NCBI RefSeq assembly: GCF_947495625.1
Contig: NZ_CANLZW010000014.1
Span: forward strand, 1-64,000
Reading direction: 5' to 3'
DNA from: an uncultured Cocleimonas sp.
Lineage (GTDB): Bacteria; Pseudomonadota; Gammaproteobacteria; Thiotrichales; Thiotrichaceae
DNA length: 64,000 nucleotides
A program made the translations under genes and the position numbers. The notes under the pieces were generated by a model. It did no database searches, had not been told where the DNA came from, and saw only the letters and a list, made by a program, of their open reading frames with translations. Shown one piece after another: positions 1-64,000 of the stretch. Each line of letters begins with the position of its first letter. Positions within the stretch are counted from its first letter, which is position 1.

Positions 1-178
1 CTTCTAAGAGGGCTAGTCTTCATACGCCCTTCTAGGGCGAACACAAAACCACGTTCTTAGAACGTGGATTTTTACTTACGTTTTTTAAAAACAAAAACGT
101 GCCGAACGCAGTGAGACAACAACTTTGTTTTTTAAAGTTGATCCGAAGGAAAGGCATAGCCGCATAAATATCATTCAA
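1..178. repeat. Hairpin-rich intergenic repeat element (composite)
   Basis: This gene-free edge holds several hairpins in a row: CGCCCT/AGGGCG at 28-42, CCACGTTCT/AGAACGTGG at 51-69, an ACGTTTTT/AAAAACGT stem near 79-102, and AACTTT/AAAGTT near 121-138. It ends in ATATCATTC, immediately followed by the G-rich core at 179. The ACGTTTTT stem and the ATATCATTC link are shared with the long repeats at 36849 and 61480, so this looks like a longer, divergent member of the same family. No reading frame is supported. Confidence 0.6.
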
Positions 179-191
179 AAGTAGGGGGGTG
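179..191 (+). repeat. G-rich core repeat, copy 1
   Basis: Exact AAGTAGGGGGGTG. It ends three bases before the stop codon of the minus-strand beta-helix gene. Confidence 0.9.
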
Positions 192-194
192 TGT

Positions 195-2324
195 TTAATT
201 AACCTGAACCCGATAGGTCATCGTGAAGTATGGCGTTCCTGATCCAGAATCGCCATTCAAAACTCCTTTAGGGATTATTTTAATGAAGTTAATATGGGGA
301 GATGAGATATCAACACCATCGATATCAACACTCGGTGTAATAAAGGTTGCGCCCCCATCGTTTGAAAATTCAATATCATCAGTTGTAGAACTAAGCCCAC
401 TAAACGTATAACTTAATCCACTGCTCGGTGTTCCATCGGCAAAAACTATTGGGTTTGGTGAAGAGCCAAGTACAAGTTTTGTCTGTGCGGGTAAATTATC
501 GATGATGGCCACGGTATTGTTATCAGAATTCCCAATCCCGGAGTTGGTCACTGTTAACGTATAAGCAACTATCGCCCCTGGAATTGCTTTAGGGTTGCTA
601 GTGCCGTTAACGGGGTCAGATACAACTTGGGAGGTCTTTTTAAAATTGATATTAGGTAAGGCTACCGCATCAGAAAAACAGGCTGCATCGATAGTGGTTA
701 AATCTCTACTGGGGAAATTATCCTGATCTGGGGATGCCCCGGGTATCGTATAACTCGCATCACAGATAGCATTGGTATCTGAATCCAGACATGTCTCAGA
801 ATAGCCGCTACCTGCAGGTGAACTGCCATAGAAGTTACCGATCGATCCATTATCGAAGCTGTTAACAGCTCCTGTTTCTGCATTGTTGATGTTATCTGCA
901 GGATTGATAAAACAGTTTCTGTAAAACGCATTACTCTCGTTAGCGCCGGAAGCTGAGATGGATAATCCCAGAATACTGTTGTCATGAATGTAATTGTCGA
1001 TAAATTCATTTTTTGCGGAGCTTCCGGTGAGCCGAACGCCATAATTATTGGCGTATATTTTTCCGTAGGCAAAGGTATTTGCCTGTGAATTCGTCAAAGA
1101 AATACCATAGTTGTTTCTATAAATTTCATACTCTTTGATAACATTATTTTCCGCCTGATTCCCATAATAAATCCCATAAGTGCCGTTTGAGTCAGAGATA
1201 CTTAGTTTCTCGATGGTATTATCATCCCCGCCGTTATTTCGGAATCCAAAGGTTTTACTATTGCTAATACTGATAGCTTGTAATTGATTCTTAGTGCTAG
1301 TTGCATTGAATGAGAGGCCGTCATCCCCCGCATTATTAATGCTAATATCATTAAAAATGCTATTCGCGGTATTATTAAAAACGATGCCATCGTTAACGGT
1401 TTGATCAATTTTAATATTACTAAGATTGATAGAATCGTTAGCCACCAGATAGGTGCCAAAGCGTGCGGCATTCGTTATTTGAACATTATCCACTTCGACA
1501 GTATCTGTCGCTGCACTGGCGTTATAGTTTCGAATATATAAGCCGTCCGAAGTGGCGTTATTTACGCTTAAATTACTAATGCTCAAGTTCTCAGATAATC
1601 CGGTAGCTTTATTGAAAATCGCGCCGTAGCGACCACAAGTGTCAACGGTAACATCTAAAAGGGTGATATTGCCTCTGTTACTATTTATGCAATCTCGGCT
1701 GACAGACAGCACTTTCGTCGATTCAATTAAAAGTGTTTCTACTGTTGTTAATGATGAGGTGAAAAATATACCCATCCGGCCGACGTTCTCGATCACTGTG
1801 TTTGTAATTCGGTTATCTGAAGACTGAATTATGATTCCATCATAATCCTGTTTATTTAAAATGAGGTTGTCGAGTACCGTAGAATCTGATGTTAATGACC
1901 GAACACCATAACGCCCACCGTAGATATTCACATTTCTTAGCGTCATTTTATTCTGGCGTAAGAAAATAACTGAGCCAGCAGGGTCTACGCCATTAATTTG
2001 AACATCAGCCGGGTTTGAAGTAGTGCCTTCAATGGTCATACCGATGAATTCAGGATCATTAAACGTATTGTCTTCTGTATACGTTCCAGGACAGATCCTG
2101 ATAGTGTGAGGCAGGGCTAAAGTATTTGTGGCTGCTGCTAATCTAGCGTTGGTAATGTTACTGAAAAAGGAAGCGCCAGCAGGTTGTTCACAGGCGCTAG
2201 CATTGTTTATTCCATCGTAATTATCATCAACCACAAACGTAGCTGCACTTAAACTATTTGCTAGTGTAAGCACAAAACCTGTGACTAAGATTTTGAGGGC
2301 ATTGCCTGTCTTACGAAAACCCAT
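195..2324 (-). CDS. Secreted parallel beta-helix protein with C-terminal DUF11-type domain
   Basis: A 709-residue exported protein. Residues 1-27 form a signal peptide ending in LSA-A. Residues about 80-480 contain many short N/D/G-rich repeats with the spacing of right-handed parallel beta-helix (PbH1/NosD-like) coils. The C-terminal ~150 residues match the DUF11 fold found in cell-surface proteins (NPKAIPG, TVTNSG, NLPAQTKL). I see no pectate lyase catalytic signature, so a surface or polysaccharide-binding role is more likely than a specific enzyme. A decayed relative of the DUF11 part lies at 18451-18860. The gene seems to be a single transcription unit. Confidence 0.8.
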   Translation of the reverse strand: MGFRKTGNALKILVTGFVLTLANSLSAATFVVDDNYDGINNASACEQPAGASFFSNITNARLAAATNTLALPHTIRICPGTYTEDNTFNDPEFIGMTIEGTTSNPADVQINGVDPAGSVIFLRQNKMTLRNVNIYGGRYGVRSLTSDSTVLDNLILNKQDYDGIIIQSSDNRITNTVIENVGRMGIFFTSSLTTVETLLIESTKVLSVSRDCINSNRGNITLLDVTVDTCGRYGAIFNKATGLSENLSISNLSVNNATSDGLYIRNYNASAATDTVEVDNVQITNAARFGTYLVANDSINLSNIKIDQTVNDGIVFNNTANSIFNDISINNAGDDGLSFNATSTKNQLQAISISNSKTFGFRNNGGDDNTIEKLSISDSNGTYGIYYGNQAENNVIKEYEIYRNNYGISLTNSQANTFAYGKIYANNYGVRLTGSSAKNEFIDNYIHDNSILGLSISASGANESNAFYRNCFINPADNINNAETGAVNSFDNGSIGNFYGSSPAGSGYSETCLDSDTNAICDASYTIPGASPDQDNFPSRDLTTIDAACFSDAVALPNINFKKTSQVVSDPVNGTSNPKAIPGAIVAYTLTVTNSGIGNSDNNTVAIIDNLPAQTKLVLGSSPNPIVFADGTPSSGLSYTFSGLSSTTDDIEFSNDGGATFITPSVDIDGVDISSPHINFIKIIPKGVLNGDSGSGTPYFTMTYRVQVN

Positions 2325-2461
2325 CCTGTTTATTAGTAATTCTTTTTATTATCAGTAACTTCGGATTATATAGGATTCTGCATAAAATATCTTTGCATAG
2401 AAGATATATGGTAGTTATGAATAAATACCGTAAAGTAGCCTTCAGTGAAAAAAGAAAATAA

Positions 2462-2499
2462 CCAATCTAGTTAGATACTTTTATAGCTAGCTAGATTGG
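2462..2499 (-). terminator. Rho-independent terminator of the 2514-3014 gene
   Basis: Inverted repeat CCAATCTAG / CTAGATTGG. On the minus strand it is followed by a T-rich run (TTATTTTCTTTTTT), just downstream of the membrane protein gene. Confidence 0.7.
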
Positions 2500-2513
2500 A
2501 TGAGCAACTTGTA

Positions 2514-3014
2514 TCAATGTAAGCTAGCTTTTACTTTCGGTTTATTGATGATATACCAAATTACAAAATACAGAGCTAAGCCTAACGCTGTGCTGGTTAT
2601 AGCTGAAATTGCAATACTGGATGTAAAATCGTCTAGTACAAAAAATAGAATATAACCTAATGAGATAATTGATGAAATAACGCTATAAATCATCAGATAA
2701 TTGAAGAATCGTCTTCCTTTATCTTTGTATTTAATGAGTAAAATCGAAATATAAAAAGCGAATAGGGTAGAGATTGCACCAATCACAAAAGTGACTAATG
2801 AATAGGTTTCTCCATACGGAAACATGCTCGCTTTTAACGTCTCGTCTGTAATTGCGAACATGGAAAAGATGAGAGACGCCATGCTAAGTAATCCTAAAAT
2901 CGAAAAAATTAATAAAATAATTCCGATTACCTTAGGTGATTTAGGTCTGATGCTCAGGTCTCCGGCAGAGCCAGATACGTTTGATTGTGGTGGTTCATAA
3001 GGGTTGTTATTCAT
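2514..3014 (-). CDS. Small four-helix membrane protein with NPYEPP N-terminus
   Basis: An unrecognised membrane protein of about 166 residues. Its N-terminus reads MNNNPYEPPQSNV, a cytoplasmic tag seen on many small bacterial membrane proteins, and about four hydrophobic segments follow. It is clearly related to the 48334-48879 gene: the same tag, PKVIGII near the first helix, and a similar overall plan. I chose the internal ATG at 3014, not the one at 3044, because both relatives begin just before the NPY tag, although no strong ribosome binding site is visible there. Function unknown. Confidence 0.7.
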   Translation of the reverse strand: MNNNPYEPPQSNVSGSAGDLSIRPKSPKVIGIILLIFSILGLLSMASLIFSMFAITDETLKASMFPYGETYSLVTFVIGAISTLFAFYISILLIKYKDKGRRFFNYLMIYSVISSIISLGYILFFVLDDFTSSIAISAITSTALGLALYFVIWYIINKPKVKASLH

Positions 3015-3120
3015 AAAGATGCCAGTTAGATAAGAAGATTTCAATGATGTTTCTTATCAAATATTCTAATGGTTAAGGTCTGGCATAGATAGTCCTTTAT
3101 CAAAAAGAAAAACTCCTTAT

Positions 3121-3133
3121 AAGTAGGGGGGTG
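3121..3133 (+). repeat. G-rich core repeat, copy 2
   Basis: Exact core, followed by ACCTA. It lies 3' of the minus-strand permease gene (stop at 3208) and upstream of the next minus-strand gene. Confidence 0.9.
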
Positions 3134-3207
3134 ACCTACTATCTATCTATTTACATTGATCTTACTGGATAGAGTTTCTTGTTAGATAGAACATAGCTGA
3201 GCTCGAC

Positions 3208-4329
3208 TTAGCTTTGAGCCACAGATTTACGGAAGCGCGCCAAGGCAAAAAGAAAAAATACGGTACCTATGGCGAGTAATGCGAGGAAATAAGGCCAAAC
3301 AACTTCCCAGCCTGCACCCCTATAAAGTATCGCCTGTGCAAATTTAACGAAGTGCGTGGTGGGCGCAACCAGCATAATGTTTTGCACGATATCAGGCATG
3401 CTCTCTCTGGGTGTGATACCGCCAGATAACATTTGTAGGGGCAGGAGAATCAAGATGATCAATAGACCAAGTTGAGGCATGGTTCGCGCTTGAGTTCCCA
3501 ATAAAATACCCAAGGATGTTGTCGCAAATAGATGAATCGCTGCGCCGAATAAGAACAGGGCTGCTGAGCCGTGAATAGGCACATGCAAAAAGCCTTCAAT
3601 CACCACAAACAGGGAGAAAGCCGCTGCGAGTAATATCACCAGGCCATTAGCCCAGATTTTGGCGACAACAATTTCAAATGGCGTGAGTGGCATTACCAAT
3701 AGATGCTCCAGCGTACCGTGTTCACGTTCGCGAATGACCGCTGCGCCAGTTAGGATGATAGAAATCATGGTGATGACATTCATCAGCTCCATCACGCTTC
3801 CAAACCAGACACTGGTCAGGTTCGGATTAAATTTAATTCTACTCGTTAGCTGAACAGGGTACACGTACGTCGCACGATAGCCTTTCACAAACTCGTTGAT
3901 TTCAGTTCCAATGATATTTTGAATATATCCGTCGCCGATGAATGCCTGCGTCATTCGTGTAGCATCGATATTCACTTGCAGATCAGGCTGCTTGCCTGCC
4001 AGAACATCACGCTCAAAGTAGGGCGGTATATTGATCACAAAAGTGTAACTGCCATTATCCATCGCAGGGTCAACTTCAGGCAGTGTGATGATATCAGGCG
4101 TCTTAAAATAAGGACCGTAAAAAGCATTGATGATGCGTTTTGATAAAGGAGACTGGTCTTCATCCACGACTGCGATTGGGGCGTTATTCAACTCTTGAGA
4201 CGTAGCAGATGAAACGACATAAATTAAGCCGGTAAACGCAAAAGCAACAAATAATAACAATGCTTTATCGCGCCAAAGACTGCGTAATTCCTTGATGCCA
4301 AGTTGTAGGATATTGCCACGATGTTTCAT
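3208..4329 (-). CDS. ABC-2 type permease (YhhJ/YbhR-like)
   Basis: Inner-membrane permease subunit of about 373 residues. After one N-terminal helix comes a periplasmic domain of about 140 residues, then about five helices in the C-terminal half, which is the ABC2_membrane_3 layout. REREHGTLEHLLVMPLTP is the conserved cytoplasmic loop motif. Start: the ATG at 4329 follows the stop of the upstream ATPase gene by one base (TGA T ATG), with AGGA in front. The longer in-frame start at 4368 would overlap that gene. Last gene of an export operon with an HlyD-type adaptor and a double ATPase. Substrate unknown. Confidence 0.87.
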   Translation of the reverse strand: MKHRGNILQLGIKELRSLWRDKALLLFVAFAFTGLIYVVSSATSQELNNAPIAVVDEDQSPLSKRIINAFYGPYFKTPDIITLPEVDPAMDNGSYTFVINIPPYFERDVLAGKQPDLQVNIDATRMTQAFIGDGYIQNIIGTEINEFVKGYRATYVYPVQLTSRIKFNPNLTSVWFGSVMELMNVITMISIILTGAAVIREREHGTLEHLLVMPLTPFEIVVAKIWANGLVILLAAAFSLFVVIEGFLHVPIHGSAALFLFGAAIHLFATTSLGILLGTQARTMPQLGLLIILILLPLQMLSGGITPRESMPDIVQNIMLVAPTTHFVKFAQAILYRGAGWEVVWPYFLALLAIGTVFFLFALARFRKSVAQS

Positions 4330-4330
4330 A

Positions 4331-7186
4331 TCATCTGTCCTGACTACGTAGTGAGAAAACGCTAACAATTGTCAGCACAGGAATGAATGCAATCATCGGA
4401 AGAAAGTATTGAGAGAGGTCAGATAGACCAAGGGCTTTATTGAATGCGCCACGACTTGCTTCAAGAAAGTAAGTAGTGGGGAACAATTTTCCAATAATCG
4501 CGCCAGCGCCTTCCAGTGATGCGACAGGATCAATCAGTCCACAGAAATTTACCGCTATCATTAATATGATGACAGCAGTTCCAGCTAACGCCGAAATTTG
4601 TGTATTAGTAAAAGCTGAAATTAATAAGCCAATACCTGTGGTTGCTGTCACATAACAGAGCGCAAGTAGACTTAAGGCGAAAAAGCTGCCTTTTAAAGGC
4701 ACACCAAAGATAAAGATAGCGAGCATTACAAGACCAAAGAAACTCACCATACTGACTAAAATGTAAGGCAATTGTTTACCTATTAAAAATTCCAGTCTGG
4801 TAACGGGGGTAACATAAAGGTTGGTGATTGAACCCAGTTCCTTTTCACGAACCACACCCAAAGCCATTAAAATGGCGGGAATAAATACCAGTAACAAGGG
4901 TATGACTGCAGGTACCATTGCTTCTAGACTCTTAAAGTCCTGATTGTAGCGATACCGGGATTCTATATCAGCGGGTATCAGAGTGGGCACGACCCCGTAT
5001 GTCCTCAATGATAAATCACTCAAATAAGCGAGGTGGTTGGCAGTAAGATAACTAGATATTGTTTCTGCTCTAAAAGGCATTGAACCATCAACTCTTACTG
5101 CTACTTCAGGTGCTCTACTGCGTTTTAATTGATGCCCAAAGTTAGGAGGAATTTCGACAGTAAAGCTGAGTTCACCGCTACGCATTCTTCTATCGAGTTC
5201 ATCGGAGTCTTTTATATCCGCTCTTTGAATGAAATAACGAGAACCAGATAAATTCTCAATATAGCTTTGACTTTCAGGTGTTTGGTCGTGATCCAGTACG
5301 GCGAAACTGAGATCTTCAACATCTAAGGTAATGCCATAACCAAGGATAAACATCAGGATGATAGAGCCAAGTAAGGCGAAAGTAAGGCGAATAGGGTCAC
5401 GCCATAATTCTAGTGTTTCACGGTGTGCGTAGCCAAATAAGCGCAAAAGGCTGAATGCTTTGGGTGGCTTAACCTCACTTTTCTGGATTGTGCTTGAAAC
5501 GAGTGGTGAAGAGTCCGTATTTTCTTTATCGTTGTTTGCGTCTTTTATATCAGCGTTTTGTTTATTGCTATTGGATACGGCGTTGTGATTTTCCTTGTTA
5601 GATTTAGACGATTTTGTTACCGCTTCTTCCAGATAAGCAATAAAAGCCTCTTCAAGGGTATCCGTATTACGTGACTCGCGTAATGCGGCAGGCGTATCAC
5701 TGGCAAGTACTTTACCCGCATGCATCAATGATATTCTGTCACACCGTGCTGCTTCATCCATGAAATGGGTAGAGATAAATATAGTCACACCTTGGTCGCG
5801 TGATAGCTCGATTAGTAGCTCCCAGAAATTATCGCGTGCAACCGGGTCAACGCCTGATGTTGGTTCATCGAGTATCAAAATATCGGGGTCATGAACCACC
5901 GCAACCGCTAAAGAAAGTCGCTGACGGATACCTAAAGGTAACTCAGAAGGGTAGTCATCACTGTATTCACCAAGATTAAAACGTTCGGTTAATTGTTTGA
6001 TGCGTGGTTTGATTTTATTCGGAGGTAAATGAAATAAGCGTGCATGAAGCATTAAGTTTTGCTGCACCGTTAATTCATTGTAAAGCGAGAATGCCTGCGA
6101 CATATACCCCACGCGTTTGCGTGTTTCAATATTATTGGCATCTACCTTTTTACCGAATAACAAGGCTTCTCCGCTGGTTACAGGTTGTAAACCAGTCAAC
6201 ATTTTCATGGTAGTCGTTTTGCCGCAGCCATTGGAACCCAGAAAACCAAATATTTCACCGCGCTCTATGTTTAGGCTGACTTTATCGACCGCAGTGAAAT
6301 CACCAAAACGTTTCGTCAGATCGGTAGCAGTAATGGCGGCTTCTACTTTTCCTTCAGCTTTTTCTCTTGGCGGAACAACCAATTGCTTATGGTCGTGACG
6401 CTTCTCTTCTGGAAGTAATGAAATAAAGGCTTCATCCAGAGTATCCTGATTTGTTTGGGTTTTTAATGCTTCGGGCGCACCGGTGCCGATTACTTTTCCA
6501 TCATCAATAGCGACTAAAAAATCAAAGTTGTTTGCTTCTTCCATATATGCCGTTGCGACCAAGACACTCATGTCTTTTTCACGACTACGAATGCGATCGA
6601 TTAACTCCCAGAACTGACGTCTTGAGAGCGGATCGACCCCGGTAGTTGGCTCATCCAGAATGAGTAATTGTGGGTCATGAATCAATGCGCAACACAAACC
6701 GAGTTTTTGCTTCATCCCGCCTGATAGTTTATTCGCAGGGCGATCAGCAAAGGCCTCTAGTCCGGTACTTTCAAGTAAATCTGTAATCCGTTGTTTACGT
6801 TCTTTTCTACTTTGACCAAACAGGCGACCAAAGAAATCCACGTTTTCAAACACCGATAAAGTAGGGTAAAGATTTTTACCCAAACCTTGTGGCATATAGG
6901 CAATACGAGGAGAAATAGTCGAACGGAAACGACTACTTTTCATATTACCGTCTAGTACTTGTATCTCACCTGTCTGGATTTTTCGAGCACCCGCAATCAG
7001 CGCTAACAATGTAGATTTTCCCACGCCATCAGGGCCGATTAAACCCACCATGCATCCGGCAGGTAAATCCAGGTTAATATCATCTAATGCATGATTCTCC
7101 GCATAACAATGCGTTAAGTTTTGAATTTTAACGGCATTGTTATCGGTGTCATTCACCTCGATAACAGATGTATCCTCTGAATTCAT
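4331..7186 (-). CDS. RbbA-like double ABC ATPase fused to ABC-2 permease
   Basis: A 951-residue fusion. The first ATPase domain (about 20-245) has Walker [10 protein letters not shown] and signature LSGGMKQKL. The second (about 285-500) has Walker [10 protein letters not shown] and the variant signature [13 protein letters not shown]-rich linker covers about 505-560. The rest is an ABC-2 permease (about 575-951) with one N-terminal helix, a large periplasmic loop and [15 protein letters not shown]. This is the architecture of RbbA/YhiH proteins, which work with an HlyD-like YhiI and a second permease YhhJ, exactly the neighbours here. The start overlaps the stop of the adaptor gene (ATGA). 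Likely an exporter of drugs or envelope material; substrate not deducible. Confidence 0.88.
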
Positions 7187-8247
7187 TCAGGAAGTCTCAA
7201 CTCTAATTTATCCGTCCATCCTTTTTCAGGATCGAGTGAAATATATGTAACGCCGGGCACACCTGTTTTTACTTTTTGGATATGCTTTTTAAGTAAGGCA
7301 GAATCAATTTTCACCTTAACGCGGAACATCAATTTGTCACGTTCAGCGCGAGTTTCCACAGAACGCGGAGTGAACTGTGCTTCCGCAGCAACAAAGGTTA
7401 CTTTTGCAGGGATCGTGTATTGAGGAATAGCATCAATAATCATACGAGCTTCAGCGCCTATAGTGACTTTGCCAGCCTCGGCAGTAGGAAGAAAAATACT
7501 CATATAAACATCTGTTAAATCTAGAACTGTCATGACTTTACCACCACTGGCAAGGACTTCTCCGGGTTCTGCAAGTCGATAAAGTACACGACCTTTTATA
7601 GGTGCTTTTAGTGTGCTGTCGTCAATATTCGCCTTTAGTCTTTGAATGCGTGCTTCTGCGGCTTCTATGCCAGATGCAGATTGAACGACTTTGATATTGG
7701 CAGCTTTAAGCGCGGCATCAGCTGTCTTAAAAATCATACGTTTCTGATCAACATTTTCTTGTGAGACATGACCTTTTTTCGACAATTCAAGGAATCGGCG
7801 TAATTCAGTCTGCGCATAAGTCAGTTCACTCTTATATTGCTCAACAATTGCTATCGCGTATTTGCGTGCTTCAACAGCCTCTTTATAACTGGCATTTGCT
7901 TCGCGCAGTTGCGCATTAAGGTCATCAGTATCAATCACAGCAAGCGTTTGGCCGGCTTCTACCGTATCTCCCTCTTCTGCGAGTACTTTAGTCAAACGAC
8001 CTGCAATTTTTGTGGCGATATCATATTCTGTCGCTTCGATACGTCCATTACCTGAAGCAATATAATCAGGCAATTCTTCAGTCGTTTTAATATGGCTTTT
8101 TACCTCATTAATGACTTCTGAGTAGGGTTCTAGTTTTTCCGGGATTTTATCCGATTTTAGAACTTGCCAGGCATACCATCCACCACCGGCAACTAATGCC
8201 AGAATGACCACGGTACTGATTGTTTTTAGTGTGGATTTAGTGCTCAT
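7183..8247 (-). CDS. HlyD/YhiI-family membrane fusion protein
   Basis: A 354-residue periplasmic adaptor. Hydrophobic residues 9-27 anchor it in the inner membrane. A biotinyl-lipoyl-like half follows at about 70-105 ([22 protein letters not shown]), then a coiled-coil hairpin at about 110-210, the second lipoyl half ([18 protein letters not shown]) and a beta-barrel. First gene of the three-gene export operon, translationally coupled to the ATPase/permease gene through a 4-base overlap. It should link the inner-membrane transporter to an outer-membrane channel, but no TolC-type gene is in the window. Confidence 0.88.
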
Positions 8248-8303
8248 AGGATAGGACCCCAGGAATAAAAATAAAAAGTGAAATAAAGAAACGAGTCATT
8301 ACT

Positions 8304-8339
8304 TTGTTTAAAATTTGTTTAAAAATGTGTTTAAAAAAT
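8304..8339. repeat. Short tandem repeat, 12 bases x 3
   Basis: Three consecutive units of the form TGTTTAAAAATG (8304, 8316, 8328), 12 bases before the stop codon end of the minus-strand fabI-like gene, i.e. on its 3' side. Confidence 0.8.
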
Positions 8340-8350
8340 AACAGTCAACA

Positions 8351-9127
8351 TTAACCTAAAATATGGTAACCAGAATCGACGTATGCGATGTGACCCGTTA
8401 GAGATTTTGCTGAGTCGCTAATCATGCCAACAGCTACATCACCCACATCTTCGATGGTCACTTGCTGTTGAATAGGTGTGTGCTCTGCACTTGCATTAAG
8501 TAACGCTTCAAAATGATCGATACCACTTGCTGCACGGGTTTTAATAGGGCCGGGTGATAAGGCGTGTACACGAATGCCTTTAGGGCCGAGATCACTTGCC
8601 AGATAACGCACCGATGATTCCAGCGCAGCTTTAACAGGCCCCATGATGTTGTAATTAGGAACTACTTTTTCGGATCCATAATAGGTCATGGTTAACAATG
8701 TGCCACCATCTTTCATAAGGGGTTCAGCAAGATGTGCCATACGAATAAAGGAATAGCAGGAAATATCCATCGCTATTTTAAATCCTTCACGAGAGCAATC
8801 CGTTACCCTGCCAAATAAATCATCCTTTGGACAAAATGCAATGGAATGAACCAGAAAATCTATTTTCCCCCATTTGTCTTTAGCATGCTGAAATAAGCTC
8901 TCCAGTTGTGCATCATTAGTCACATCACAGAGTATTAAATCTGGATTACCTAAATCCGCTAATAAAGGCTGAATATAAGGTTCAGACTTCTCAGTGCCAT
9001 AACCCAGTAGTAGTTCAGCACCTGCATTATGTATTTCTTTAGCGCAGCCATAAGCAATGCTATTTTCGTTAGCAATACCGACTACGATTCCTTTTTTCCC
9101 TTTTAGTAAGGGGAGTGAGATGTCCAT
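8351..9127 (-). CDS. fabI: Enoyl-[acyl-carrier-protein] reductase, FabI type
   Basis: A 258-residue short-chain dehydrogenase that reduces the enoyl-ACP double bond in fatty acid elongation, using NAD(P)H. The N-terminus carries the FabI-type nucleotide site GIANENSIAYG rather than the usual TGxxxGxG. The catalytic pair has the FabI spacing Tyr159-x6-Lys166 (YNIMGPVK). Followed by SPGPIKTRAASGI, also typical of FabI. It lies 60 bases downstream of phaC on the same strand, so co-transcription with the polyester synthase is plausible and could balance fatty acid and PHA flux. Whether it is the only enoyl reductase in the genome cannot be seen here. Confidence 0.87.
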   Translation of the reverse strand: MDISLPLLKGKKGIVVGIANENSIAYGCAKEIHNAGAELLLGYGTEKSEPYIQPLLADLGNPDLILCDVTNDAQLESLFQHAKDKWGKIDFLVHSIAFCPKDDLFGRVTDCSREGFKIAMDISCYSFIRMAHLAEPLMKDGGTLLTMTYYGSEKVVPNYNIMGPVKAALESSVRYLASDLGPKGIRVHALSPGPIKTRAASGIDHFEALLNASAEHTPIQQQVTIEDVGDVAVGMISDSAKSLTGHIAYVDSGYHILG

Positions 9128-9187
9128 TTTAAATTGATTCCTTTGTACTTCTGATAAGTGATATATGTGTTAAGTGTTGTGTGCTGA

Positions 9188-10969
9188 TTAAGTCATCATT
9201 ACGTATTTGCCTGGGGCATCCATTAAAGGCGGATATTCTTCATTCCCCATAGATGGCGGCGACACTTTTTTTGAAGAATGTTCACACAGCCATTCTTCCC
9301 ATACTGGCCACCACGACCCTTCTTTTGAAGGGGTTTGTTGTTGCCATGTTTCTGGGTCAATATACTTTTCACATTCACGATGTGTTGCCACCTGAAACTT
9401 ACGATGAGGATGTCCAGGTTCACTTACGATACCGGCATTGTGCCCACCACTGGTAAGTACGAAAGTGATTTCGTCGGCATCAGCTAGAAGATTAATTTTG
9501 TACACAGACTTCCACGGAGCAACATGATCCTTGACAGTAGAAACAGCGAATATCGGAATATGGATATCTTGAATAACGATAGGTCGACCACCTACTTGGT
9601 AACGTCCACTGGCGAGGTCGTTATTTAAAAATAGTTTACGTAGATATTCAGAATGCATCCGGTATGGCATACGTGTTAGATCAGTATTCCATGCCATCAA
9701 ATCATTCATAGGACGGCGTTTACCCAGCATATAATCACGAACCATACGTGACCAAACCAAATCATTTGAACGTAAAATCTGGAAAGCCCCAGCCATTTGG
9801 TAGCCATCTAGATAGCCTTGTTCCTGCATCATATCTTCAAGAAAAGAGACCTCACTTTCACCGATAAATAAGGTGAGTTCGCCAGCTTCGGTAAAGTCCA
9901 CCTGAGTTGCGAGAGTCGATATTGAGGCAAGGCGTACATCGCCATCACGCGCCATAGCCGCCGCTGCAATAGAGAGAAGTGTGCCACCAAGACAATAGCC
10001 CGTAGCATGAATTTTCTGATCGGGGATTATGGATGAAATGGCATCTAATGCAGCCATAGGGCCCATTCTACGGTAATCTTCCAGATGCAATTCTCTGTCT
10101 TCAGAGCCAGGGTTGCGCCATGAGATCATGAACACCGTGTGTCCTTTATCCACGAGATATTTGACCATAGAATTTTCTGCGGATAGATCTAAAATGTAAT
10201 ATTTCATGATCCACGCAGGCACAATTAAGATTGGCTCAGCAAATACTTTTTTGGTGCTTGGCGTATATTGAATTAATTCAATTAAATGGTTCTGGTAAAC
10301 CACTTTGCCAGGCGTTACCGCAAGGTTTTTTCCTACAACGAAATCTTCTATGCCTGCTGCCGGTTTGCCAGATATTAATCTATCGGCATCATCCATGAGG
10401 TTTTTCTCGCCTACAACAAGGTTTGCCCCAAATGTTGCAATAGTCTCTCTGGTGATTTCCGGGTTTAACAAAGGAAAGTTTGAAGGAGCCCATTTATCCA
10501 GTATTTGTCTGGCGATAAAAGAAATGACATTTTCACTTTGGGTGGATAAGCCATCAATATCTGTGGTTGCGTTGTGCCACCATTGTTGGTTTAACAAAAA
10601 GGATTGGTAATAAAGGTTATACGGCCAGGATTGCCAGCCCTTATCAGTAAAGCGGTAATCCTGAGGAAGTGGCTTTATGCAAGGTTCTAAATCAGGGTTT
10701 AACGCAGATTGAATAGAGTAACGTAACAGCTTGGCGCCTTTTTTAAACTCTTTTTCAGTCAGTTCTAATTGCTTTCCGGGTGACAGGGCGAGATGTGAAG
10801 CCCAGTCAAAATAATCCCGCATTAGCCCAGCAGGGCTTAGACCTAAAGTAAACTTCGCAAGATTAGCTTTAAATGCATGATCAATCGCTTTGTATTGCGA
10901 TACAGAATCCTGACAATTTTCATTCACTTTTTCAGTCACTGTTGGCAATGATTTATCTTTTTGATTCAT
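9188..10969 (-). CDS. phaC: Class I polyhydroxyalkanoate synthase
   Basis: A 593-residue PHA synthase that polymerises 3-hydroxyacyl-CoA into storage polyester on the granule surface. The N-terminal half has the PhaC_N region. The alpha/beta hydrolase core has the lipase-like box GYCLGG with catalytic Cys326, the catalytic Asp481 (VKDHVAPW) and His510 (SGGHNAG). Length and a single subunit fit class I (the E. coli-expressed Cupriavidus type) rather than the two-subunit class III common in purple sulfur bacteria. The matching reductase phaB is 5 kb away on the other strand; no phaA or phasin gene is nearby. Confidence 0.92.
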   Translation of the reverse strand: MNQKDKSLPTVTEKVNENCQDSVSQYKAIDHAFKANLAKFTLGLSPAGLMRDYFDWASHLALSPGKQLELTEKEFKKGAKLLRYSIQSALNPDLEPCIKPLPQDYRFTDKGWQSWPYNLYYQSFLLNQQWWHNATTDIDGLSTQSENVISFIARQILDKWAPSNFPLLNPEITRETIATFGANLVVGEKNLMDDADRLISGKPAAGIEDFVVGKNLAVTPGKVVYQNHLIELIQYTPSTKKVFAEPILIVPAWIMKYYILDLSAENSMVKYLVDKGHTVFMISWRNPGSEDRELHLEDYRRMGPMAALDAISSIIPDQKIHATGYCLGGTLLSIAAAAMARDGDVRLASISTLATQVDFTEAGELTLFIGESEVSFLEDMMQEQGYLDGYQMAGAFQILRSNDLVWSRMVRDYMLGKRRPMNDLMAWNTDLTRMPYRMHSEYLRKLFLNNDLASGRYQVGGRPIVIQDIHIPIFAVSTVKDHVAPWKSVYKINLLADADEITFVLTSGGHNAGIVSEPGHPHRKFQVATHRECEKYIDPETWQQQTPSKEGSWWPVWEEWLCEHSSKKVSPPSMGNEEYPPLMDAPGKYVMMT

Positions 10970-11289
10970 TTGATTAATTACCTGCTCGTTCTAACTTTTT
11001 ATCCGTTGATTGTGTAACAAATACTATTCATTTTATTAACAAAGAGTGTTGATCTATCTCAGGTAGAACACTAACAGTCAGTAATAAAAAAAATAGCTAG
11101 AACATATGCTTAACAGCACTGTGGAAAATACCTAGTTGGAAATTATTAAATGATATTTTTGTGATAAAAGAGATGGAGGAAAAGGGCGCAACATTAAAAA
11201 AGTGCTTATAAGTAGGGGGGTGACTTAGTTTTCTTTTTTACCGCTATTCGCTCCACAAATTCAGAAAAAACGCATAAATAAAGAGAGTA
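10970..11289. other. Intergenic region without gene
   Basis: This 320-base gap contains the promoter side of phaC and, near its right end, one core repeat (11210). I see no open frame or RNA gene. Confidence 0.6.
11210..11222 (+). repeat. G-rich core repeat, copy 3
   Basis: Exact core, preceded by AAAAAAGTGCTTAT. It lies 3' of the minus-strand permease gene ending at 11290. Confidence 0.9.
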
Positions 11290-11802
11290 TTATTTTTCAT
11301 TAGATGGCAGTATTTTTTCCATAATAACCCCTCCCAATAAAGAAAAAGTTAACATATAAGCAGCTAAAAGCAGGGTGTAGCCAAGCCCAAAATAATGCAC
11401 AAGTAAGGGCAATAGCGGTAATTTGATCCCTCGGCTGTAAAGAAATACAGCGATAAGAGCGGGACGCATACCTTTGTCTTTGAAGTCTTTAAGTAAGGCA
11501 TACCAGGGATAGATTGAGCCGACGGAAAGAACACCACCTACACTGGCAATCAACCAGCCCTTTTTGCCCGATTCTTTACCTAGATGCTTTTTAACCCAGC
11601 CAGGATTTACGAAAAAATTTATGATGAATAGCAATACAAAAACTAACAGTAATATGGGAACAATCTGTAATAGTAGTTTGCTGCTATATTCTGCTGCATT
11701 TATGGTTTTTTCTGAGTTCAGAAAAAACGTGATCAAGTAGATGATCAACATGATAATGAAAAACCAGAGACCACCTCGAGATTGTTTTGTCTTTTGTTTC
11801 AT
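11290..11802 (-). CDS. Permease, ArsP/DUF318 C-terminal half
   Basis: A 170-residue membrane protein with about four or five helices. The central segment GGVLSVGSIYPWYALLKDF, followed by LYSRGIKLPLLPLLV, matches the second half of the predicted permease family DUF318/ArsP_1, which exports or imports small metalloid or metal species. The preceding gene supplies the other half, so the two probably form one transporter, encoded here as two proteins. It starts 19 bases after the previous stop. Substrate is not deducible. Confidence 0.7.
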   Translation of the reverse strand: MKQKTKQSRGGLWFFIIMLIIYLITFFLNSEKTINAAEYSSKLLLQIVPILLLVFVLLFIINFFVNPGWVKKHLGKESGKKGWLIASVGGVLSVGSIYPWYALLKDFKDKGMRPALIAVFLYSRGIKLPLLPLLVHYFGLGYTLLLAAYMLTFSLLGGVIMEKILPSNEK

Positions 11803-11821
11803 CTGCCTAGTTCAGCAATGT

Positions 11822-12271
11822 CTAGTTCAACAGTGTCAAAGTGGTTACCGTTAATAATGAGATAACAATCGCAAATATAAAGCTCATCAAATTCCGGTAG
11901 ATCGCAAAACGCTTGCCGAGCATCAATGCTTCAGCGGGTAACTGAATACTTCCAACCGTAACCCAACTAATGATAAGCGCAGTAACGGCAATCAGGCTGA
12001 CTCCATTAGCTAGTAATTCTCCGCCCAATACATAACTAGTAATCGGATTTCCCGCAGAGATACTCCCGATAAAAGCACCTGTAAAGGCATCAAGAAAAGT
12101 GTTGTTGCCAAACAAAGAGGCTAATTTGTCCATAGGGATAAATTCAGTTATCAGTCCAGTGAGTAATATCATCCCAACAATGATAGGTAACATATTCATA
12201 TAGGCGCGGGTACTCAGGACTAGCGCGCGTTTAAGCCTACTATTCTCTGCATGTGCCGAATTGCCATTCAT
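11822..12271 (-). CDS. Permease, ArsP/DUF318 N-terminal half
   Basis: A 149-residue membrane protein with about four helices and the family motif GSISAGNPITSYVLGGELL, where small residues and an Asn-Pro sit in a broken helix. Matches the N-terminal half of ArsP_1/DUF318 permeases. Both half-genes have their own starts and clean ends, so this looks like a natural two-gene arrangement, not a recent frameshift. The histidine-rich protein upstream may handle the same ion. Confidence 0.7.
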   Translation of the reverse strand: MNGNSAHAENSRLKRALVLSTRAYMNMLPIIVGMILLTGLITEFIPMDKLASLFGNNTFLDAFTGAFIGSISAGNPITSYVLGGELLANGVSLIAVTALIISWVTVGSIQLPAEALMLGKRFAIYRNLMSFIFAIVISLLTVTTLTLLN

Positions 12272-12302
12272 AACTTGGTCTTTTCCTTGTCGAACTCTAG
12301 CC

Positions 12303-12671
12303 CTACTTTTTTAGAAGCTTATAGAGCTTATCTACCAAAATAGCGACTTCTCGATGTTCCTGTTTCAGGTGCTGATGTATCTGGGTTTCGGTTGCGTGTT
12401 TAAGCTCCATTTCCTGATGGGTTATCTCGCTTTTTGCATCTTCTTCCTCTGTCATCAATGTTTCATGATGATGATTCTGGCGTTGATGCGCGTGAATAGT
12501 TTGTGCATGCTCCTGTAAAGCGGCCGCTCTTTGACGTATGGCATCTTGAATAGCGAGCAACTTTTCTTCTGAATGCTGATGTTCTTTCTGCCACATTGCA
12601 ATATCAACTAGCCACATTTCATGGTCACTATCCCATTGCTGATGTTCTTCGTGCTGTTTTTTGGAAACCAT
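12303..12671 (-). CDS. Histidine-rich cytoplasmic coiled-coil protein
   Basis: A 122-residue hydrophilic protein, almost all helix by composition (E/Q/K/A rich), with 15 histidines, several in pairs or triplets such as HQHS and NHHHE. It has no signal peptide or membrane segment. AGAGGATAA in front of the ATG is a good ribosome binding site. First gene of the operon with the two permease halves. The histidines suggest metal binding, perhaps as a buffer or sensor for the transported ion; this is inference, and I recognise no named family. Confidence 0.6.
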   Translation of the reverse strand: MVSKKQHEEHQQWDSDHEMWLVDIAMWQKEHQHSEEKLLAIQDAIRQRAAALQEHAQTIHAHQRQNHHHETLMTEEEDAKSEITHQEMELKHATETQIHQHLKQEHREVAILVDKLYKLLKK

Positions 12672-12866
12672 TTTTTTATCCTCTTAGATTATGATTCTTA
12701 AGGTACATTTTTATGTGCTAATTAAGTAAACAGTCTTATCAATCTTTGACTTTTGTCATTAAGTTTTTATTTAAAAGCTTTTAATTACTTATTATAAAAA
12801 CAAACGTTGAGAACCATTGAGAGACTAATTATGGTTAACAAGTCTGATTTTAAGCAGAGAGAGTAG

Positions 12867-14064
12867 ATGAGATACCTGATGCGTAATTTAATGTTACTTC
12901 TGTTACTTGCCACAGTAACAGCATGTAGCACCTTGCCCCGCCATCCTGCGCCTTTGGATAAAATGTTAAGCGCAAAAATATCAGGAATGTCAGGGGTAAG
13001 AGCCTGGTCAGGTACATTTAGTAAGGATTTCGAATCCGATTTATTACTCTCAATAAAACAGGAAAAGAGCCATTTAGCCACTAGCAGTCTCGTTAAATTA
13101 CCCGCTTCGAGCGTCTTAACACTTTCTGGCGGCGGCGAAAACGGCGCTTTTGGAGCTGGTTTTTTTGAAGGGCTGGAGTAAAACAGGTAAACGTCCTAAA
13201 TTTAAACTCGTCACTGGAATCAGTACCGGTGCGCTTATTGCTCCCTTTGCTTTTATTGGTTCTGAATATGACAGCACTCTAGAGGAAGCCTTTACTACAA
13301 TTAGTGCTAGTAATATTTACTTTCCACGTTGGATTAGCTTTATGTGGAGTGATTCTTTTACAGATACTGCCCCCTTATTACGATTGATTAAGCGCTATAT
13401 TACAAAAGATGTCGTCAATAAGGTTGCTTTGGCTCACAGACAAGGGCGACGACTATTTATCGGTACAACTAATCTAGATACCGATCGACTGGTCGTGTGG
13501 AATATGGGAGCCATTGCGAATAGTGGGCATCCCAAGGCGTTGGCACTTTTTCAACAGATCATACTGGCATCATCTTCAGTACCTGTGGCGTTTCCTCCTG
13601 TGTTAATTAAAGTAGAGTCTGATGGTAAAACCTATGATGAAATGCATGTGGATGGCGGTGTTAAAGCGCAATTATTCTTTCTTGCCGCAACACTGGATTT
13701 AACGGATTTCAGGAAAAAATTAAATCTGGTGGAAGCGCCAAATCGTAAAATGAGTATTTTTATTATTCGGAATGCTGAGATAGGCCCCGAAATACAACAA
13801 GTCCCCAGAAATCTCACAAAAATATCTGAACGCGCCCTTTCTTCTATGATCAAATCGCAGGCTCTCAATGATTTAAATAGAGTCTACGGGCTGGCAAAAA
13901 CACAAGGTCTGGATTTCAACTGGGTGGCACTGCCTGAAGAATATGAGCCCACAGAGAGTGATGAATTTGATAGAAAGGAAATGAATAGATTATTTAAAAA
14001 GGGTTATGAAGAAGGCCAGAAAAAGGATGTATGGAAGAAAGTGCCTCCGGGTAATACTGAATAG
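12867..14064 (+). pseudogene. Patatin-like phospholipase lipoprotein, frameshifted at a T7 run
   Basis: Two reading frames together make one patatin protein. Frame 1 (12867-13181) has a lipoprotein signal (TVTAC-S) and the oxyanion motif GGGENGAFGAG. Frame 2 (to 14064) has the nucleophile box GISTGAL and the DGGV catalytic aspartate. The break is at the T7 run 13160-13166: removing one T gives GAGFLKGWSKTGKRP, which reads like intact relatives (GAGFLxGW). Downstream sequence is well preserved, so this is a recent mutation, a phase-variable switch or a sequencing error, not long decay. If intact, it would be an outer-membrane-anchored serine lipase. Confidence 0.8.
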
Positions 14065-14076
14065 AAAAAGCCTCAA

Positions 14077-14089
14077 AAGGTGGGGGGTG
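14077..14089 (+). repeat. G-rich core repeat, copy 4 (divergent)
   Basis: AAGGTGGGGGGTG, two mismatches to the core, preceded by AAAAAGCCTCA and followed by TGTTT as in other copies. Lies 12 bases after the patatin stop, between two plus-strand genes. Confidence 0.7.
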
Positions 14090-14306
14090 TGTTTGATTAG
14101 ATTATCTTAAACAAATTATTACATCAGGTAACTTAACGTAAAAAAAGTATAGAATAGCTAGGTGTTTACCACAGGCAACTTGCGTTTAATGCTAATTACA
14201 ACGAAGCAAGTTGACTGATATATTGAAATTCATGAGCATCTAGACACAAATAATCTAGACCTAGTGAAAAGCCAAAACGTTACTCCTAAATAAATGTGGA
14301 GAAAAA

Positions 14307-14903
14307 ATGCAAACCAATACAAAAATTGATGAAATTTTAGAGCGTTTGCACAAAGTGCAACAAGAGCTTGAGCAGGAGTTAGACAAAATGCTTGTGGAGA
14401 AACGCAGGCAATTTGATTACCGATTACAGCGTGGTAAAGTCATTTTTGAAAAAAATGTACGTCAAAAATTGAAATCTCAGCGGATTCGTACATGGCAATA
14501 TATAAGTAAGGCTCCGATTATTTATATTCTCTCTTCTCCATTAATCTATGGCATGATTTTTCCTCTGTTTTTTCTTGATATCACCATTACCCTTTACCAG
14601 CAAATTTGTTTTCGTATTTATGGAATTCCACGAGTGGTTAGAGCGGACTATCTGGTTATTGATAGGGGGCAGTTATCTTATTTAAATACCGTTGAAAAAT
14701 TTAACTGTATTTATTGCGGTTACGGTAATGGTTTGATTGAGTATGTGAGAGAGGTCATTGCCCGAACCGAACAATACTGGTGTCCTATAAAACATGCAAA
14801 ACGTACATTGGCACAACATGATAGAACACAGAATTATTTCGATTATGGCGATGCCGAAAACTATCGCCTTAATTTAGAAAAAGTAAGAAAAAACTGGGAC
14901 TAA
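14307..14903 (+). CDS. Conserved hypothetical protein with coiled coil, membrane segment and Cys pair
   Basis: A 198-residue protein. Residues 1-60 are a charged coiled coil, about 75-105 form one or two membrane-associated helices, and the rest is soluble with CIYCGYG and WCPIKHAKR. The spaced cysteines could bind a metal. ATG with GGAG upstream (GTGGAGAAAA). I recall similar proteins as conserved but uncharacterised in proteobacteria and assign no function. It precedes the ZIP transporter gene by about 50 bases and may be co-transcribed with it. Confidence 0.65.
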   Translation: MQTNTKIDEILERLHKVQQELEQELDKMLVEKRRQFDYRLQRGKVIFEKNVRQKLKSQRIRTWQYISKAPIIYILSSPLIYGMIFPLFFLDITITLYQQICFRIYGIPRVVRADYLVIDRGQLSYLNTVEKFNCIYCGYGNGLIEYVREVIARTEQYWCPIKHAKRTLAQHDRTQNYFDYGDAENYRLNLEKVRKNWD

Positions 14904-14956
14904 CATATCGTTAAGAACTAAACAGATGGATTTTGTTAATTCAACTAGAGCCTGTT

Positions 14957-15691
14957 ATGGAACCTGATTTCTGGATAGCAATGGGGTTCAGTGTCGCAGC
15001 GGCAACTGTTACCTCGATAGGGATTTACGTCATTAGACGTTTTAAAACATGGGGTCGTAACAATACGACTTATTTCATGTGTTTTGCAGCGGGTGTGCTT
15101 ATATCTGCCTCTTTTTTGCATATTATTCCTAAGGCATTTTCCATGTCACCGCATGCGCCTGGTTTTTTGCTTGCTGGATATCTAGGCTTATATTTATTCA
15201 ATCGATTTTTAACCGCATTTGTTTGTGAAAAAGATCCGAGTAAATCCGATGCTGGTATTGGTATTACACCTGCACTGGGAATTGGTTTTCATTCTTTTAT
15301 CGATGGCTTTATCTATTCAATCGCTTTCAGTGTAAGTGCTTTTACTGGCGTTCTGGCAACTGCGGGCATGGTGTTACATGAGTTTCCAGAAGGCATCATT
15401 ACTTATTTGTTATTGATTAAAGGGGGCTTTAGTGAGCGGAATGCATTAATACTATCCCTGATAACAGCTGCATTTAGCACACCATTGGGTACCTTAGTCT
15501 CTTATCCTCTGATCAGCCGAATTGATACGCAAACCTTGGGATCTTTACTGGCTGTCTCCGCGGGGGCATTGATTTACGTGGGTGCTACTCACCTATTACC
15601 AAGAGCCGAACAAGAGCCAAAGAAATACAGCGTAGTTGCATTGGGGGGTGGAGTTATCGTTGCCTTGGCGATTGTTTTATCCAAGATGTGA
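14957..15691 (+). CDS. ZIP-family metal transporter
   Basis: A 244-residue inner-membrane transporter with eight hydrophobic helices. It has the ZIP metal site HSFIDG in the fourth helix and HEFPEG in the fifth, where the histidines and glutamates bind zinc or another divalent cation. I prefer the ATG at 14957 (MEPDFWIAMG) over the TTG at 14933, since the first helix begins soon after it. Likely imports or, in some family members, moves zinc or iron. Substrate not resolved from sequence. Confidence 0.82.
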   Translation: MEPDFWIAMGFSVAAATVTSIGIYVIRRFKTWGRNNTTYFMCFAAGVLISASFLHIIPKAFSMSPHAPGFLLAGYLGLYLFNRFLTAFVCEKDPSKSDAGIGITPALGIGFHSFIDGFIYSIAFSVSAFTGVLATAGMVLHEFPEGIITYLLLIKGGFSERNALILSLITAAFSTPLGTLVSYPLISRIDTQTLGSLLAVSAGALIYVGATHLLPRAEQEPKKYSVVALGGGVIVALAIVLSKM

Positions 15692-16091
15692 AGTTGTTAT
15701 GTGAAAATAAATTTACTAAACATTTCACTGGTAGATACAAATATTGTTATAGGGTTTTTATAAACTTGATTGTGTGCGTAACGGTATAAATATTTCAAAA
15801 TTAAGAATCATAACTTTTACAATAAAAATAAATGCCAACAACATTGCTTTATGGAGAGGTCAAACTGACTATTCAGACAATAGTTAAATTATAGGAATTA
15901 GAATTGAAACCGAATGACGTGTAGTTTTTTGTAAGAATAGAAATTACGTACTTTCCACAGTTAAATTACGTTTAAGTCCCAGTAACAAAGCTTGCGTTGA
16001 TTCATTATATTTACCCCATGGACTAATTTAATTAGTAGATTAATTTGAGTTTTTCTTAATAAAACTTGAATCAAAAATGGAGAATATAAAC
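15692..16091. other. Intergenic region upstream of phaB
   Basis: This 400-base A/T-rich gap has no supported frame. The only structure noted is the palindrome ACTAATTTAATTAGT at about 16022-16036, close to where a phaB promoter or operator would lie. Confidence 0.4.
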
Positions 16092-16841
16092 ATGAGTAAG
16101 AATAAAGTTGCACTAGTAACAGGCGGAACAGGCGGGCTCGGCGGTGAAATCTGTCGACAGTTATTTACCTCAGGTTGCAAGGTAGTCGCAAACTACTATC
16201 CTGCTGATAAAGAACACTCAGAAAAATGGCAAGCCGAGCAAAAAGCAGCGGGGTTTGATATCGAAATCGCTCCAGCAGACGTATCAGATTTTGACGAAAC
16301 AGGTGCAATGATTACTGATATCGAAAGCAGAATTGGCCCCATCGATGTATTAGTTAACTGCGCGGGTATCACTCGTGATGCATCTATCAAACACATGACG
16401 ATAGACCAGTGGAAAGCAGTCATTGATACCAACCTAACCAGCGCATTCAATGTTACTAAACCTGTGCTGTTGGGAATGACTGAACGCGGTTACGGACGCA
16501 TTATTAATATTTCATCGGTAAACGGACAACGCGGTCAATTTGGGCAGCCAAACTACTCGGCAGCCAAAGCGGGTATCCATGGTTTTACCATGTCTGCTGC
16601 GTATGAAGGCGCACGTAAAGGCGTTACCGTAAACACCGTTGCTCCTGGTTATTCTGAAACGGCAATGACCGCAGATATGCCTGAGAAAGTATTGGAATCA
16701 ATTATTAGTGGTATTCCGATGGGAAGAATGGGTCATCCAGCAGAGATTGCTTCGGCAGTTTTATGGCTGGCTGATGAGAAAAATAGTTACACAACAGGCG
16801 CTTTAATTCCTGTAAATGGTGGTCTATTTATTAGCCACTAA
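16092..16841 (+). CDS. phaB: Acetoacetyl-CoA reductase, PhaB type
   Basis: A 249-residue short-chain dehydrogenase that reduces acetoacetyl-CoA to (R)-3-hydroxybutyryl-CoA, the monomer used by PhaC. It has the NAD(P) site TGGTGGLGG, the NCAGITRD motif, catalytic Ser in NISSVNGQRGQFGQ, Tyr-x3-Lys in YSAAK, and TVAPGYSETAM, all as in PhaB. FabG is the main alternative, but the GQFGQPNYSAAKAG stretch favours PhaB. Start chosen at 16092, with TGGAG nine bases before it. Separated from phaC by about 5 kb. Confidence 0.87.
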   Translation: MSKNKVALVTGGTGGLGGEICRQLFTSGCKVVANYYPADKEHSEKWQAEQKAAGFDIEIAPADVSDFDETGAMITDIESRIGPIDVLVNCAGITRDASIKHMTIDQWKAVIDTNLTSAFNVTKPVLLGMTERGYGRIINISSVNGQRGQFGQPNYSAAKAGIHGFTMSAAYEGARKGVTVNTVAPGYSETAMTADMPEKVLESIISGIPMGRMGHPAEIASAVLWLADEKNSYTTGALIPVNGGLFISH

Positions 16842-16943
16842 CGGAGTTTTAGTAGAAGCCAACGGAGTCACCTAACAGTGGCCCTGTTGGCAGAAAGTAA
16901 ATAAAACTGAGTAAAGATTATGAAAAAATACCTGGATACAACA

Positions 16944-17408
16944 ATGAAAAAAACGTTTTTGATGACATCAGTATTAGTCGCAAGTATTACTGCGGCTGGC
17001 TGCACAGGCACTGTCGCCCCTAATGAGCAGGCCGGAATTATTATTGGTAGTGTATTAGGTGGTGTTGCAGGTAACCAAATCGGTAAAGGACATGGTAGAA
17101 CGGTCGCGACCATAGTTGGTACGCTTGTAGGCTCACAAATTGGTGGAGCAATTGGTCGATCTATGGATGATACTGATCGTTTAAAAATAGCCCATTCGCT
17201 GGAAACAGTACGTACCGGAGTGCCAACAACGTGGAACAACCCAGACACGCATAATCACTATGTCGTGGTGCCTACACGGACTTATATGGTTAATTCAGCA
17301 CAACCTTGTCGAGAATATACGGTGGACGCAATCATTGGTGGTAAAAAAGAAAAGATATACGGCAGAGCGTGTCGTCAAGCCGATGGTAGCTGGAAAGTAC
17401 AAGGCTGA
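16944..17408 (+). CDS. Glycine-zipper 2TM lipoprotein (17 kDa antigen-like)
   Basis: An outer-membrane lipoprotein of about 154 residues. The signal ends in the lipobox ITAAGC. Then comes the glycine-zipper region (IIIGSVLGGVAGNQIGKGHG and VGTLVGSQIGGAIG), two Gly-x3-Gly helices that insert or pair in the membrane, and a C-terminal domain with two cysteines and RACRQADGSWKV. This is the Rickettsia 17-kDa antigen / SlyB-like plan. An upstream ATG at 16920 is also possible. Probably helps envelope integrity. Confidence 0.8.
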   Translation: MKKTFLMTSVLVASITAAGCTGTVAPNEQAGIIIGSVLGGVAGNQIGKGHGRTVATIVGTLVGSQIGGAIGRSMDDTDRLKIAHSLETVRTGVPTTWNNPDTHNHYVVVPTRTYMVNSAQPCREYTVDAIIGGKKEKIYGRACRQADGSWKVQG

Positions 17409-17425
17409 TACATCACCTGAGTTTG

Positions 17426-17493
17426 CCTGAGAAACAGTTCCGTATGATGGTTTGCTAATGCCTTATCATTATACGGTTAACTGCTTTTCTCGG
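17426..17493 (+). terminator. Long imperfect hairpin after the glycine-zipper gene
   Basis: Left arm CCTGAGAAACAGTTCCGTATGAT pairs, with a few bulges, with a right arm spanning 17465-17493 (ATCATTATACGG, then AACTG, then TTTTCTCGG). No long U-tract follows, so it may be a terminator or a regulatory/stabilising stem of the mRNA. Confidence 0.55.
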
Positions 17494-17567
17494 ATAAACC
17501 TGTTAAACCTAAGCCTTATCTTATAAAGATAAACCTAATACTTTTTTAAATTACTGTGGAGATAACA

Positions 17568-17801
17568 ATGGAAACATCAATTCATGATATGAACGCTTTA
17601 TTTGCACAATTAGGCTTGGAAGAAAGCAACGAAAGTATCGAAAACTTTATCATCACGCATAAGCCGATCCCAGAGGATATGGAGCTTTATGAAGCGGAAT
17701 TCTGGAGCAATTCTCAGGCAGATTTTTTAAAAGAATCGATAGCGGAAGATTCGGACTGGGCGGTTGTTGTCGATCATTTGAATGTTTTGTTGCGCGACTG
17801 A
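17568..17801 (+). CDS. DUF2789 family protein
   Basis: A small acidic cytoplasmic protein of 77 residues, matching the whole length of DUF2789: MNALFAQLGLE near the start, FIITHKPIP, EAEFWSNSQADFLKE and DWAVVVDHLNVLLRD. The ATG at 17568 follows GTGGAGATAAC, a clear ribosome binding site; a start four codons earlier is less well placed. The family has no known function. A strong terminator follows. Confidence 0.85.
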   Translation: METSIHDMNALFAQLGLEESNESIENFIITHKPIPEDMELYEAEFWSNSQADFLKESIAEDSDWAVVVDHLNVLLRD

Positions 17802-17851
17802 TTAACCGTTTAAACAAAAGTGTTACGACGTAAAAATAATTAATTTAAAAT

Positions 17852-17893
17852 AACAGCTAAAGCTATAAAAGTGAGCTTTAGCTGTTTTCATTT
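17852..17893 (+). terminator. Rho-independent terminator
   Basis: AACAGCTAAAGCT and AGCTTTAGCTGTT form a perfect 13-bp stem with a 9-base loop, followed by TTCATTT, 50 bases after the DUF2789 stop. Confidence 0.85.
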
Positions 17894-18014
17894 GCTTGAG
17901 CCGCCCCAAGCTACTTTTCTTCCCTCTCTCTGTTTTGCTATTCAGCTTTCAAAAAAACAATTAAAGTTGGCAGGTGTATTTATCATTTAGTTATTCATAT
18001 ATTCGAGAAAAAGG

Positions 18015-18407
18015 ATGTTTACTATCAAAGAATGTAATTCATGCGGTAAATGTTGCATTAAATACAGCAACGGCCAGCTTTCTGCATCAGAAGATGAAGT
18101 TGAATACTGGGAGGTATTTAGACCTGAAATCGCAGAGTACGTGAGTAATAGCAATATATGGACAAGCCCCGAAACAGGCAAGCTTATTGAATTATGTCCA
18201 TGGCTGAGAAAAGCGCCAGATTCTAATGTATATACCTGTGATATCTACTTCGATCGCCCAGAAGATTGTCGTTTCTATCCATCCACGATTGCTGAAATGG
18301 TTAACGATGAATGTGAAATGCTGGATGAAAAAGACAAAGCCAATCCGAAAAAAGCACAACAGGATCTGGATAGAATTATGGCTGATAGTCGTCCGGCTTT
18401 GGAATGA
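18015..18407 (+). CDS. YkgJ-family cysteine cluster protein
   Basis: A 130-residue cytoplasmic protein with the YkgJ/CxxCxxCC pattern: Cys7, Cys10, Cys13 and Cys14 near the N-terminus, then more cysteines at LCPW, YTCDIY and DCRFYPS. The family probably binds an Fe-S cluster or zinc; its function is not established. The ATG follows AAAAAGGA. It runs toward the decayed DUF11 fragment and the rhomboid gene. Confidence 0.82.
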   Translation: MFTIKECNSCGKCCIKYSNGQLSASEDEVEYWEVFRPEIAEYVSNSNIWTSPETGKLIELCPWLRKAPDSNVYTCDIYFDRPEDCRFYPSTIAEMVNDECEMLDEKDKANPKKAQQDLDRIMADSRPALE

Positions 18408-18450
18408 GCCTAACCATAAACTTAAACTAACTCAGTTATTAATCGCCAAA

Positions 18451-18860
18451 TTATTCTATTATCACTCTAAACTTCAAAGTGAACCAGGGAGCAGTTGTCC
18501 CAGTTTGTGGAAGAAAACTCCCACTCATTGCAGATTTTAAATTCGTAACCATTGTATTCGCACCCTCGGCATCTGCTGGTGCAGGGTAGGTGTAATTAGA
18601 GCCACCATCACTCGAACAGGTTGTAGAAGATAGGCTTAGGCCGCTACTAGCCACTACTAGGTGTGCGATTGGTAAAATAAGGTGATTTACAATATCCGAC
18701 ATCAGCGACGCACAGTTTTGTATTAGCCGGAATAAATCGGTTAATACGATAGTGTTAGTAGCTACGGGTTCATCACCAGAATTCTTATCCAATAGTGTGT
18801 TTCCCAAAATAGCGCAAGAAATCGACTTCGGGTTGCTCGCCCTATTAGCTATTAGCCGGG
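18451..18860 (-). pseudogene. Decayed DUF11-domain gene fragment
   Basis: Minus-strand relic of a DUF11 C-terminal domain like the one at 195-650. It reads SNPKSIS, then DEPVATNTIVLTD, loses frame, continues in another frame as IPANTKLCVADVG and NRTPSSG, and returns to SGLSLSSTTCSSDGGSNYTY ending FTLKFRVIIE. The first shift fits loss of one T (GATTTATT for GATTTTATT). The second is an exact-like 10-base tandem duplication at 18641-18660. An open frame runs further upstream to 18963 but there it translates the core repeat and is not protein-like. Best read as a broken duplicate of the beta-helix/DUF11 gene. Confidence 0.8.
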
Positions 18861-18936
18861 CCATAAATTGTAGCAAGAATAGGTAGATTTTCTCTATACG
18901 ATTAAATCTATTAAAATACCCAGAAAAACCCCTTAA

Positions 18937-18949
18937 AAGTAGGGGGGTG
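18937..18949 (+). repeat. G-rich core repeat, copy 5
   Basis: Exact core preceded by AAAAACCCCTTA, 3' of the rhomboid gene (stop at 18982) and just upstream of the DUF11 relic. Confidence 0.9.
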
Positions 18950-18981
18950 TATTTACTATTCACATATTATTTAAAAAGCTT

Positions 18982-19749
18982 TTAGAAATTATTAAACGAT
19001 TGTCCTTTTTTGATTAGATTACGCCATAAAATCATCAGGATGAAACCAATGATTGCCCCGCCGACGTGTGCAAAATGGGCAACGCCACCGCCGAATAACG
19101 AGAAGCCTGTTACACCAGAAAACAGGTCTATACCAATAAGCACCGGTACAAAGTATTTTGCTGCAATCGGGTAGGGTATAAATATCAGCATCAGTTTGGC
19201 ATTGGGGAAGGTTAGCGCGTATGCGACTAACACGCCGTAAATGGCACCGGAAGCACCTACCATGGGTGCATGGTAAATATTCAGCATTGTCGAGGCTTGA
19301 TCGGCACTGAGTATTTTTGGAGGGTATACTTGTTGTGCGATCATTGAGCTAATTTCAGCACTACTGATACCTGCATTAACCAGGATGTCGTACACTTCAT
19401 TAAACTGGAACTGGTTGACAGCGTTATAGATGAGCGCCGCTCCAATACCGCAGGCGAAGTAAAATAAGAGGAAACGCGATTTACCCAGAACCCGCTCTAG
19501 CTGGGTGCCAAACATCCATAAGGCGAGCATATTAAATAGCAGGTGTGGCAAACTCCCATGCATAAACATATGAGTGACGTATTGCCAGACTTGGTAGTTT
19601 TCATTTTTGTAAAAGTGCAATGCAAGCAGGTCGTTTAATCCACTCTGGTTTCCTGAAGTGCCGATAAACATCACGATGTTGATGGCGATAAGAATATTGA
19701 CGACACTCGACAATAATTGAAGTGGACTTTGCATTGATTGAAATACCAT
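18982..19749 (-). CDS. Rhomboid family intramembrane serine protease
   Basis: A 255-residue, six- or seven-helix inner-membrane protease. The catalytic serine is Ser167 in GASGAIYG and the catalytic histidine is His228 in AHFAHVGG. The conserved loop-1 residues HMFMHGSLPHLLFNMLALW are present. Between helices about residues 113-160 there is an insertion compared with GlpG, ending just before the active-site helix. It cleaves single-pass membrane proteins within the bilayer; substrates unknown. The start could be Met6. Confidence 0.9.
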   Translation of the reverse strand: MVFQSMQSPLQLLSSVVNILIAINIVMFIGTSGNQSGLNDLLALHFYKNENYQVWQYVTHMFMHGSLPHLLFNMLALWMFGTQLERVLGKSRFLLFYFACGIGAALIYNAVNQFQFNEVYDILVNAGISSAEISSMIAQQVYPPKILSADQASTMLNIYHAPMVGASGAIYGVLVAYALTFPNAKLMLIFIPYPIAAKYFVPVLIGIDLFSGVTGFSLFGGGVAHFAHVGGAIIGFILMILWRNLIKKGQSFNNF

Positions 19750-19799
19750 ACTTATTTTAAAGTAGAGGTAGTATAACCAATTAAAATAGAGAAATTACT

Positions 19800-20246
19800 A
19801 TGAAAAACAAACTCAATGTTCTTAAATTAATCCTTCTTTTATCGGTATTTTCAGTTAGCGCTAACTCCAGCGCAAATATGTCGAGTGATGATTCACGTGA
19901 GCTAGTGAAATTTCCTGAGATGATGCAGCAACATATGATGGCGAATATGCGAGATCACGTCGCTGCATTGAATGAAATTCTTGAGTTTATGGGAAATAAC
20001 CAACCTGATAAGGCGGCAGACGTGGCTGAAAACAGATTAGGTATGAGTTCGCTGGATAACCACGGCGCTAGCCATATGGCGAGTATGATGCCCAAAGGAA
20101 TGCAGGCTGCGGGTACCAGTATGCATCGTGCTGCAAGTCGTTTTGCGTTAAAAGCGCAGGAGGGCGACTTGTTACCAGCATACAAAGCACTTTCTGATAT
20201 CACGGCTGCGTGCGTTTCTTGTCATACGGCTTATCGGATTCGGTAA
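19800..20246 (+). CDS. Cytochrome c-prime-like periplasmic protein
   Basis: A 148-residue exported protein. The signal peptide ends near SANSSA. The mature part is helical and Met-rich (MMQQHMMANM, HMASMMPKGM), and the single haem motif CVSCH (Cys138, Cys141, His142) lies at the very C-terminus, as in cytochrome c-prime and related four-helix c-type cytochromes. A monohaem protein for gas or electron handling in the periplasm is likely. Standalone gene, divergent from rhomboid. Confidence 0.75.
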   Translation: MKNKLNVLKLILLLSVFSVSANSSANMSSDDSRELVKFPEMMQQHMMANMRDHVAALNEILEFMGNNQPDKAADVAENRLGMSSLDNHGASHMASMMPKGMQAAGTSMHRAASRFALKAQEGDLLPAYKALSDITAACVSCHTAYRIR

Positions 20247-20398
20247 TGATTTAGTCAAAATAATGCTATGATTTTCAAGTGGAAATTTGTTATTGCTTGA
20301 GTTTTTTTATTTTGAATCTTATTTCAGTGGATAAGCAAATTCTCTAATAAATAAACAATTATAAAAACTATAAACATAATGTTGTTTTGGAATATTAA

Positions 20399-21004
20399 AT
20401 GTCTGCTTTTAAAGAATTAACAAAAGAGCTCAAAAAAGGTCGAAGTAAAGTTCGAATTAAAGATCAAAGCAAGGATCGAGCCTTTAAAAATCTCAGAAAT
20501 AATAAAAGCTCTGAATCAAAAATTGATAATCAGCTAAAGCGTGACGGATCGACTTTACCTGTCTACGATATCAGCTTAATTGGCGCTTTAGAAAACGACC
20601 ATGCAGAAATTTTGACCCTGTATAGAAAGGTTTTGCGCAAAGCGAGTGAAGGAGATTTAGCCGGCTTACAACTTACACTTTTGGAATTTTCGACCGCATT
20701 CACCCATCATATTCAAATGGAAGACGAACAGTTTTACGGCTATCTGAAATCAATGGCTAGAAATAAAAGTTCTACCGAACAGAAAGTAGTGGCTGAATTT
20801 TATTCAGAGATGAAAAATATTTCGATTTCAATTTTCTCATTTCTAAGTCAAAGCCCCTATATCCCTGTAAGTTTCGACAATATAGAATATTTTATCTCGG
20901 AATTTAAAGAGATGGGTATCCTGTTAGAAGATCGAATCACACGTGAAGAAACGTTTTTATATCCAATTTATAAAAGCAGTCGCAAAGTGGTTGATATTTC
21001 TTAG
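20399..21004 (+). CDS. Hemerythrin-like (HHE) four-helix protein
   Basis: A 201-residue cytoplasmic protein. The first 45 residues are very basic (Lys/Arg rich). From about residue 60 it follows the hemerythrin-type helical pattern: ENDHAEILTLY, FTHHIQMEDEQFYGYL, then LEDRITREETFLYPIY. The last helix has EE where a typical diiron site would have HE, so metal binding may be altered. Rsd-like anti-sigma folds are an alternative. Role unclear: oxygen/NO or redox sensing in typical relatives. Confidence 0.65.
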   Translation: MSAFKELTKELKKGRSKVRIKDQSKDRAFKNLRNNKSSESKIDNQLKRDGSTLPVYDISLIGALENDHAEILTLYRKVLRKASEGDLAGLQLTLLEFSTAFTHHIQMEDEQFYGYLKSMARNKSSTEQKVVAEFYSEMKNISISIFSFLSQSPYIPVSFDNIEYFISEFKEMGILLEDRITREETFLYPIYKSSRKVVDIS

Positions 21005-21056
21005 TTTATACACCCGTTTTTCAGCCTCCATATGAGATCTTATAAAAAACCTCTTA

Positions 21057-21069
21057 AAGTAGGGGGGTG
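21057..21069 (+). repeat. G-rich core repeat, copy 6
   Basis: Exact core, preceded by AAAAAACCTCTTA and followed by ACCTAA, between two plus-strand genes. Confidence 0.9.
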
Positions 21070-21230
21070 ACCTAATCATCTCTAAACTAATTTAGATCTA
21101 ATCTAATGTTGTATCCCGATACTATAACTTGTCTAAATTAACTCAGTTTAATTGCGTCTCGCACTATCTTCACGACTAATCCTTTGTCATTATGCTCCAT
21201 TATTACAGCATTAATTGAAGAGTAACCTCC

Positions 21231-21443
21231 ATGCACATTATCGAAATCACTCGTGAGCCAGTAGAACTTTATAAGGTATTAAAATTTGAAGGTATTTTGC
21301 CGAGTGGTGGCGAAGCAAAGCATGTAATTGCAGAAGGGTTTGTTTCGTTAAATGGTGTGACTGAAACGAGAAAAAGAAAAAAAGTCGTTAATGGTGATGT
21401 GATTGAATTTAACGGGGAAGAGTATCAGTTGAATCTTGTTTGA
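21231..21443 (+). CDS. Small S4-domain RNA-binding protein (YbcJ-like)
   Basis: A 70-residue protein made of a single S4 RNA-binding fold: LYKVLKFEGILPSGGEAKHVIAEGFVSLNGVTE with the basic RKRKKV segment. This length and order match E. coli YbcJ, a putative RNA-binding protein. GAAGAGTAACCTCC lies before the ATG. Followed by a strong bidirectional terminator. Confidence 0.85.
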   Translation: MHIIEITREPVELYKVLKFEGILPSGGEAKHVIAEGFVSLNGVTETRKRKKVVNGDVIEFNGEEYQLNLV

Positions 21444-21473
21444 TCGGTAAGGACAAATATACATTCTGTAGAA

Positions 21474-21508
21474 ATAATAAAGCCAGCTCATAGAGCTGGC
21501 TTTATTAT
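21474..21508. terminator. Bidirectional rho-independent terminator
   Basis: Perfect 15-bp stem ATAATAAAGCCAGCT / AGCTGGCTTTATTAT with a 5-base loop and T-rich flank, between converging S4 and DUF805 genes. Confidence 0.9.
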
Positions 21509-21522
21509 ATTTTAACTTTTGA

Positions 21523-21558
21523 TCAATTTTTCGTTCAATTTTTCGTTCAATTATTTGA
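21523..21558. repeat. Short tandem repeat, 12 bases x 3
   Basis: TCAATTTTTCGT at 21523 and 21535, and a diverged third unit at 21547, on the 3' side of the DUF805 gene. Confidence 0.8.
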
Positions 21559-21566
21559 CCAATTCA

Positions 21567-22070
21567 TTACCCAGCAGCGCGAATTGCATATTCTTGATAG
21601 GCAGGTAATGCTATCGCCGCAACCATGCTTAGTACGAATAAACCTAATAGTAAAAACGCACCTATTTTAATAGCCGTGCTATTTGGTGGTGGCTGGTGTC
21701 CATAATCATTTTCACCCTGAGTACCTGGCCAAAAGTAAAAGACCAATGAAACCAGTGGAATTAATACAATCAGGCTTAACCATCCGGTTTTGTTGAAATC
21801 ATGACAACGTTGAATAGTTAACAAGAAAGTAATAGCCATCAACCCAACATAAGCTGCAATACCAAGAAAAATTCCAACGACTGGAATCATAAATAACAAC
21901 ATGGCAATGATGCCGCCAAGAAGGCCAACACCCATGGTATACATCAGATAACGAATGCGACCGAGTCTGCCAGCAGCGGTAAATATATTAAGATCTCCCA
22001 CTCCACCAGATTCTGTTCCTCGAGTAGTGAGTGGCGCTTGTGGCGTTGCGTATGGATTATTCGCTGACAT
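21567..22070 (-). CDS. DUF805 membrane protein with NPY-tag N-terminus
   Basis: A 167-residue membrane protein. It begins MSANNPYATPQAPL, the same NPY-type tag as the genes at 2514 and 48334, but the body is DUF805: GRLGRIRYLMYTMG, then helices, RCHDFNKTGWLSLIVLIPLV and a last helix. DUF805 proteins are inner-membrane proteins without a settled function. The C-terminus ALPAYQEYAIRA resembles a pilin-like end sometimes attached to this family. Single gene with its own terminator. Confidence 0.83.
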   Translation of the reverse strand: MSANNPYATPQAPLTTRGTESGGVGDLNIFTAAGRLGRIRYLMYTMGVGLLGGIIAMLLFMIPVVGIFLGIAAYVGLMAITFLLTIQRCHDFNKTGWLSLIVLIPLVSLVFYFWPGTQGENDYGHQPPPNSTAIKIGAFLLLGLFVLSMVAAIALPAYQEYAIRAAG

Positions 22071-22194
22071 GTTTTTTCCTTATTTATTATAAAATTTTCG
22101 GACACTATATCTCACCTGACATGAATGTTAGCTTAAACTGATAAAAACAGTTTATAGAAGGATTGATTTAACAGTGCGTAAAAAAGGGCCTTAT

Positions 22195-22207
22195 AAGTAG
22201 GGGGGTG
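22195..22207 (+). repeat. G-rich core repeat, copy 7
   Basis: Exact core preceded by AAAAAGGGCCTTAT. It sits in a divergent promoter region, so here it cannot act as a 3'-end element. Confidence 0.9.
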
Positions 22208-22308
22208 CCTATTGATCTAATAGAGTATATATTTTAAAACTCTGGTACAGTTCTTAACTATAAGGTCTGTAAAGACAATCACCGTTATTTGCCTTGAGGG
22301 TATATTTT

Positions 22309-22932
22309 TTGAAAAGTAATGATATTTTGCGTCGCGTTCGTTTTATCTTTAATTTTGATGATTCAAAGATGATCGCATTAATGAGTTCTGCGGATGAAAA
22401 AGTAACACGTGCTCAAATCAGTAATTGGTTGAAACGTGATGATGATCCAGAACAAGTAGCGCTGACTGATAGCCAACTCGCATTATTTTTGAATAACTTT
22501 ATCGAATCCAAACGCGGTAAACGCGAAGGCCCTAAACCACCGCTTGAAAAGAGACTCAATAACAATCAGGTTTTCATGAAAATGAAAATCGCTTTGAGTT
22601 TACAAGCTGAAGATGTGCTGGATATTCTGGCAAAAGCTAATTTTAAAATGAGCAAACACGAACTGAGTGCTTTTTTTAGAAAGCCCGGTCATAAGCATTA
22701 TCGTGAATGCAAAGATCAGATTTTACGTAACTTCCTGCATGGTCTGCAGGTGATTCATCGTCCCGATAAAATTACTCCTTCGAGTTCTACTGTAAAGACC
22801 ACGGCGAAAAAGCCGTCAGCTAAGAAACCTTCTGCGGCAAAACCTACCTCTGCGGGGTCGTCTAACGTAGCACCTCCAGCAGGCTATCAATGGAAAAAGA
22901 AACCAGATACTAAGTCCGATGCAGATGAATAG
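22309..22932 (+). CDS. DUF1456 family protein (YehS-like)
   Basis: A 207-residue cytoplasmic protein with two DUF1456 repeats: SNDILRRVRFIFNFDDSKMIALM... with ISNWLKRDDDPE, and NQVFMKMKIALSLQAEDVL... with LSAFFRKPGHKHY. Relatives start directly at SNDIL, so the TTG at 22309, preceded by TTGAGGG nine bases away, is the best start. The C-terminal ~45 residues are a K/P/S/A-rich tail with repeated KKPSA units not part of the family. Function unknown; it has been linked to DNA-associated proteins only by fold guesses. Confidence 0.85.
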   Translation: MKSNDILRRVRFIFNFDDSKMIALMSSADEKVTRAQISNWLKRDDDPEQVALTDSQLALFLNNFIESKRGKREGPKPPLEKRLNNNQVFMKMKIALSLQAEDVLDILAKANFKMSKHELSAFFRKPGHKHYRECKDQILRNFLHGLQVIHRPDKITPSSSTVKTTAKKPSAKKPSAAKPTSAGSSNVAPPAGYQWKKKPDTKSDADE

Positions 22933-22983
22933 CTGTAAGTAGTCGTTGTAAATAGCCGCTGTAAAGAGCCGCTGTTAAGACCA
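22933..22983. repeat. Short tandem repeat, 13 bases x 4
   Basis: Units CTGTAAGTAGTCG, TTGTAAATAGCCG, CTGTAAAGAGCCG and CTGTTAAGACC begin the base after the TAG stop codon of the DUF1456 gene. Confidence 0.8.
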
Positions 22984-23028
22984 GAGTGGTTTGTTGATTT
23001 TTAACGCTCACGACTATTTACAAATCAA

Positions 23029-23646
23029 TCAGGCATGACTAGTCGTCGCCAAAAAAGCAGAAGCGCCGAGTAAAGCTGAGCCACCTACTCGGTTCAATAA
23101 AGCAGGGCGATTCTGCATAAACCCTAAAAAACGTTGTGCAGATAAGGCGTAGAGCATCACCCAGATAAAATCTAATATTGCCATTGTCGGACACATAATA
23201 ATTAATTGAGCCAATAAAGGTTTGTCAGGGTCGATAAACTGTGGGAAGAACGCAGTAAAAAATACAATTGCCTTGGGATTTCCGGCGGCAACTAAAAAGC
23301 CATTGATATAGAGTTTTCGTCGGGTGATATTGTGTTTAAGATGAGCTAGCTCTAACGCTTTCGGTTTACTTAACACCATTTTGGCTCCCATATAAACCAG
23401 GGTAAAAACACCAAACCACTTGATCAACTGAAAAGCCAATTCAGAGCTTGCGATGACTACACCTAAACCAATCGCAACTAGAATCATTTGAATAAAGTTG
23501 GCACTGATATCACCTAGTGCGGTAAAAAGTGTTTTTTTCGCACCATAGTTCATCGAGTGCACCACACCCAGTAGAATGCTCGGCCCCGGAGTCATGGTTA
23601 AAACGAGTGAAGCGGCAACAAATGCCAACCATGTTTCAAAATTCAT
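23029..23646 (-). CDS. LysE/RhtB-family amino acid exporter
   Basis: A 205-residue inner-membrane protein with six helices. The N-terminal PGPSILLGVVHSMNYGAKK and the NPKAIVFFTAFFPQFI motif are diagnostic of the LysE/RhtB exporters, which expel amino acids such as homoserine, threonine or lysine. Divergently transcribed from a LysR regulator gene 75 bases away, which probably controls it. AAGGTAGGT precedes the ATG. Confidence 0.88.
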   Translation of the reverse strand: MNFETWLAFVAASLVLTMTPGPSILLGVVHSMNYGAKKTLFTALGDISANFIQMILVAIGLGVVIASSELAFQLIKWFGVFTLVYMGAKMVLSKPKALELAHLKHNITRRKLYINGFLVAAGNPKAIVFFTAFFPQFIDPDKPLLAQLIIMCPTMAILDFIWVMLYALSAQRFLGFMQNRPALLNRVGGSALLGASAFLATTSHA

Positions 23647-23738
23647 ACCTACCTTATTGATCTGTTTATGACGGATTAATCGAATAAGTATGTTATAAAT
23701 GAATCATTAGTAATAATTAAATGATTTATAGTCATAGT

Positions 23739-24623
23739 ATGGTATTTGATCCTTCGCTCACCGCATTACGCGCCTTAAAAAGTCTTGAAAAAACAGGCAG
23801 TGTTTCTCGAACGGCTCAAGAACTGGGGCTAACACAATCAGCGGTTAGCCGTTCAATCGCAACCTTAGAGAAAGCTGTTGGCTTACGCTTTTTTAGAAGA
23901 GATAGTCGCCCTCTTGAATTAACCGAAGAAGGTAAGATAGTCGTTTCTCATGCGAATGAGATTGATAAATCGGTGATCGCTCTGGGTGAGCGCCTTGACG
24001 CATTCAGGCGAAATAAAGCAGGTTCAGTACGTATCGGGTCTTTTGGGGCGAGCGCTTCAACGCATTTACTGCCGGAGTTATTACAAGGCTTTAGTAAACG
24101 CTACCCAAATATTGCACTGAGCATTCAGGAAGATCCAGATCAGGGCGCATTATTAGCGCTGAAAGAAAACCGTGTTGATGTCGCAGTTATCAGAGACCCG
24201 GGAGATGGTTTTGACAGCATCACCTTAGTCACAGACAGATTAGTTGCATTGATTCCAGAGGAGGATGAGTTGGCATCATCGGCTAAAATTTCTCCGCTTA
24301 TGTTATCCGATAGACCCTTTATATTTTCACTGGGTGGTAGTGGCCCGGCGATTTTAAAATGGTTTGATCGTGAGGGCGTCGAGCCTTTAATTTCACACCG
24401 CATCCATCAAACCTATTCAATATTATCGATGGTGAAAGCGGGCTTTGGGAATGCCATCGTTTCATCATTATCGATACCTGAAAAGATCGAAGGGGTAAAA
24501 ATCATCCCACTTAGTCCGGCTTCTGATTTTCGGGTTGTGATAGCGCGTAAACCATTAGAGCCTCGTTCTAAAGCAGCGGGAATTTTTTGGGATTATGTGC
24601 CGCGTCTTAATCTACGAAGCTAA
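23739..24623 (+). CDS. LysR-family transcriptional regulator
   Basis: A 294-residue regulator. Residues about 3-62 form the winged helix-turn-helix (ALRALKSLEKTGSVSRTAQELGLTQSAVSRSIATLE); the rest is a periplasmic-binding-protein-like effector domain. I prefer the ATG at 23739 (MVFDPSLTALR) over 23721, because it places the HTH at the usual distance from the N-terminus. It faces away from the LysE exporter gene with a short shared promoter region, the classical LysR layout, so an amino acid ligand is a reasonable guess. Confidence 0.87.
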   Translation: MVFDPSLTALRALKSLEKTGSVSRTAQELGLTQSAVSRSIATLEKAVGLRFFRRDSRPLELTEEGKIVVSHANEIDKSVIALGERLDAFRRNKAGSVRIGSFGASASTHLLPELLQGFSKRYPNIALSIQEDPDQGALLALKENRVDVAVIRDPGDGFDSITLVTDRLVALIPEEDELASSAKISPLMLSDRPFIFSLGGSGPAILKWFDREGVEPLISHRIHQTYSILSMVKAGFGNAIVSSLSIPEKIEGVKIIPLSPASDFRVVIARKPLEPRSKAAGIFWDYVPRLNLRS

Positions 24624-24730
24624 TCAAACCAAACTCGATCGATTTGCTTAATATCAATGTGGATAGCTGTCTTTCACCCTAGTATTCTTGTACTTTTACA
24701 ATTCATCACATTCATTATTTTGGAGCCAAT

Positions 24731-25123
24731 ATGTCTTACACATTATCTACCAGTATCAAACAACCTATCGATCAAGCTATCGAAACACTCAAAGCCACCT
24801 GCATGAATCACAAGCTTGGTATCGTGAGTGAAGTCGATGTTCAGGCTACGATTAAAAACAAGCTGGGCGAAGAAATCCCGCCTTACAAAATTCTGGGCGC
24901 TTGTAATCCGGGGATGGCAAAACAAGTGATAACAGCGTCACCTAAAGCGGGCGCATTATTACCTTGTACGATTGCAGTTCGTGAAGTTGATGGCGAAACT
25001 TTCTTTGATTTTATGGCACCGGAAGTAGTATTAACGCTTGATACGAATCCTGAGATTCAGGCTGTAGCGACTGAAGCGACCAAGCATATCAATGCGGTTA
25101 TTGCCGATTTAGAAGCGTTATAA
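24731..25123 (+). CDS. DUF302 domain protein
   Basis: A 130-residue cytoplasmic protein covering the DUF302 fold: IETLKATCMNHKLGIVSEVDVQATIKNKLGEEIPPYKILGACNP, AKQVITASPKAGALLPCTIAVREVDG, with VVLTLDTNPEIQ. DUF302 proteins are small, widespread and of unknown function, sometimes linked to redox or sulfur metabolism. TTTTGGAGCC precedes the ATG. Followed by a strong terminator, so probably monocistronic. Confidence 0.87.
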   Translation: MSYTLSTSIKQPIDQAIETLKATCMNHKLGIVSEVDVQATIKNKLGEEIPPYKILGACNPGMAKQVITASPKAGALLPCTIAVREVDGETFFDFMAPEVVLTLDTNPEIQAVATEATKHINAVIADLEAL

Positions 25124-25197
25124 TTAATCACCTTGTTATATAAAGAAGAAATAAGATGAAAAAACAACGATAGAAACTTTCGTTATTTCGTTTTGAT

Positions 25198-25236
25198 AAA
25201 GCCGGAGTAGTCACCACTGCTCCGGCTTTGTTATTT
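25198..25236 (+). terminator. Rho-independent terminator
   Basis: AAAGCCGGAG / CTCCGGCTTT stem extended by AGT/ACT toward the loop, followed by GTTATTT, downstream of the DUF302 gene. Confidence 0.88.
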
Positions 25237-25291
25237 GAGCGAAACAAAAACTACGTCAGTTGAAAGGTATATCTAATTAAAAACTGCCCCA

Positions 25292-25304
25292 AAGTAGGGG
25301 GGTG
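25292..25304 (+). repeat. G-rich core repeat, copy 8
   Basis: Exact core preceded by AAAAACTGCCCCA and followed by TGAATTT, between two plus-strand genes. Confidence 0.9.
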
Positions 25305-25426
25305 TGAATTTATTTAATTTTTTGATTTGAGTTATACTTTTAATTATATATACATATTTATATCTTAGATTTTTAGTTACAACCCCGTAACTCATTAATA
25401 CATTTAGATATATTGAGGTTACTCTG

Positions 25427-26506
25427 ATGAAATTGTTTACTAACAGCCAGCAACTAAAATTAATAAGAACAATTCTTTTCGTCATATTTAGCGCAGTTCT
25501 CTCTATTTTTACACTCTTGCAACCGTCTTTCGCCGCTTCAAATGGCTTCGAAATAAGCCATTCACATAGTTATCCTGACTGGTTTATTGATAGCCCGTTT
25601 CTGGATATGGAAGAAGCAAAAGATCAGGCAATAAGTGAAGATAAAAAAGGGTTGATGATTCTTTTTACCACTCAGGGATGTTCCTATTGTGCGCAATTTA
25701 TTAAACGTAGTCTCGGCAATCCTCAAATTGCCAAGCAGGTACAAAATCATTTCGCTTCGATAGGTTTAGAAATCTTCGATGATACCGAAATGGTCTCACC
25801 AGCAGGGGTTACAATGTCAGTGAAGCAATTTGCCTTGCAGGAAGGTGTTGGTTTTGCTCCGACTTTATTGTTTTATGATGACGAGGGCCGACGTGTATTG
25901 CGTCAGGTAGGTTATCAGGCCCCTGACCGTTTTGTACATTTAATGGATTATGTCGCTAACAAATCGTATGACAAACAAAGTCTGAGTGAGTATTTAGCAA
26001 CAAAAACCTTGGATAATAAAACTTCACCTGCGTATACCCAATTACGCACTGATAAGCTTTTCGATACGCCACCTTATGCCTTGGACCGAAGCTATTTTGA
26101 TGCGAGTGAGCCATTAATGGTGCTGTTTGAAAAGACCGGCTGTAGAGAATGTGAAGGTTTTCACAATGATGTATTGAAGCGAAAAAATGTCAGAGATGCG
26201 CTGCAAGAATTTCAAGTAGTTCGCATGGATGTGAATGATAGCGAGACACCGGTGATATTACCAAACGGTAAGCTCACAACCCCTGCTAAATGGTATAAAC
26301 AAACATCGTTCAGTCGACTTCCCGCCGTTATGTTTTTTAATGAATCAGGCGCTCTGTCTTTGCAAACCGATGCTTATATTCTAGAAAACAGAATGATGAA
26401 TTCAATCAATTACATGCGTGAAAAGGCTTACCTAAAAGACTGGACCTATCAACAATTTTCACGATCTAAAGCGATTGAAAAAAACCTGCAACAAGAAAAA
26501 AATTAG
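25427..26506 (+). CDS. Secreted protein with two thioredoxin-like domains
   Basis: A 359-residue exported protein; the signal peptide ends near PSFAA. The first thioredoxin-like domain (about 55-190) has the active-site-like GCSYC motif in TTQGCSYCAQF and a cis-proline region FAPTLLFYDDEG. The second (about 210-340) has GCREC in EKTGCRECEGF and RLPAVMFFNESG. Both keep two cysteines three apart (CxxC), so thiol-disulfide exchange in the periplasm is likely. It resembles the SoxW/DUF255-like thioredoxins found in sulfur oxidisers, but no sox genes are near. GAGG precedes the ATG. Confidence 0.78.
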   Translation: MKLFTNSQQLKLIRTILFVIFSAVLSIFTLLQPSFAASNGFEISHSHSYPDWFIDSPFLDMEEAKDQAISEDKKGLMILFTTQGCSYCAQFIKRSLGNPQIAKQVQNHFASIGLEIFDDTEMVSPAGVTMSVKQFALQEGVGFAPTLLFYDDEGRRVLRQVGYQAPDRFVHLMDYVANKSYDKQSLSEYLATKTLDNKTSPAYTQLRTDKLFDTPPYALDRSYFDASEPLMVLFEKTGCRECEGFHNDVLKRKNVRDALQEFQVVRMDVNDSETPVILPNGKLTTPAKWYKQTSFSRLPAVMFFNESGALSLQTDAYILENRMMNSINYMREKAYLKDWTYQQFSRSKAIEKNLQQEKN

Positions 26507-26510
26507 TTAA

Positions 26511-26523
26511 AAGTAGGGGGGTG
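26511..26523 (+). repeat. G-rich core repeat, copy 9
   Basis: Exact core between converging genes, 4 bases after the thioredoxin-protein stop. Confidence 0.9.
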
Positions 26524-26572
26524 ACCTTCAAACTCATTTATCAATTCAAATTTTGGTGTTTAGGATTAGGTG

Positions 26573-28348
26573 TTAAATGAATACCACAAATAAACCCGCA
26601 ACAATCAACCCAATCTTGATGATCATTTTGGGCTTTGCAATAAGCCCATAAGATACCAACGCCAATCCCAGCGCAAGTTTTATAAACACTAACAGCGCCA
26701 TTAGAGGATTAGTAACAAGTGTAATAATCGCGGGGTTTGCAATCATTCCTAATGGGATAATATAAAGTCCGACACCTAACGCCATTGCGGTAAATGCAAC
26801 CTTCAGCCAGTTTTCACCAATCATTCCCGCTGCGATAAAAACAGCGCCGCAAACCGGGGGGGTGATAGTAGATAGAAGCGCAAACCAGAATACAAATAAG
26901 TGAGCGATCAGTGGTTCTAGTCCCAATTTTTGTAAAGCAGGACCTGCAACCGATATACAAATCACATAAGCTGCGGTGGTAGGCACTTCCATGCCTAAAA
27001 TCAAACAGGCCAAGGCGGTAAGCAATAATGCGGGCCAGATTTGTTCGCCACCTACGGATAGAATCAAAGAGGTGATTTTGATGCCCAAGCCAGTTTGCCC
27101 AAGCACACTGATAATCAAACCTGCGCATAAAATTATGGAGGCAATCACTGCGATTTGTTCACCCGCATTTAGGCAAACATTTTTTAGACGTTGGCTTGTT
27201 TTCTTAAGATCAAAACTTAAATTGGCATCGAGAAATAGCAGAATAAATCCCGAAAGAATCGCTCCGGCTGCAGCAAACTGGGGTGTATATCCACCGATAA
27301 ACATCAGTCCCAGTAATATAATAAAAGGTACGGCGAAGAAGCTTGCTGTGATAAATACGGTACGTTTTTCGGGTAATTGATCTTTTGCCAATGGCTGTAA
27401 ATCGAAACGATCCGCATAGGCGTTTATACCTATCCAAACAGTGAAGAAATAAAGAATCGCAGGCAGAATGGCGGCTCCCATGATCTGGGTATAAGGCGTT
27501 CCAGTCAGTTCTACCATGACGAAAGCACCCGCTCCCATCAGTGGAGGCATGATTTGTCCGCCCGAAGACGCTACAGCTTCTACTGCACCGGCGAGTCGTT
27601 TCGGGTAGTTAAGCTGCTCCATCGCTGGCAGGGTGATGGCACCGGTTGAGGCGACATTGGCAGAAGCCGAACCAGAGATTGAGCCAAACAATGCGCTGGA
27701 TAATACCGAGACTTTAGCGGCCCCCCCTTTAAGTTTGCCAGCGGCTGCTGTAGCAAGATTCATAAAACCTTGTCCGGCTTCACCGGCATTTAATACCGCA
27801 CCCATAATCACGAATATCGCCACGATATTTACTGATACGCCAGTGAGACTGCCCCATAAGCCACCTTCAGCGACGGTCATGGTTCCTAGAAAACTTTCGA
27901 TGGGTAAGCCAGGGTGGCCAAATTCACCGGGTAAATGATTACCGAATAATCCGTATAACAGAGCCAGTGCAGCTATCGTTGGCAGTGGCCAACTGATCGC
28001 GCGACGCGCCATTTCTAATACACAAATAATCAGAAAGCCGGCAAACCAGATCTGCCATTGGCCTTCCAAAGATCCGTATTGATCTGATAATAGCTCATGA
28101 TTGAAGGCGATATAAAAACAGGCTGCTAAACCTAATACTGTAAACACACCCCCCCACTTTTGGGCACTTTTTGTTTTAGCCAGAAAGATAAACACCCACG
28201 GAAGTGCGAGCGCCATATGCAAAGGGCGACTGACTAAGCTTGGGATTAAACCACTGAAAATAAGCCAGATATGAAAACCCACTGAGAGTGCGCCGAGGAG
28301 CACCCACAGTGGTTCAGTAGAGCCGAGTGGCTCTTTTTTATTGAGCAT
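26573..28348 (-). CDS. TRAP transporter permease, fused DctQM (TAXI type)
   Basis: A 591-residue inner-membrane protein with about 16 helices: an N-terminal small-permease (4TM) part and a DctM-like large part from about residue 150 with GSISGSASANVASTG and GGQIMPPLMGAGAFVM, the family signatures. It imports an organic acid with Na+ together with the TAXI binding protein encoded just upstream. Slightly shorter than many fused permeases. In the cytoplasmic loop at residues 58-69 (KTKSAQKWGGVF) the coding DNA is a copy of the window's G-rich repeat in reverse, with its TAG changed to TGG. Confidence 0.88.
   Translation of the reverse strand: MLNKKEPLGSTEPLWVLLGALSVGFHIWLIFSGLIPSLVSRPLHMALALPWVFIFLAKTKSAQKWGGVFTVLGLAACFYIAFNHELLSDQYGSLEGQWQIWFAGFLIICVLEMARRAISWPLPTIAALALLYGLFGNHLPGEFGHPGLPIESFLGTMTVAEGGLWGSLTGVSVNIVAIFVIMGAVLNAGEAGQGFMNLATAAAGKLKGGAAKVSVLSSALFGSISGSASANVASTGAITLPAMEQLNYPKRLAGAVEAVASSGGQIMPPLMGAGAFVMVELTGTPYTQIMGAAILPAILYFFTVWIGINAYADRFDLQPLAKDQLPEKRTVFITASFFAVPFIILLGLMFIGGYTPQFAAAGAILSGFILLFLDANLSFDLKKTSQRLKNVCLNAGEQIAVIASIILCAGLIISVLGQTGLGIKITSLILSVGGEQIWPALLLTALACLILGMEVPTTAAYVICISVAGPALQKLGLEPLIAHLFVFWFALLSTITPPVCGAVFIAAGMIGENWLKVAFTAMALGVGLYIIPLGMIANPAIITLVTNPLMALLVFIKLALGLALVSYGLIAKPKMIIKIGLIVAGLFVVFI
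28147..28159 (-). repeat. G-rich core repeat, copy 10, inside a coding sequence
   Basis: On the minus strand: AAGTGGGGGGGTG, one mismatch to the core, preceded by AAAAAGTGCCCAA and followed by TGTTTA. The longer context equals that of the intergenic copy at 48209. It encodes Lys64-Trp65-Gly-Gly-Val of the TRAP permease. Confidence 0.75.
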
Positions 28349-28400
28349 TTTTTATACTTTTATATTTTTTACTATTTTAGGTCTTATTGTAATTACTTGA

Positions 28401-29360
28401 TTAACGAAGCGCTTCAGGTACTTCAGCTTTGATTTCATCGTAATACTTCAATGCACCCGGATGCAGTTTGCCATAAACGTTTTCTAACATTTTTGGTGTA
28501 ACAGCATTCCACCACGCTGTATCTTTTCCAAGATTTTCTTTTTGCGTCCAGTAAGTCTTGGTTAATAAATACGCTGTATCGTCATCCATTTGAGTTGTCG
28601 CGTGCGCAACTACAGGTAATGATGTGGTCACAGTGTCTTTATCAACACCCGTGTAAGTACCAGCAGGGATCACTAGACGAGTGCGTTTGGTCTGCTTGAT
28701 CTGATCATCTGTTAACGATAGTAAAGAAATACCAGTGCTGGCTGCAGCTTCGATGACGTTAGGTGCAGGGTAAGAACCTGCAGTCACAAAACCATCAATC
28801 TGTTTGTTTTTCAACGCTGCAACGGCGGCATTTAATTCAGCACCCGCTTGTTTCACTTTACCTTCAAGACCGAATAGTTTTAGGTATTTTGTGCCTTCTT
28901 TAGCGCCGAATGAGCCTTTACCAATCAGCATTGTTTTTCCTTCTAATCCTGCGAAGTCAGTAATGCCGCTGTCTGCTCTAACTACGAAATGCATGGTGAG
29001 TGATGGAATAGGGAATAATGCACGGATGTCATTAAACTTAGGATTTCCTTTGCCTTTGAACATCGCGATTTCTTTTTGCGCTAATTTTACTAAAACCGGA
29101 GGGGTCGTGAATACATAATTGCCTGAGCGCTTTGCCGCTTCCATGACATTTTGTACCGAACCCTGACTTTCCTCAACGGTCACGATCACTTCGCCATCGC
29201 TGCCTTTTTTCATGGCTTCAGCTAGTTGAACTGCCATTTGATAATATGATGAGCTGGTTTTCGCAGATTTAAACGTTACGCGTGTTTCTGCCTGCGTGCT
29301 AAAACTAGTGGTTAAACCTAAAACTAGGGTAGCGATGAATACCGCAAATTGTGATTTCAT
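28401..29360 (-). CDS. TAXI-family TRAP solute-binding protein
   Basis: A 319-residue periplasmic binding protein with a signal peptide (ending TQAE/T). The mature start TRVTFKSAKTSSSYYQMAVQLAEAMKK and MLIGKGSFGAKEGTKYL fit the TAXI (TRAP-associated extracytoplasmic immunogenic) family, which often bind glutamate or dicarboxylic acids. AAGGATTC precedes the ATG. It is 52 bases upstream of the fused permease gene, making a two-gene TRAP operon. Confidence 0.88.
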   Translation of the reverse strand: MKSQFAVFIATLVLGLTTSFSTQAETRVTFKSAKTSSSYYQMAVQLAEAMKKGSDGEVIVTVEESQGSVQNVMEAAKRSGNYVFTTPPVLVKLAQKEIAMFKGKGNPKFNDIRALFPIPSLTMHFVVRADSGITDFAGLEGKTMLIGKGSFGAKEGTKYLKLFGLEGKVKQAGAELNAAVAALKNKQIDGFVTAGSYPAPNVIEAAASTGISLLSLTDDQIKQTKRTRLVIPAGTYTGVDKDTVTTSLPVVAHATTQMDDDTAYLLTKTYWTQKENLGKDTAWWNAVTPKMLENVYGKLHPGALKYYDEIKAEVPEALR

Positions 29361-29494
29361 AAATGAATCCTTCTGATTAAAAATAAACGCTTTTTTTATA
29401 GGTACAAATATAGAACTAATTGTAGATCTATAAGCGTAGTTTAAGATTGTTTGATTTTCCGTTAAATTCGATTATTTGTTAAAAAATGCCCTGA

Positions 29495-29507
29495 AAGTAG
29501 GGGGGTG
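29495..29507 (+). repeat. G-rich core repeat, copy 11
   Basis: Exact core preceded by AAAAAATGCCCTGA, 8 bases from the stop codon of the minus-strand RIO kinase gene. Confidence 0.9.
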
Positions 29508-29515
29508 ACTAATTA

Positions 29516-30367
29516 TTAAGCGTCATTCTCGCGTAAACGCTCTAAGCGATTTTGCTCTTCATCGAACGCTGCTTTTATTTCTTCAAGCACACCATCGACA
29601 TCAGCTGCAGTGGTATCAGCAACATACTCACCGGTTAATACGGTATCGGGTTGGAGTTTGCCTTCTTCATAGAGTTGCCAGATTTCTTCTGCGAAATGTG
29701 TTTCGTGTAGATAAGGATCAAACTGGCCGAAGTAAGTCACCATGTTCTGTACATCGCGAAATAGCATGGATTTGGCGTTGTTATTGGCGGCTGCATTGAT
29801 AGCTTGTGGCAAGTCGATAATCACTGGACCGTATTCGTCGAGTAACACATTGAATTCAGATAGGTCTCCATGGATTGTTCCTGCACACAGCATTCGCACC
29901 ACATCTTGCATGACGATGGCAAAGTTTTGAATCGCTTCTTCTTCGGTCATGGTGACATCGCCAAGGCGCGGAGCGACGTCGCCATTTTCATCGACGATTA
30001 ACTCCATCAACAGCACACCATCCAGACAACCATAAGGTTCAGGGACGCGCACATCGGCATCTGCGAGTAAATAGAGCGCATCGACTTCGGCGTTCTGCCA
30101 GATTTTTTCCTGTTCCTGACGGCCGAATTTAGAGCCCTTTTCCATCGCGCGGGCACGGCGGCTGTTTTTTACTTTTCGCCCCTCAGTATATTGAACTGCT
30201 TTTTTGAAGTTACGCTTGGCGGCTTCTTTATATACTTTAGCTGCACGTACTTCATTGCCACAACGCACCACATAGACATCCGCTTCTTTACCGCTCATTA
30301 ATCGACCGATCACTTCATCTACTAGGCCATCATCTACCAGAGGTTGTATTCTCTTTGGAATTTTAAT
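29516..30367 (-). CDS. RIO1-like serine protein kinase (PA4780 type), probable ATT start
   Basis: A kinase of about 283 residues: nucleotide loop RLMSGKEADVYVV, lysine in RAAKVYKEA, catalytic HGDLSEFNVLL and metal-binding IDLPQA. Relatives begin MKxPKRIQPLVDDGLVDEVI. That same sequence continues here upstream of the GTG at 30313 (KIPKRIQPLVDDGLVDE), with no ATG, GTG or TTG until a stop. ATT at 30365-30367 sits seven bases after TTGAGGAAAA and gives the expected N-terminus. So translation probably starts at ATT, or the gene lost its ATG and is made short from the GTG. Confidence 0.82.
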   Translation of the reverse strand: MKIPKRIQPLVDDGLVDEVIGRLMSGKEADVYVVRCGNEVRAAKVYKEAAKRNFKKAVQYTEGRKVKNSRRARAMEKGSKFGRQEQEKIWQNAEVDALYLLADADVRVPEPYGCLDGVLLMELIVDENGDVAPRLGDVTMTEEEAIQNFAIVMQDVVRMLCAGTIHGDLSEFNVLLDEYGPVIIDLPQAINAAANNNAKSMLFRDVQNMVTYFGQFDPYLHETHFAEEIWQLYEEGKLQPDTVLTGEYVADTTAADVDGVLEEIKAAFDEEQNRLERLRENDA

Positions 30368-30658
30368 GCGTTTTTCCTCAATTATTTCAGAAGCCCTTTT
30401 TACCTTATTTCCAGGTCTTAGGGAATATGCATGTTCTGTTTAATCCATGTTCTGTTAAATATAGGTTTAAATGCGCTTTAAATTCGTAGGGCTTTCATCT
30501 GCTTTGCTAAGATGCTTTGTTAAGATTTTAAATATTTTTCAAATATCGACCTATACTCAATCGTTAGTTTGACCAGCTCGAAAGTTTTAAATTTTAACCG
30601 GCTGTTAAACTACAATAGATCATACATCAAAATCAGTCACACAATCTGGAAGCGTAAT

Positions 30659-32056
30659 ATGCACAGTCTGAACAATGAATTAGAAATGCTCAAGCAAGTC
30701 ATCCAGGACTTTGAAAAAGAGCGACCTGTAAATACAGCGGGTTCAGCCAGAGAAGTACTCGAAACGCTGGATGTAGGCTTATCAGATTCGGGTTGCGACC
30801 AGGATACCTTGGTGGATTTCGCGAAGAAATATGTGGCGTTAAATCCTGATGTCAGCCAGACAGATTTCTTCAAATTATTATATTCCGGGATTAATGCGCC
30901 CGGATTGTTTGGTGAATGGGTCGCCAGTTTAAGCAATGCCAATATGCATACCTATCAAATGAGTCCTGTTGCCACTTTGATGGAGCTAGAGTTAATCAAA
31001 CAATGGAATCAGTTGATTGGTTACGAACAGGGTGAGGGCGTGTTAGTCAGCGGCGGTAGTCAGGCTAATCTGATTGGAATGATGTTGGGCCGACATCATA
31101 AACTGGGTGACTGTAAACGTTTGGGTTTACAAGGTAAAACCCTGATCGCTTATGTTTCTGACCAAGCGCATTACTCTAGTCAACGAGCAGCAAATTTATT
31201 AGGTATTGGCACCGATAACCTGATCGCAGTCGCCAGTGATGAAGATGGCAGAATCATTCCGGATGAACTCGAAAAAGAAATCAAAGCGTCATTGGCCAAA
31301 GATCATACGCCTTTCTATATAGGTTTAACCGCTGGCACTACGGTGATTGGTGCTTATGATCCGATTAAACCCTGTGCTGAAATCGCCAAACGCTATGACC
31401 TTTGGTTGCATGTCGATGGTGCCTGGGGCGCACCCGTTTTATTTAGTAAGGAACATCGCCATTTAATGGATGATGTGTCCCTATCCGATTCGATGAGTTG
31501 GGATGCGCATAAACTATTAAGCGTGCCGCTGACTTCTTCGGGGGTGCAGGTGAAAAAAGCGGGCATATTAAAAGAGGCGATTGCGGGTGGTGGCGGTGAG
31601 TACTTGTTCCATCAAGACGAGAATGCAGATTTTAATTTAGGCGAAAAATCCATTCAGTGCGGTCGCAGAGCTGATTCGCTAAAAGTCTGGATGAGCTGGA
31701 AAGCCAATGGCGCCAATGGTTTTGCAAATAAAGTCGATCATCTACAAGCGATGAAAAGACATTGCGTGGAGCAGATTGAAAACCATCCTCGTTTTAAACT
31801 TTTAGCACCCACAGCCTACTTGAATATCCTATTTAGATATGAACCAGAAACAGAACTGACAGAAGAACAATTGCGCGAGCTTAATATTACTATCTGTAAA
31901 AATCTGAAAAGCAAAGGATCTGCTTTTATCGATTACGCTAGCTTTAAAGGTCGAAGCGGAATTCGTTTGATTCTGGGCAATGTTGATACAACAAAGGAAA
32001 TCGTTGATAAGGTATTGGCATTGTGCGCAGCTGAAGGTGATTTACTGACCAAGTAG
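30659..32056 (+). CDS. Group II PLP-dependent decarboxylase
   Basis: A protein of about 465 residues in the glutamate/aromatic amino acid decarboxylase (group II) fold. The PLP site is SWDAHKLLSVPLTSSG with the Schiff-base lysine; also SGGSQANLIGMMLGRHH, HVDGAWGAP and RRADSLKVWMSWKANG. Closest in character to cysteine sulfinate or diaminobutyrate-type enzymes, but the substrate cannot be fixed by eye. The ATG at 30659 (MHSLNNELEML) is preferred: the 30 residues before it in the same frame look untranslated. Confidence 0.85.
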   Translation: MHSLNNELEMLKQVIQDFEKERPVNTAGSAREVLETLDVGLSDSGCDQDTLVDFAKKYVALNPDVSQTDFFKLLYSGINAPGLFGEWVASLSNANMHTYQMSPVATLMELELIKQWNQLIGYEQGEGVLVSGGSQANLIGMMLGRHHKLGDCKRLGLQGKTLIAYVSDQAHYSSQRAANLLGIGTDNLIAVASDEDGRIIPDELEKEIKASLAKDHTPFYIGLTAGTTVIGAYDPIKPCAEIAKRYDLWLHVDGAWGAPVLFSKEHRHLMDDVSLSDSMSWDAHKLLSVPLTSSGVQVKKAGILKEAIAGGGGEYLFHQDENADFNLGEKSIQCGRRADSLKVWMSWKANGANGFANKVDHLQAMKRHCVEQIENHPRFKLLAPTAYLNILFRYEPETELTEEQLRELNITICKNLKSKGSAFIDYASFKGRSGIRLILGNVDTTKEIVDKVLALCAAEGDLLTK

Positions 32057-32073
32057 ATTGTTGAGAAAAACAC

Positions 32074-32190
32074 CTAGCTCCGCATAAATTATTCGGCTAC
32101 GCCTCACCCTAAAGGGTCAGCTAAAGCTTTTGTCTCGCAAGCTCGGCTCTATTTAGGTTTTTTACAAAACAAAAACCTAATATCATTCCG
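32074..32190. repeat. Long intergenic repeat, type A module
   Basis: CTAGCTCCGCATAAATTA, then a hairpin-rich insert with CCCTAAAGGG, then CTATTTAGGTTTTTT paired with AAAAACCTA, then ATATCATTC. Same order as 36849 and 61480, but the stem reads AGG...CCT instead of ACG...CGT, i.e. both arms changed together. It joins the type B module at 32193. Confidence 0.75.
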
Positions 32191-32192
32191 CA

Positions 32193-32261
32193 AAGCATAA
32201 GTTCCTTTAGTCATTTTAAACAACAAAATGAAAAGTCACTTAAAAGTAGGGGGGTGACCTA
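32193..32261 (+). repeat. Long intergenic repeat, type B, with core copy 12
   Basis: GCATAAGTTCCTTTAG, hairpin TCATTTT/AAAATGA, AAAGTCACTTAA, then the exact core at 32244-32256 and ACCTAA. Near-identical elements occur at 42491 and 48251. It lies between converging genes, 3 bases before the Nudix stop. Confidence 0.85.
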
Positions 32262-32263
32262 AA

Positions 32264-32968
32264 TTATTCTTTTGGGTCATACCTTAGTGTTTTAATCAAA
32301 GAATGCGTCATTCGAGCGGTCGCACCCCATAATAATTCGCCGCCGTACTCTTTAAAATACAATACAGGAACGGGTTCTTCCACATTGGGTATCTGGCGAT
32401 AACGCACTTCGTAATTTTTTTCGTCCGCCAACCACTCTAGCGGCAGAGTAAAGGCATGGCTAACTTCTGAGGTTTGCAGGGTAAGTTCGTAAGGCCAACT
32501 TACTATTGCAACTACGGGGGTTACTTCAAAATGACTCACCGTAAAATGTGGGTTTAGTTCTCCCAGTACTTTCACATCATCAGGGTTTATTCCGATTTCT
32601 TCGTGGGTTTCGCGCAGTGCGGTATCTATCAATGATTGATCGGTTTTTTCCTGTTTACCACCAGCAAAGGCAACCTGTCCGCTGTGCATATCATTCTCGA
32701 TGATCGAGCGTCGAATAAATAATAGGTGCCAGCTATTTTCAATTCTAAGAAAAGGAATCAGGACTGCGGCTTTACGTTGTACTTTTTTTAGCTGGGCAGT
32801 GCGCTGGCTGTTTTGAGTAGTGTTGTAATTATTATCAAGTGGACTTTTATCAGCTGAGCTATTGGCATGTAGCGACGATGGAACATCAAAACTAGCTGGA
32901 ACTTGCCTGTTTAGGCGTTGTTGTATTTCTTCAGCGCTTAAGTTGTTGAAAAAGTTGTTAAATTTTAT
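32264..32968 (-). CDS. Nudix hydrolase, CoA pyrophosphatase type (NudL/YeaB-like)
   Basis: A protein of about 234 residues with a Nudix box GGKQEKTDQSLIDTALRETHEEIGI (G-x5-E-x7-REtxEEiG) and the pre-box VAFAGGK found in NudL, which hydrolyses coenzyme A and related compounds to 3',5'-ADP and phosphopantetheine. The start at 32968 (MIKFNNFF) is preferred to 33010: the upstream codons lie in a tandem duplication. Middle region N/S-rich at 30-60 is variable. Likely housekeeping. Confidence 0.82.
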   Translation of the reverse strand: MKFNNFFNNLSAEEIQQRLNRQVPASFDVPSSLHANSSADKSPLDNNYNTTQNSQRTAQLKKVQRKAAVLIPFLRIENSWHLLFIRRSIIENDMHSGQVAFAGGKQEKTDQSLIDTALRETHEEIGINPDDVKVLGELNPHFTVSHFEVTPVVAIVSWPYELTLQTSEVSHAFTLPLEWLADEKNYEVRYRQIPNVEEPVPVLYFKEYGGELLWGATARMTHSLIKTLRYDPKE

Positions 32969-32998
32969 CATTGTAAAACCATCTGTATCGTCTATTAG

Positions 32999-33038
32999 TA
33001 CTGAATTCATACTCAGTTTTTACTGAATTCACACTTAA
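32999..33038. repeat. Short tandem repeat, 22 bases x 2
   Basis: TACTGAATTCATACTC at 32999 recurs as TACTGAATTCACACTT at 33021, just upstream of the Nudix start. Confidence 0.7.
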
Positions 33039-33169
33039 ATTAACCTTAGCAGTTTGACTCCATTTTATCTAAATTTTAATCATTTAAATTTAGATATCAA
33101 GATACTGGTCGAAACTTATAACTAAGCTTATAGTCCTATCAATTAAGTTAATTAATAGAAGGTGTCGTT

Positions 33170-33484
33170 ATGTTTGAGAAAAATTTAAGTTGTGAGTTAC
33201 GCGTGGTCTTTGCAAGTTTGTCCGTAGTCTTTTTACTGACTGCATTGTTTGGCAAGTTTTTTGCCATTATAGGTTTAATTGCAACAGCATTTGTGGCGGT
33301 AACCGGAGTTTGTTTGGGTGCTAAAATTATAGGACCTGCGTTTTGTAAAAAGTCGGTAACCGATGCCCTAAGTTCAGCGACTGATGAAGTGAAATCAGCA
33401 GCCGATGAAGCTTATGACAATGTCAAAGATGCTACTGATGATATCGTCGATAAAGTTAAGGACAAAATATCAAAAAAAGATTAA
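33170..33484 (+). CDS. Small membrane protein with amphipathic Lys/Asp tail
   Basis: A 104-residue protein. Residues about 12-60 form two hydrophobic helices with glycines; residues 62-104 form a charged helix with the repeated pattern AxDEVxxxADxAxDxVKDA, like LEA or apolipoprotein-type amphipathic helices. GAAGGTG precedes the ATG and a strong terminator follows, so it is a real single-gene unit. Not a family I can name; perhaps an envelope stress protein. Confidence 0.7.
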   Translation: MFEKNLSCELRVVFASLSVVFLLTALFGKFFAIIGLIATAFVAVTGVCLGAKIIGPAFCKKSVTDALSSATDEVKSAADEAYDNVKDATDDIVDKVKDKISKKD

Positions 33485-33516
33485 TCGATATTATGTTTAA
33501 TTCATAAGGTAACATT

Positions 33517-33547
33517 AAAAAAGCCCGGTTATGCCGGGCTTTTTTTT
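33517..33547. terminator. Strong rho-independent terminator
   Basis: AAAAAAGCCCGG / CCGGGCTTTTTT stem with a 5-base loop and T8 run, between converging genes; works in both directions. Confidence 0.93.
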
Positions 33548-33596
33548 CTGTTTTAAATACTATGGGTCAATGTATCGCTACAGGTAAATGTAACGT

Positions 33597-34358
33597 TTAA
33601 TACCAGGCGTAATTGTTGTGATTCTGTCTTGGCTGAGACCAACGAGTTAATCGATTAGAACTTTTATGGCGAATATTGTTTGAAGCAACATCCTGCATAC
33701 GATTGATTCTTGATTTCTCATGACGGTTCAATCTGCCATCGCGCTTGTAATGAGCAATCTTGTTTTGAATCTGACGCTGTTCCTGACGCAATTGTTTTAC
33801 TTCTCTACGCACTAACTGACCATTTTCTCTACCCTGATGAATTCTGCGTTGCTGTCTTTTTTGACGCTCAAAAATTGATACGACATGACGTGGTACTTTA
33901 TTGTAATTTCCAGTGTTATAACCGCGGTTATAAATTACATTTGGTGCAGAACTACTCCAGGTAATTGAAAAGGATGATTTTGGCTTTTTGTGATGACGTT
34001 TAGTTACATAGCGCTTATCATTTCTGTGCTTGTTATGAATCTTATTATCTAGCTTCCTGATAATACGCTTATGTGGAAGATTTGATGGCTTTGGCGGTTT
34101 AGCTTTAACCACACGATGTGTTTGTTTGTGTTTTGAATTGTACTGTTTAGATGCATGCTTTTTTGCATCTCGGCTGTTTTGTTTATACGTTCTATGCTTT
34201 TGAGCACTTTGTTTATGATTTCTGTGTTGTTGGCTGCGGTTCTGGTCATTCTTATAGCTTTTATTTGGACCAAACTTAAAGTCATCCGCTGCTACGATTG
34301 AAGGTGTTACTACCGAAACCGTTAGGCCTAGCAATGCTATTAATAGTGAGTTCTTCAT
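33597..34358 (-). CDS. Exported, very basic protein with one ELT/REx repeat domain
   Basis: A 253-residue protein with a signal peptide ending VAA-DD. Residues 30-130 are rich in K/H/Q/N. The C-terminal ~70 residues share a repeat with the gene at 56918: RRIHQGRENGQLVRREVKQL, QNKIAHYKRDGRLNRHEKSR and QDVASNNIRHK. A similar repeat is common in uncharacterised secreted proteins of proteobacteria. Function unknown; the charge suggests binding to polyanions. An inverted repeat that includes its Shine-Dalgarno sequence lies upstream (34367-34442). Confidence 0.72.
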   Translation of the reverse strand: MKNSLLIALLGLTVSVVTPSIVAADDFKFGPNKSYKNDQNRSQQHRNHKQSAQKHRTYKQNSRDAKKHASKQYNSKHKQTHRVVKAKPPKPSNLPHKRIIRKLDNKIHNKHRNDKRYVTKRHHKKPKSSFSITWSSSAPNVIYNRGYNTGNYNKVPRHVVSIFERQKRQQRRIHQGRENGQLVRREVKQLRQEQRQIQNKIAHYKRDGRLNRHEKSRINRMQDVASNNIRHKSSNRLTRWSQPRQNHNNYAWY

Positions 34359-34366
34359 CTGATACT

Positions 34367-34442
34367 CCTTCCTGAGTTAGTTAATTTTTATAAATAGATT
34401 GTCACAACCTATGTAAAGTAAGAGGGGTGTAAGTCAGGAAGG
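34367..34442 (-). promoter_or_regulatory. Inverted repeat covering the ribosome binding site
   Basis: TCAGGAAGG, which holds the Shine-Dalgarno sequence of the 33597-34358 gene, is mirrored by CCTTCCTGA 59 bases further upstream on the same strand. In a transcript that includes both, the ribosome site could be paired shut. A possible TATAAA-type promoter between the arms would exclude the upstream arm. Confidence 0.4.
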
Positions 34443-34676
34443 TTTCGTTCTTTACACTTCTTTACAATTACTTATTAAAACTTACGTAATGAGTGTATTA
34501 AAGCTTAAAAATAGCGGGTAAATGATGGTTCGTGGGTCAATAAGGCAATGAATATAGATGATAATTTATTGATAAAGTAATTCTAACTTGGATCAAATCT
34601 AATCAAACCAGACAATTATTCTTAGTGTTTATTGATAGTGTTGTGGATATAAATACGTGTTTAAACAAGGCAAAAA

Positions 34677-34709
34677 AAAGCCGAAAAGCATTCTCAGCTT
34701 CTCGGCTTT
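34677..34709 (-). terminator. Rho-independent terminator of the HiPIP gene
   Basis: GCCGA-A-AAGC / GCTT-C-TCGGC stem flanked by A8, giving a T-run on the minus strand, about 50 bases after the HiPIP stop. Confidence 0.85.
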
Positions 34710-34761
34710 AGAGCACTTTTTACAGCGCTTTTACAAATCCTGATACAAAAGCTAATACAAA

Positions 34762-35100
34762 TTAAGCTTTTTTAACATAAGCCGTACACCAGCCTTTTGC
34801 GCTAACTTGCTTTCCAGCAAAGATAGTACATGTTCCTAATGTGTCAGATTTACTTGTGTATAAAGCACATGAAGAACAGCTCTGTTCAGCGGTGTGCTTA
34901 GTTTGAACAGCACCATCTACAGTGGCTGTATCTTTTTTGTAACCCAGGGCTATTGCCATTGGATCATCTTCAGTGACTTCTGGTAAATCATCAGCGTAAA
35001 CACTAGGTGCAACGATTGAAGCTGCTACAACAGCCGATAAACCAAAAAGGCTTTTCTTAAGAATGTTTCTACGTTTTAGATCAATAATACTTTGTTCCAT
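34762..35100 (-). CDS. High-potential iron-sulfur protein (HiPIP)
   Basis: A 112-residue periplasmic electron carrier. The Tat signal has KRRNILKKSLFG and a hydrophobic stretch to VYADD. The mature domain has four cysteines, Cys75, Cys78, Cys91 and Cys105, in the CxxC...C...C pattern that holds the 4Fe-4S cluster, with the conserved GWCTAY near the end. HiPIPs carry electrons between the cytochrome bc1 complex and terminal acceptors in purple bacteria and several sulfur-oxidising or halophilic gammaproteobacteria. AGGACTAAAAAA precedes the ATG; monocistronic, with its own terminator. Confidence 0.93.
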   Translation of the reverse strand: MEQSIIDLKRRNILKKSLFGLSAVVAASIVAPSVYADDLPEVTEDDPMAIALGYKKDTATVDGAVQTKHTAEQSCSSCALYTSKSDTLGTCTIFAGKQVSAKGWCTAYVKKA

Positions 35101-35412
35101 TTTTTTAGTCCTTTATTAGTTAGACATTATTTGTCATGACATCATCAGTAATGATAGCCATGATTGCTTGTGCGCGAACGAAAGTATCTTCCTTTAAAAA
35201 AACTGTAGCATTGATATTTATCACTCAATTTACTTTTATTTTTGCAATGAGTTTGAGCGCATTTTTTTAGAATAATAGGGGTGAATGACGAAGAAAAACG
35301 ATGGGGTATTTAGTGTGCCTGAATTGATTTTTAGCTAATCAGAAACAAAACTGCCGGAAAGAATTCCCGGCAGTCTTAGCGCTTTTATAGAGTATATAAC
35401 GCTTGGTGTGGC
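35101..35412. other. Intergenic region
   Basis: This 312-base gap holds the HiPIP promoter region on its left and the terminator of the next minus-strand gene on its right; no frame is supported. Confidence 0.5.
35350..35374 (-). terminator. Rho-independent terminator
   Basis: ACTGCCGG / CCGGCAGT stem, followed on the minus strand by TTTTGTTTC, 38 bases past the metY stop. Confidence 0.85.
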
Positions 35413-36684
35413 TTAAACCTTTTCCAGAGCTTGACTCACATCAGCAATAATATCGTCGATGTTTTCGATACCCACCGAGATTCTTATAAGGTCTTCACTG
35501 ACCCCAGCTTTGGCTAATTCTTCAGGGTTTAACTGGCGATGTGTTGTGGTTGCAGGGTGACACGCTAGTGATTTTGCATCACCGATATTGACGAGTCTCA
35601 AAATCATATCAAGTGCATCGATGAATTTTCCACCGGCTTCCAAACCACCTTTAACGCCAAAGCTTAGGATGCCTGATGCTTTACCTTTGGTGATTTTCTT
35701 ACAGGTTTCGGCATAAGGGCTATCGGGTAAAGTTGCATAATTCACCCAATTCACTTTTTCATGATTGCTAAGGTAAGCGGCTAGTTTTTCTGCATTCTCA
35801 CAGTGTCTTTCCATACGAATACCGAGAGTTTCCAAACCTTGTAGAATCAGAAATGCACTGTGTGGTGCAAGTGCAGAACCGGTATTTCTTAATGGAGCAA
35901 CACGACAACGACCGATATAAGCCGCAGGACCTAACGCCTCTGTGTAAACCACGCCGTGATAAGAAGGATCTGGCTCATTCATTACTGGGAATCTTGCTTT
36001 GTTTGCGACCCAGTCGAACTTGCCCGAATCCACAATCATTCCACCGATTGAGTTACCGTGACCACCGATGTATTTAGTCAAAGAATGAATCACGATGTCA
36101 GCCCCAAAATCAATCGGGCGACATAAGAAAGGTGTAGCTACCGTGTTATCTACCATTAGCGGTATGCCGTGCTTTTTAGCAATTTCCGCCAATTTTTCTA
36201 GATCAACGATATTACCCGCTGGGTTGCCAATAGACTCACAGAAAATCGCTTTGGTATTTTCATCGATGGCATTTTCAAACCCTTCGTAATCATCATGCGT
36301 GACCATGCGAACTTCGATGCCCTGACGTGGGAATGCGTGTGCGAATAAATTGTAAGTGCCACCATAAAGCTGACTGGTACTAACGATATTAGAACCTACT
36401 TCACAGATACATTGAATCGCATAGGTAATCGCTGACATGCCTGAGGCAACAGCAAGACCTGCAATTCCACCTTCCATTGCTGCAACGCGTTGTTCCAGAA
36501 CATCGTTGGTAGGATTCATGATTCGGGTATAGATATTGCCAGGTACTTTCAGATCAAAAAGATCAGCGCCGTGCTGGGTATTATCAAACGTATAAGAGGT
36601 TGTTTGATAGATAGGAACAGCTGCTGCTTTAGTAGTAGCTTCTGATTTATAGCCGTGGTGAAGTGCAAGTGATTCTAATTTCAT
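35413..36684 (-). CDS. metY: O-acetylhomoserine aminocarboxypropyltransferase (sulfhydrylase)
   Basis: A 423-residue PLP enzyme of the Cys/Met metabolism family. It makes homocysteine from O-acetylhomoserine and sulfide. The PLP lysine lies in HSLTKYIGGHGNSIGG; also TTSYTFDNTQHGADLFDLK near the start and SVGIENIDDIIADVSQAL at the end, both typical of MetY rather than cystathionine synthase. The length matches MetY (about 425-430). Single gene with its own terminator. Confidence 0.92.
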   Translation of the reverse strand: MKLESLALHHGYKSEATTKAAAVPIYQTTSYTFDNTQHGADLFDLKVPGNIYTRIMNPTNDVLEQRVAAMEGGIAGLAVASGMSAITYAIQCICEVGSNIVSTSQLYGGTYNLFAHAFPRQGIEVRMVTHDDYEGFENAIDENTKAIFCESIGNPAGNIVDLEKLAEIAKKHGIPLMVDNTVATPFLCRPIDFGADIVIHSLTKYIGGHGNSIGGMIVDSGKFDWVANKARFPVMNEPDPSYHGVVYTEALGPAAYIGRCRVAPLRNTGSALAPHSAFLILQGLETLGIRMERHCENAEKLAAYLSNHEKVNWVNYATLPDSPYAETCKKITKGKASGILSFGVKGGLEAGGKFIDALDMILRLVNIGDAKSLACHPATTTHRQLNPEELAKAGVSEDLIRISVGIENIDDIIADVSQALEKV

Positions 36685-36848
36685 AGCGGTACTCTTTTTT
36701 ATAGATGTTTAGGTTATTTAGATATGTTTAGATTTGTATTGAAAATATATTGGGATTTTGGAAAATAGTTATTAAATTAATTTTAAAAAGTATAATTTGA
36801 ATGGAGTCTGTTTTTCAATTCAGTCGAATAATAACGCAAAAAAGCCCC

Positions 36849-36916
36849 AGCTCTGCATAAATTCTATTTACGTTTTTTGAAAACAAAAACGTAATATCAT
36901 TCAAAGTAGGGGGGTG
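36849..36916 (+). repeat. Long intergenic repeat, type A, with core copy 13
   Basis: AGCTCTGCATAAATTCTATT, hairpin TTACGTTTTTT/AAAAACGTAA, ATATCATTC, then the exact core at 36904-36916. Nearly identical over its 68 bases to 61480-61550. It occupies most of the 308-base gap between metY and the glycosylase gene. Confidence 0.88.
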
Positions 36917-36992
36917 TCAAAAATTAAATAATTATTCTATTTTCTATTTAATTTATATTTAAGTCCTATTGATACATTCGTTAAGCGACTAG

Positions 36993-37604
36993 TTAAGTCG
37001 GAGCACCGTGGTAATAGTGCCATAAAAACAAGCTGCCTACAGAGCGCCACGGAGACCAGTGCTTTATGATTTCTTTAGCTTCCGCAGGTGTTGGTTTTTC
37101 GTCCAGACCTTTAAGCTTTTGTAGTGCTACCAGTAAAGCCAAATCCCCAGAAGGGAAAACATCGCTGCGTTGCAAAGAGAACATTAAATAAATTTCGGCA
37201 CTCCACGGTCCAAACCCTTTGAGTGCAACAATGGCTTTAATCGCTGCTTCGTCATCCATTGTTTCAAGAGACTCTGGTGCAAAATCCCCTTGAGTAATTG
37301 CACTGGCCATGCCTTTGATGTATCCGGTTTTCTGCTTGGATAAGCCAATTTCACGCAATTGTTCATCGCTTAGATCTAATACTTTTTCAGCAGTTAATTC
37401 AGGGAGTAAATCACGTGCACGTTTTATTATCGCTGCCACAGCATGGGTGGATAGTTGTTGGCCGACCACGATTGAAAAGAAGGTTTCAAAACCAGCCGGA
37501 CGGATTCGTGGTTCAGGGTAGCCGTATAGTTGTAATGCCTTAGCAACATCTGAATCATGCGTAGCAATTTCATCAAGACCTTTTTTGATTATTATATCGT
37601 TCAT
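36993..37604 (-). CDS. DNA-3-methyladenine glycosylase II (AlkA-like, HhH-GPD)
   Basis: A 203-residue base-excision repair enzyme. It has the helix-hairpin-helix LVALKGFGPWSAEIYLMFSL and the glycine/proline plus aspartate active site SGDLALLVALQKL. It removes alkylated bases such as 3-methyladenine. No Fe-S cluster cysteines, as expected for AlkA rather than EndoIII. Short compared with E. coli AlkA because the N-terminal domain is absent, as in many bacterial relatives. Confidence 0.87.
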   Translation of the reverse strand: MNDIIIKKGLDEIATHDSDVAKALQLYGYPEPRIRPAGFETFFSIVVGQQLSTHAVAAIIKRARDLLPELTAEKVLDLSDEQLREIGLSKQKTGYIKGMASAITQGDFAPESLETMDDEAAIKAIVALKGFGPWSAEIYLMFSLQRSDVFPSGDLALLVALQKLKGLDEKPTPAEAKEIIKHWSPWRSVGSLFLWHYYHGAPT

Positions 37605-37641
37605 GACAGATATCCATTAGAGTTTAAAAAAAACTTGCTAT

Positions 37642-37654
37642 AAGTACGGGGGTG
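37642..37654 (+). repeat. G-rich core repeat, copy 14 (AAGTACGGGGGTG variant)
   Basis: One G of the run is shifted by an A-C change; the same variant occurs in both copies at 48209 and 48302. Preceded by AAAAAAACTTGCTAT. Lies in a divergent promoter region. Confidence 0.85.
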
Positions 37655-37863
37655 ACCTTCAGACAACACTCGTTATAAATATTTAGCATAGTTAACGATA
37701 GAAAACAGGATATTAATTTATCTAACAGTTATAAATAATGTGGTTTTTATACTATTATATTCAGTTGCATGGATATCAAAACTATTTTTAAGCAATGGTT
37801 GTTGGTAAATGGTGTTAGTAATAGTCAATACGGATCAATTGGGATAATGGTGATTTAATTTTT

Positions 37864-39011
37864 ATGAAAGGGCTTATTACTAAACTGTTTACAGTTTTTC
37901 TCATCAGTGTATTTGCTATTACTTATTCCTCAGCTTCAACAGTTCCCCAGATTAAAAAACCATCAATCGTATTTTTAAGCCCTGAGTTTCCTGAAAGTGA
38001 TTTTTTTCATACGGTCACTAAAATAATGCAAGCAGCGGCGAGTAGCCTGGGTGTATCGTTAGAAGTGGTCTATGGAAACGATAATCCTGTTAACATCCTG
38101 GAGCAAGGTACTCAAATAATAAATCGCAAGAATAAAGCTGATTATCTGGTGATGGTTAACGATATATCTTCTACCCCGGTTTTAATGAAACTTGCGCATG
38201 ATCAGGGACAAAAAACGTTTTATTTAATGGGGCTATCGAAGCCGAATTGTATGATCGATATCATGCAGAAAATTCAGCTTCATGGTTTGGGAGTTTGTTG
38301 CCTGATGACGAACAATCAGGTTATCAGTTGGCTAAGGTGCTGGTGACGCAGGCTAGAAGAAAAGGAATACAGGATAAAGATGGAAAAATTAATATTATCG
38401 CTATTAACGGCAATCATCGAAGTTTAGTGCCAAAGAGTAGAGAAAAGGGCTTAAAGCGTTTTGTTAATGAAAATGCGGATGTTAAATTATTGCATGTAGT
38501 TAATGCTTACTGGAGTCAAGACAGAGCTCAGGGTGCAGTGGAAAGACTATTAAAATTGTATCCGGAAACTAACATTATTTGGTCGGCATCTGATTGGATG
38601 GCTTTAGGTGCTATTAGTGGAGCAGAAACTATGCAGCGTAGAGTGGGTAAAGATATCCTGATTTGTGGCATTGATTGGTTACCGGTCTCTTTTGATCAAA
38701 TTAACAAAGATCATCTGGCTTGCTCTATTGGTGGTCATATTTTTGATGGCGCCTGGCTTATGGTTCTATTGCATGATCAGTTCAATCATCTATATCCTCA
38801 ATACGTTCAGGAACAAACGCATTTCACTACAGTAACAAGTAAAAATTTGAGTGTTATTGAAACTATTTTTAAAGATGAATTATGGAAAAATATAGATTTT
38901 AAAAAATTCAGTAAGGCTTATAACAATAATGGACCTGTGACTGAGTTTGGCTCTCATTTATTAATTAAAGAACTCGTCAATAGTAAACTCTTAATGAACG
39001 AACTCAACTGA
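37864..39011 (+). pseudogene. Periplasmic sugar-type binding protein, frameshifted at an A6 run
   Basis: Two overlapping frames form one binding protein of about 382 residues. The first (37864-38346) has a signal peptide (to SSAS), KPSIVFLSPEFPESDFFHTV and the first half of a type 1 periplasmic fold. The second (frame of 38247-39011) carries QSGYQLAKVLV, KINIIAINGN, WSASDWMALGAISGAE and ILICGIDWLP. One extra A in the A6 run 38210-38215 joins them as QKNVLFNGAIEAELYD. Directly upstream of a kinase and response regulator, it is the probable ligand sensor. Recent mutation, phase variation or sequencing error. Confidence 0.8.
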
Positions 39012-39026
39012 AAAGAAGAATAAGAA

Positions 39027-40892
39027 ATGAATACAATCACACATAGATTAAACAAAGCGCTTCTTTTTTATGTCTTCGTCTTTAGTACCTTCGTGACTAT
39101 GTTAGCGACAACCACGCAGTTATATCTAGATTACAAACAGGATCTCGCTTATCTCGATACGTTGTCTACGCAAATACAAAAAAGTCATGTAAAGGGCCTG
39201 TCAACTGCAGCCTGGAATATGGATGTATTACAAATTCAGGTTTTGCTAGATGGCTTGGTTGCCATCCCCGAAGTTACTTACGCCAGTGTGTTGTTTCAGG
39301 GTGATAAAATTTCAGAATCGGGTGACGCAAATAATAAAAATTCAATAAAGCACCAGCGAGATCTGAAATACGAAAGACGCGAAGAAGTGATCCATATAGG
39401 GGAGTTTAATTTCCACATTAGTAAAGACAATGCTATTCAGTCCCTCATTAATCAGTTTTTTATCGTTCTGTTCATTAATTTCATTCGAACCTTTCTGGTA
39501 GCCGGTTTTATCCTGTTTATCGTGGATTTCCTTATTACCAGACACCTTGTGAAAATCACCACCTCGCTGAAGAAGATCGAGTCTTTTGAATTATTAGACA
39601 ATGAAATTAAGTTAGAAGGAAACCGCAGTAGAAGAAACGAATTAGATGTGGTGGTCAGTTCTATCAATGAGTTGCTAATAAATTTGAAAGAACTCTGGGA
39701 AAATTATCGTATCAGTGAAAATAACTTCTTCCAGTTAGTAGACAATTCCAATCAGGGAATTTTGATAAGTACTGAGGGTAAGATCGATTTTTGCAATAAA
39801 CAGTTTCTTAGGATGTTTGGTTTAAAGTCGCTGCAAGATATCGATTATGAACAATTTTCGCCGCACTTAATTAATTATGGTAAAGATATCTACAACGTAA
39901 ATATAGATACGCTTACAAAGATAAATGAAGATTATAGAAAAGTAAAAAATGAACTTCATTTAGATAAGACCAATCAGGATTTTATTTTTTATAGCTCAGC
40001 TGCTATTTGGCATAATAAATTTGGTACTTTATTAATGTTTGTTGACGTGACAGAAGCAGTACAGTTGAAGAAACGCTTAAAAGAACAACAAGCCAAGTTA
40101 ATTCAAAAAGATAAAATGAATACCTTGGGTGTAATGGTTACTGGTATTACCCATGAGGTCAATAATCCGAATAATCTGATCAAGATTAATGCGGAAGTGA
40201 TTCAGAATAGTTGGAATGAAGTGTTGCCCATTCTGGATGATTATTACGCAAAGCATCCAGGAAAAAACCTACAGAATATTCCTTACGATGAAATGCGCGG
40301 ATTACTGACTGGGGCGATGGAGGATACATCAACTGCAAGTAAACGCATCGAAAAAATCATATCGGGTTTATCTACCTTCATCAGAGGCGAAGAAACACTG
40401 GAGATGAGTCAATGTGATCTGGCTAAAATAATCGTAGAAACCATCAAAATGCTTCAACCACAAATTAAAAAACGTAGGGTTAATATTCAGTTTAATAACT
40501 ACAAACCATTGCCTTTATTTGATGCTAATGCCGCATTGATCAATCAGGTATTTGTTAACCTGATTTTGAATGCTGTGGAAGCTTGTGATCCGAAGAATTT
40601 TCAAAATGATCAACAGGGTGAGGTAATAATAGACACATCTATGACAGAAGATTATCTTTGTGTCATTATCAAAGACAACGGTATCGGTATCAAAGAAAAG
40701 GATATCACCAAGGTTTTTGATTTGTTCCAGTCATCTAAATCAACAATTGGCGGAACAGGTATTGGTTTATCCATTGTATATTCATTGATAAAACTACATA
40801 AGGGTGAAATATCGGTAGAAAGTGAAGAAGGATTTGGTTCTACATTCACCGTAAAATTACCGATTAAACAAGCCAAATCAGATAAAAGCTAA
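39027..40892 (+). CDS. Membrane sensor histidine kinase
   Basis: A 621-residue kinase. Helix 1 is at about 12-32, a periplasmic domain at about 33-140, and helix 2 at about 142-170 (FFIVLFINFIRTFLVAGFIL). A HAMP-like linker and a PAS domain (about 230-345) follow. The phosphoacceptor is His376 in THEVNNPNNLI, then the ATPase: NLILNAVEA (N box), DNGIGIKEKD, GGTGIGLSIVYSL. It starts 15 bases after the binding-protein gene and 77 before the regulator gene. The periplasmic domain is a likely docking site for that binding protein, as in LuxPQ or TorTS. Confidence 0.88.
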   Translation: MNTITHRLNKALLFYVFVFSTFVTMLATTTQLYLDYKQDLAYLDTLSTQIQKSHVKGLSTAAWNMDVLQIQVLLDGLVAIPEVTYASVLFQGDKISESGDANNKNSIKHQRDLKYERREEVIHIGEFNFHISKDNAIQSLINQFFIVLFINFIRTFLVAGFILFIVDFLITRHLVKITTSLKKIESFELLDNEIKLEGNRSRRNELDVVVSSINELLINLKELWENYRISENNFFQLVDNSNQGILISTEGKIDFCNKQFLRMFGLKSLQDIDYEQFSPHLINYGKDIYNVNIDTLTKINEDYRKVKNELHLDKTNQDFIFYSSAAIWHNKFGTLLMFVDVTEAVQLKKRLKEQQAKLIQKDKMNTLGVMVTGITHEVNNPNNLIKINAEVIQNSWNEVLPILDDYYAKHPGKNLQNIPYDEMRGLLTGAMEDTSTASKRIEKIISGLSTFIRGEETLEMSQCDLAKIIVETIKMLQPQIKKRRVNIQFNNYKPLPLFDANAALINQVFVNLILNAVEACDPKNFQNDQQGEVIIDTSMTEDYLCVIIKDNGIGIKEKDITKVFDLFQSSKSTIGGTGIGLSIVYSLIKLHKGEISVESEEGFGSTFTVKLPIKQAKSDKS

Positions 40893-40968
40893 ATAAAAAA
40901 ACAAATAAAAAGTCAATAAAAAAGTAAGTAACTAAAGTAACAAAAAAGGATCCTCCTTAGGGTGATAA

Positions 40969-42384
40969 ATGAGTAATTCGAGTTCAATTTTACTGGTAGA
41001 TGATCAGCAGGATGTACTGCGCAGTCTTTCTTTATTATTTCGTACTGAAAAATTCACCAATGTTACGGCGATATCAAATTCAGAAGAGGTAATGCCGTAC
41101 CTTAAAAACAACACACCAGATGTAATCTTGCTTGATATTCACATGCCAGTAATAGAAGGCAGTGAATTACTCAAATTAATCAAAACCGAATACCCGGAAA
41201 TTATCGTGATCATGGTGACTGCTAATGATCAAGTGAGTATCGCCGTTGAATGTACCAAATTGGGCGCTCACGACTATTTCGTTAAACCCGTTGATCAATC
41301 ACGCCTGATACATGTTATTAGAAATGCACTGGAGAATAAATCACTCAGCGATGAGCTAATGTCTGTGCAAAAATTTTTGATGTCGGTGAAGCAATCCAGT
41401 AATCCAGCTTTTGCCTCGATATTGACCGTTAATGAAGAGATGAAAAAGCTGTTTGTGTATATCGAAGCGATTGCACAATCGAAGCGACCCGTATTGATTT
41501 TAGGCGAAACCGGAACAGGTAAAGAGCTGATGGCTCAAGCGGTTTATGATGTTTCGAATAAAAAAGGCAAAATGGTATCGGTGAATATTGCGGGGCTTGA
41601 TGATACCGCTTTTAGTGATACTTTGTTTGGACATAAAAAAGGCGCGTTTACAGGTGCATCGACATCTCGTGAAGGGCTTATTAAGCAAGCAGGTGAAGGC
41701 GCTATCTTCCTCGATGAAATTGGCGATCTGGATCATCAATCACAAATCAAATTGCTCCGATTAATTCAGGAAAATAATTATTATCCGCTGGGTTCCGATA
41801 CCCTCGAAGAAAATAATGCGCGTATTATTACGGCCACGCATCACGAGCTTAATAAGCTGATTACCGAAGGGAATTTCAGGCAGGATTTATTCTATCGCCT
41901 GCAAATACATACGATTAGAATTCCACCGTTACGAGAGCGTAAGGAAGATATTCCGTTATTGTGTGAATACTTTTCGATTAAAGCCTGTAATGAATTACAA
42001 CTATCAAAGATAGAAATCCCCGATTCCTTGTATGAGTTTTTATCTCAATACGATTTCCCGGGGAATGTCAGAGAACTTGAAATGCTGATTTATGATTCGG
42101 TAACGCAAACGACTGGGTCTGTCTTGAATGTGGAACATTTAAAACAACAGATTACCTTAAATGCGAGCCATCATAATCCTATCGATGATAGTGAGGGATT
42201 ATCGCCTGAATTATCAATATCGCCCGAGACCAAGACCTTACCAACCATCAAAGAATTTAACGATAATTTGATCAAAGAAGCATTGCGTAGAACCAATAAT
42301 AATCAAAGTGAAGCGGCGAAAATACTCGGTTTGACTAGACAGGCGTTAAACAAACGCTTAACCAGAAATAAGACATCTGATTAG
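40969..42384 (+). CDS. NtrC-type sigma-54-dependent response regulator
   Basis: A 471-residue regulator. The receiver domain (1-120) has Asp56 as phosphoacceptor (LLDIHMP) and KPVD near its end. The AAA+ domain (about 145-370) has Walker A GETGTGKE, GAFTGA for contact with sigma-54, and Walker B AIFLDEIGDL. The Fis-type HTH is at the C-terminus (NNQSEAAKILGLTRQALNKRL). Partner of the kinase upstream. Its target genes are not evident in the window: I saw no clear -24/-12 site. Confidence 0.92.
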   Translation: MSNSSSILLVDDQQDVLRSLSLLFRTEKFTNVTAISNSEEVMPYLKNNTPDVILLDIHMPVIEGSELLKLIKTEYPEIIVIMVTANDQVSIAVECTKLGAHDYFVKPVDQSRLIHVIRNALENKSLSDELMSVQKFLMSVKQSSNPAFASILTVNEEMKKLFVYIEAIAQSKRPVLILGETGTGKELMAQAVYDVSNKKGKMVSVNIAGLDDTAFSDTLFGHKKGAFTGASTSREGLIKQAGEGAIFLDEIGDLDHQSQIKLLRLIQENNYYPLGSDTLEENNARIITATHHELNKLITEGNFRQDLFYRLQIHTIRIPPLRERKEDIPLLCEYFSIKACNELQLSKIEIPDSLYEFLSQYDFPGNVRELEMLIYDSVTQTTGSVLNVEHLKQQITLNASHHNPIDDSEGLSPELSISPETKTLPTIKEFNDNLIKEALRRTNNNQSEAAKILGLTRQALNKRLTRNKTSD

Positions 42385-42490
42385 AAACCGTATTAAGTAG
42401 ATTACCCTGAAAGCAAAGCCGTCTAGCATGAAGGTGACCTAAGGAAACAAGTTAAGACAAACCACTCATGCTCGGTAAAAAAAAACGCCT

Positions 42491-42566
42491 AGCTCTGCAT
42501 AAGTTCCTTAGATTATTTTAAACAACAAAATAAAAAATCACTTAAAAGTAGGGGGGTGACCTAATT
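42491..42566 (+). repeat. Long intergenic repeat, type B, with core copy 15
   Basis: AGCTCTGCATAAGTTCCTTA, hairpin TTATTTT/AAAATAA, then AATCACTTAA, the exact core at 42546-42558 and ACCTAA. The stem differs from the 32193 copy by matching changes in both arms. Between converging genes. Confidence 0.88.
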
Positions 42567-42604
42567 TATCTTAAGTAGATGTCTAGTCTATTCTAGCGAC
42601 AACC

Positions 42605-45055
42605 TTATTCACAATTATCCCACCAACAGCTTTCTGCAGCTTCTTGAAAGGTCATAACACCATCAAATTTTGGTGAATCTAAACGCGACATATTCAAATG
42701 TTCTTTCATCCCAAAGTTACCAAAACGGTAATACGATTGCGGGAGTGTATATAGCGTAAATAACGCCGTACCTTCATCCGATAGATCTTTCCAGGCATCG
42801 AGGAAGGTAATATAGCGTTGCTTCATACGCGGGTCACGATTCGCATCATTGAACAGCCCACGCAATCTCGCTTTATCATCTTCGCTGACATCGTTGCTAC
42901 CCAGCACACCTGTTACTAAATGTTGTCCACCTTCATAAGCAACAAGATCGAGATTGTAAGCACCGGTTATCGTCAGCTGGCTTTTAACGGCTTCGATCGT
43001 GCCATCTAGAGACTTAACATCAATATCACTTGATTGATCAATTGCGGCGAATACATCATCGACCGTTGTTGCATCGAGTAGATTGTTCTCTGCATCGATA
43101 CAAATCGCTTCGTAAGGACAACCAAAGAAATAGGGTGCGATCGCTACTGCATCGATGTTATCTATGTTGACGATACTATCTTTTAGCATTTGCTCAGTAA
43201 GGACTTTATCACCAATAAATGATCCTAAAACCCGTACTAAGCGGGTATCACTTTCAGCATCAAACTGAGCCTTCCAGAGAATGAAAATTTCTTCAGCACG
43301 TTTGCTGTAAAAACGTAAACGCGCAAAGTAATCGGCATCTCTATTACTGCCTTCAAATATTTCAGGAACAGTGTCGTATCCAAGTTCTGTTCCTTTCGCT
43401 ACGGCGTAACTATGCGCAGAAAAACCTGGATTCCAGACTTCGTTTGAATATTCCACATAGGCTTTCAGATTCGTATCGAGGTTCTCATGAACGTATTTCG
43501 CATAGGTTTTAACGTAATCGTTATCAGCTACATGCGGCATATTGACCCAGATATCGCGTTGCAAGGTATTTGCTAATGCAATCATCACTTCAATCGGTAC
43601 ACCTTTGTGGTCTTCATCAGAGGTACGCCCATCGTTACCGCCCCAAACCGCATCTTCGAGTTTCGCGCGATGATCCCAGGTGCCTACACCTTCAGGGCAA
43701 TCATCCGCAGTAAAACATAGCTTCTTAAGGCTCGCTTCCATCAGATTCATCATTCTTACAACTTTAAAGTTGCGAAGAAACGCTAAGTAATCAGGATTGA
43801 AAATAATCGCATTTCTATCCGCTGCTAAACGTTCTGCAAATGATTCATAAATATCTCCGTCGGGACACTCATCCTGAGAATCTACTCTAATAAAAGGGTT
43901 GCCTGCACAGGTTCCGCCAGGCATAGCTATTCTGATATTTTTGATCGGATTAGAGGTGTTAATGTCTTTAACGTTCATATTAAAAGCATTGGTGTCTGAA
44001 GCGGCAACTTCATCTTCGAGATCAAAACTTCGAAGGTTTAAATCGAAGGTGTATTTATTTTCACCGCTTACTTTTTTGACATTCGAAACAGCTCCGGAAG
44101 ATCCGAATTCCAGAATACCTTCGCCTTCGTAGATAACGGTGTATTGACCTTCTGGAATGGAATCGTCTAAGGTGCCTTGTAATAGTTTGGTGCGTGCGAA
44201 ACGTATGCCATTAGCGAACTCAGACTCATCGGCAAATTCAACCACCCAGCCATTCTCATCTAGAATAGTACCTTCGGCAGAAAGCTCAGCAAAGGGTCTT
44301 GCCGTTCTGAAAATATCAGCAAAAGGCATTGGCATTCCCGCAGTATCTGCTCCACCTTGTGGTGCTTCTGTGTTAACACCTACCGATGGTGTAAACGATA
44401 GTTTAGGGATAACGCCTGTTGCTAGGTAAAGCACTTTTTCGATTGCATTGCTTTCTATGATTGTTGGCGCAGAAGTAATATCGTTATCAGTACTGGTGAT
44501 GAAAACCTCACCCATAGGTTGTGATTCACGACTAGTGACACTGTAGTTTCCGTTGCTATTAGTATTTACAATCTCAGTATTTCCATCAGGAAAAATAGCA
44601 GTGATTGCAGAATCAGGGGCTGCTTTGCCGGTAATTACAATGGAACCATCCGAATTCGCTTTTAGATTGCTAATAGTGGGTGCGTCTGTAGGAGAGATAA
44701 TCATAGTCTCTGGGCCATTGCTCGAAATACTAATAATTGTGGTATCGCCAGGAGGTTGAGAGTGAGTGCTGGTTGCAGAGTAGTTGCCATCGGAGTCGGT
44801 AGTAACCGTTTCTTTAGAGCCATCCGGAAATGTTATATTCACTACAGAATTGGGAGACGCTTGACCAGATATAGTTATCACGCCGCTGGCTGAAACGGCT
44901 AGCTCAGAAGTATTTATCTGCTCCGGTATAACAGGTGTGACGGTATCATCAGAAGAACTGCTTTTTCCACCACCACAAGCGGTTAAAGTGCTAAACACCA
45001 GTAAGAGTAAAACTGATTTTATTCCTGGTTTTGTTACAGTTGCGTTATAGCCCAC
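42605..45055 (-). CDS. Lipoprotein with Ig-like repeats and a hydrolase-like catalytic region
   Basis: An outer-membrane lipoprotein of about 816 residues. The signal ends in TLTAC-GGG. Two related Ig-like/bacterial-adhesion repeats follow at about 55-120 and 130-210 (GQASPNSVVNITFPDGSKE; GKAAPDSAITAIFPDGNTE). From about residue 230 comes a large domain with NFKVVRMMNLME, AKYVHENL and EYSNEVWN, which resembles the acid/base region of TIM-barrel glycoside hydrolases. A cell-surface polysaccharide-active protein is likely; family not assigned. I prefer the GTG at 45055, with GGGGA six bases upstream, over the TTG at 45067. Confidence 0.7.
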   Translation of the reverse strand: MGYNATVTKPGIKSVLLLLVFSTLTACGGGKSSSSDDTVTPVIPEQINTSELAVSASGVITISGQASPNSVVNITFPDGSKETVTTDSDGNYSATSTHSQPPGDTTIISISSNGPETMIISPTDAPTISNLKANSDGSIVITGKAAPDSAITAIFPDGNTEIVNTNSNGNYSVTSRESQPMGEVFITSTDNDITSAPTIIESNAIEKVLYLATGVIPKLSFTPSVGVNTEAPQGGADTAGMPMPFADIFRTARPFAELSAEGTILDENGWVVEFADESEFANGIRFARTKLLQGTLDDSIPEGQYTVIYEGEGILEFGSSGAVSNVKKVSGENKYTFDLNLRSFDLEDEVAASDTNAFNMNVKDINTSNPIKNIRIAMPGGTCAGNPFIRVDSQDECPDGDIYESFAERLAADRNAIIFNPDYLAFLRNFKVVRMMNLMEASLKKLCFTADDCPEGVGTWDHRAKLEDAVWGGNDGRTSDEDHKGVPIEVMIALANTLQRDIWVNMPHVADNDYVKTYAKYVHENLDTNLKAYVEYSNEVWNPGFSAHSYAVAKGTELGYDTVPEIFEGSNRDADYFARLRFYSKRAEEIFILWKAQFDAESDTRLVRVLGSFIGDKVLTEQMLKDSIVNIDNIDAVAIAPYFFGCPYEAICIDAENNLLDATTVDDVFAAIDQSSDIDVKSLDGTIEAVKSQLTITGAYNLDLVAYEGGQHLVTGVLGSNDVSEDDKARLRGLFNDANRDPRMKQRYITFLDAWKDLSDEGTALFTLYTLPQSYYRFGNFGMKEHLNMSRLDSPKFDGVMTFQEAAESCWWDNCE

Positions 45056-45472
45056 GTTATTCCCCAATTTATTTAACTTTTTATAAGTTATTTCATGTTT
45101 TGATATTTATAATTTTGTTACTTATGGATGGTTTGTCAACTTGCGCCCAAACAAGTTCACCTATTTACAATAACTTACAAGTAGTTATGTGTAGATAATA
45201 AGGTCACCTCTGTGAATCTCGGTAAATTAAGATCTAATAAGTATATAAGCTAAGAAAGCTTGCTACTGTCTTGTATTTTATAAGATTATACGTGATTAAT
45301 CTTTTAAAAACACACCCCCCTAGTTATAGGCATATTTTAGTAGTTGCCACACCGAGAACAGTTCACTTCCACTGTCCGTACTGTTCACAACTGAGAACGT
45401 TATCGTTATACGCGTATTTGTTTGAGTGATACAATTCCCATGTGAATAACACTAAGCCAACCATACCCGCCA
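45056..45472. other. Divergent intergenic region
   Basis: About 415 bases between the lipoprotein and rarA. Holds core copy 16 in reverse and an inverted pair AACAGT/ACTGTT around 45358-45386. No frame is supported. Confidence 0.5.
45313..45325 (-). repeat. G-rich core repeat, copy 16 (reverse)
   Basis: Minus-strand AACTAGGGGGGTG, one mismatch, followed by TGTTTTT. One of three copies in the minority orientation; in a divergent promoter region. Confidence 0.8.
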
Positions 45473-46795
45473 ATGATCAATAATCATGCTGAGCATAAAC
45501 CGCTGGCAGAGCGAATGCGTCCTAGAACATTGGAAGAATATACGGGGCAGCAACACATACTAGGTGAAGGCAAACAATTGCGTGCAGCGATTGAACAGGA
45601 TCGATTACACTCGATGCTATTCTGGGGCCCACCAGGAACAGGGAAGACCACACTTGCAAGATTGATTGCCCGATATAGTGGAGCCGAGTTTATCACTATG
45701 TCTGCTGTTCTATCTGGCGTAAAAGACATTCGTGAAGCGGTGAAATTAGCAAAGCAAAGCCACGAACTTGATGGTCGTTCGACAGTGTTATTTGTAGACG
45801 AAGTACATCGCTTCAATAAATCCCAACAGGATGCGTTTTTACCGCATGTTGAAGACGGCACATTCAGCTTTATAGGTGCGACTACCGAAAACCCTTCCTT
45901 TGAATTAAATAACGCCTTGTTATCACGCGTACGTACCTATGTTTTACGTTCGCTTAGTGAAGATGACATTAAAGAAATATTACAATCGGCGATTCAAGAT
46001 TCAGAAAGAGGGCTAGGTGAGAAGAATCTTAAAATTGATCCTGATGCCTTAGACTTTTTAGCCAAAGCCGCGGATGGAGATGCGCGTCGTGGTTTGAATT
46101 GGTTAGAGATAGCTACTGATTTGGCTGATGAGGGTAAGATCACACAGGCAACCATCGAAGAGATAGCCAGCGAAGGTGTGCGTCGTTTTGATAAAGGTGG
46201 CGATCTTTTCTATGAACAGATTTCAGCATTGCATAAATCAATGCGCGGTAGTAACCCTGATGCTACATTATATTGGTTTTGTCGGATGATAGATGGCGGA
46301 TGTGATCCACTTTATATCGCCAGACGCGTGGTACGCATGGCCAGTGAAGATATCGGCAACGCTGATCCGCGGGGTTTAGAATTGGCGTTAAATGCATGGA
46401 AAACCTATGAACGTTTAGGTAGTCCCGAAGGTGAATTAGCCATCGCACAAGCTTTGGTTTATCTCGCTTCAGCGCCCAAAAGTAATGCTGTGTACGCCGC
46501 TTACAATACCGCGATGAAAGATGCGCGAGAATCAGGCTCTTTAGATGTACCGATGCATTTACGTAATGCGCCAACCACTTTAATGAAGGATCTTGATTTC
46601 GGTAAAGACTATCGATATGCGCATACCGAAGAGGGCGCATATGCTGCGGGTGAGAAGTACTTTCCTGAAGAGATGGGAGAACGATTGTATTACGAGCCTG
46701 TTCCCCGGGGTCTGGAAATTAAGATCGGCGAAAAGCTTACACATTTACGTGAGCAGGATAGGGTTGCGCGTGAAAAAAAATCTATTAAAAAATAA
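45473..46795 (+). CDS. rarA: Replication-associated recombination protein A (RarA/MgsA)
   Basis: A 440-residue AAA+ ATPase related to the clamp-loader. It has [21 protein letters not shown], Walker [10 protein letters not shown], Walker [22 protein letters not shown], sensor 1 [12 protein letters not shown] and the C-terminal MgsA domain ([16 protein letters not shown]..., [29 protein letters not shown]). Acts at stalled replication forks. Full-length and typical. The DUF3754 gene follows by 49 bases. Confidence 0.95.
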
Positions 46796-46844
46796 ATCAT
46801 TCTCGCGTTTACTTAATCGTTAACACAAACACTGACCCCTCTAT

Positions 46845-48179
46845 ATGCTCAGCAATAATTTACTCAATGATAATTTATTAAACAATACGGATTCTGCGGA
46901 CAAAACATTTATCCCTGTATCTCGAAGAGAGTTGATCAAAGAAATTATATGCAATGCGCGAGAAAGCGAACGTTTAGACAAACAGACTGTTCGTAATTTG
47001 CATACCTTCACAGAAGTCTTACAGACAATTTATCATGCCCGTTACCATCGCCATTATATCTCACTAAAAACAGCGTATCGGCCGTTTAATCCAGATAGAG
47101 ATGTGGTATCAAATCGATTGTGGAATGATAATGAAAAGCGCTGTTTACAGAAAAAGCTATTTAGCGAAGTCTCTGCATTATTACAAAAAGCAAATTATGA
47201 AGAGCTTGATGAAGTTGATATAAATGAGGCACTTAATAATCAAATGTCACGTGGATTGTCAATTGGTGTGGAGCTTGATGATTATCAGCAGGTATTGATT
47301 TATACCCGTGGTAAATCTCTGGTGAGAGTCAAACAAAGGCATTGGAGAACGTTGTTTCTTAAAGAAATTGATGTCGATATTCCGATCTATAGTCGTTTGA
47401 ATATGGTGTTTCGTTTTCGTGGTGAAACGGAATTAAAACAGCTATTAATCGATAAGGGTAAAAATCGTTTTAACCAATGGCTTTATCTGCGCAGACATAA
47501 GCGTTTGATGCAGGATAAAAGCTCCGATGATTATATTTTTATGCGTCAGTTTCGAGACATTCCATGCTCAGATCTTGAGATGTTATTTCCTAACTCAACC
47601 TTACGCTTTACTTTGCTGGATAAAATCAAACTAACTGCAGCAGGTGGTGCCGGAACTGTGGGTGGGATAATGGCTTTCCTATCCAAATTGGCTTTAGCCG
47701 TGAAACCGTTGACCATTTTGATTGCGGTGGTTGGTTTTGGCGGTGTACTGGGTCGGCAAGTCAGTAGCGTGTTAAACCAGCAAAACCATTATAAAATGGT
47801 ACTTTCACGCAGTCTTTATACGCATAGTCTGGATATTAATGTGGGGGTCATCGCGACACTTCTAGATCAAGCCCTGGATGAAGACGTCAAAGAATCGGTA
47901 CTTGCCTATTATATTCTTTTGAATGCCAGACAATCAGCTTTGGAAGCATCGCTGATTAAATCACTCGCTGAAGACTTCTTACAAAAACACTTTAATGTAT
48001 CGATTAATTTTGAAGTGAAAGATGCTTTATCTAAATTAAAAAAAGATGGATTGGTTTTTAGAAATGAGGACCTGTATCAGGCAATAAACGTTGAGGAAAC
48101 GGGTTCTAAATTAGAGTCGCATTGGTATGATTTGTATGCTGCGACAGAGAGTATTGCTTCAGCTTCAGGTGAACCTTGA
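46845..48179 (+). CDS. DUF3754 family protein
   Basis: A 444-residue protein of the DUF3754 (TMEM143-like) family. Soluble N-terminal part with FIPVSRRELI, LHTFTEVLQTIYHARYHRHY and the YKxR-like VRVKQRHWRTLFLKEIDVDIPIYSRL, a hydrophobic pair of helices at about 265-310 (GGAGTVGGIMAFLSKLALAVKPLTILIAVVG), and a C-terminal winged-helix-like end. Function unknown. Just downstream of rarA on the same strand. Confidence 0.82.
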   Translation: MLSNNLLNDNLLNNTDSADKTFIPVSRRELIKEIICNARESERLDKQTVRNLHTFTEVLQTIYHARYHRHYISLKTAYRPFNPDRDVVSNRLWNDNEKRCLQKKLFSEVSALLQKANYEELDEVDINEALNNQMSRGLSIGVELDDYQQVLIYTRGKSLVRVKQRHWRTLFLKEIDVDIPIYSRLNMVFRFRGETELKQLLIDKGKNRFNQWLYLRRHKRLMQDKSSDDYIFMRQFRDIPCSDLEMLFPNSTLRFTLLDKIKLTAAGGAGTVGGIMAFLSKLALAVKPLTILIAVVGFGGVLGRQVSSVLNQQNHYKMVLSRSLYTHSLDINVGVIATLLDQALDEDVKESVLAYYILLNARQSALEASLIKSLAEDFLQKHFNVSINFEVKDALSKLKKDGLVFRNEDLYQAINVEETGSKLESHWYDLYAATESIASASGEP

Positions 48180-48204
48180 TTAGAACTAATTTTAGTTGAG
48201 CAAT

Positions 48205-48318
48205 AACACACCCCCGTACTTTTGGGCACTATTTCTAAAAAGTGACAAGCTCTGCATAAGTTCCTTTAGTCATTTCAAACTACGAAATGAAAAGTCACTT
48301 AAAGTACGGGGGTGTGTT
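48205..48318. repeat. Inverted pair of core repeats with internal hairpins (MITE-like)
   Basis: AACACACCCCCGTACTTT at 48205-48222 and AAAGTACGGGGGTGTGTT at 48301-48318 form a perfect 18-base inverted repeat. Inside are AAGTGAC (48240) and GTCACTT (48294), also inverted, and the type B module with stem TCATTTC/GAAATGA (near 48270-48290). Contains core copies 17 (reverse, 48209-48221) and 18 (forward, 48302-48314), between converging genes. Confidence 0.9.
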
Positions 48319-48333
48319 TTCTTTTTTATCGAT

Positions 48334-48879
48334 TTATTTACTTAAGCAATCTTTAACATTTTGCTGGTTAAGTAATAACGCCACAATGATAAGAATAATA
48401 GGGGCGATAAAAGCACCGAGAGATGTGATTGAAGACATTCCGCCTGCTGCATTTGCCATTTCTGGACTCATATCTGCAAACATTTCTTCCATCATGCTTT
48501 TGGTATAGAAGAAAGTGAAAATACTCACTACGATAGTGAAAATTGTATAGTAATTAAAGTGTTGGCGACCAATATCAAGATACTTGAGAAGTTTAAATCC
48601 AATCCAGATAGCCCATATAGAGGTTAAAATAGACAAAGCTGTAGAACCAATCAGGTAGGTTTTACTCATACCCATCATTCCTCCGCCTTGAGAAAGCGCG
48701 TCTAATGCGCCTGAAGCAAACATCATCGACGCCAATCCAAACAAACCAAAAATTAAACCTAATGCGCCTAATATAATTGAAATGATTCCGATGACTTTAG
48801 GTATTGAACTGCGCGCGACTAAATTGTTATTAACGTCAGACTCTGGCGGCGTGTAGGGGTTATTCGCATTATCATTCAT
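48334..48879 (-). CDS. Small four-helix membrane protein with NPYTPP N-terminus
   Basis: About 181 residues, starting MNDNANNPYTPPESDVNN, followed by IPKVIGIISIILGALGLIFGL and three further helices. A paralog of the 2514-3014 gene: same N-terminal tag, same helix order, similar end. Start at 48879 has CGAGGAAC eight bases upstream, better than the 48948 ATG. Function unknown. Confidence 0.78.
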   Translation of the reverse strand: MNDNANNPYTPPESDVNNNLVARSSIPKVIGIISIILGALGLIFGLFGLASMMFASGALDALSQGGGMMGMSKTYLIGSTALSILTSIWAIWIGFKLLKYLDIGRQHFNYYTIFTIVVSIFTFFYTKSMMEEMFADMSPEMANAAGGMSSITSLGAFIAPIILIIVALLLNQQNVKDCLSK

Positions 48880-49037
48880 AAGTGTTCCTCGTAACTTTGT
48901 GGTCGTAGTGGTTATTGAAGTAGTGAAAGTGTTGCCAGTTTTGTGCAACTTTTTAAAAGCTGGCTTAGAACAGAGTTTAAAATAAACTTACAAATGAAAC
49001 TGTGAACTATTTACGCTTATTATCAGACAGATAGTTT

Positions 49038-49099
49038 AACAAGAGTGGAATGTGAAACAAGAGTAGAGAGTGAAACAGGCATAGAGAGTGAAACAAGAA
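49038..49099. repeat. Short tandem repeat, 18 bases x 3+
   Basis: AACAAGAGTGGAATGTGA (49038), AACAAGAGTAGAGAGTGA (49056), AACAGGCATAGAGAGTGA (49074) and a partial unit at 49092, in a 465-base gap with no other supported feature. The small minus-strand frame across it is most likely chance. Confidence 0.8.
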
Positions 49100-49344
49100 T
49101 AATCATGTAGCAGGTTGCTGTGTGATTTTCGCTAATCTGATTTTTAATCAGGCAAATAGTACTAAATTTCAATAAGCCCTCATAGTGCGTTATTTTGTAA
49201 CTTGATTTAGTTATGATAAGTTTCATAGATTCCATAAATGTAAAATAAATAACATAGTCACAAAGAATCAATCTTTGATTCATTGGCCTTTTAACTCAGG
49301 CTACTTTCAGGCTATCTACCAATTTCTAATACAGGGGTGTAACA

Positions 49345-51018
49345 ATGAGAGTGTTTTTCTTAAACATAGGAATATTGTCAATATTGGCATTGCTAACGAC
49401 ATCAATGAGTTTTGCCAGTCCGATTTCAATTACGCACACGCATGATGGTAGACAGCATAGTCATGTGTTACCTGCAGAAGGACTTGCACATAGACATGGG
49501 GGAGCTCCTGGACAGGCGACATCTAATGTTGTGAGACGCACTGGCACGATTGTTTACGGAAATCCTCAGCCATCTCGACCAACGGCTAAACCGCCTAAAC
49601 CAGATTATTATGATTTTTCATCCAGTGGTAATCAGACAACAACAGTTATTAGCTCTGGTTCTAGCTCATCGCACTTTCACGATGGCAGACAGCATACTCA
49701 TCCTTTACCTGCTCAGGGCTTTGCGCATCGACATGGCGCAGGTTCTTTAGGAACTCGGGTAAATAGCAATACCACTAGACATAGCAATACGGTCATATAT
49801 GGAAATGCACAAGACAATTACAAAGGGAATAGCCGATCATATAATGATGGTTTAGTTTTTGGCCCAAGTGATTCGGCGCGTAATACCAAAGTGCAAAGAA
49901 CGACTACCAATAACGGTTATTTTGATAACAAAAGAGACCGTGGTGATCGACGTGATAGAAAAAGAAATTTATCCAAAGGTGACACCAACTGTAGAATTGG
50001 GCAACCTAACTGCAATATGTGTGCGGCGAACGTACAACAGCAATTCAAGCGCGCAGCAGCGAATCAAATCAGATGGCAAACCAAGCCGTGGTCATTTACC
50101 TGGCCACAAAAATATCCGCCGCAAAACCTAAGACCATTGGATATCTTTAATGGTGATCCTGCGCATGCTTTAGGTATTCCTGATACGCATGTTCAAGGCT
50201 TTGTGCGCACTAACTCATCGCTTTACCCTTATGCCGGAAGCCATAGTCATAAAAAACGCGGCGGCATCTTTGTTGTGAAACAATCGGGTAATGGCACAAA
50301 GTATTTGTCGACGTTGCACCGTACCAAGGGCAGACATCCGAGTGGTGTGCATATTATCGGTAAATACCTGGTGTATGGTTTAGGCAAACGCCTTCATTTC
50401 ATGGATATCAATAGCCAGAATCAAGACCTTGAATTTAGTTTGCCGATTGAAAAGGCGAATTTTGGCGGTGGTCTGGGTATTGTAAAACTGGCTGATGATC
50501 GTCATCTAGTTGTAACTACTGGCCCTGGCGGACAAGATAATAGACCACGTTATAATCAGTTTTATATTCTAGAAACGTCTAACGGTCGTCCTTCTTCATT
50601 AAAACTCATCAATCAATCATCCACCCAGAAACCTTCTAAATGGCCTAAAGGTTTAGCCTATTCAGAAAACCTGTCACTGATCACCGAATGTGGAACAGGC
50701 GATATTTATGCGGTTCATACAACTGGTGATGAGAAGGGAATTTCTGCCATTACGGGTAATGGTTACTGGAAATTATCTAAATTAGTACAAAAAGATAGAG
50801 CCCTTGGATTATCCGCAATTAATGCCTTCACCATGCGACAAGACATGAAGAGTTGTAATGTCAGAGCTGCTGCAACCGTGGGTGTTACGCCGCAAAAACG
50901 GATGGAGTTCAGCTGTCATGGATACGCCAAAGACCCTGATGGTACGATGTTTAACGTGTTAGGCCGTTCTAGCAGAAATAAAGATAAGTTTTATTTCAAA
51001 ACGGGAACTGTTTTCTAG
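49345..51018 (+). CDS. Exported protein with two His-rich HDGR repeats and a large C-terminal domain
   Basis: A 557-residue protein with a signal peptide ending SFA-S. Two copies of a ~22-residue motif follow: HTHDGRQHSHVLPAEGLAHRHG (about 33-54) and HFHDGRQHTHPLPAQGFAHRHG (about 112-133), which could each bind metal through six or more histidines. A low-complexity R/D/N region comes next, then from about 230 a domain with repeated blades (GTKYLSTLHRTKGRHPSGVH, KYLVYGLGKRLHFMDI, DRHLVVTTGPGG) like a beta-propeller. Function unknown; perhaps metal-linked surface protein. Confidence 0.75.
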   Translation: MRVFFLNIGILSILALLTTSMSFASPISITHTHDGRQHSHVLPAEGLAHRHGGAPGQATSNVVRRTGTIVYGNPQPSRPTAKPPKPDYYDFSSSGNQTTTVISSGSSSSHFHDGRQHTHPLPAQGFAHRHGAGSLGTRVNSNTTRHSNTVIYGNAQDNYKGNSRSYNDGLVFGPSDSARNTKVQRTTTNNGYFDNKRDRGDRRDRKRNLSKGDTNCRIGQPNCNMCAANVQQQFKRAAANQIRWQTKPWSFTWPQKYPPQNLRPLDIFNGDPAHALGIPDTHVQGFVRTNSSLYPYAGSHSHKKRGGIFVVKQSGNGTKYLSTLHRTKGRHPSGVHIIGKYLVYGLGKRLHFMDINSQNQDLEFSLPIEKANFGGGLGIVKLADDRHLVVTTGPGGQDNRPRYNQFYILETSNGRPSSLKLINQSSTQKPSKWPKGLAYSENLSLITECGTGDIYAVHTTGDEKGISAITGNGYWKLSKLVQKDRALGLSAINAFTMRQDMKSCNVRAAATVGVTPQKRMEFSCHGYAKDPDGTMFNVLGRSSRNKDKFYFKTGTVF

Positions 51019-51078
51019 ACGCATTGACACTGGCATTTTTACTGATGCCAAGTGCTTGTACCTAAAACTAGCTAGTAC

Positions 51079-51119
51079 AAAAGAGCTCTGAATGGATGTT
51101 AATTCTTCAGAGCTTTTTT
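51079..51119 (+). terminator. Rho-independent terminator
   Basis: AGCTCTGAA / TTCAGAGCT stem followed by TTTTTT, 60 bases past the His-repeat gene. Confidence 0.88.
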
Positions 51120-51242
51120 AACGCTTAAATTAATTTTTTGTCTATACTCATGATCGTCCGGGAGACTTGAAAGTGCGTTACAAATCATCGGATAATCAGA
51201 CGTTAACATAGCGTAGCACCAGTAAATGCAGGGATTAAATAA

Positions 51243-51854
51243 ATGAAAACAATTAGTTGCGATGGTAAAGACATAATTCCGTCTAAGATAATCTGTATTG
51301 GCAGAAATTATGTGGAGCATATTCAGGAGTTGGATAATGCAATGCCCGATGAGCCGGTGATTTTTCTTAAACCGAACTCAGCAATTTCACATGAAATCGT
51401 TACTCACGAGATAGATGCAATTCATTACGAAGCTGAGATCAGTTTTTTAGTGCATGATAAGCAACTGTCTGCGGTAGGTTTCGGCCTGGATTTAACCAAA
51501 AGAGAAGTCCAGTCAAATCTGAAAGGTAAAGGATTACCGTGGGAGCGAGCCAAAGCCTTTGATAATTCAGCGGTGCTCAGTGATTTCAAACCGTTCGATG
51601 GCGACATACACGCGTTGCGTCTTGAATTGTTTATCAATGGTGAGTTAATTCAATATGGCGGTACCCCGCTTATGCTTTATAAGCCCAGTGAAATACTGGA
51701 AGAAGTGTCCAAATTCATGACGATTGCTGATAACGACATTATCATGACTGGTACGCCTAAAGGCGTGGGTGTGGTAAACAAGGGTGATGTATTTGTGGGT
51801 AAGATCTTTGAGAATGATGACTTACTTGTAGACGTTGAATGGCAGGTGCAATAA
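51243..51854 (+). CDS. Fumarylacetoacetate hydrolase-family protein (YcgM-like)
   Basis: A 203-residue enzyme of the FAH superfamily. It has KIICIGRNYVEHIQEL, EPVIFLKPNSAI, the metal ligands in HYEAEISFLV, GLDLTKREVQ, KAFDNSAVLSDF and IIMTGTPKGVGVVNKGD. Members hydrolyse or decarboxylate 3-oxo acids such as acylpyruvates or oxaloacetate; the small size fits the acylpyruvase/YcgM group. AGGGA precedes the ATG. Monocistronic with a hairpin after it. Confidence 0.88.
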   Translation: MKTISCDGKDIIPSKIICIGRNYVEHIQELDNAMPDEPVIFLKPNSAISHEIVTHEIDAIHYEAEISFLVHDKQLSAVGFGLDLTKREVQSNLKGKGLPWERAKAFDNSAVLSDFKPFDGDIHALRLELFINGELIQYGGTPLMLYKPSEILEEVSKFMTIADNDIIMTGTPKGVGVVNKGDVFVGKIFENDDLLVDVEWQVQ

Positions 51855-51914
51855 GTCGTTTATTTAAGTTAAAGAATGACTGTAACTCAATAATAACTTT
51901 CGTGTTTTCCTGGA

Positions 51915-51947
51915 AGGCTGTTTTATCATCAATAGAAAAAACAGCCT
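51915..51947 (+). terminator. Hairpin joined to core repeat
   Basis: AGGCTGTTTT / AAAACAGCCT stem ends 2 bases before core copy 19. Likely the 3' end of the FAH-family transcript; no U-tract follows it on the plus strand, but on the minus strand the stem is followed by T-rich bases. Confidence 0.6.
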
Positions 51948-51949
51948 CA

Positions 51950-51962
51950 AAGTAGGGGGGTG
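51950..51962 (+). repeat. G-rich core repeat, copy 19
   Basis: Exact core, preceded by AAAAAACAGCCTCA, between converging genes. Confidence 0.9.
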
Positions 51963-52018
51963 ACTATGCTATTTTAGTCAGACTCCTAATCGCCCTAAAA
52001 ATAGTTTCATGCCTTGTA

Positions 52019-52873
52019 TTAAAACGCCTTGGATTTAAGCGTGGCGAAATAAGCCGTCCAACTCTGGTGTTCTCTGCCTGCCGCTTTACTGTATTGACTC
52101 GGATTATCCGACTTACCTTCGCGAATCCCTTGATAAATCCCAGCGATAACAGTACCTAAAAATTCGCCTAATTCAGCCACCCGATCTTCACGGAATGCTT
52201 CGACAGACATCGCTTCATAACGCAAATCCGTGCCAAATGCTGCGTTCAGGTATTCTGCAAGTTGGCTTTGGCTAATAGCTTCACCATGTAAGTTATAGAT
52301 CTGCGCATTGTGCTTATCTTCGGTGAGCATTTTTGCATAGGCGTATGCGAGTTCTGGGCGTGAGGTGTAACCACATTTGCCATCAGCCGCACAGTTGGCA
52401 ATCACTCCCGCTTTTTTATACGCTTCGATATATTCAATATCAGGCTCTATGTATATGCCATTGCGTCCGATGACCCAATCCAGACCGCTGTCGATAATAT
52501 CCTGCTCGGTCTGTCGATTACTTTGAATCACTGGAGAAAAAGCCGTGCCTTCTTCAGCGCCTTGAACGCTGGTATAGACAATCTTCTTCACGCCACTTTT
52601 CTTGGCGGCATTAATCACATTTCGATGCTGCTGGATACGTTTATCCGGATCATCCATGCCAGAGACTAATAATAAAGTATCTACCGATTCTAGCGATGTT
52701 TCCAAGGCGTCAAGGTCATTGTAGTCGCCAGGTCGCACTTCAATACCCAAGTCCTTCGCTTTATCAGGTGTGCGAGCCAAACCGATGACATCATCTTTGG
52801 GGACTACAGCGAGTAATGCCTTAACAATTTCTTTTCCTAAATGTCCGCTTGCTGCGGTTACTGCGATTTTCAT
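52019..52873 (-). CDS. NmrA-type NAD(P)-binding protein (QorB/azoreductase-like)
   Basis: A 284-residue atypical short-chain dehydrogenase. The N-terminal Rossmann motif is AASGHLGKEIV (GxxGxxG-like), followed by VIGLARTPDKAKDL, DTLLLVSG, VKKIVYTSVQGAE and the DWVIGRNGIYIEP segment of the NmrA/QorB family, which sense or reduce quinones and azo compounds with NAD(P)H. AGGAAG precedes the ATG. A 16-base tandem repeat lies between it and the SIP gene. Confidence 0.85.
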   Translation of the reverse strand: MKIAVTAASGHLGKEIVKALLAVVPKDDVIGLARTPDKAKDLGIEVRPGDYNDLDALETSLESVDTLLLVSGMDDPDKRIQQHRNVINAAKKSGVKKIVYTSVQGAEEGTAFSPVIQSNRQTEQDIIDSGLDWVIGRNGIYIEPDIEYIEAYKKAGVIANCAADGKCGYTSRPELAYAYAKMLTEDKHNAQIYNLHGEAISQSQLAEYLNAAFGTDLRYEAMSVEAFREDRVAELGEFLGTVIAGIYQGIREGKSDNPSQYSKAAGREHQSWTAYFATLKSKAF

Positions 52874-52942
52874 ATTTTCTTCCTATTGCTATAGGTTAAT
52901 TTGTAAGCTTAATGCTATTAAAATGTGTTACTAACCTTTGTT

Positions 52943-53006
52943 ATGACTGTAGTAAATAATGATTGCTACAAATAATGACTGCGATAAATAATACTCGCCA
53001 CAAACA
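52943..53006. repeat. Short tandem repeat, 16 bases x 4
   Basis: ATGACTGTAGTAAATA (52943), ATGATTGCTACAAATA (52959), ATGACTGCGATAAATA (52975) and a diverged unit (52991), immediately on the 3' side of the SIP gene. Confidence 0.82.
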
Positions 53007-53021
53007 CCTGAGGTTTTAAAA

Positions 53022-53822
53022 CTAAGCGTTTGCTTGATCGGCATCAGTTTGTTTTGCCTTTTTGTGCTCCTCTTCGGTATTGCCTTGTTTCCAGTAACTG
53101 GAAACATATAGATGTGATCTTTCAATAGCGCATTCTTCTCTCAGGTATTGTCTGATTTTTTTCATCGTCTTAAATTCGCAGGCAACCCATGTGGATAAAC
53201 CTTGCGCTTGCCTCAGGTCTTTCTCTATGGCATGAAACAGCGGTGAGGCATCTGAGCCGGGGTTGTCATTGATTACCCACTGTAGCTCAATACCTTCGGG
53301 TTTAATCAGGTTATGTATGTCCGATTCCGATAAAACTTCAATAAATAACTGACCTTTGGCGTTTTCCGGTAAACGTTTTAGATTCGCTGTTAGTGCAGGA
53401 AGTGCCGTCATATCGCCCGCAAGTAAAAAATACTCTGCATCCGTATTGATGAATTTAGCTGGCCCCGGGCCTGCGATTGAAATTTCATCGCCAGCCGCAG
53501 TGTCTAACGACCAGGGCGCAGCAATACCATGATTAGTATTGTTGTCGAGGCTATTGTGTAGCATAAAATCCACATCGATTTCATTCTGATCAGATCGTTG
53601 TTCTGCAACTGTGTAGGTTCTCATGACTGGTTTTTCTTTACCTGCCTGATTAAAAAGAAGCTTGATATAAGCACCTTCCGAATCTTTGGGGAAACTAGCC
53701 AGCGCATCGCCCTGCAATGTTACCCGGCGCATATTGGGTGTCAGATTATTGGCTGACTTTACCTGTAGTGTTCTGGGTACACGACGGGTTTTGGCATTTT
53801 TAACTCTTTCGATAATGTTCAT
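53022..53822 (-). CDS. Siderophore-interacting protein (FAD-binding reductase)
   Basis: A 266-residue cytoplasmic flavoprotein of the SIP family, which reduces ferric siderophore to release iron. It has NMRRVTLQGDALASFP, VMRTYTVAEQR (FAD binding), HGIAAPWSLDTAAGDEISIAGPG, LAGDMTALPALTANLKRLP and the C-terminal SSYWKQGNTEEEH signature. Start at 53822 (MNIIERV) with AGGATAC upstream; the longer frame would run through the regulatory region. Divergent from a MarR gene with repeated operator-like sites. Confidence 0.9.
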   Translation of the reverse strand: MNIIERVKNAKTRRVPRTLQVKSANNLTPNMRRVTLQGDALASFPKDSEGAYIKLLFNQAGKEKPVMRTYTVAEQRSDQNEIDVDFMLHNSLDNNTNHGIAAPWSLDTAAGDEISIAGPGPAKFINTDAEYFLLAGDMTALPALTANLKRLPENAKGQLFIEVLSESDIHNLIKPEGIELQWVINDNPGSDASPLFHAIEKDLRQAQGLSTWVACEFKTMKKIRQYLREECAIERSHLYVSSYWKQGNTEEEHKKAKQTDADQANA

Positions 53823-53901
53823 TATGTATCCTGTATTTTTACTAGATTGAGTGAATGTTGTGTTTAACAAAACGCTCAATCTTGTAATAAGTGTAAATAT
53901 A

Positions 53902-53945
53902 GTTGATAATAGCAACCATATAGTAATGTAATTGATAATGTCAAC
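53902..53945. promoter_or_regulatory. Paired operator-like sites for the MarR regulator
   Basis: GTTGATAATAGCAAC (53902-53916) and ATTGATAATGTCAAC (53931-53945) share TTGATAAT-x-x-CAAC and are each nearly palindromic (TTG/CAA ends), spaced 29 bases apart between divergent SIP and MarR genes. Confidence 0.55.
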
Positions 53946-53970
53946 TATAATTCTTTTAGGAAGTGAATAA

Positions 53971-54399
53971 ATGTCTGATCGAAAATCATCAGAAAGTCTT
54001 TTTCACCTGGTTCATGCCTTAAAACGGCAACTATTTGAACAAGCAGAACAACTCAATGTAAATCTCACGCCGATGCATATTCGGGTGATGAAAATTATCG
54101 ATCGCAAGAAACCGTGTACTGCGATAGATATCGCCAGTTTTCTAAGGCGCGATAAAGCACAGGTAACGCGCTTGGTGAATACACTGATCGAAAAGGATCT
54201 GATAAGTAAAGAACCCAACCCTAACGATAAGCGCAGTCAATATTTATGCGTCACAGAAACGGGGACTGCGTTAGTCGACGAAATTGCCAAAATAGATGCT
54301 AATACAATGCAGATGATGACGAAAAACCTCTCTGAAGAAGAACTCTCAGAGTTTCAGCGTATTAGCTCATTAATGTCGAAAAATCTTGAATCCAGATAA
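53971..54399 (+). CDS. MarR-family transcriptional regulator
   Basis: A 142-residue winged-helix regulator. It has VNLTPMHIRVMKIIDRKKPCTAIDIASFLRRDKAQVTRLVNTLIEKDLISKEPNPNDKRSQYLCVTETG, the full MarR DNA-binding core with the D-x-R wing. It probably controls itself and the divergent siderophore-interacting gene. TTTAGGAAG precedes the ATG. Its last codons and stop are the first unit of a tandem repeat. Confidence 0.9.
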   Translation: MSDRKSSESLFHLVHALKRQLFEQAEQLNVNLTPMHIRVMKIIDRKKPCTAIDIASFLRRDKAQVTRLVNTLIEKDLISKEPNPNDKRSQYLCVTETGTALVDEIAKIDANTMQMMTKNLSEEELSEFQRISSLMSKNLESR

Positions 54400-54441
54400 C
54401 TAGAACAACCGATAACTAGAATTCCAATAACTAGAATCCAG
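54391..54441. repeat. Short tandem repeat, 15-16 bases x 3, covering a stop codon
   Basis: TCCAGATAACTAGAA, CAACCGATAACTAGAA and TTCCAATAACTAGAA, then TCCAG. The first unit contains the last two codons and the TAA stop of the MarR gene. Confidence 0.82.
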
Positions 54442-54455
54442 AAAAAAGTGCCTGA

Positions 54456-54468
54456 AAGTAGGGGGGTG
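54456..54468 (+). repeat. G-rich core repeat, copy 20
   Basis: Exact core preceded by AAAAAAGTGCCTGA and followed by TGTTTT, between two plus-strand genes; the longer frame of the next gene runs through it but is not real. Confidence 0.9.
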
Positions 54469-54516
54469 TGTTTTAATCTCGATTTCTCATTATTCGCAAT
54501 CGCTCAGGACACCTGT

Positions 54517-55041
54517 ATGGCAATCAGCGCCACCATCAATAAAGTATTACTCAATATTGCAGATATGGATCGGCATTATTATCAAAGTCACGAGCTTACT
54601 GCCGCGCAACACCCGTCAGAGACTGATTTTCGCTTTATGGTGCGAATTATTGCCTATGCGTTAAACGCGAATGAAGAATTGACGTTCACCAAAGGCTTGT
54701 GTGTCGATGATGAACCCGAGATTTGGCAGAAGTCTCTGACGGGTGATATTGAGCTCTGGATTGATTTTGGTCAGCTGGACGAAAAGCGAATTCGTAAAGC
54801 CTGTGGCAGAGCTGATCAGGTGATTGTGTATACCTATAACAGTCAAAAATCTGATATCTGGTGGAATCAGATCAATGCAAAGCTTGCTCGATATAAAAAT
54901 TTAAGCGTAATGCATATCGAAGCAGAAGGCGTTGAAAACTTGGTTAAACGCAATATGGTTTTGCAATGCAATATTGAGGATGGTGAGCTGCTTTTAAGCG
55001 ATGATGACCATTCTTATACAGTAACTATTAGCAAGCATTAG
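54517..55041 (+). CDS. YaeQ family protein
   Basis: A 174-residue protein of the YaeQ family, a PD-(D/E)xK nuclease-like fold. MAISATINKVLLNIADMDRHYY, HPSETDFRFMVRIIAYAL, DDEPEIWQKSLTGDIELWIDFGQ and KRIRKACGRADQVIVYTY are all characteristic. The ATG at 54517 has CAGGACACC eight bases before it; an earlier in-frame start would place the repeat in the protein. YaeQ has been linked to suppression of rfaH-type transcription defects, though its mechanism is unclear. Confidence 0.92.
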   Translation: MAISATINKVLLNIADMDRHYYQSHELTAAQHPSETDFRFMVRIIAYALNANEELTFTKGLCVDDEPEIWQKSLTGDIELWIDFGQLDEKRIRKACGRADQVIVYTYNSQKSDIWWNQINAKLARYKNLSVMHIEAEGVENLVKRNMVLQCNIEDGELLLSDDDHSYTVTISKH

Positions 55042-55068
55042 TTGCTTCCTAGATTAATAATTCTTTAG

Positions 55069-55566
55069 TTAATTGGCGAATTCCCTAAGAAATTGTCGTC
55101 GTTGTTGCTGATCCATCTGACGCAATTCTTGGCGCAGTGATTGACGTTCTGATGGGCTCATAGAACGGAATTTATTTCTTAACGCACGTCTTTGCTTATT
55201 GGGTAGATTATTAAACCACAGCCTTTGTCTGATGATTCTTTTTTTCTGTCTGGGAGTAAGCTTACGAAATTGTTTATAACGCTCTCGAGCTAGCTTTCTT
55301 TCTTCATTATTTAGCTTCTTCCAGTTTTTAAAGCGTTTCTTTAGACGTTTCTTTTGTGCTGGTGTAAGTGTCTTCCAGCGTAATGCCGCTTTGCTCAGTT
55401 TTTGTTGGCGTTGCTCACTAAAGCTGTTCCACTGGTTCACAAATGGTTTAAGTGTTTGCTGTTGTTCTCGCGTTAGAGACTGCCAATCTAGCGCGCTCAC
55501 TTGTGAACTCAACACTAGAAATACACTGAGTATCAACGTTCTTATTAGTTGTGTATGGTTAATCAT
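55069..55566 (-). CDS. Exported basic DUF3106 protein
   Basis: A 165-residue protein with a signal peptide ending VSA-LD. The rest is repetitive, extremely R/K/Q-rich helix: LSKAALRWKTLTPAQKKRL, FKNWKKLNNEERKLARERYKQF and RKLTPRQKKRI follow the DUF3106 pattern (L-T-P-x-Q-R/K). Last gene of the ECF sigma operon, with its start overlapping the previous stop (ATGA). The same order (sigma, DUF3619, DUF3106) is common in proteobacteria. Role unknown, perhaps envelope related. Confidence 0.83.
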   Translation of the reverse strand: MINHTQLIRTLILSVFLVLSSQVSALDWQSLTREQQQTLKPFVNQWNSFSEQRQQKLSKAALRWKTLTPAQKKRLKKRFKNWKKLNNEERKLARERYKQFRKLTPRQKKRIIRQRLWFNNLPNKQRRALRNKFRSMSPSERQSLRQELRQMDQQQRRQFLREFAN

Positions 55567-55805
55567 TGTAATGGGTCTTCCGTACTGTGTTTATCAAAAT
55601 CACTACCATCGTTATATTCGGCTTCTGACTCAAGCCAGTTTTCAAAGCCATCTCCAGTGACTTCTGTCATATCTGCGAGAAACTCAAGGAAGTCAGAACT
55701 CACCTGTTCATGACTTTGATCCTGACCTTCATTGCTGTTTGCATTCGCCTTGGCTGATAACATTGTCATTACCATGAAGAGTAAAATGGCAGGTTTAGCT
55801 TTCAT
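55563..55805 (-). CDS. Small exported acidic protein in the ECF sigma operon
   Basis: About 80 residues. Signal peptide MKAKPAILLFMVMTMLSAKANA, then an acidic mature part (DFLEFLADMTEVTGDGFENWLESEAEY). Its start overlaps the end of the DUF3619 gene and its stop overlaps the DUF3106 start, so it is translationally coupled. Acidic, next to a strongly basic partner; could pair with it. Family not recognised. Confidence 0.65.
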   Translation of the reverse strand: MKAKPAILLFMVMTMLSAKANANSNEGQDQSHEQVSSDFLEFLADMTEVTGDGFENWLESEAEYNDGSDFDKHSTEDPLQ

Positions 55806-56142
55806 CCAGTGACTCATCCAACCATTGATAAAAATCGAGTTGCGTGTATAAATCCATATCTACATCAGCACTAAGCATATCAAGATCTTCAAGCGGTGAG
55901 AGCTTGCTAGCAGTTAACTGAGGTACAATCATAAAAGCCAGGACGCTGGCGATTGCCAATCCTGCACCTGCACCAGTCAGCCATTTTTTAGAAAGCCAAA
56001 CACTTTTTTCTGTTTGAGATAAGGCTATATTGCGTGCTTCACGCAAGCGCTGCGCAGTATCACTATTGAGTGATTCGACTTGTTGGTCAAATGCCTGCTT
56101 TGCATGTTGACTAATATCTGATTGATTATCTTCGTTTGTCAT
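55795..56142 (-). CDS. DUF3619 family protein, probable anti-sigma partner
   Basis: A 115-residue protein with a soluble N-terminal part (about 1-62, AFDQQVESLNSDTAQRLREARNIAL) and one membrane helix (about 68-86), followed by a short periplasmic tail. This is the DUF3619 plan and that of small anti-sigma proteins: cytoplasmic sigma-binding part plus transmembrane anchor. It overlaps the sigma gene by four bases (ATGA). Likely holds the sigma factor inactive until an envelope signal arrives. Confidence 0.8.
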   Translation of the reverse strand: MTNEDNQSDISQHAKQAFDQQVESLNSDTAQRLREARNIALSQTEKSVWLSKKWLTGAGAGLAIASVLAFMIVPQLTASKLSPLEDLDMLSADVDMDLYTQLDFYQWLDESLDES

Positions 56143-56708
56143 AAAGAAAATTCCTCTAAACTCGCTCTTAAGCTAGAAAGCGCTCTTGAATAGTGTGTTT
56201 TAACGCTACCTTCAGAACATTTCATGGCATTAGCAGTTTCTTTTGTGCTCATTTCTTCCCAGGCTCGAAGCATAAATGCCTGTTGCTGTCTGAGTGGTAA
56301 TGCACTGACTGCCACTTCAACTTTTTCGCTAAACTCAAAACTACTTATATTGTCTTCGGGTAATTGGTCATTTTCATTGCTTTTGTTTTCTAATGGTGAA
56401 TCTCTAAAACCTTCACCTTGAGTGGACAATTTGTCGTTTCCTAACCAACTGCGCCAACGGTTTCTTACTTTTTGCCGACGGTGCCAGTCATTAATTCTAC
56501 TTTGCACGATTCGGTAAAACAAAGGTGGCCATTCATGGCTGTTTTTATTTGAATACTTACTCACCAATTTGATCATCGCATCTTGAACGATATCAAAGGC
56601 AACGTCCTCATCTCTGGTTGCAACTCGCGCCATAATGAAAGCTCGCTTTTCACTATGGATTAAGAATTGCTCGAGATTCTCAAAGGTATTGTCGTTATCA
56701 GTATTCAA
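56139..56708 (-). CDS. ECF-type RNA polymerase sigma factor
   Basis: A 189-residue ECF sigma factor. Region 2 covers about 25-90 (VATRDEDVAFDIVQDAMIKLVSKY... PPLFYRIVQSRINDWHRRQ) and region 4 about 125-180 (VSALPLRQQQAFMLRAWEEMSTKETANAMKCSEGSVKTHYSRALSSL). It starts with TTG, preceded by CAGGAAT. It lies next to a mirror-image promoter pair and heads a coupled four-gene operon, so it likely activates its own operon and the divergent gene. Confidence 0.92.
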   Translation of the reverse strand: MNTDNDNTFENLEQFLIHSEKRAFIMARVATRDEDVAFDIVQDAMIKLVSKYSNKNSHEWPPLFYRIVQSRINDWHRRQKVRNRWRSWLGNDKLSTQGEGFRDSPLENKSNENDQLPEDNISSFEFSEKVEVAVSALPLRQQQAFMLRAWEEMSTKETANAMKCSEGSVKTHYSRALSSLRASLEEFSL

Positions 56709-56731
56709 AAATTATTCCTGTTTATCTAGAT

Positions 56732-56816
56732 AACGCACGATCTTAGATTTGGTTGACAAACAAAGATAAAAAAATTTTTTAAACAAAATTGTCAACCAAA
56801 TTCAAGTTAACTCGTT
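56732..56816. promoter_or_regulatory. Mirror-image divergent ECF-type promoters
   Basis: ATTTGGTTGACAA (56747-56759) and TTGTCAACCAAAT (56789-56801) are a perfect 13-base inverted repeat. On each side TGTCAACC is followed after exactly 15 bases by CGTT: plus strand 56790-56797 with CGTT at 56813-56816, minus strand 56751-56758 with CGTT at 56732-56735. That fits -35 and -10 elements of one ECF sigma factor driving the sigma operon and the basic repeat protein. Confidence 0.7.
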
Positions 56817-56917
56817 GTAATGGGCATAGGCGGATAATTCCACTCTATATAAATTATTTAAAGTGTTAAACAAGCTTTCTATTAACCACGCTTCCAATTA
56901 ACAACGAGGATACTATT

Positions 56918-57529
56918 ATGAAATTATTTAACAAAAACAAAATTGTAGCACTAAGCGCATTTAGCTTATTACTTACTTCCGCATTTTTTACTCAAGTGGC
57001 AGTCGCAAATACCAATAGCCCAGGTATAGATACAAAACAACAGAACCAGAAAGACCGCATTTTACAAGGTGTAGATTCTGGCGAACTTACCGGTAAAGAA
57101 GCATGGCGTCTGGGTAAACAACAAGGAAAAATTTACCATAAAGAGCAACGTTTTAAATCGGATGATCAATTTACACGTCGTGAACGAGCCGTAATTCACC
57201 GAGATTTACTCAAGTCATCTAAAAGCATTTATGTGCAAAAGCATGATCGACAAGTGCAGGGTGCAAATAGCCCAGGCATTAGAAACCCCGGAATAAACCA
57301 TCGACAATTCAATCAGGCAAGACGGATTGGTCAGGGCATACGTTCGGGTGAGTTAACAAGAGGTGAAGCGTTTAGACTAGGTCATCAGCAAAAACGAATT
57401 AACCATCAAAAGCGTCGTTTAAAAGCAGATGGTACTTTTACCAAGCGTGAGCGTATAAGAATTCATAAACATCAGAATCGCGCATCAAAAAATATATATC
57501 GCAAAAAGCATAATGCTAGAACTAGATAA
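56918..57529 (+). CDS. Exported basic protein with two ELT/REA repeats
   Basis: A 203-residue protein with a signal peptide ending AVA-NT. Two ~75-residue repeats of the mature part each run SPGI, then Q...RI-QG--SGELT--EA-RLG-QQ-KI, then K-D--FT-RER--IH, ending ASKNIY/SKSIY. The same repeat is present once in the 33597-34358 protein. Strongly basic. GAGGA precedes the ATG. Its promoter region holds one of the two TGTCAACC sites, so it probably belongs to the ECF sigma regulon. Function unknown. Confidence 0.8.
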   Translation: MKLFNKNKIVALSAFSLLLTSAFFTQVAVANTNSPGIDTKQQNQKDRILQGVDSGELTGKEAWRLGKQQGKIYHKEQRFKSDDQFTRRERAVIHRDLLKSSKSIYVQKHDRQVQGANSPGIRNPGINHRQFNQARRIGQGIRSGELTRGEAFRLGHQQKRINHQKRRLKADGTFTKRERIRIHKHQNRASKNIYRKKHNARTR

Positions 57530-57530
57530 T

Positions 57531-57570
57531 TAATCAAAAAACGCCACAAATTTGTGGCGTTTTTTGATTA
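57531..57570. terminator. Perfect 40-base palindromic terminator
   Basis: TAATCAAAAAACGCC... mirrored by its complement, centred at AAA/TTT, followed by TTTTTT. Ends the basic repeat protein gene and probably the converging 57598 gene too. Confidence 0.92.
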
Positions 57571-57597
57571 TTTTTTAGGACTACAAATGGAGTTATT

Positions 57598-58065
57598 TTA
57601 TATGACTGATGTTACTGCGTTAAAAATTAACAAAGCAACCGCAAAGATTCCCAGAATTTTAATCAGTAGATTGATTTTCTCTTTCTTTGAGCGAATCTTG
57701 TCAGCGTCCTGATTGATCGCTTCTAAATCATTCTGATCAATTGCCGGATCCATCCAGATACGCTCATGGCGTAAATCACTTTCAGCCTCTATCACCGCTA
57801 TGGCGTGAGTTAATTCAGCTCGATAAGTCTTTTCATTGATATCTACCAGTTGGCGACGCAAGCCGTTATGGAAGTGCATGCCAGCCGCCAGAATATCGTT
57901 GAATTGTGCCACATAATGGACATTTTTCGGGTAGTTTGCATGATTTGCTTCGTCCTGGTTTTGAGTAGCCTCATGAGGTAACTCATCCCAACTTAATATC
58001 TTTATCAAACCCGGATCGTCCGTACCTATTGGTGGAGATTCTATCGCTAAATAGCCTGCTTTCAT
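57598..58065 (-). CDS. Hypothetical protein with C-terminal membrane anchor
   Basis: A 155-residue protein, soluble until residue 133, then one hydrophobic helix at the C-terminus (LLIKILGIFAVALLIFNAVTSVI), the layout of a tail-anchored protein. GAGAATTTTC precedes the ATG. I do not recognise the family. It starts 42 bases after the OsmC gene, on the same strand. Confidence 0.65.
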   Translation of the reverse strand: MKAGYLAIESPPIGTDDPGLIKILSWDELPHEATQNQDEANHANYPKNVHYVAQFNDILAAGMHFHNGLRRQLVDINEKTYRAELTHAIAVIEAESDLRHERIWMDPAIDQNDLEAINQDADKIRSKKEKINLLIKILGIFAVALLIFNAVTSVI

Positions 58066-58107
58066 TGAAAATTCTCTAATATATGTATAATCGTATTAGA
58101 TCATGAA

Positions 58108-58509
58108 TCACTCAAAACTACTCATGATATCGACATTCGATCGCAATGTTTTATGAATCGGGCAACGGTCCGCAATTTCCAGCATGCGGTGTTCTTGCTC
58201 ATCGGTAAAGTCACCTTCCAAATGAATTTTACGGATAATGCGTGAGCTACTGCCATCTATTTCATTGGGCGGGATATAGGTCAAGCGAACGGTGATTACA
58301 TCCAGTTGAATATTCTTGCGTTCGGCATACATGCTTAACGTGATAGAAGTACAACTGCCCAGTGCAGATAATAAATAATCGAAAGGCGCAGGTCCTTTGT
58401 CAGCCCCACCAAGATTAGTGGGCTCGTCTGCAATCAGGGTGTGATTACCTGTGGTTATCGTCTGTGTATAAGGTTTTCCGGTACTTTCTACAAATGCTTC
58501 AGAGTTCAT
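58108..58509 (-). CDS. OsmC-family protein
   Basis: A 133-residue protein of the OsmC/Ohr superfamily, YhfA-like. PAPFDYLLSALGSCTSITLSMYAERKNI holds the conserved cysteine (first active-site Cys region), and the C-terminal ADRCPIHKTL gives the second cysteine of a peroxidase-type pair. Such proteins reduce organic hydroperoxides or bind thiol stress agents. AAGGCAAGAC lies before the ATG. Confidence 0.87.
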   Translation of the reverse strand: MNSEAFVESTGKPYTQTITTGNHTLIADEPTNLGGADKGPAPFDYLLSALGSCTSITLSMYAERKNIQLDVITVRLTYIPPNEIDGSSSRIIRKIHLEGDFTDEQEHRMLEIADRCPIHKTLRSNVDIMSSFE

Positions 58510-58819
58510 AGTCTTGCCTTTTTAGAGTCTACTTATTGTTAAATTATTGTAGAAAGCTTAGTAGAAATTAGGGATATTTTCAGTTATTTGATTGTTTCTG
58601 TGATAAAGAACTAATTCTAAGTATTTGATAAATATGGCCTAAAAGTAGGGGGGTGACCTAATTTACTGTGTATTAAACAATATTAGTATTTATAGATGTT
58701 TAACGAGGTTTTAGTGATAGTTATCTTGGTTTTACGTTAGAATAGCGATCTTATTTTGTTTTAGGCAGAAGTTACAATTCTACCTTCTCCTAAATCTCCC
58801 CTGATACTCACGAGCATCC
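58510..58819. other. Divergent intergenic region
   Basis: 310 bases between the OsmC and helicase genes, holding core copy 21 and nothing else I can support. Confidence 0.5.
58643..58655 (+). repeat. G-rich core repeat, copy 21
   Basis: Exact core preceded by ATATGGCCTAA and followed by ACCTAA, in a divergent promoter region. Confidence 0.9.
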
Positions 58820-60448
58820 ATGAAAAAGACACCCGCTAAAGCCGACTTTAAGTCATTTACCCTATCTCCATCAATTTACTCTGCGATTGAAGAGGCTGGT
58901 TATAAAGAGCCAACTGATGTGCAGCAAGACTCAATTCCAGCAATCCTGAATGACAGAGATGTATTGGCGCGCGCTGAGACGGGTTCAGGTAAAACAGCAG
59001 CTTTTGTTTTACCGTTATTAGAAAAAATTCTAAGACAAAAAGCAGCCAAGTTAGCTAAGAAAAAACCGCTGGATAAATCCAATGTGGTAGGAGTTTTAAT
59101 ACTCGTGCCAACGCGCGAGTTAGCGATTCAAATCCGTGAAGAGTTTGAGCGTTTTGCTGTAAATATCGAACCGAAAGTGAAGTGCTTGAGTGTGTTTGGT
59201 GGGATTAAAATTAACCCACAAATGATCGCCTTGCGCGGAGGAGCTGATGTATTAGTTTCAACACCAGGTCGTTTATTAGATTTAGAAAGAAATAATGCGA
59301 TTTTATTACATCAGACGAAAACACTCGTCATCGATGAAGTGGATCGTTTGATGAAAGGTGATTTTGCCGAAGAGATTGATGAAATCATTGCTAAGCTTCC
59401 AGCAGGCAGACAAAACCTGATGTTTACGGCAACCTTCCCGCCAAGTATTCGTAAGCTGGTTCGTAAGATAATGAACGAACCTGAGATCATCAATGTCGAT
59501 GATTTATATGATGATGTGAAAACCGAGCAAAGAGTTATCACCGTTAATCATTCACGAAAGCCTGAATTATTAGCGCATTTGTTAAAAACCAATGACTGGA
59601 AACAGGTTTTGGTATTTTGTAGCGCCAAACGTAGTTGTGACAACCTGGTAATGAAGTTGGAAAAACTCGGCGTGGAAGCAAGTGCGATGCACGGTAATCA
59701 ACATCAATATGCGCGCGCAGGTGCTTTGCGTGACTTCAAGGCTGGTACAGTAAGAGTATTAGTCGCTACTGATGTGGCTGGACGTGGTATCGACATTGAG
59801 CAATTACCTTGCGTGATCAACTATGAATTACCACGATCACCCAATGACTATACGCATCGAATTGGTAGAACCGGTCGTGCGGGTGAAGATGGAATGGCGA
59901 TTTCTTTGATTTCTCATGAAGAGTATCAGCATTTCAGTGTCATCGAAAAACGCACTGGAATGATACTGGAACGTGAACAAATCAAAGGATTTGAAGCGGA
60001 TGCAACAGCTCCTCAAATACCTGTGAGCATCAAGAAAAAGAAAAAACCTAAGCATAAGAAAAATAAGCTATCTAAAAAAGCTAAACTAAAAACACTTAAT
60101 AAAAATTCAGATGCTAGCAAGCCAGAAGCACCCCAGAATGAAAAGCCTTCGCTTTACGGAAAAGTTAAAAGTTCCGAAGTGAAGGACGCTAAATCCGAAG
60201 TGAAGGAAGCGAAGAAGCCTTATGAGCCTTACGAAACTAAAGCTAAACCTGCTAATTCTGAAAAGCCGGTAGCTAAAGAAGCTAAGCCTAATAATAAGCC
60301 GAATAAAGAGCAAACTTCAGATAAAGTAGATTCGAGTAAAGTTGCTTCTGCCAAACCATCTTCTGATAAACCAGCAGCACCAGAAAAAGTAGATGGTAGC
60401 TCACTCTATACTCGTGTTTTACCAAAGAAAGGTGGTTCAGATGAGTAA
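58820..60448 (+). CDS. DEAD-box RNA helicase (RhlE-like) with Lys-rich tail
   Basis: A 542-residue helicase. Q motif FKSFTLSPSIYSAIEEAGYKEPTDVQQDSIP, Walker A ARAETGSGKT, PTRELA, motif II is DEVD (not the usual DEAD), motif III is TAT rather than SAT, then HRIGRTGRAG. From about residue 400 the protein is a Lys/Pro/Ala/Ser-rich low-complexity tail with repeated SEVKDAK/SEVKEAK units, likely for RNA contacts. Unwinds structured RNA. The next gene starts inside its last codons. Confidence 0.87.
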   Translation: MKKTPAKADFKSFTLSPSIYSAIEEAGYKEPTDVQQDSIPAILNDRDVLARAETGSGKTAAFVLPLLEKILRQKAAKLAKKKPLDKSNVVGVLILVPTRELAIQIREEFERFAVNIEPKVKCLSVFGGIKINPQMIALRGGADVLVSTPGRLLDLERNNAILLHQTKTLVIDEVDRLMKGDFAEEIDEIIAKLPAGRQNLMFTATFPPSIRKLVRKIMNEPEIINVDDLYDDVKTEQRVITVNHSRKPELLAHLLKTNDWKQVLVFCSAKRSCDNLVMKLEKLGVEASAMHGNQHQYARAGALRDFKAGTVRVLVATDVAGRGIDIEQLPCVINYELPRSPNDYTHRIGRTGRAGEDGMAISLISHEEYQHFSVIEKRTGMILEREQIKGFEADATAPQIPVSIKKKKKPKHKKNKLSKKAKLKTLNKNSDASKPEAPQNEKPSLYGKVKSSEVKDAKSEVKEAKKPYEPYETKAKPANSEKPVAKEAKPNNKPNKEQTSDKVDSSKVASAKPSSDKPAAPEKVDGSSLYTRVLPKKGGSDE

Positions 60449-61451
60449 AAGTCATTACGGTGGTATCAAAGGCGGAAAATCTAACGCTGATATTTCTGCA
60501 AATAGTTCTGTAGATAATCAGGATTATGATGAAAAAGTTATAGATAAGAAAAACTTAGATAAAAACAACTCTGATGAAGAATCGCTTCTAGAAGATGATA
60601 ATCTGCATCTGTTTAAACGCGTTAGAATTGGCAGAACCAATGTATTACGCGTGGTAAAACGCTTACCATTTGGTGCTTATCTCTCTGCTAGTTCGCAAAC
60701 TGATGAAATCTTGTTACCAAAAAGATATGAGCCAGAAGACTGCAAAGTTGATGACTTGGTTAAAGTTTTCATCTACTACGATTCAGAAGATCGAATCATA
60801 GCAACGACAGAAATACCCTTAGCCCAAGTGGATGAGTGCGCATTCCTGAAAGTAGTTGATGTGAACAAAGTAGGCGCGTTCCTGGATATCGGCTTGATGA
60901 AGGATCTGTTTGTCCCTTACGCCGAGCAAGATGTAAAAATGGAGAAGGGCAAGTCCTATGTAGTACGAGTGTACCTCGATGAGCATAGCGGACGTATTAT
61001 GGCGTCCTCAAAGCTAGATAAGTTTCTGCTCGAAGAATCACATTCTCATCAGGCAGAACAAGCTGTAGATCTTATGATTTATGCAGAAACAGAGTTAGGT
61101 TATAAAGCCGTCGTAGGTACAACTTACGTTGGTTTATTATACAAGAGTGAGCTACCTCAACCATTAAAAATTGGCGATAAGTTCAAAGGTTATATAAAGA
61201 CTGTACGCACTGATAATAAACTCGACTTGAGTTTGAATTTACCCTCAGAAAAAACACGAACAGATTTGGCTAATCAAATACTCACTCACATAAAAGATCA
61301 AGGTGGCGCTTCATCGCTTACCGACAAAAGCTCACCTGATGATATTTATGCACAGTTTAAAGTCAGTAAAAAAGCCTACAAAAAAGCGCTGGGAGCGTTG
61401 TATAAACGACGTTTGATTCTTATTGAAAAAGACAGTATTAAACTGGTTTAG
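60441..61451 (+). CDS. CvfB-like S1 RNA-binding protein
   Basis: About 336 residues. A charged D/N/K-rich N-terminal tail (1-50) is followed by tandem S1-like domains (RIGRTNVLRVVKRLPFGAYLSAS; ECAFLKVVDVNKVGAFLDIGLMKDLFVPYAEQ; GYKAVVGTTYVGLLYKSELPQPLKIGDKF) and a winged-helix end (SPDDIYAQFKVSKKAYKKALGALYKRRLI), which is the CvfB/YitL architecture. The ATG at 60441, preceded by AAGGTGG, overlaps the helicase stop by 8 bases, so the two are coupled: helicase plus RNA-binding protein. Confidence 0.87.
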   Translation: MSKSHYGGIKGGKSNADISANSSVDNQDYDEKVIDKKNLDKNNSDEESLLEDDNLHLFKRVRIGRTNVLRVVKRLPFGAYLSASSQTDEILLPKRYEPEDCKVDDLVKVFIYYDSEDRIIATTEIPLAQVDECAFLKVVDVNKVGAFLDIGLMKDLFVPYAEQDVKMEKGKSYVVRVYLDEHSGRIMASSKLDKFLLEESHSHQAEQAVDLMIYAETELGYKAVVGTTYVGLLYKSELPQPLKIGDKFKGYIKTVRTDNKLDLSLNLPSEKTRTDLANQILTHIKDQGGASSLTDKSSPDDIYAQFKVSKKAYKKALGALYKRRLILIEKDSIKLV

Positions 61452-61479
61452 TTAGAATACCAATCTAAAAAAGTGCTCT

Positions 61480-61550
61480 AGCTCTGCATAAATTCTATTT
61501 ACGTTTTTTTAAAAATAAAAACGTAATATCATTCAAAGTAGGGGGGGGAC
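61480..61550 (+). repeat. Long intergenic repeat, type A, with core copy 22
   Basis: AGCTCTGCATAAATTCTATT, hairpin ACGTTTTT/AAAAACGT, ATATCATTC, then AAGTA and a run of eight Gs followed by AC (61536-61550), the longest G-run of the set. Almost identical to 36849. Between converging genes. Confidence 0.88.
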
Positions 61551-61572
61551 CTTACTGTTTATTCAGTTCAGG

Positions 61573-62784
61573 TTAAATCCACCCAACGCGCTCAATAAAC
61601 CAGTAAGCGGCAATAAGTGCAATCACAATAGATGCCGGGGTAGTAATTCTGGCGTGGTACCAGCTCTTTTTACCGAACCAGTAGCCGAACAGAAGGAAAC
61701 AAGCGGCAATCACGCTAAGTTGTCCCAGTTCTACACCTATATTAAAACCAATTAGACCGCTGACGAAATTACCTTGAGTTAATCCAAATTCGGTCAGTAC
61801 ACTGGCAAAACCTAAGCCATGCAGTAAGCCAAATAGGAATACCAGAACAGGGCGTAGGCGACTGAGTTTTTCATGAAATATATTTTCGACACAGACATAC
61901 ACAATGGATGCGGCTATCAGTGGTTCTACGATGGCAGGAGAGATCGAGATTACACCAAAAATACCTAATGCAAGCGTGACACTGTGAGCCAGTGTGAAAC
62001 TTGTTACTTGGATTAAGAGTGGTTTTAATCGAGTACTTAACAGGAATAAACCAACAACAAAAAGAATATGATCTAAACCCTTTGGAACGATATGATCGAA
62101 TCCAACAGCGATATAATTGATGAGTGTTTGCCACCAACCAGTTTGTGAGGCACAACCCGCTTTTGTCTGGTTTTCTGGATTGGAGCAATCTATACCAGTA
62201 TCTATTCCTATAACAACGGGTTCACTAACTTTGCCTTCGGTAAGATAAGCAGAATAAAGCTCTGGATTTTCTTCTGAGCTGACTCTGAAAACGGCATTGC
62301 CAAAACTCTTATCCCATTGCCAACTCAGATTTTTTGTCCCTTCAGGGATTAATCCAGCTATATTGATGATCGAATCTCGGGCTAGATCGAGATCGCCTAC
62401 TTCGGGTATTTCTACATCCAGAATGCGCACAGGCTCTTCTTTACCATCAAATTTAAGCGTCATTTTATTTAAGAAGATTTCGCTAAAATTCTCAAATTCC
62501 TGATTGAGTTTTTCCGGTGGAAGTGACCTTAGTTCATCGTATTTAGTTGCATTTTCAGATTGTTCGGTATCGTCGTGCTGATCACCTACTTGCGCTAATA
62601 GTGCCTCAAGATTCTGTTGAATATTAAGCTGATAGTAGCCCGCCTTATTGAATGTAAAATCTACAATCGCAGGGCGAATTTCATGTGCGCTTGCAATCGA
62701 AGAAAAGAACAATAAAAACAGTAGCGAGTATTTAATGATGTTATTCAATATGGATTCTTGCTGTGGGCGATGGAGTAAATGCAT
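61573..62784 (-). CDS. HupE/UreJ-type membrane protein
   Basis: A 403-residue protein. Signal peptide ending ASA-HE, then a periplasmic domain (about 35-200) and a C-terminal HupE/UreJ_2 membrane domain with GFDHIVPKGLDHILFVVGLFLL, TSFTLAHSVTLALGIFG and LFGLLHGLGFASVL, where the conserved His/Asp pattern is the likely metal path of nickel/cobalt-type permeases. A TTG at 62748 is an alternative start that would leave room for a promoter. Divergent from a DUF4198 gene. Confidence 0.82.
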   Translation of the reverse strand: MHLLHRPQQESILNNIIKYSLLFLLFFSSIASAHEIRPAIVDFTFNKAGYYQLNIQQNLEALLAQVGDQHDDTEQSENATKYDELRSLPPEKLNQEFENFSEIFLNKMTLKFDGKEEPVRILDVEIPEVGDLDLARDSIINIAGLIPEGTKNLSWQWDKSFGNAVFRVSSEENPELYSAYLTEGKVSEPVVIGIDTGIDCSNPENQTKAGCASQTGWWQTLINYIAVGFDHIVPKGLDHILFVVGLFLLSTRLKPLLIQVTSFTLAHSVTLALGIFGVISISPAIVEPLIAASIVYVCVENIFHEKLSRLRPVLVFLFGLLHGLGFASVLTEFGLTQGNFVSGLIGFNIGVELGQLSVIAACFLLFGYWFGKKSWYHARITTPASIVIALIAAYWFIERVGWI

Positions 62785-62832
62785 AATGCCTATCTTAGAT
62801 ATTCATTCAAAACTAAAAGGTCGAATCATACT

Positions 62833-63720
62833 GTGTTTTTCATTAAAAGAAAGAGTGATTTTAATATCAAAAATATAATCAATAAATATTTGATATCGTT
62901 ATTAATAGTAGGGTTCTCTCAGAATGTTTTTGCACATGAAATGTGGTTAGAGCCGGTGCTTTTTGAAATTACAAAAGGCGATAAATTTTCAGCTCATGAG
63001 AAGGTTGGGCAGAATTTTAAAGGCAATAAATATGCCTATCTAGATTCGAGCTATGAGAAATTAAACTACACAATCAATGACATAACGCATCCTTTGTCTC
63101 CGCGTTTAGGATCACTTCCTGCTGTACAAGGGGTAATCGAAGAAGAAGGGTTGTTGGTCTTATCTGCAAAGACCACAAGATCAAAATTAACCTATAAAGA
63201 TAGAAAGATTTTCAATAAATTTCTCAAAGCAGAAGGTCTGGAGTGGGTATCAAAAGCCCATAAAGATAGAGGTTTGCCTGAAATAGGGTTTACTGAAGTA
63301 TACCGCCGTTTTCCGAAATCTCTGATAAAAGTAGGCAATGGACTAGGTAAAGATAAGGCGTTAGGACTGGATCTTGAATGGGTTGCTTTAACGAATCCCT
63401 ATGCGGCTAATCAGGACGTTAAAGATAAGATTAAATTGCAATTACTATCGCAAGGTAAACCCTATGCGGACGTTAAAGTGAATGTTTTTACTAAAATAAA
63501 GCCTGATAGTAGTAAAAGTCTGACTGTGGCAAAAGCAAAGGTCGTTCACACAGAACATGTTACTGATGAGAAAGGTATCCTTAGCTTATCGGTTAAAAAG
63601 AACAGTGTGTATTTAGTGAATGCGGTAAAAATGATTGAACCAGACTCGGATACAAGCGACAGATATAATGCAGTATGGGAGAGTTTATGGGCTTCAATGA
63701 CTTTTGAGGTGCCAAAGTAG
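62833..63720 (+). CDS. DUF4198-family periplasmic protein
   Basis: A protein of about 296 residues. Signal peptide around SLLIVGFSQNVFA-HEMW; the mature protein starts HEMWLEP, as in DUF4198, whose members sit near nickel, cobalt or copper transport genes. It has DLEWVALTNPYA and VNVFTKI, like carboxypeptidase-type beta domains. The start is uncertain: GTG at 62833 with AAAAGG upstream, or the ATG at 62779, which would overlap the divergent HupE gene. With the HupE-like partner it may form a metal uptake pair. Confidence 0.75.
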   Translation: MFFIKRKSDFNIKNIINKYLISLLIVGFSQNVFAHEMWLEPVLFEITKGDKFSAHEKVGQNFKGNKYAYLDSSYEKLNYTINDITHPLSPRLGSLPAVQGVIEEEGLLVLSAKTTRSKLTYKDRKIFNKFLKAEGLEWVSKAHKDRGLPEIGFTEVYRRFPKSLIKVGNGLGKDKALGLDLEWVALTNPYAANQDVKDKIKLQLLSQGKPYADVKVNVFTKIKPDSSKSLTVAKAKVVHTEHVTDEKGILSLSVKKNSVYLVNAVKMIEPDSDTSDRYNAVWESLWASMTFEVPK

Positions 63721-63923
63721 TAGTGTAAAAAAGGCTAACAAACGCTTCATAAATTAAGTAAAAGCGTGAGTAAAAAGTGAATCATATTATGACTTTATTT
63801 GTAAGGTTATATGGTTTATTGTTCTAAGGATAAGTGCGTATAAAAAAGCAATGCATATATAATAAGAAAATATTATCAATATAAAACAAGTTACATACAA
63901 ATTAAAAATTCAAGGAAGAAGAT

Positions 63924-64000
63924 ATGAACGTAAAATTATTATCCACGGCATGTACTATCTTGGCCTCGGGATTAATGCTCAGCGCATGTTCCCAAACCTC
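63924..64000 (+). CDS. Lipoprotein, N-terminal part only (runs off the window)
   Basis: Begins MNVKLLSTACTILASGLMLSACSQ, a lipoprotein signal peptide with lipobox LSAC, preceded by AAGGAAGAAG, a strong ribosome binding site. The gene continues past the right edge, so its family cannot be judged. Confidence 0.8.
   Translation, partial: MNVKLLSTACTILASGLMLSACSQT

Follow-up and report, generated by a model that had tools for sequence, protein, structure and literature searches.

A predicted pair of divergent, autoregulated ECF sigma factor promoters on an inverted repeat in an uncultured Cocleimonas sp.

A perfect 13-base inverted repeat was found in the window, the stretch of 64,000 nucleotides from an uncultured Cocleimonas sp. 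that was analysed as a whole. The repeat very probably contains the back-to-back -35 elements of the promoters of an autoregulated NF006550 ECF sigma factor, which would control envelope proteins. An autoregulated ECF promoter pair had been claimed in an earlier note on this DNA. The claim is supported because the promoter spacing is fixed in 38 of 50 sigma upstream regions, both promoters are kept in five genomes of the genus and the motif co-occurs with the sigma factor in 44 of 52 motif-bearing genomes of the class. Direct reading of the letters confirmed that TGTCAACC-N15-CGTT is present on both strands within the perfect inverted repeat, as the note had also stated. The locus comprises the following features.

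55069..55566, minus strand: DUF3106 protein, basic, with a signal-like N-terminus (DUF3106 9e-26; composition)
55563..55817, minus strand: acidic protein of 84 aa with a signal-like N-terminus (...DFLEFLADM...; translated ORF)
55795..56142, minus strand: DUF3619 protein with a single predicted TM helix (DUF3619 27 bits, cut-off 22.2)
56139..56708, minus strand: ECF sigma factor with a TTG start (NF006550/PRK09047; Sigma70_r4_2)
56732..56758, minus strand: predicted ECF promoter of the sigma operon (-35 TGTCAACC at 56758-56751, 15-bp spacer, -10 CGTT at 56735-56732)
56747-56759, no strand: left arm of the inverted repeat, ATTTGGTTGACAA (minus-strand -35 element and flanks)
56760..56788, no strand: A/T-rich stretch between the arms (sequence)
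56789-56801, no strand: right arm of the inverted repeat, TTGTCAACCAAAT (plus-strand -35 element and flanks)
56790..56816, plus strand: predicted ECF promoter of the 56918 gene (-35 TGTCAACC at 56790-56797, 15-bp spacer, -10 CGTT at 56813-56816)
56918..57529, plus strand: basic protein with two tandem ELT domains and a signal-like N-terminus (translation, domain comparison, composition)
57531..57570, plus strand: terminator-like hairpin with a T-run, 3' of the 56918 gene (consensus scan)

The arms are complementary over 13/13 bases, and the pairing can be extended to 18 bases at 89%. The minus-strand element is aimed at the TTG start of the sigma gene at 56708 and the plus-strand element at the ATG at 56918. 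The -35 octamers lie 31 bp apart at this locus and 20 to 111 bp apart in relatives. The A/T-rich stretch at 56760..56788 is a possible shared UP element.

The sigma factor has a length of about 189 aa and scored 219.4 bits against NF006550/PRK09047 (cut-off 173), with the model covering residues 5-187. Region 4 matched Sigma70_r4_2 up to residue 178 of 188 with 52.9 bits (cut-off 25.7, E 2.8e-14). Region 2 scored 16.5 bits with Sigma70_r2, under its cut-off of 24, and comparison with PDB sequences gave weak matches only, to FliA and SigW. The closest named relative found was Cocleimonas flava, with a 98% identical counterpart (L061), which places the window in Cocleimonas or close to it. By eye, the start codon was TTG in 5/5 genus genomes (56708 in the window; L089, L092, L093, L094), and this conservation suggests that a low translation of the sigma factor is maintained. 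The sigma and DUF3619 genes have 4 bp in common, and one TM segment was predicted, by crude criteria, in 49/49 DUF3619 homologues. The DUF3619 protein is a likely anti-sigma factor because of its single predicted membrane helix, the gene overlap and its conserved position. A predicted membrane-anchored protein is thus encoded together with the sigma factor, as in sigma/anti-sigma pairs. A small acidic ORF with a hydrophobic N-terminus was located between DUF3619 and DUF3106 in 32/48 loci, as judged by a crude criterion. The AlphaFold2 model of the DUF3106 protein was an all-helical, confident chain of short helices with a mean pLDDT of 91.5. No match to this model was found in the PDB by Foldseek, and the best hit of the profile among PDB sequences was an unrelated protein (E 0.056). 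Throughout, 'exported' denotes an N-terminus that looks signal-like in its hydropathy or on inspection, and export is a prediction from it.

The set of sigma relatives comprised 58 loci, 50 of them distinct, and 400 bp upstream of each sigma match were searched. TGTCAAC-N16-CGT[TC] was present in 38/50 distinct upstream regions and never appeared in 200 dinucleotide-shuffled versions of these regions. Spacings of 10-23 other than 16 occurred once, at 17. When the first T could also be C and the fourth base also A, 42 promoters were aligned. Among the 12/50 regions lacking the exact form, L059 had one additional spacer base, and L062, L074, L079 and L081 had one altered -35 base at unchanged spacing. 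L065, L075 and L084-L088 showed no such element in the 400 bp searched; L084, L085, L087 and L088 are betaproteobacterial. The order sigma-DUF3619-DUF3106 was conserved across the sigma relatives, with DUF3619 downstream of sigma in 49/50 distinct loci and DUF3106 in 48/50. Matches to DUF3619/DUF3106 were missing from the available stretches of L054 and L049. A -35 with AAC, a -10 with CGT, an ECF-like spacing and conservation, as expected of an autoregulated ECF promoter, were all found.

The promoters were retained in the genus. In the own genome (G000) and in G001, G007, G008 and G010, the sigma and ELT genes are divergent neighbours, each with TGTCAACC-N15-CGTT, and the promoter on the 56918 side is kept before the homologous gene in the latter four. 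The gap between the -35 octamers was 31 bp in G000, 31 bp in G001, 20 bp in G007, 111 bp in G008 and 30 bp in G010. This comparison of sequences strongly supports two independent promoters and not a fixed palindromic operator or hairpin, because the gap varies while both promoters stay. In G008 (L033/L093), the extra DNA between the promoters contains, by eye, an imperfect inverted repeat, GACCTTTACACAAAAGAG ... CTCTTGTGCAAAGGTC. It resembles a small insertion and provides a naturally occurring case of the two promoters being apart.

The protein encoded at 56918 was assigned to no family over cut-off in Pfam and NCBIfam. Its AlphaFold2 model showed two three-helix units with a pLDDT of 78.4. 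Foldseek returned nothing with an E below 2 for this model, and a second fold comparison yielded generic helical bundles only, with a best Z of 9.3, a value common for helical proteins. The search of the ELT profile against PDB sequences gave nothing convincing. The loops SGELTxxE and DGxFTxxE give the ELT domain an EF-hand-like look. The domain was considered as a degenerate EF-hand and this assignment was rejected, as only the signal peptides aligned when its profile was compared with that of the EF-hand protein from L178. One ELT domain was counted in G010 and two in each of the other four genus genomes. The terminator scan found 2 candidates in the region against 2.7 expected in shuffles, which is weak evidence for the hairpin taken alone.

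In the family sample of 63 genomes, a sigma match (threshold 1e-20) was found in 41 and an ELT match (threshold 1e-5) in 18. The fetched stretches of 13 further ELT-like family loci (L123-L135, including one from this genus) contained no TGTCAAC...CGT[TC], nor did that of a second ELT copy in the own genome (L137). The link of ELT to the promoter is therefore limited to the five genus genomes. The targets claimed in the earlier note were thus borne out in part: DUF3106 operons follow the motif in other genomes, while ELT genes do so only in these five. Twenty further loci of the own family were picked by hand, and five of them had the site before a small exported Pro/Ala/Glu-rich protein (L141, L143, L146, L152, L156). 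Some other repeated sequences were observed in the family. An identical TGTCAACGACGGGCTAGAATGACCGTT was listed 12 times for G055 and 6 times for G060; it probably belongs to a repeat element with no connection to the sigma promoter. The sigma loci of genus g8, which includes both genomes, contain duplicates of named Thiothrix records. A second conserved site of this genus, TGTCAACCGAA...TTAATCGTT-like, was present in L139 (G048) and L140 (G050) and likewise in G051, G052, G055, G059, G060 and G061. No obvious common coding gene was located downstream of it in L139 and L140, and its product may be a small RNA or the transcript of a short ORF.

The own genome (4,603,868 bases in 89 contigs) was scanned with the motif and with the reversed pattern as control, and this check, proposed in the earlier note, was informative for the exact motif only. 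Exact TGTCAACC-N15-CGTT matched twice genome-wide, both times at this locus, and the reversed control had 0 matches. With up to two mismatches there was no enrichment (256 sites versus 279 control sites), and 11/13 one-mismatch sites were located inside ORFs of at least 100 aa. Based on these counts, the exact pair is not a product of chance and the loose scan is uninformative. The regulon in the own genome probably consists of just the two divergent transcripts, since the exact motif is found only there and looser searching was unhelpful. The two-mismatch matches included a dispersed repeat family starting with TGTCACCCCCCTACTT or similar and ending near GCACTTT (for example G000:C2:110823, C4:5358 and C7:80293). 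The one-mismatch site C14:70841 appears related to these repeats.

Across the class, 369 genomes were searched with TGTCAACC-N15-CGTTA, with the reversed pattern as control and a sigma threshold of E<=1e-40. The motif was present in 52 genomes and the sigma factor in 95, in 87 of them over cut-off; it was found in 0/14 well-known control genomes. The sigma factor was also present in 44/52 motif-bearing genomes (odds ratio 28.7, p=2e-22, where p overstates independence because the genomes are related), and in 42/50 after exclusion of three genomes of the own family. The reversed pattern occurred in 23 genomes, seven with the sigma factor (p=0.38). The overlap was incomplete on both sides, with 51/95 sigma-bearing genomes lacking the exact TGTCAACC-N15-CGTTA and 8/52 site-bearing genomes lacking a sigma match. 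Thirty further sigma loci of the class (L208-L237) had TGTCAAC-N16-CGT[TC] within 400 bp in 10 cases. Among the remainder, three had CGTCAACC at unchanged spacing and two had one additional spacer base; in L216, L221, L227, L228, L232 and L236, the same genomes carry the exact site farther upstream, before an extra first gene.

The 60 class sites outside the family comprised 59 distinct ones, which were compared with 25 control sites. Sites outside ORFs of at least 150 aa numbered 38/59 (control 6/25), those with a sigma homologue within 1.3 kb downstream 26/59 (control 0/25) and those with an ORF with a signal-like start within 200 nt 28/59 (control 3/25). By manual reading, 42/59 sites were followed by the sigma operon, exported charged proteins or DUF4382-like lipoproteins. 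The sigma operon came immediately at 14 sites. A small exported charged or repetitive protein came first and then sigma at 12, and such a protein was present with no sigma within 1.3 kb at 9. DUF4382-like lipoproteins were next at 7 sites, and the three scanned were all over the Pfam cut-off (L165, L174, L188). The other 17/59 sites showed no such gene downstream on manual reading; one of them, L197, has a YHYH protein (9.6e-48). L171-L173, L182/L183 and L188/L189 look like sites of sister species. 'RGDRIEERLD'-like repeats were present in ten charged proteins (L158, L162, L171-L173, L182, L183, L202, L204, L265). These RGDRI(E/D)xRLD-like repeat proteins have signal-like N-termini. Five of them were scanned; L182 passed the Pfam cut-off as 'Phasin' (30.5 versus 28.8 bits), and L158, L162, L171 and L204 gave just weak coil-like scores. 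The L170 protein resembles LTXXQ proteins (0.0024, below cut-off). A second divergent pair, with a gap of 41 bp, was found in G122 (family f61, L178). Sigma-DUF3619-DUF3106 is encoded in one direction and an EF-hand protein (7.9e-19) in the other, so the symmetrical design exists elsewhere with a different exported partner.

The paired elements could be read in other ways. A perfect inverted repeat of 13 bp with divergent genes on either side looks like a classical operator, and a dimeric transcription factor might bind it for both genes, with the CGTT matches being incidental. Against this, the -35 octamer gap is not constant: in relatives with both arms retained, it measures 20 to 111 bp. 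Beyond the genus, L178 was the only locus among those compared in which two divergent elements lie no more than 150 bp apart; elsewhere a single element is aimed at the sigma gene, and CGT follows it at the one fixed spacing in 38/50. An operator is therefore considered highly improbable. The arms also include GGTTGACA when read in reverse, so that each could be a sigma-70 -35 for the gene on its far side, with the ECF reading secondary. TTGACA is indeed a perfect sigma-70 -35 on both strands. On the minus strand, TTGACA-N18-TTTTAT matches the sigma-70 -10 at 4/6 positions, as does TTGACA-N17-TATTGT in G007, read by eye. However, TTTTAT has no A at position 2, the plus strand reaches a -10 match of at most 3/6 at 16-18 bp, and the consensus scan lists no site using the arms (10 sites in the region, 9.1 expected). 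Conservation in the sigma relatives follows CGT at a fixed distance. Housekeeping promoters as the main function are thus given very little credence, and a weak basal sigma-70 promoter could coexist with the ECF promoters.

It is also conceivable that the ECF promoters are real and are read mainly by a different ECF sigma factor of the cell. The own genome has 11 first-look sigma candidates, one of which passes 1e-20, and cross-talk between ECF groups is possible. Yet the motif co-occurs class-wide with the NF006550 sigma in particular and is placed before its gene in an autoregulatory position, which makes this option very unlikely. The preferred reading thus remains a promoter pair of the neighbouring sigma factor. 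The computations show the motif with its exact spacing, its conservation, its co-occurrence with the sigma factor and the gene order of the operon. We infer from the sequences that this sigma factor recognises both promoters, that the proteins are exported, that DUF3619 acts as anti-sigma factor and that a signal is involved. As a single-pass membrane protein, DUF3619 would hold the sigma factor as its likely anti-sigma factor. A signal from the envelope would release it. The recurrent exported charged proteins suggest the envelope as the origin of this signal, and the exported acidic protein and DUF3106 may take part in sensing it. With free sigma factor, RNA polymerase would transcribe the sigma operon itself to the left (sigma, DUF3619, acidic protein, DUF3106), resulting in positive autoregulation, and the gene of the exported basic ELT protein to the right.

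A wider reading, on which the chances appear evenly divided, is that TGTCAACC-N15-CGTTA marks the NF006550 regulon across much of the Gammaproteobacteria. Its targets would be fast-changing exported polyelectrolytes and DUF4382 lipoproteins, with the sensor being kept and the charged effector exchanged by lineage. The polyelectrolytes would include Arg/Asp 'RGDRI' repeats and His-rich, EF-hand, LTXXQ-like, DUF3106 and ELT proteins, represented here by tandem ELT. The analysis gives a predicted precise promoter code and small regulon to a sigma group present in about a quarter of the class genomes (95/369). The recurrent targets point to a joint envelope task for DUF3619, DUF3106, DUF4382 and the charged repeats, which are families of unknown function.

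The literature search retrieved no paper on DUF3106, DUF3619, PRK09047, or an ECF sigma factor with DUF3106 or DUF4382. The absence of the sigma factor from the 14 well-known control genomes may be a reason for the lack of papers on its partners. Searching for TGTCAACC with 'sigma factor' gave, by title, none on the NF006550 group, although the ECF reclassification may record the motif; Cocleimonas with 'sigma factor' gave papers unrelated by title. The sigma factor is by score a member of the NF006550/PRK09047 model 'RNA polymerase sigma factor', whose description names no regulon, promoter or function.

ECF41 sigma factors, studied in Bacillus licheniformis and Rhodobacter sphaeroides, are similar in having, in the parts of the source consulted, a narrow regulon via a bipartite motif (TGTCACA-n16-CGTC) before the sigma gene and a neighbouring target gene (PMC3426412). 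In the same source, ECF41 has a -35 of TGTCACA and a -10 of CGTC, in contrast to TGTCAACC and CGTT here; its proteins bear a large C-terminal extension, which was not seen here, and it adjoins COE genes (carboxymuconolactone decarboxylases, oxidoreductases, epimerases), none of which were seen here (PMC3426412). With about 189 aa and a -35 of TGTCAACC, the present sigma factor has neither the C-terminal extension nor the TGTCACA -35 of ECF41.

CnrX/CpxP/Spy-type sensors were compared with the DUF3106 protein without a Foldseek match, a negative that does not speak against a relationship. The systems CnrYXH (Cupriavidus) and RpoE-RseA-RseB (E. coli) each combine an ECF sigma factor, a single-pass anti-sigma factor and an exported protein in one autoregulated operon. 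The locus differs from these systems in that searches with DUF3106 and the ELT protein found no sequence or fold match to such solved structures. It resembles them in the co-encoding of an ECF sigma factor, a candidate single-pass anti-sigma factor and a predicted exported protein in an operon. As far as the sources were consulted, a -35 containing 'AAC', a -10 containing 'CGT' and control of the sigma factor's own gene are given as common to ECF systems in general (PMC3426412), and motif searches upstream of sigma genes as an established route to ECF promoters (PMC3817407). Because its AAC/CGT promoters, its predicted autoregulation and the route by which the motif was found are standard in this sense, the locus appears to be a new case of a known ECF type.
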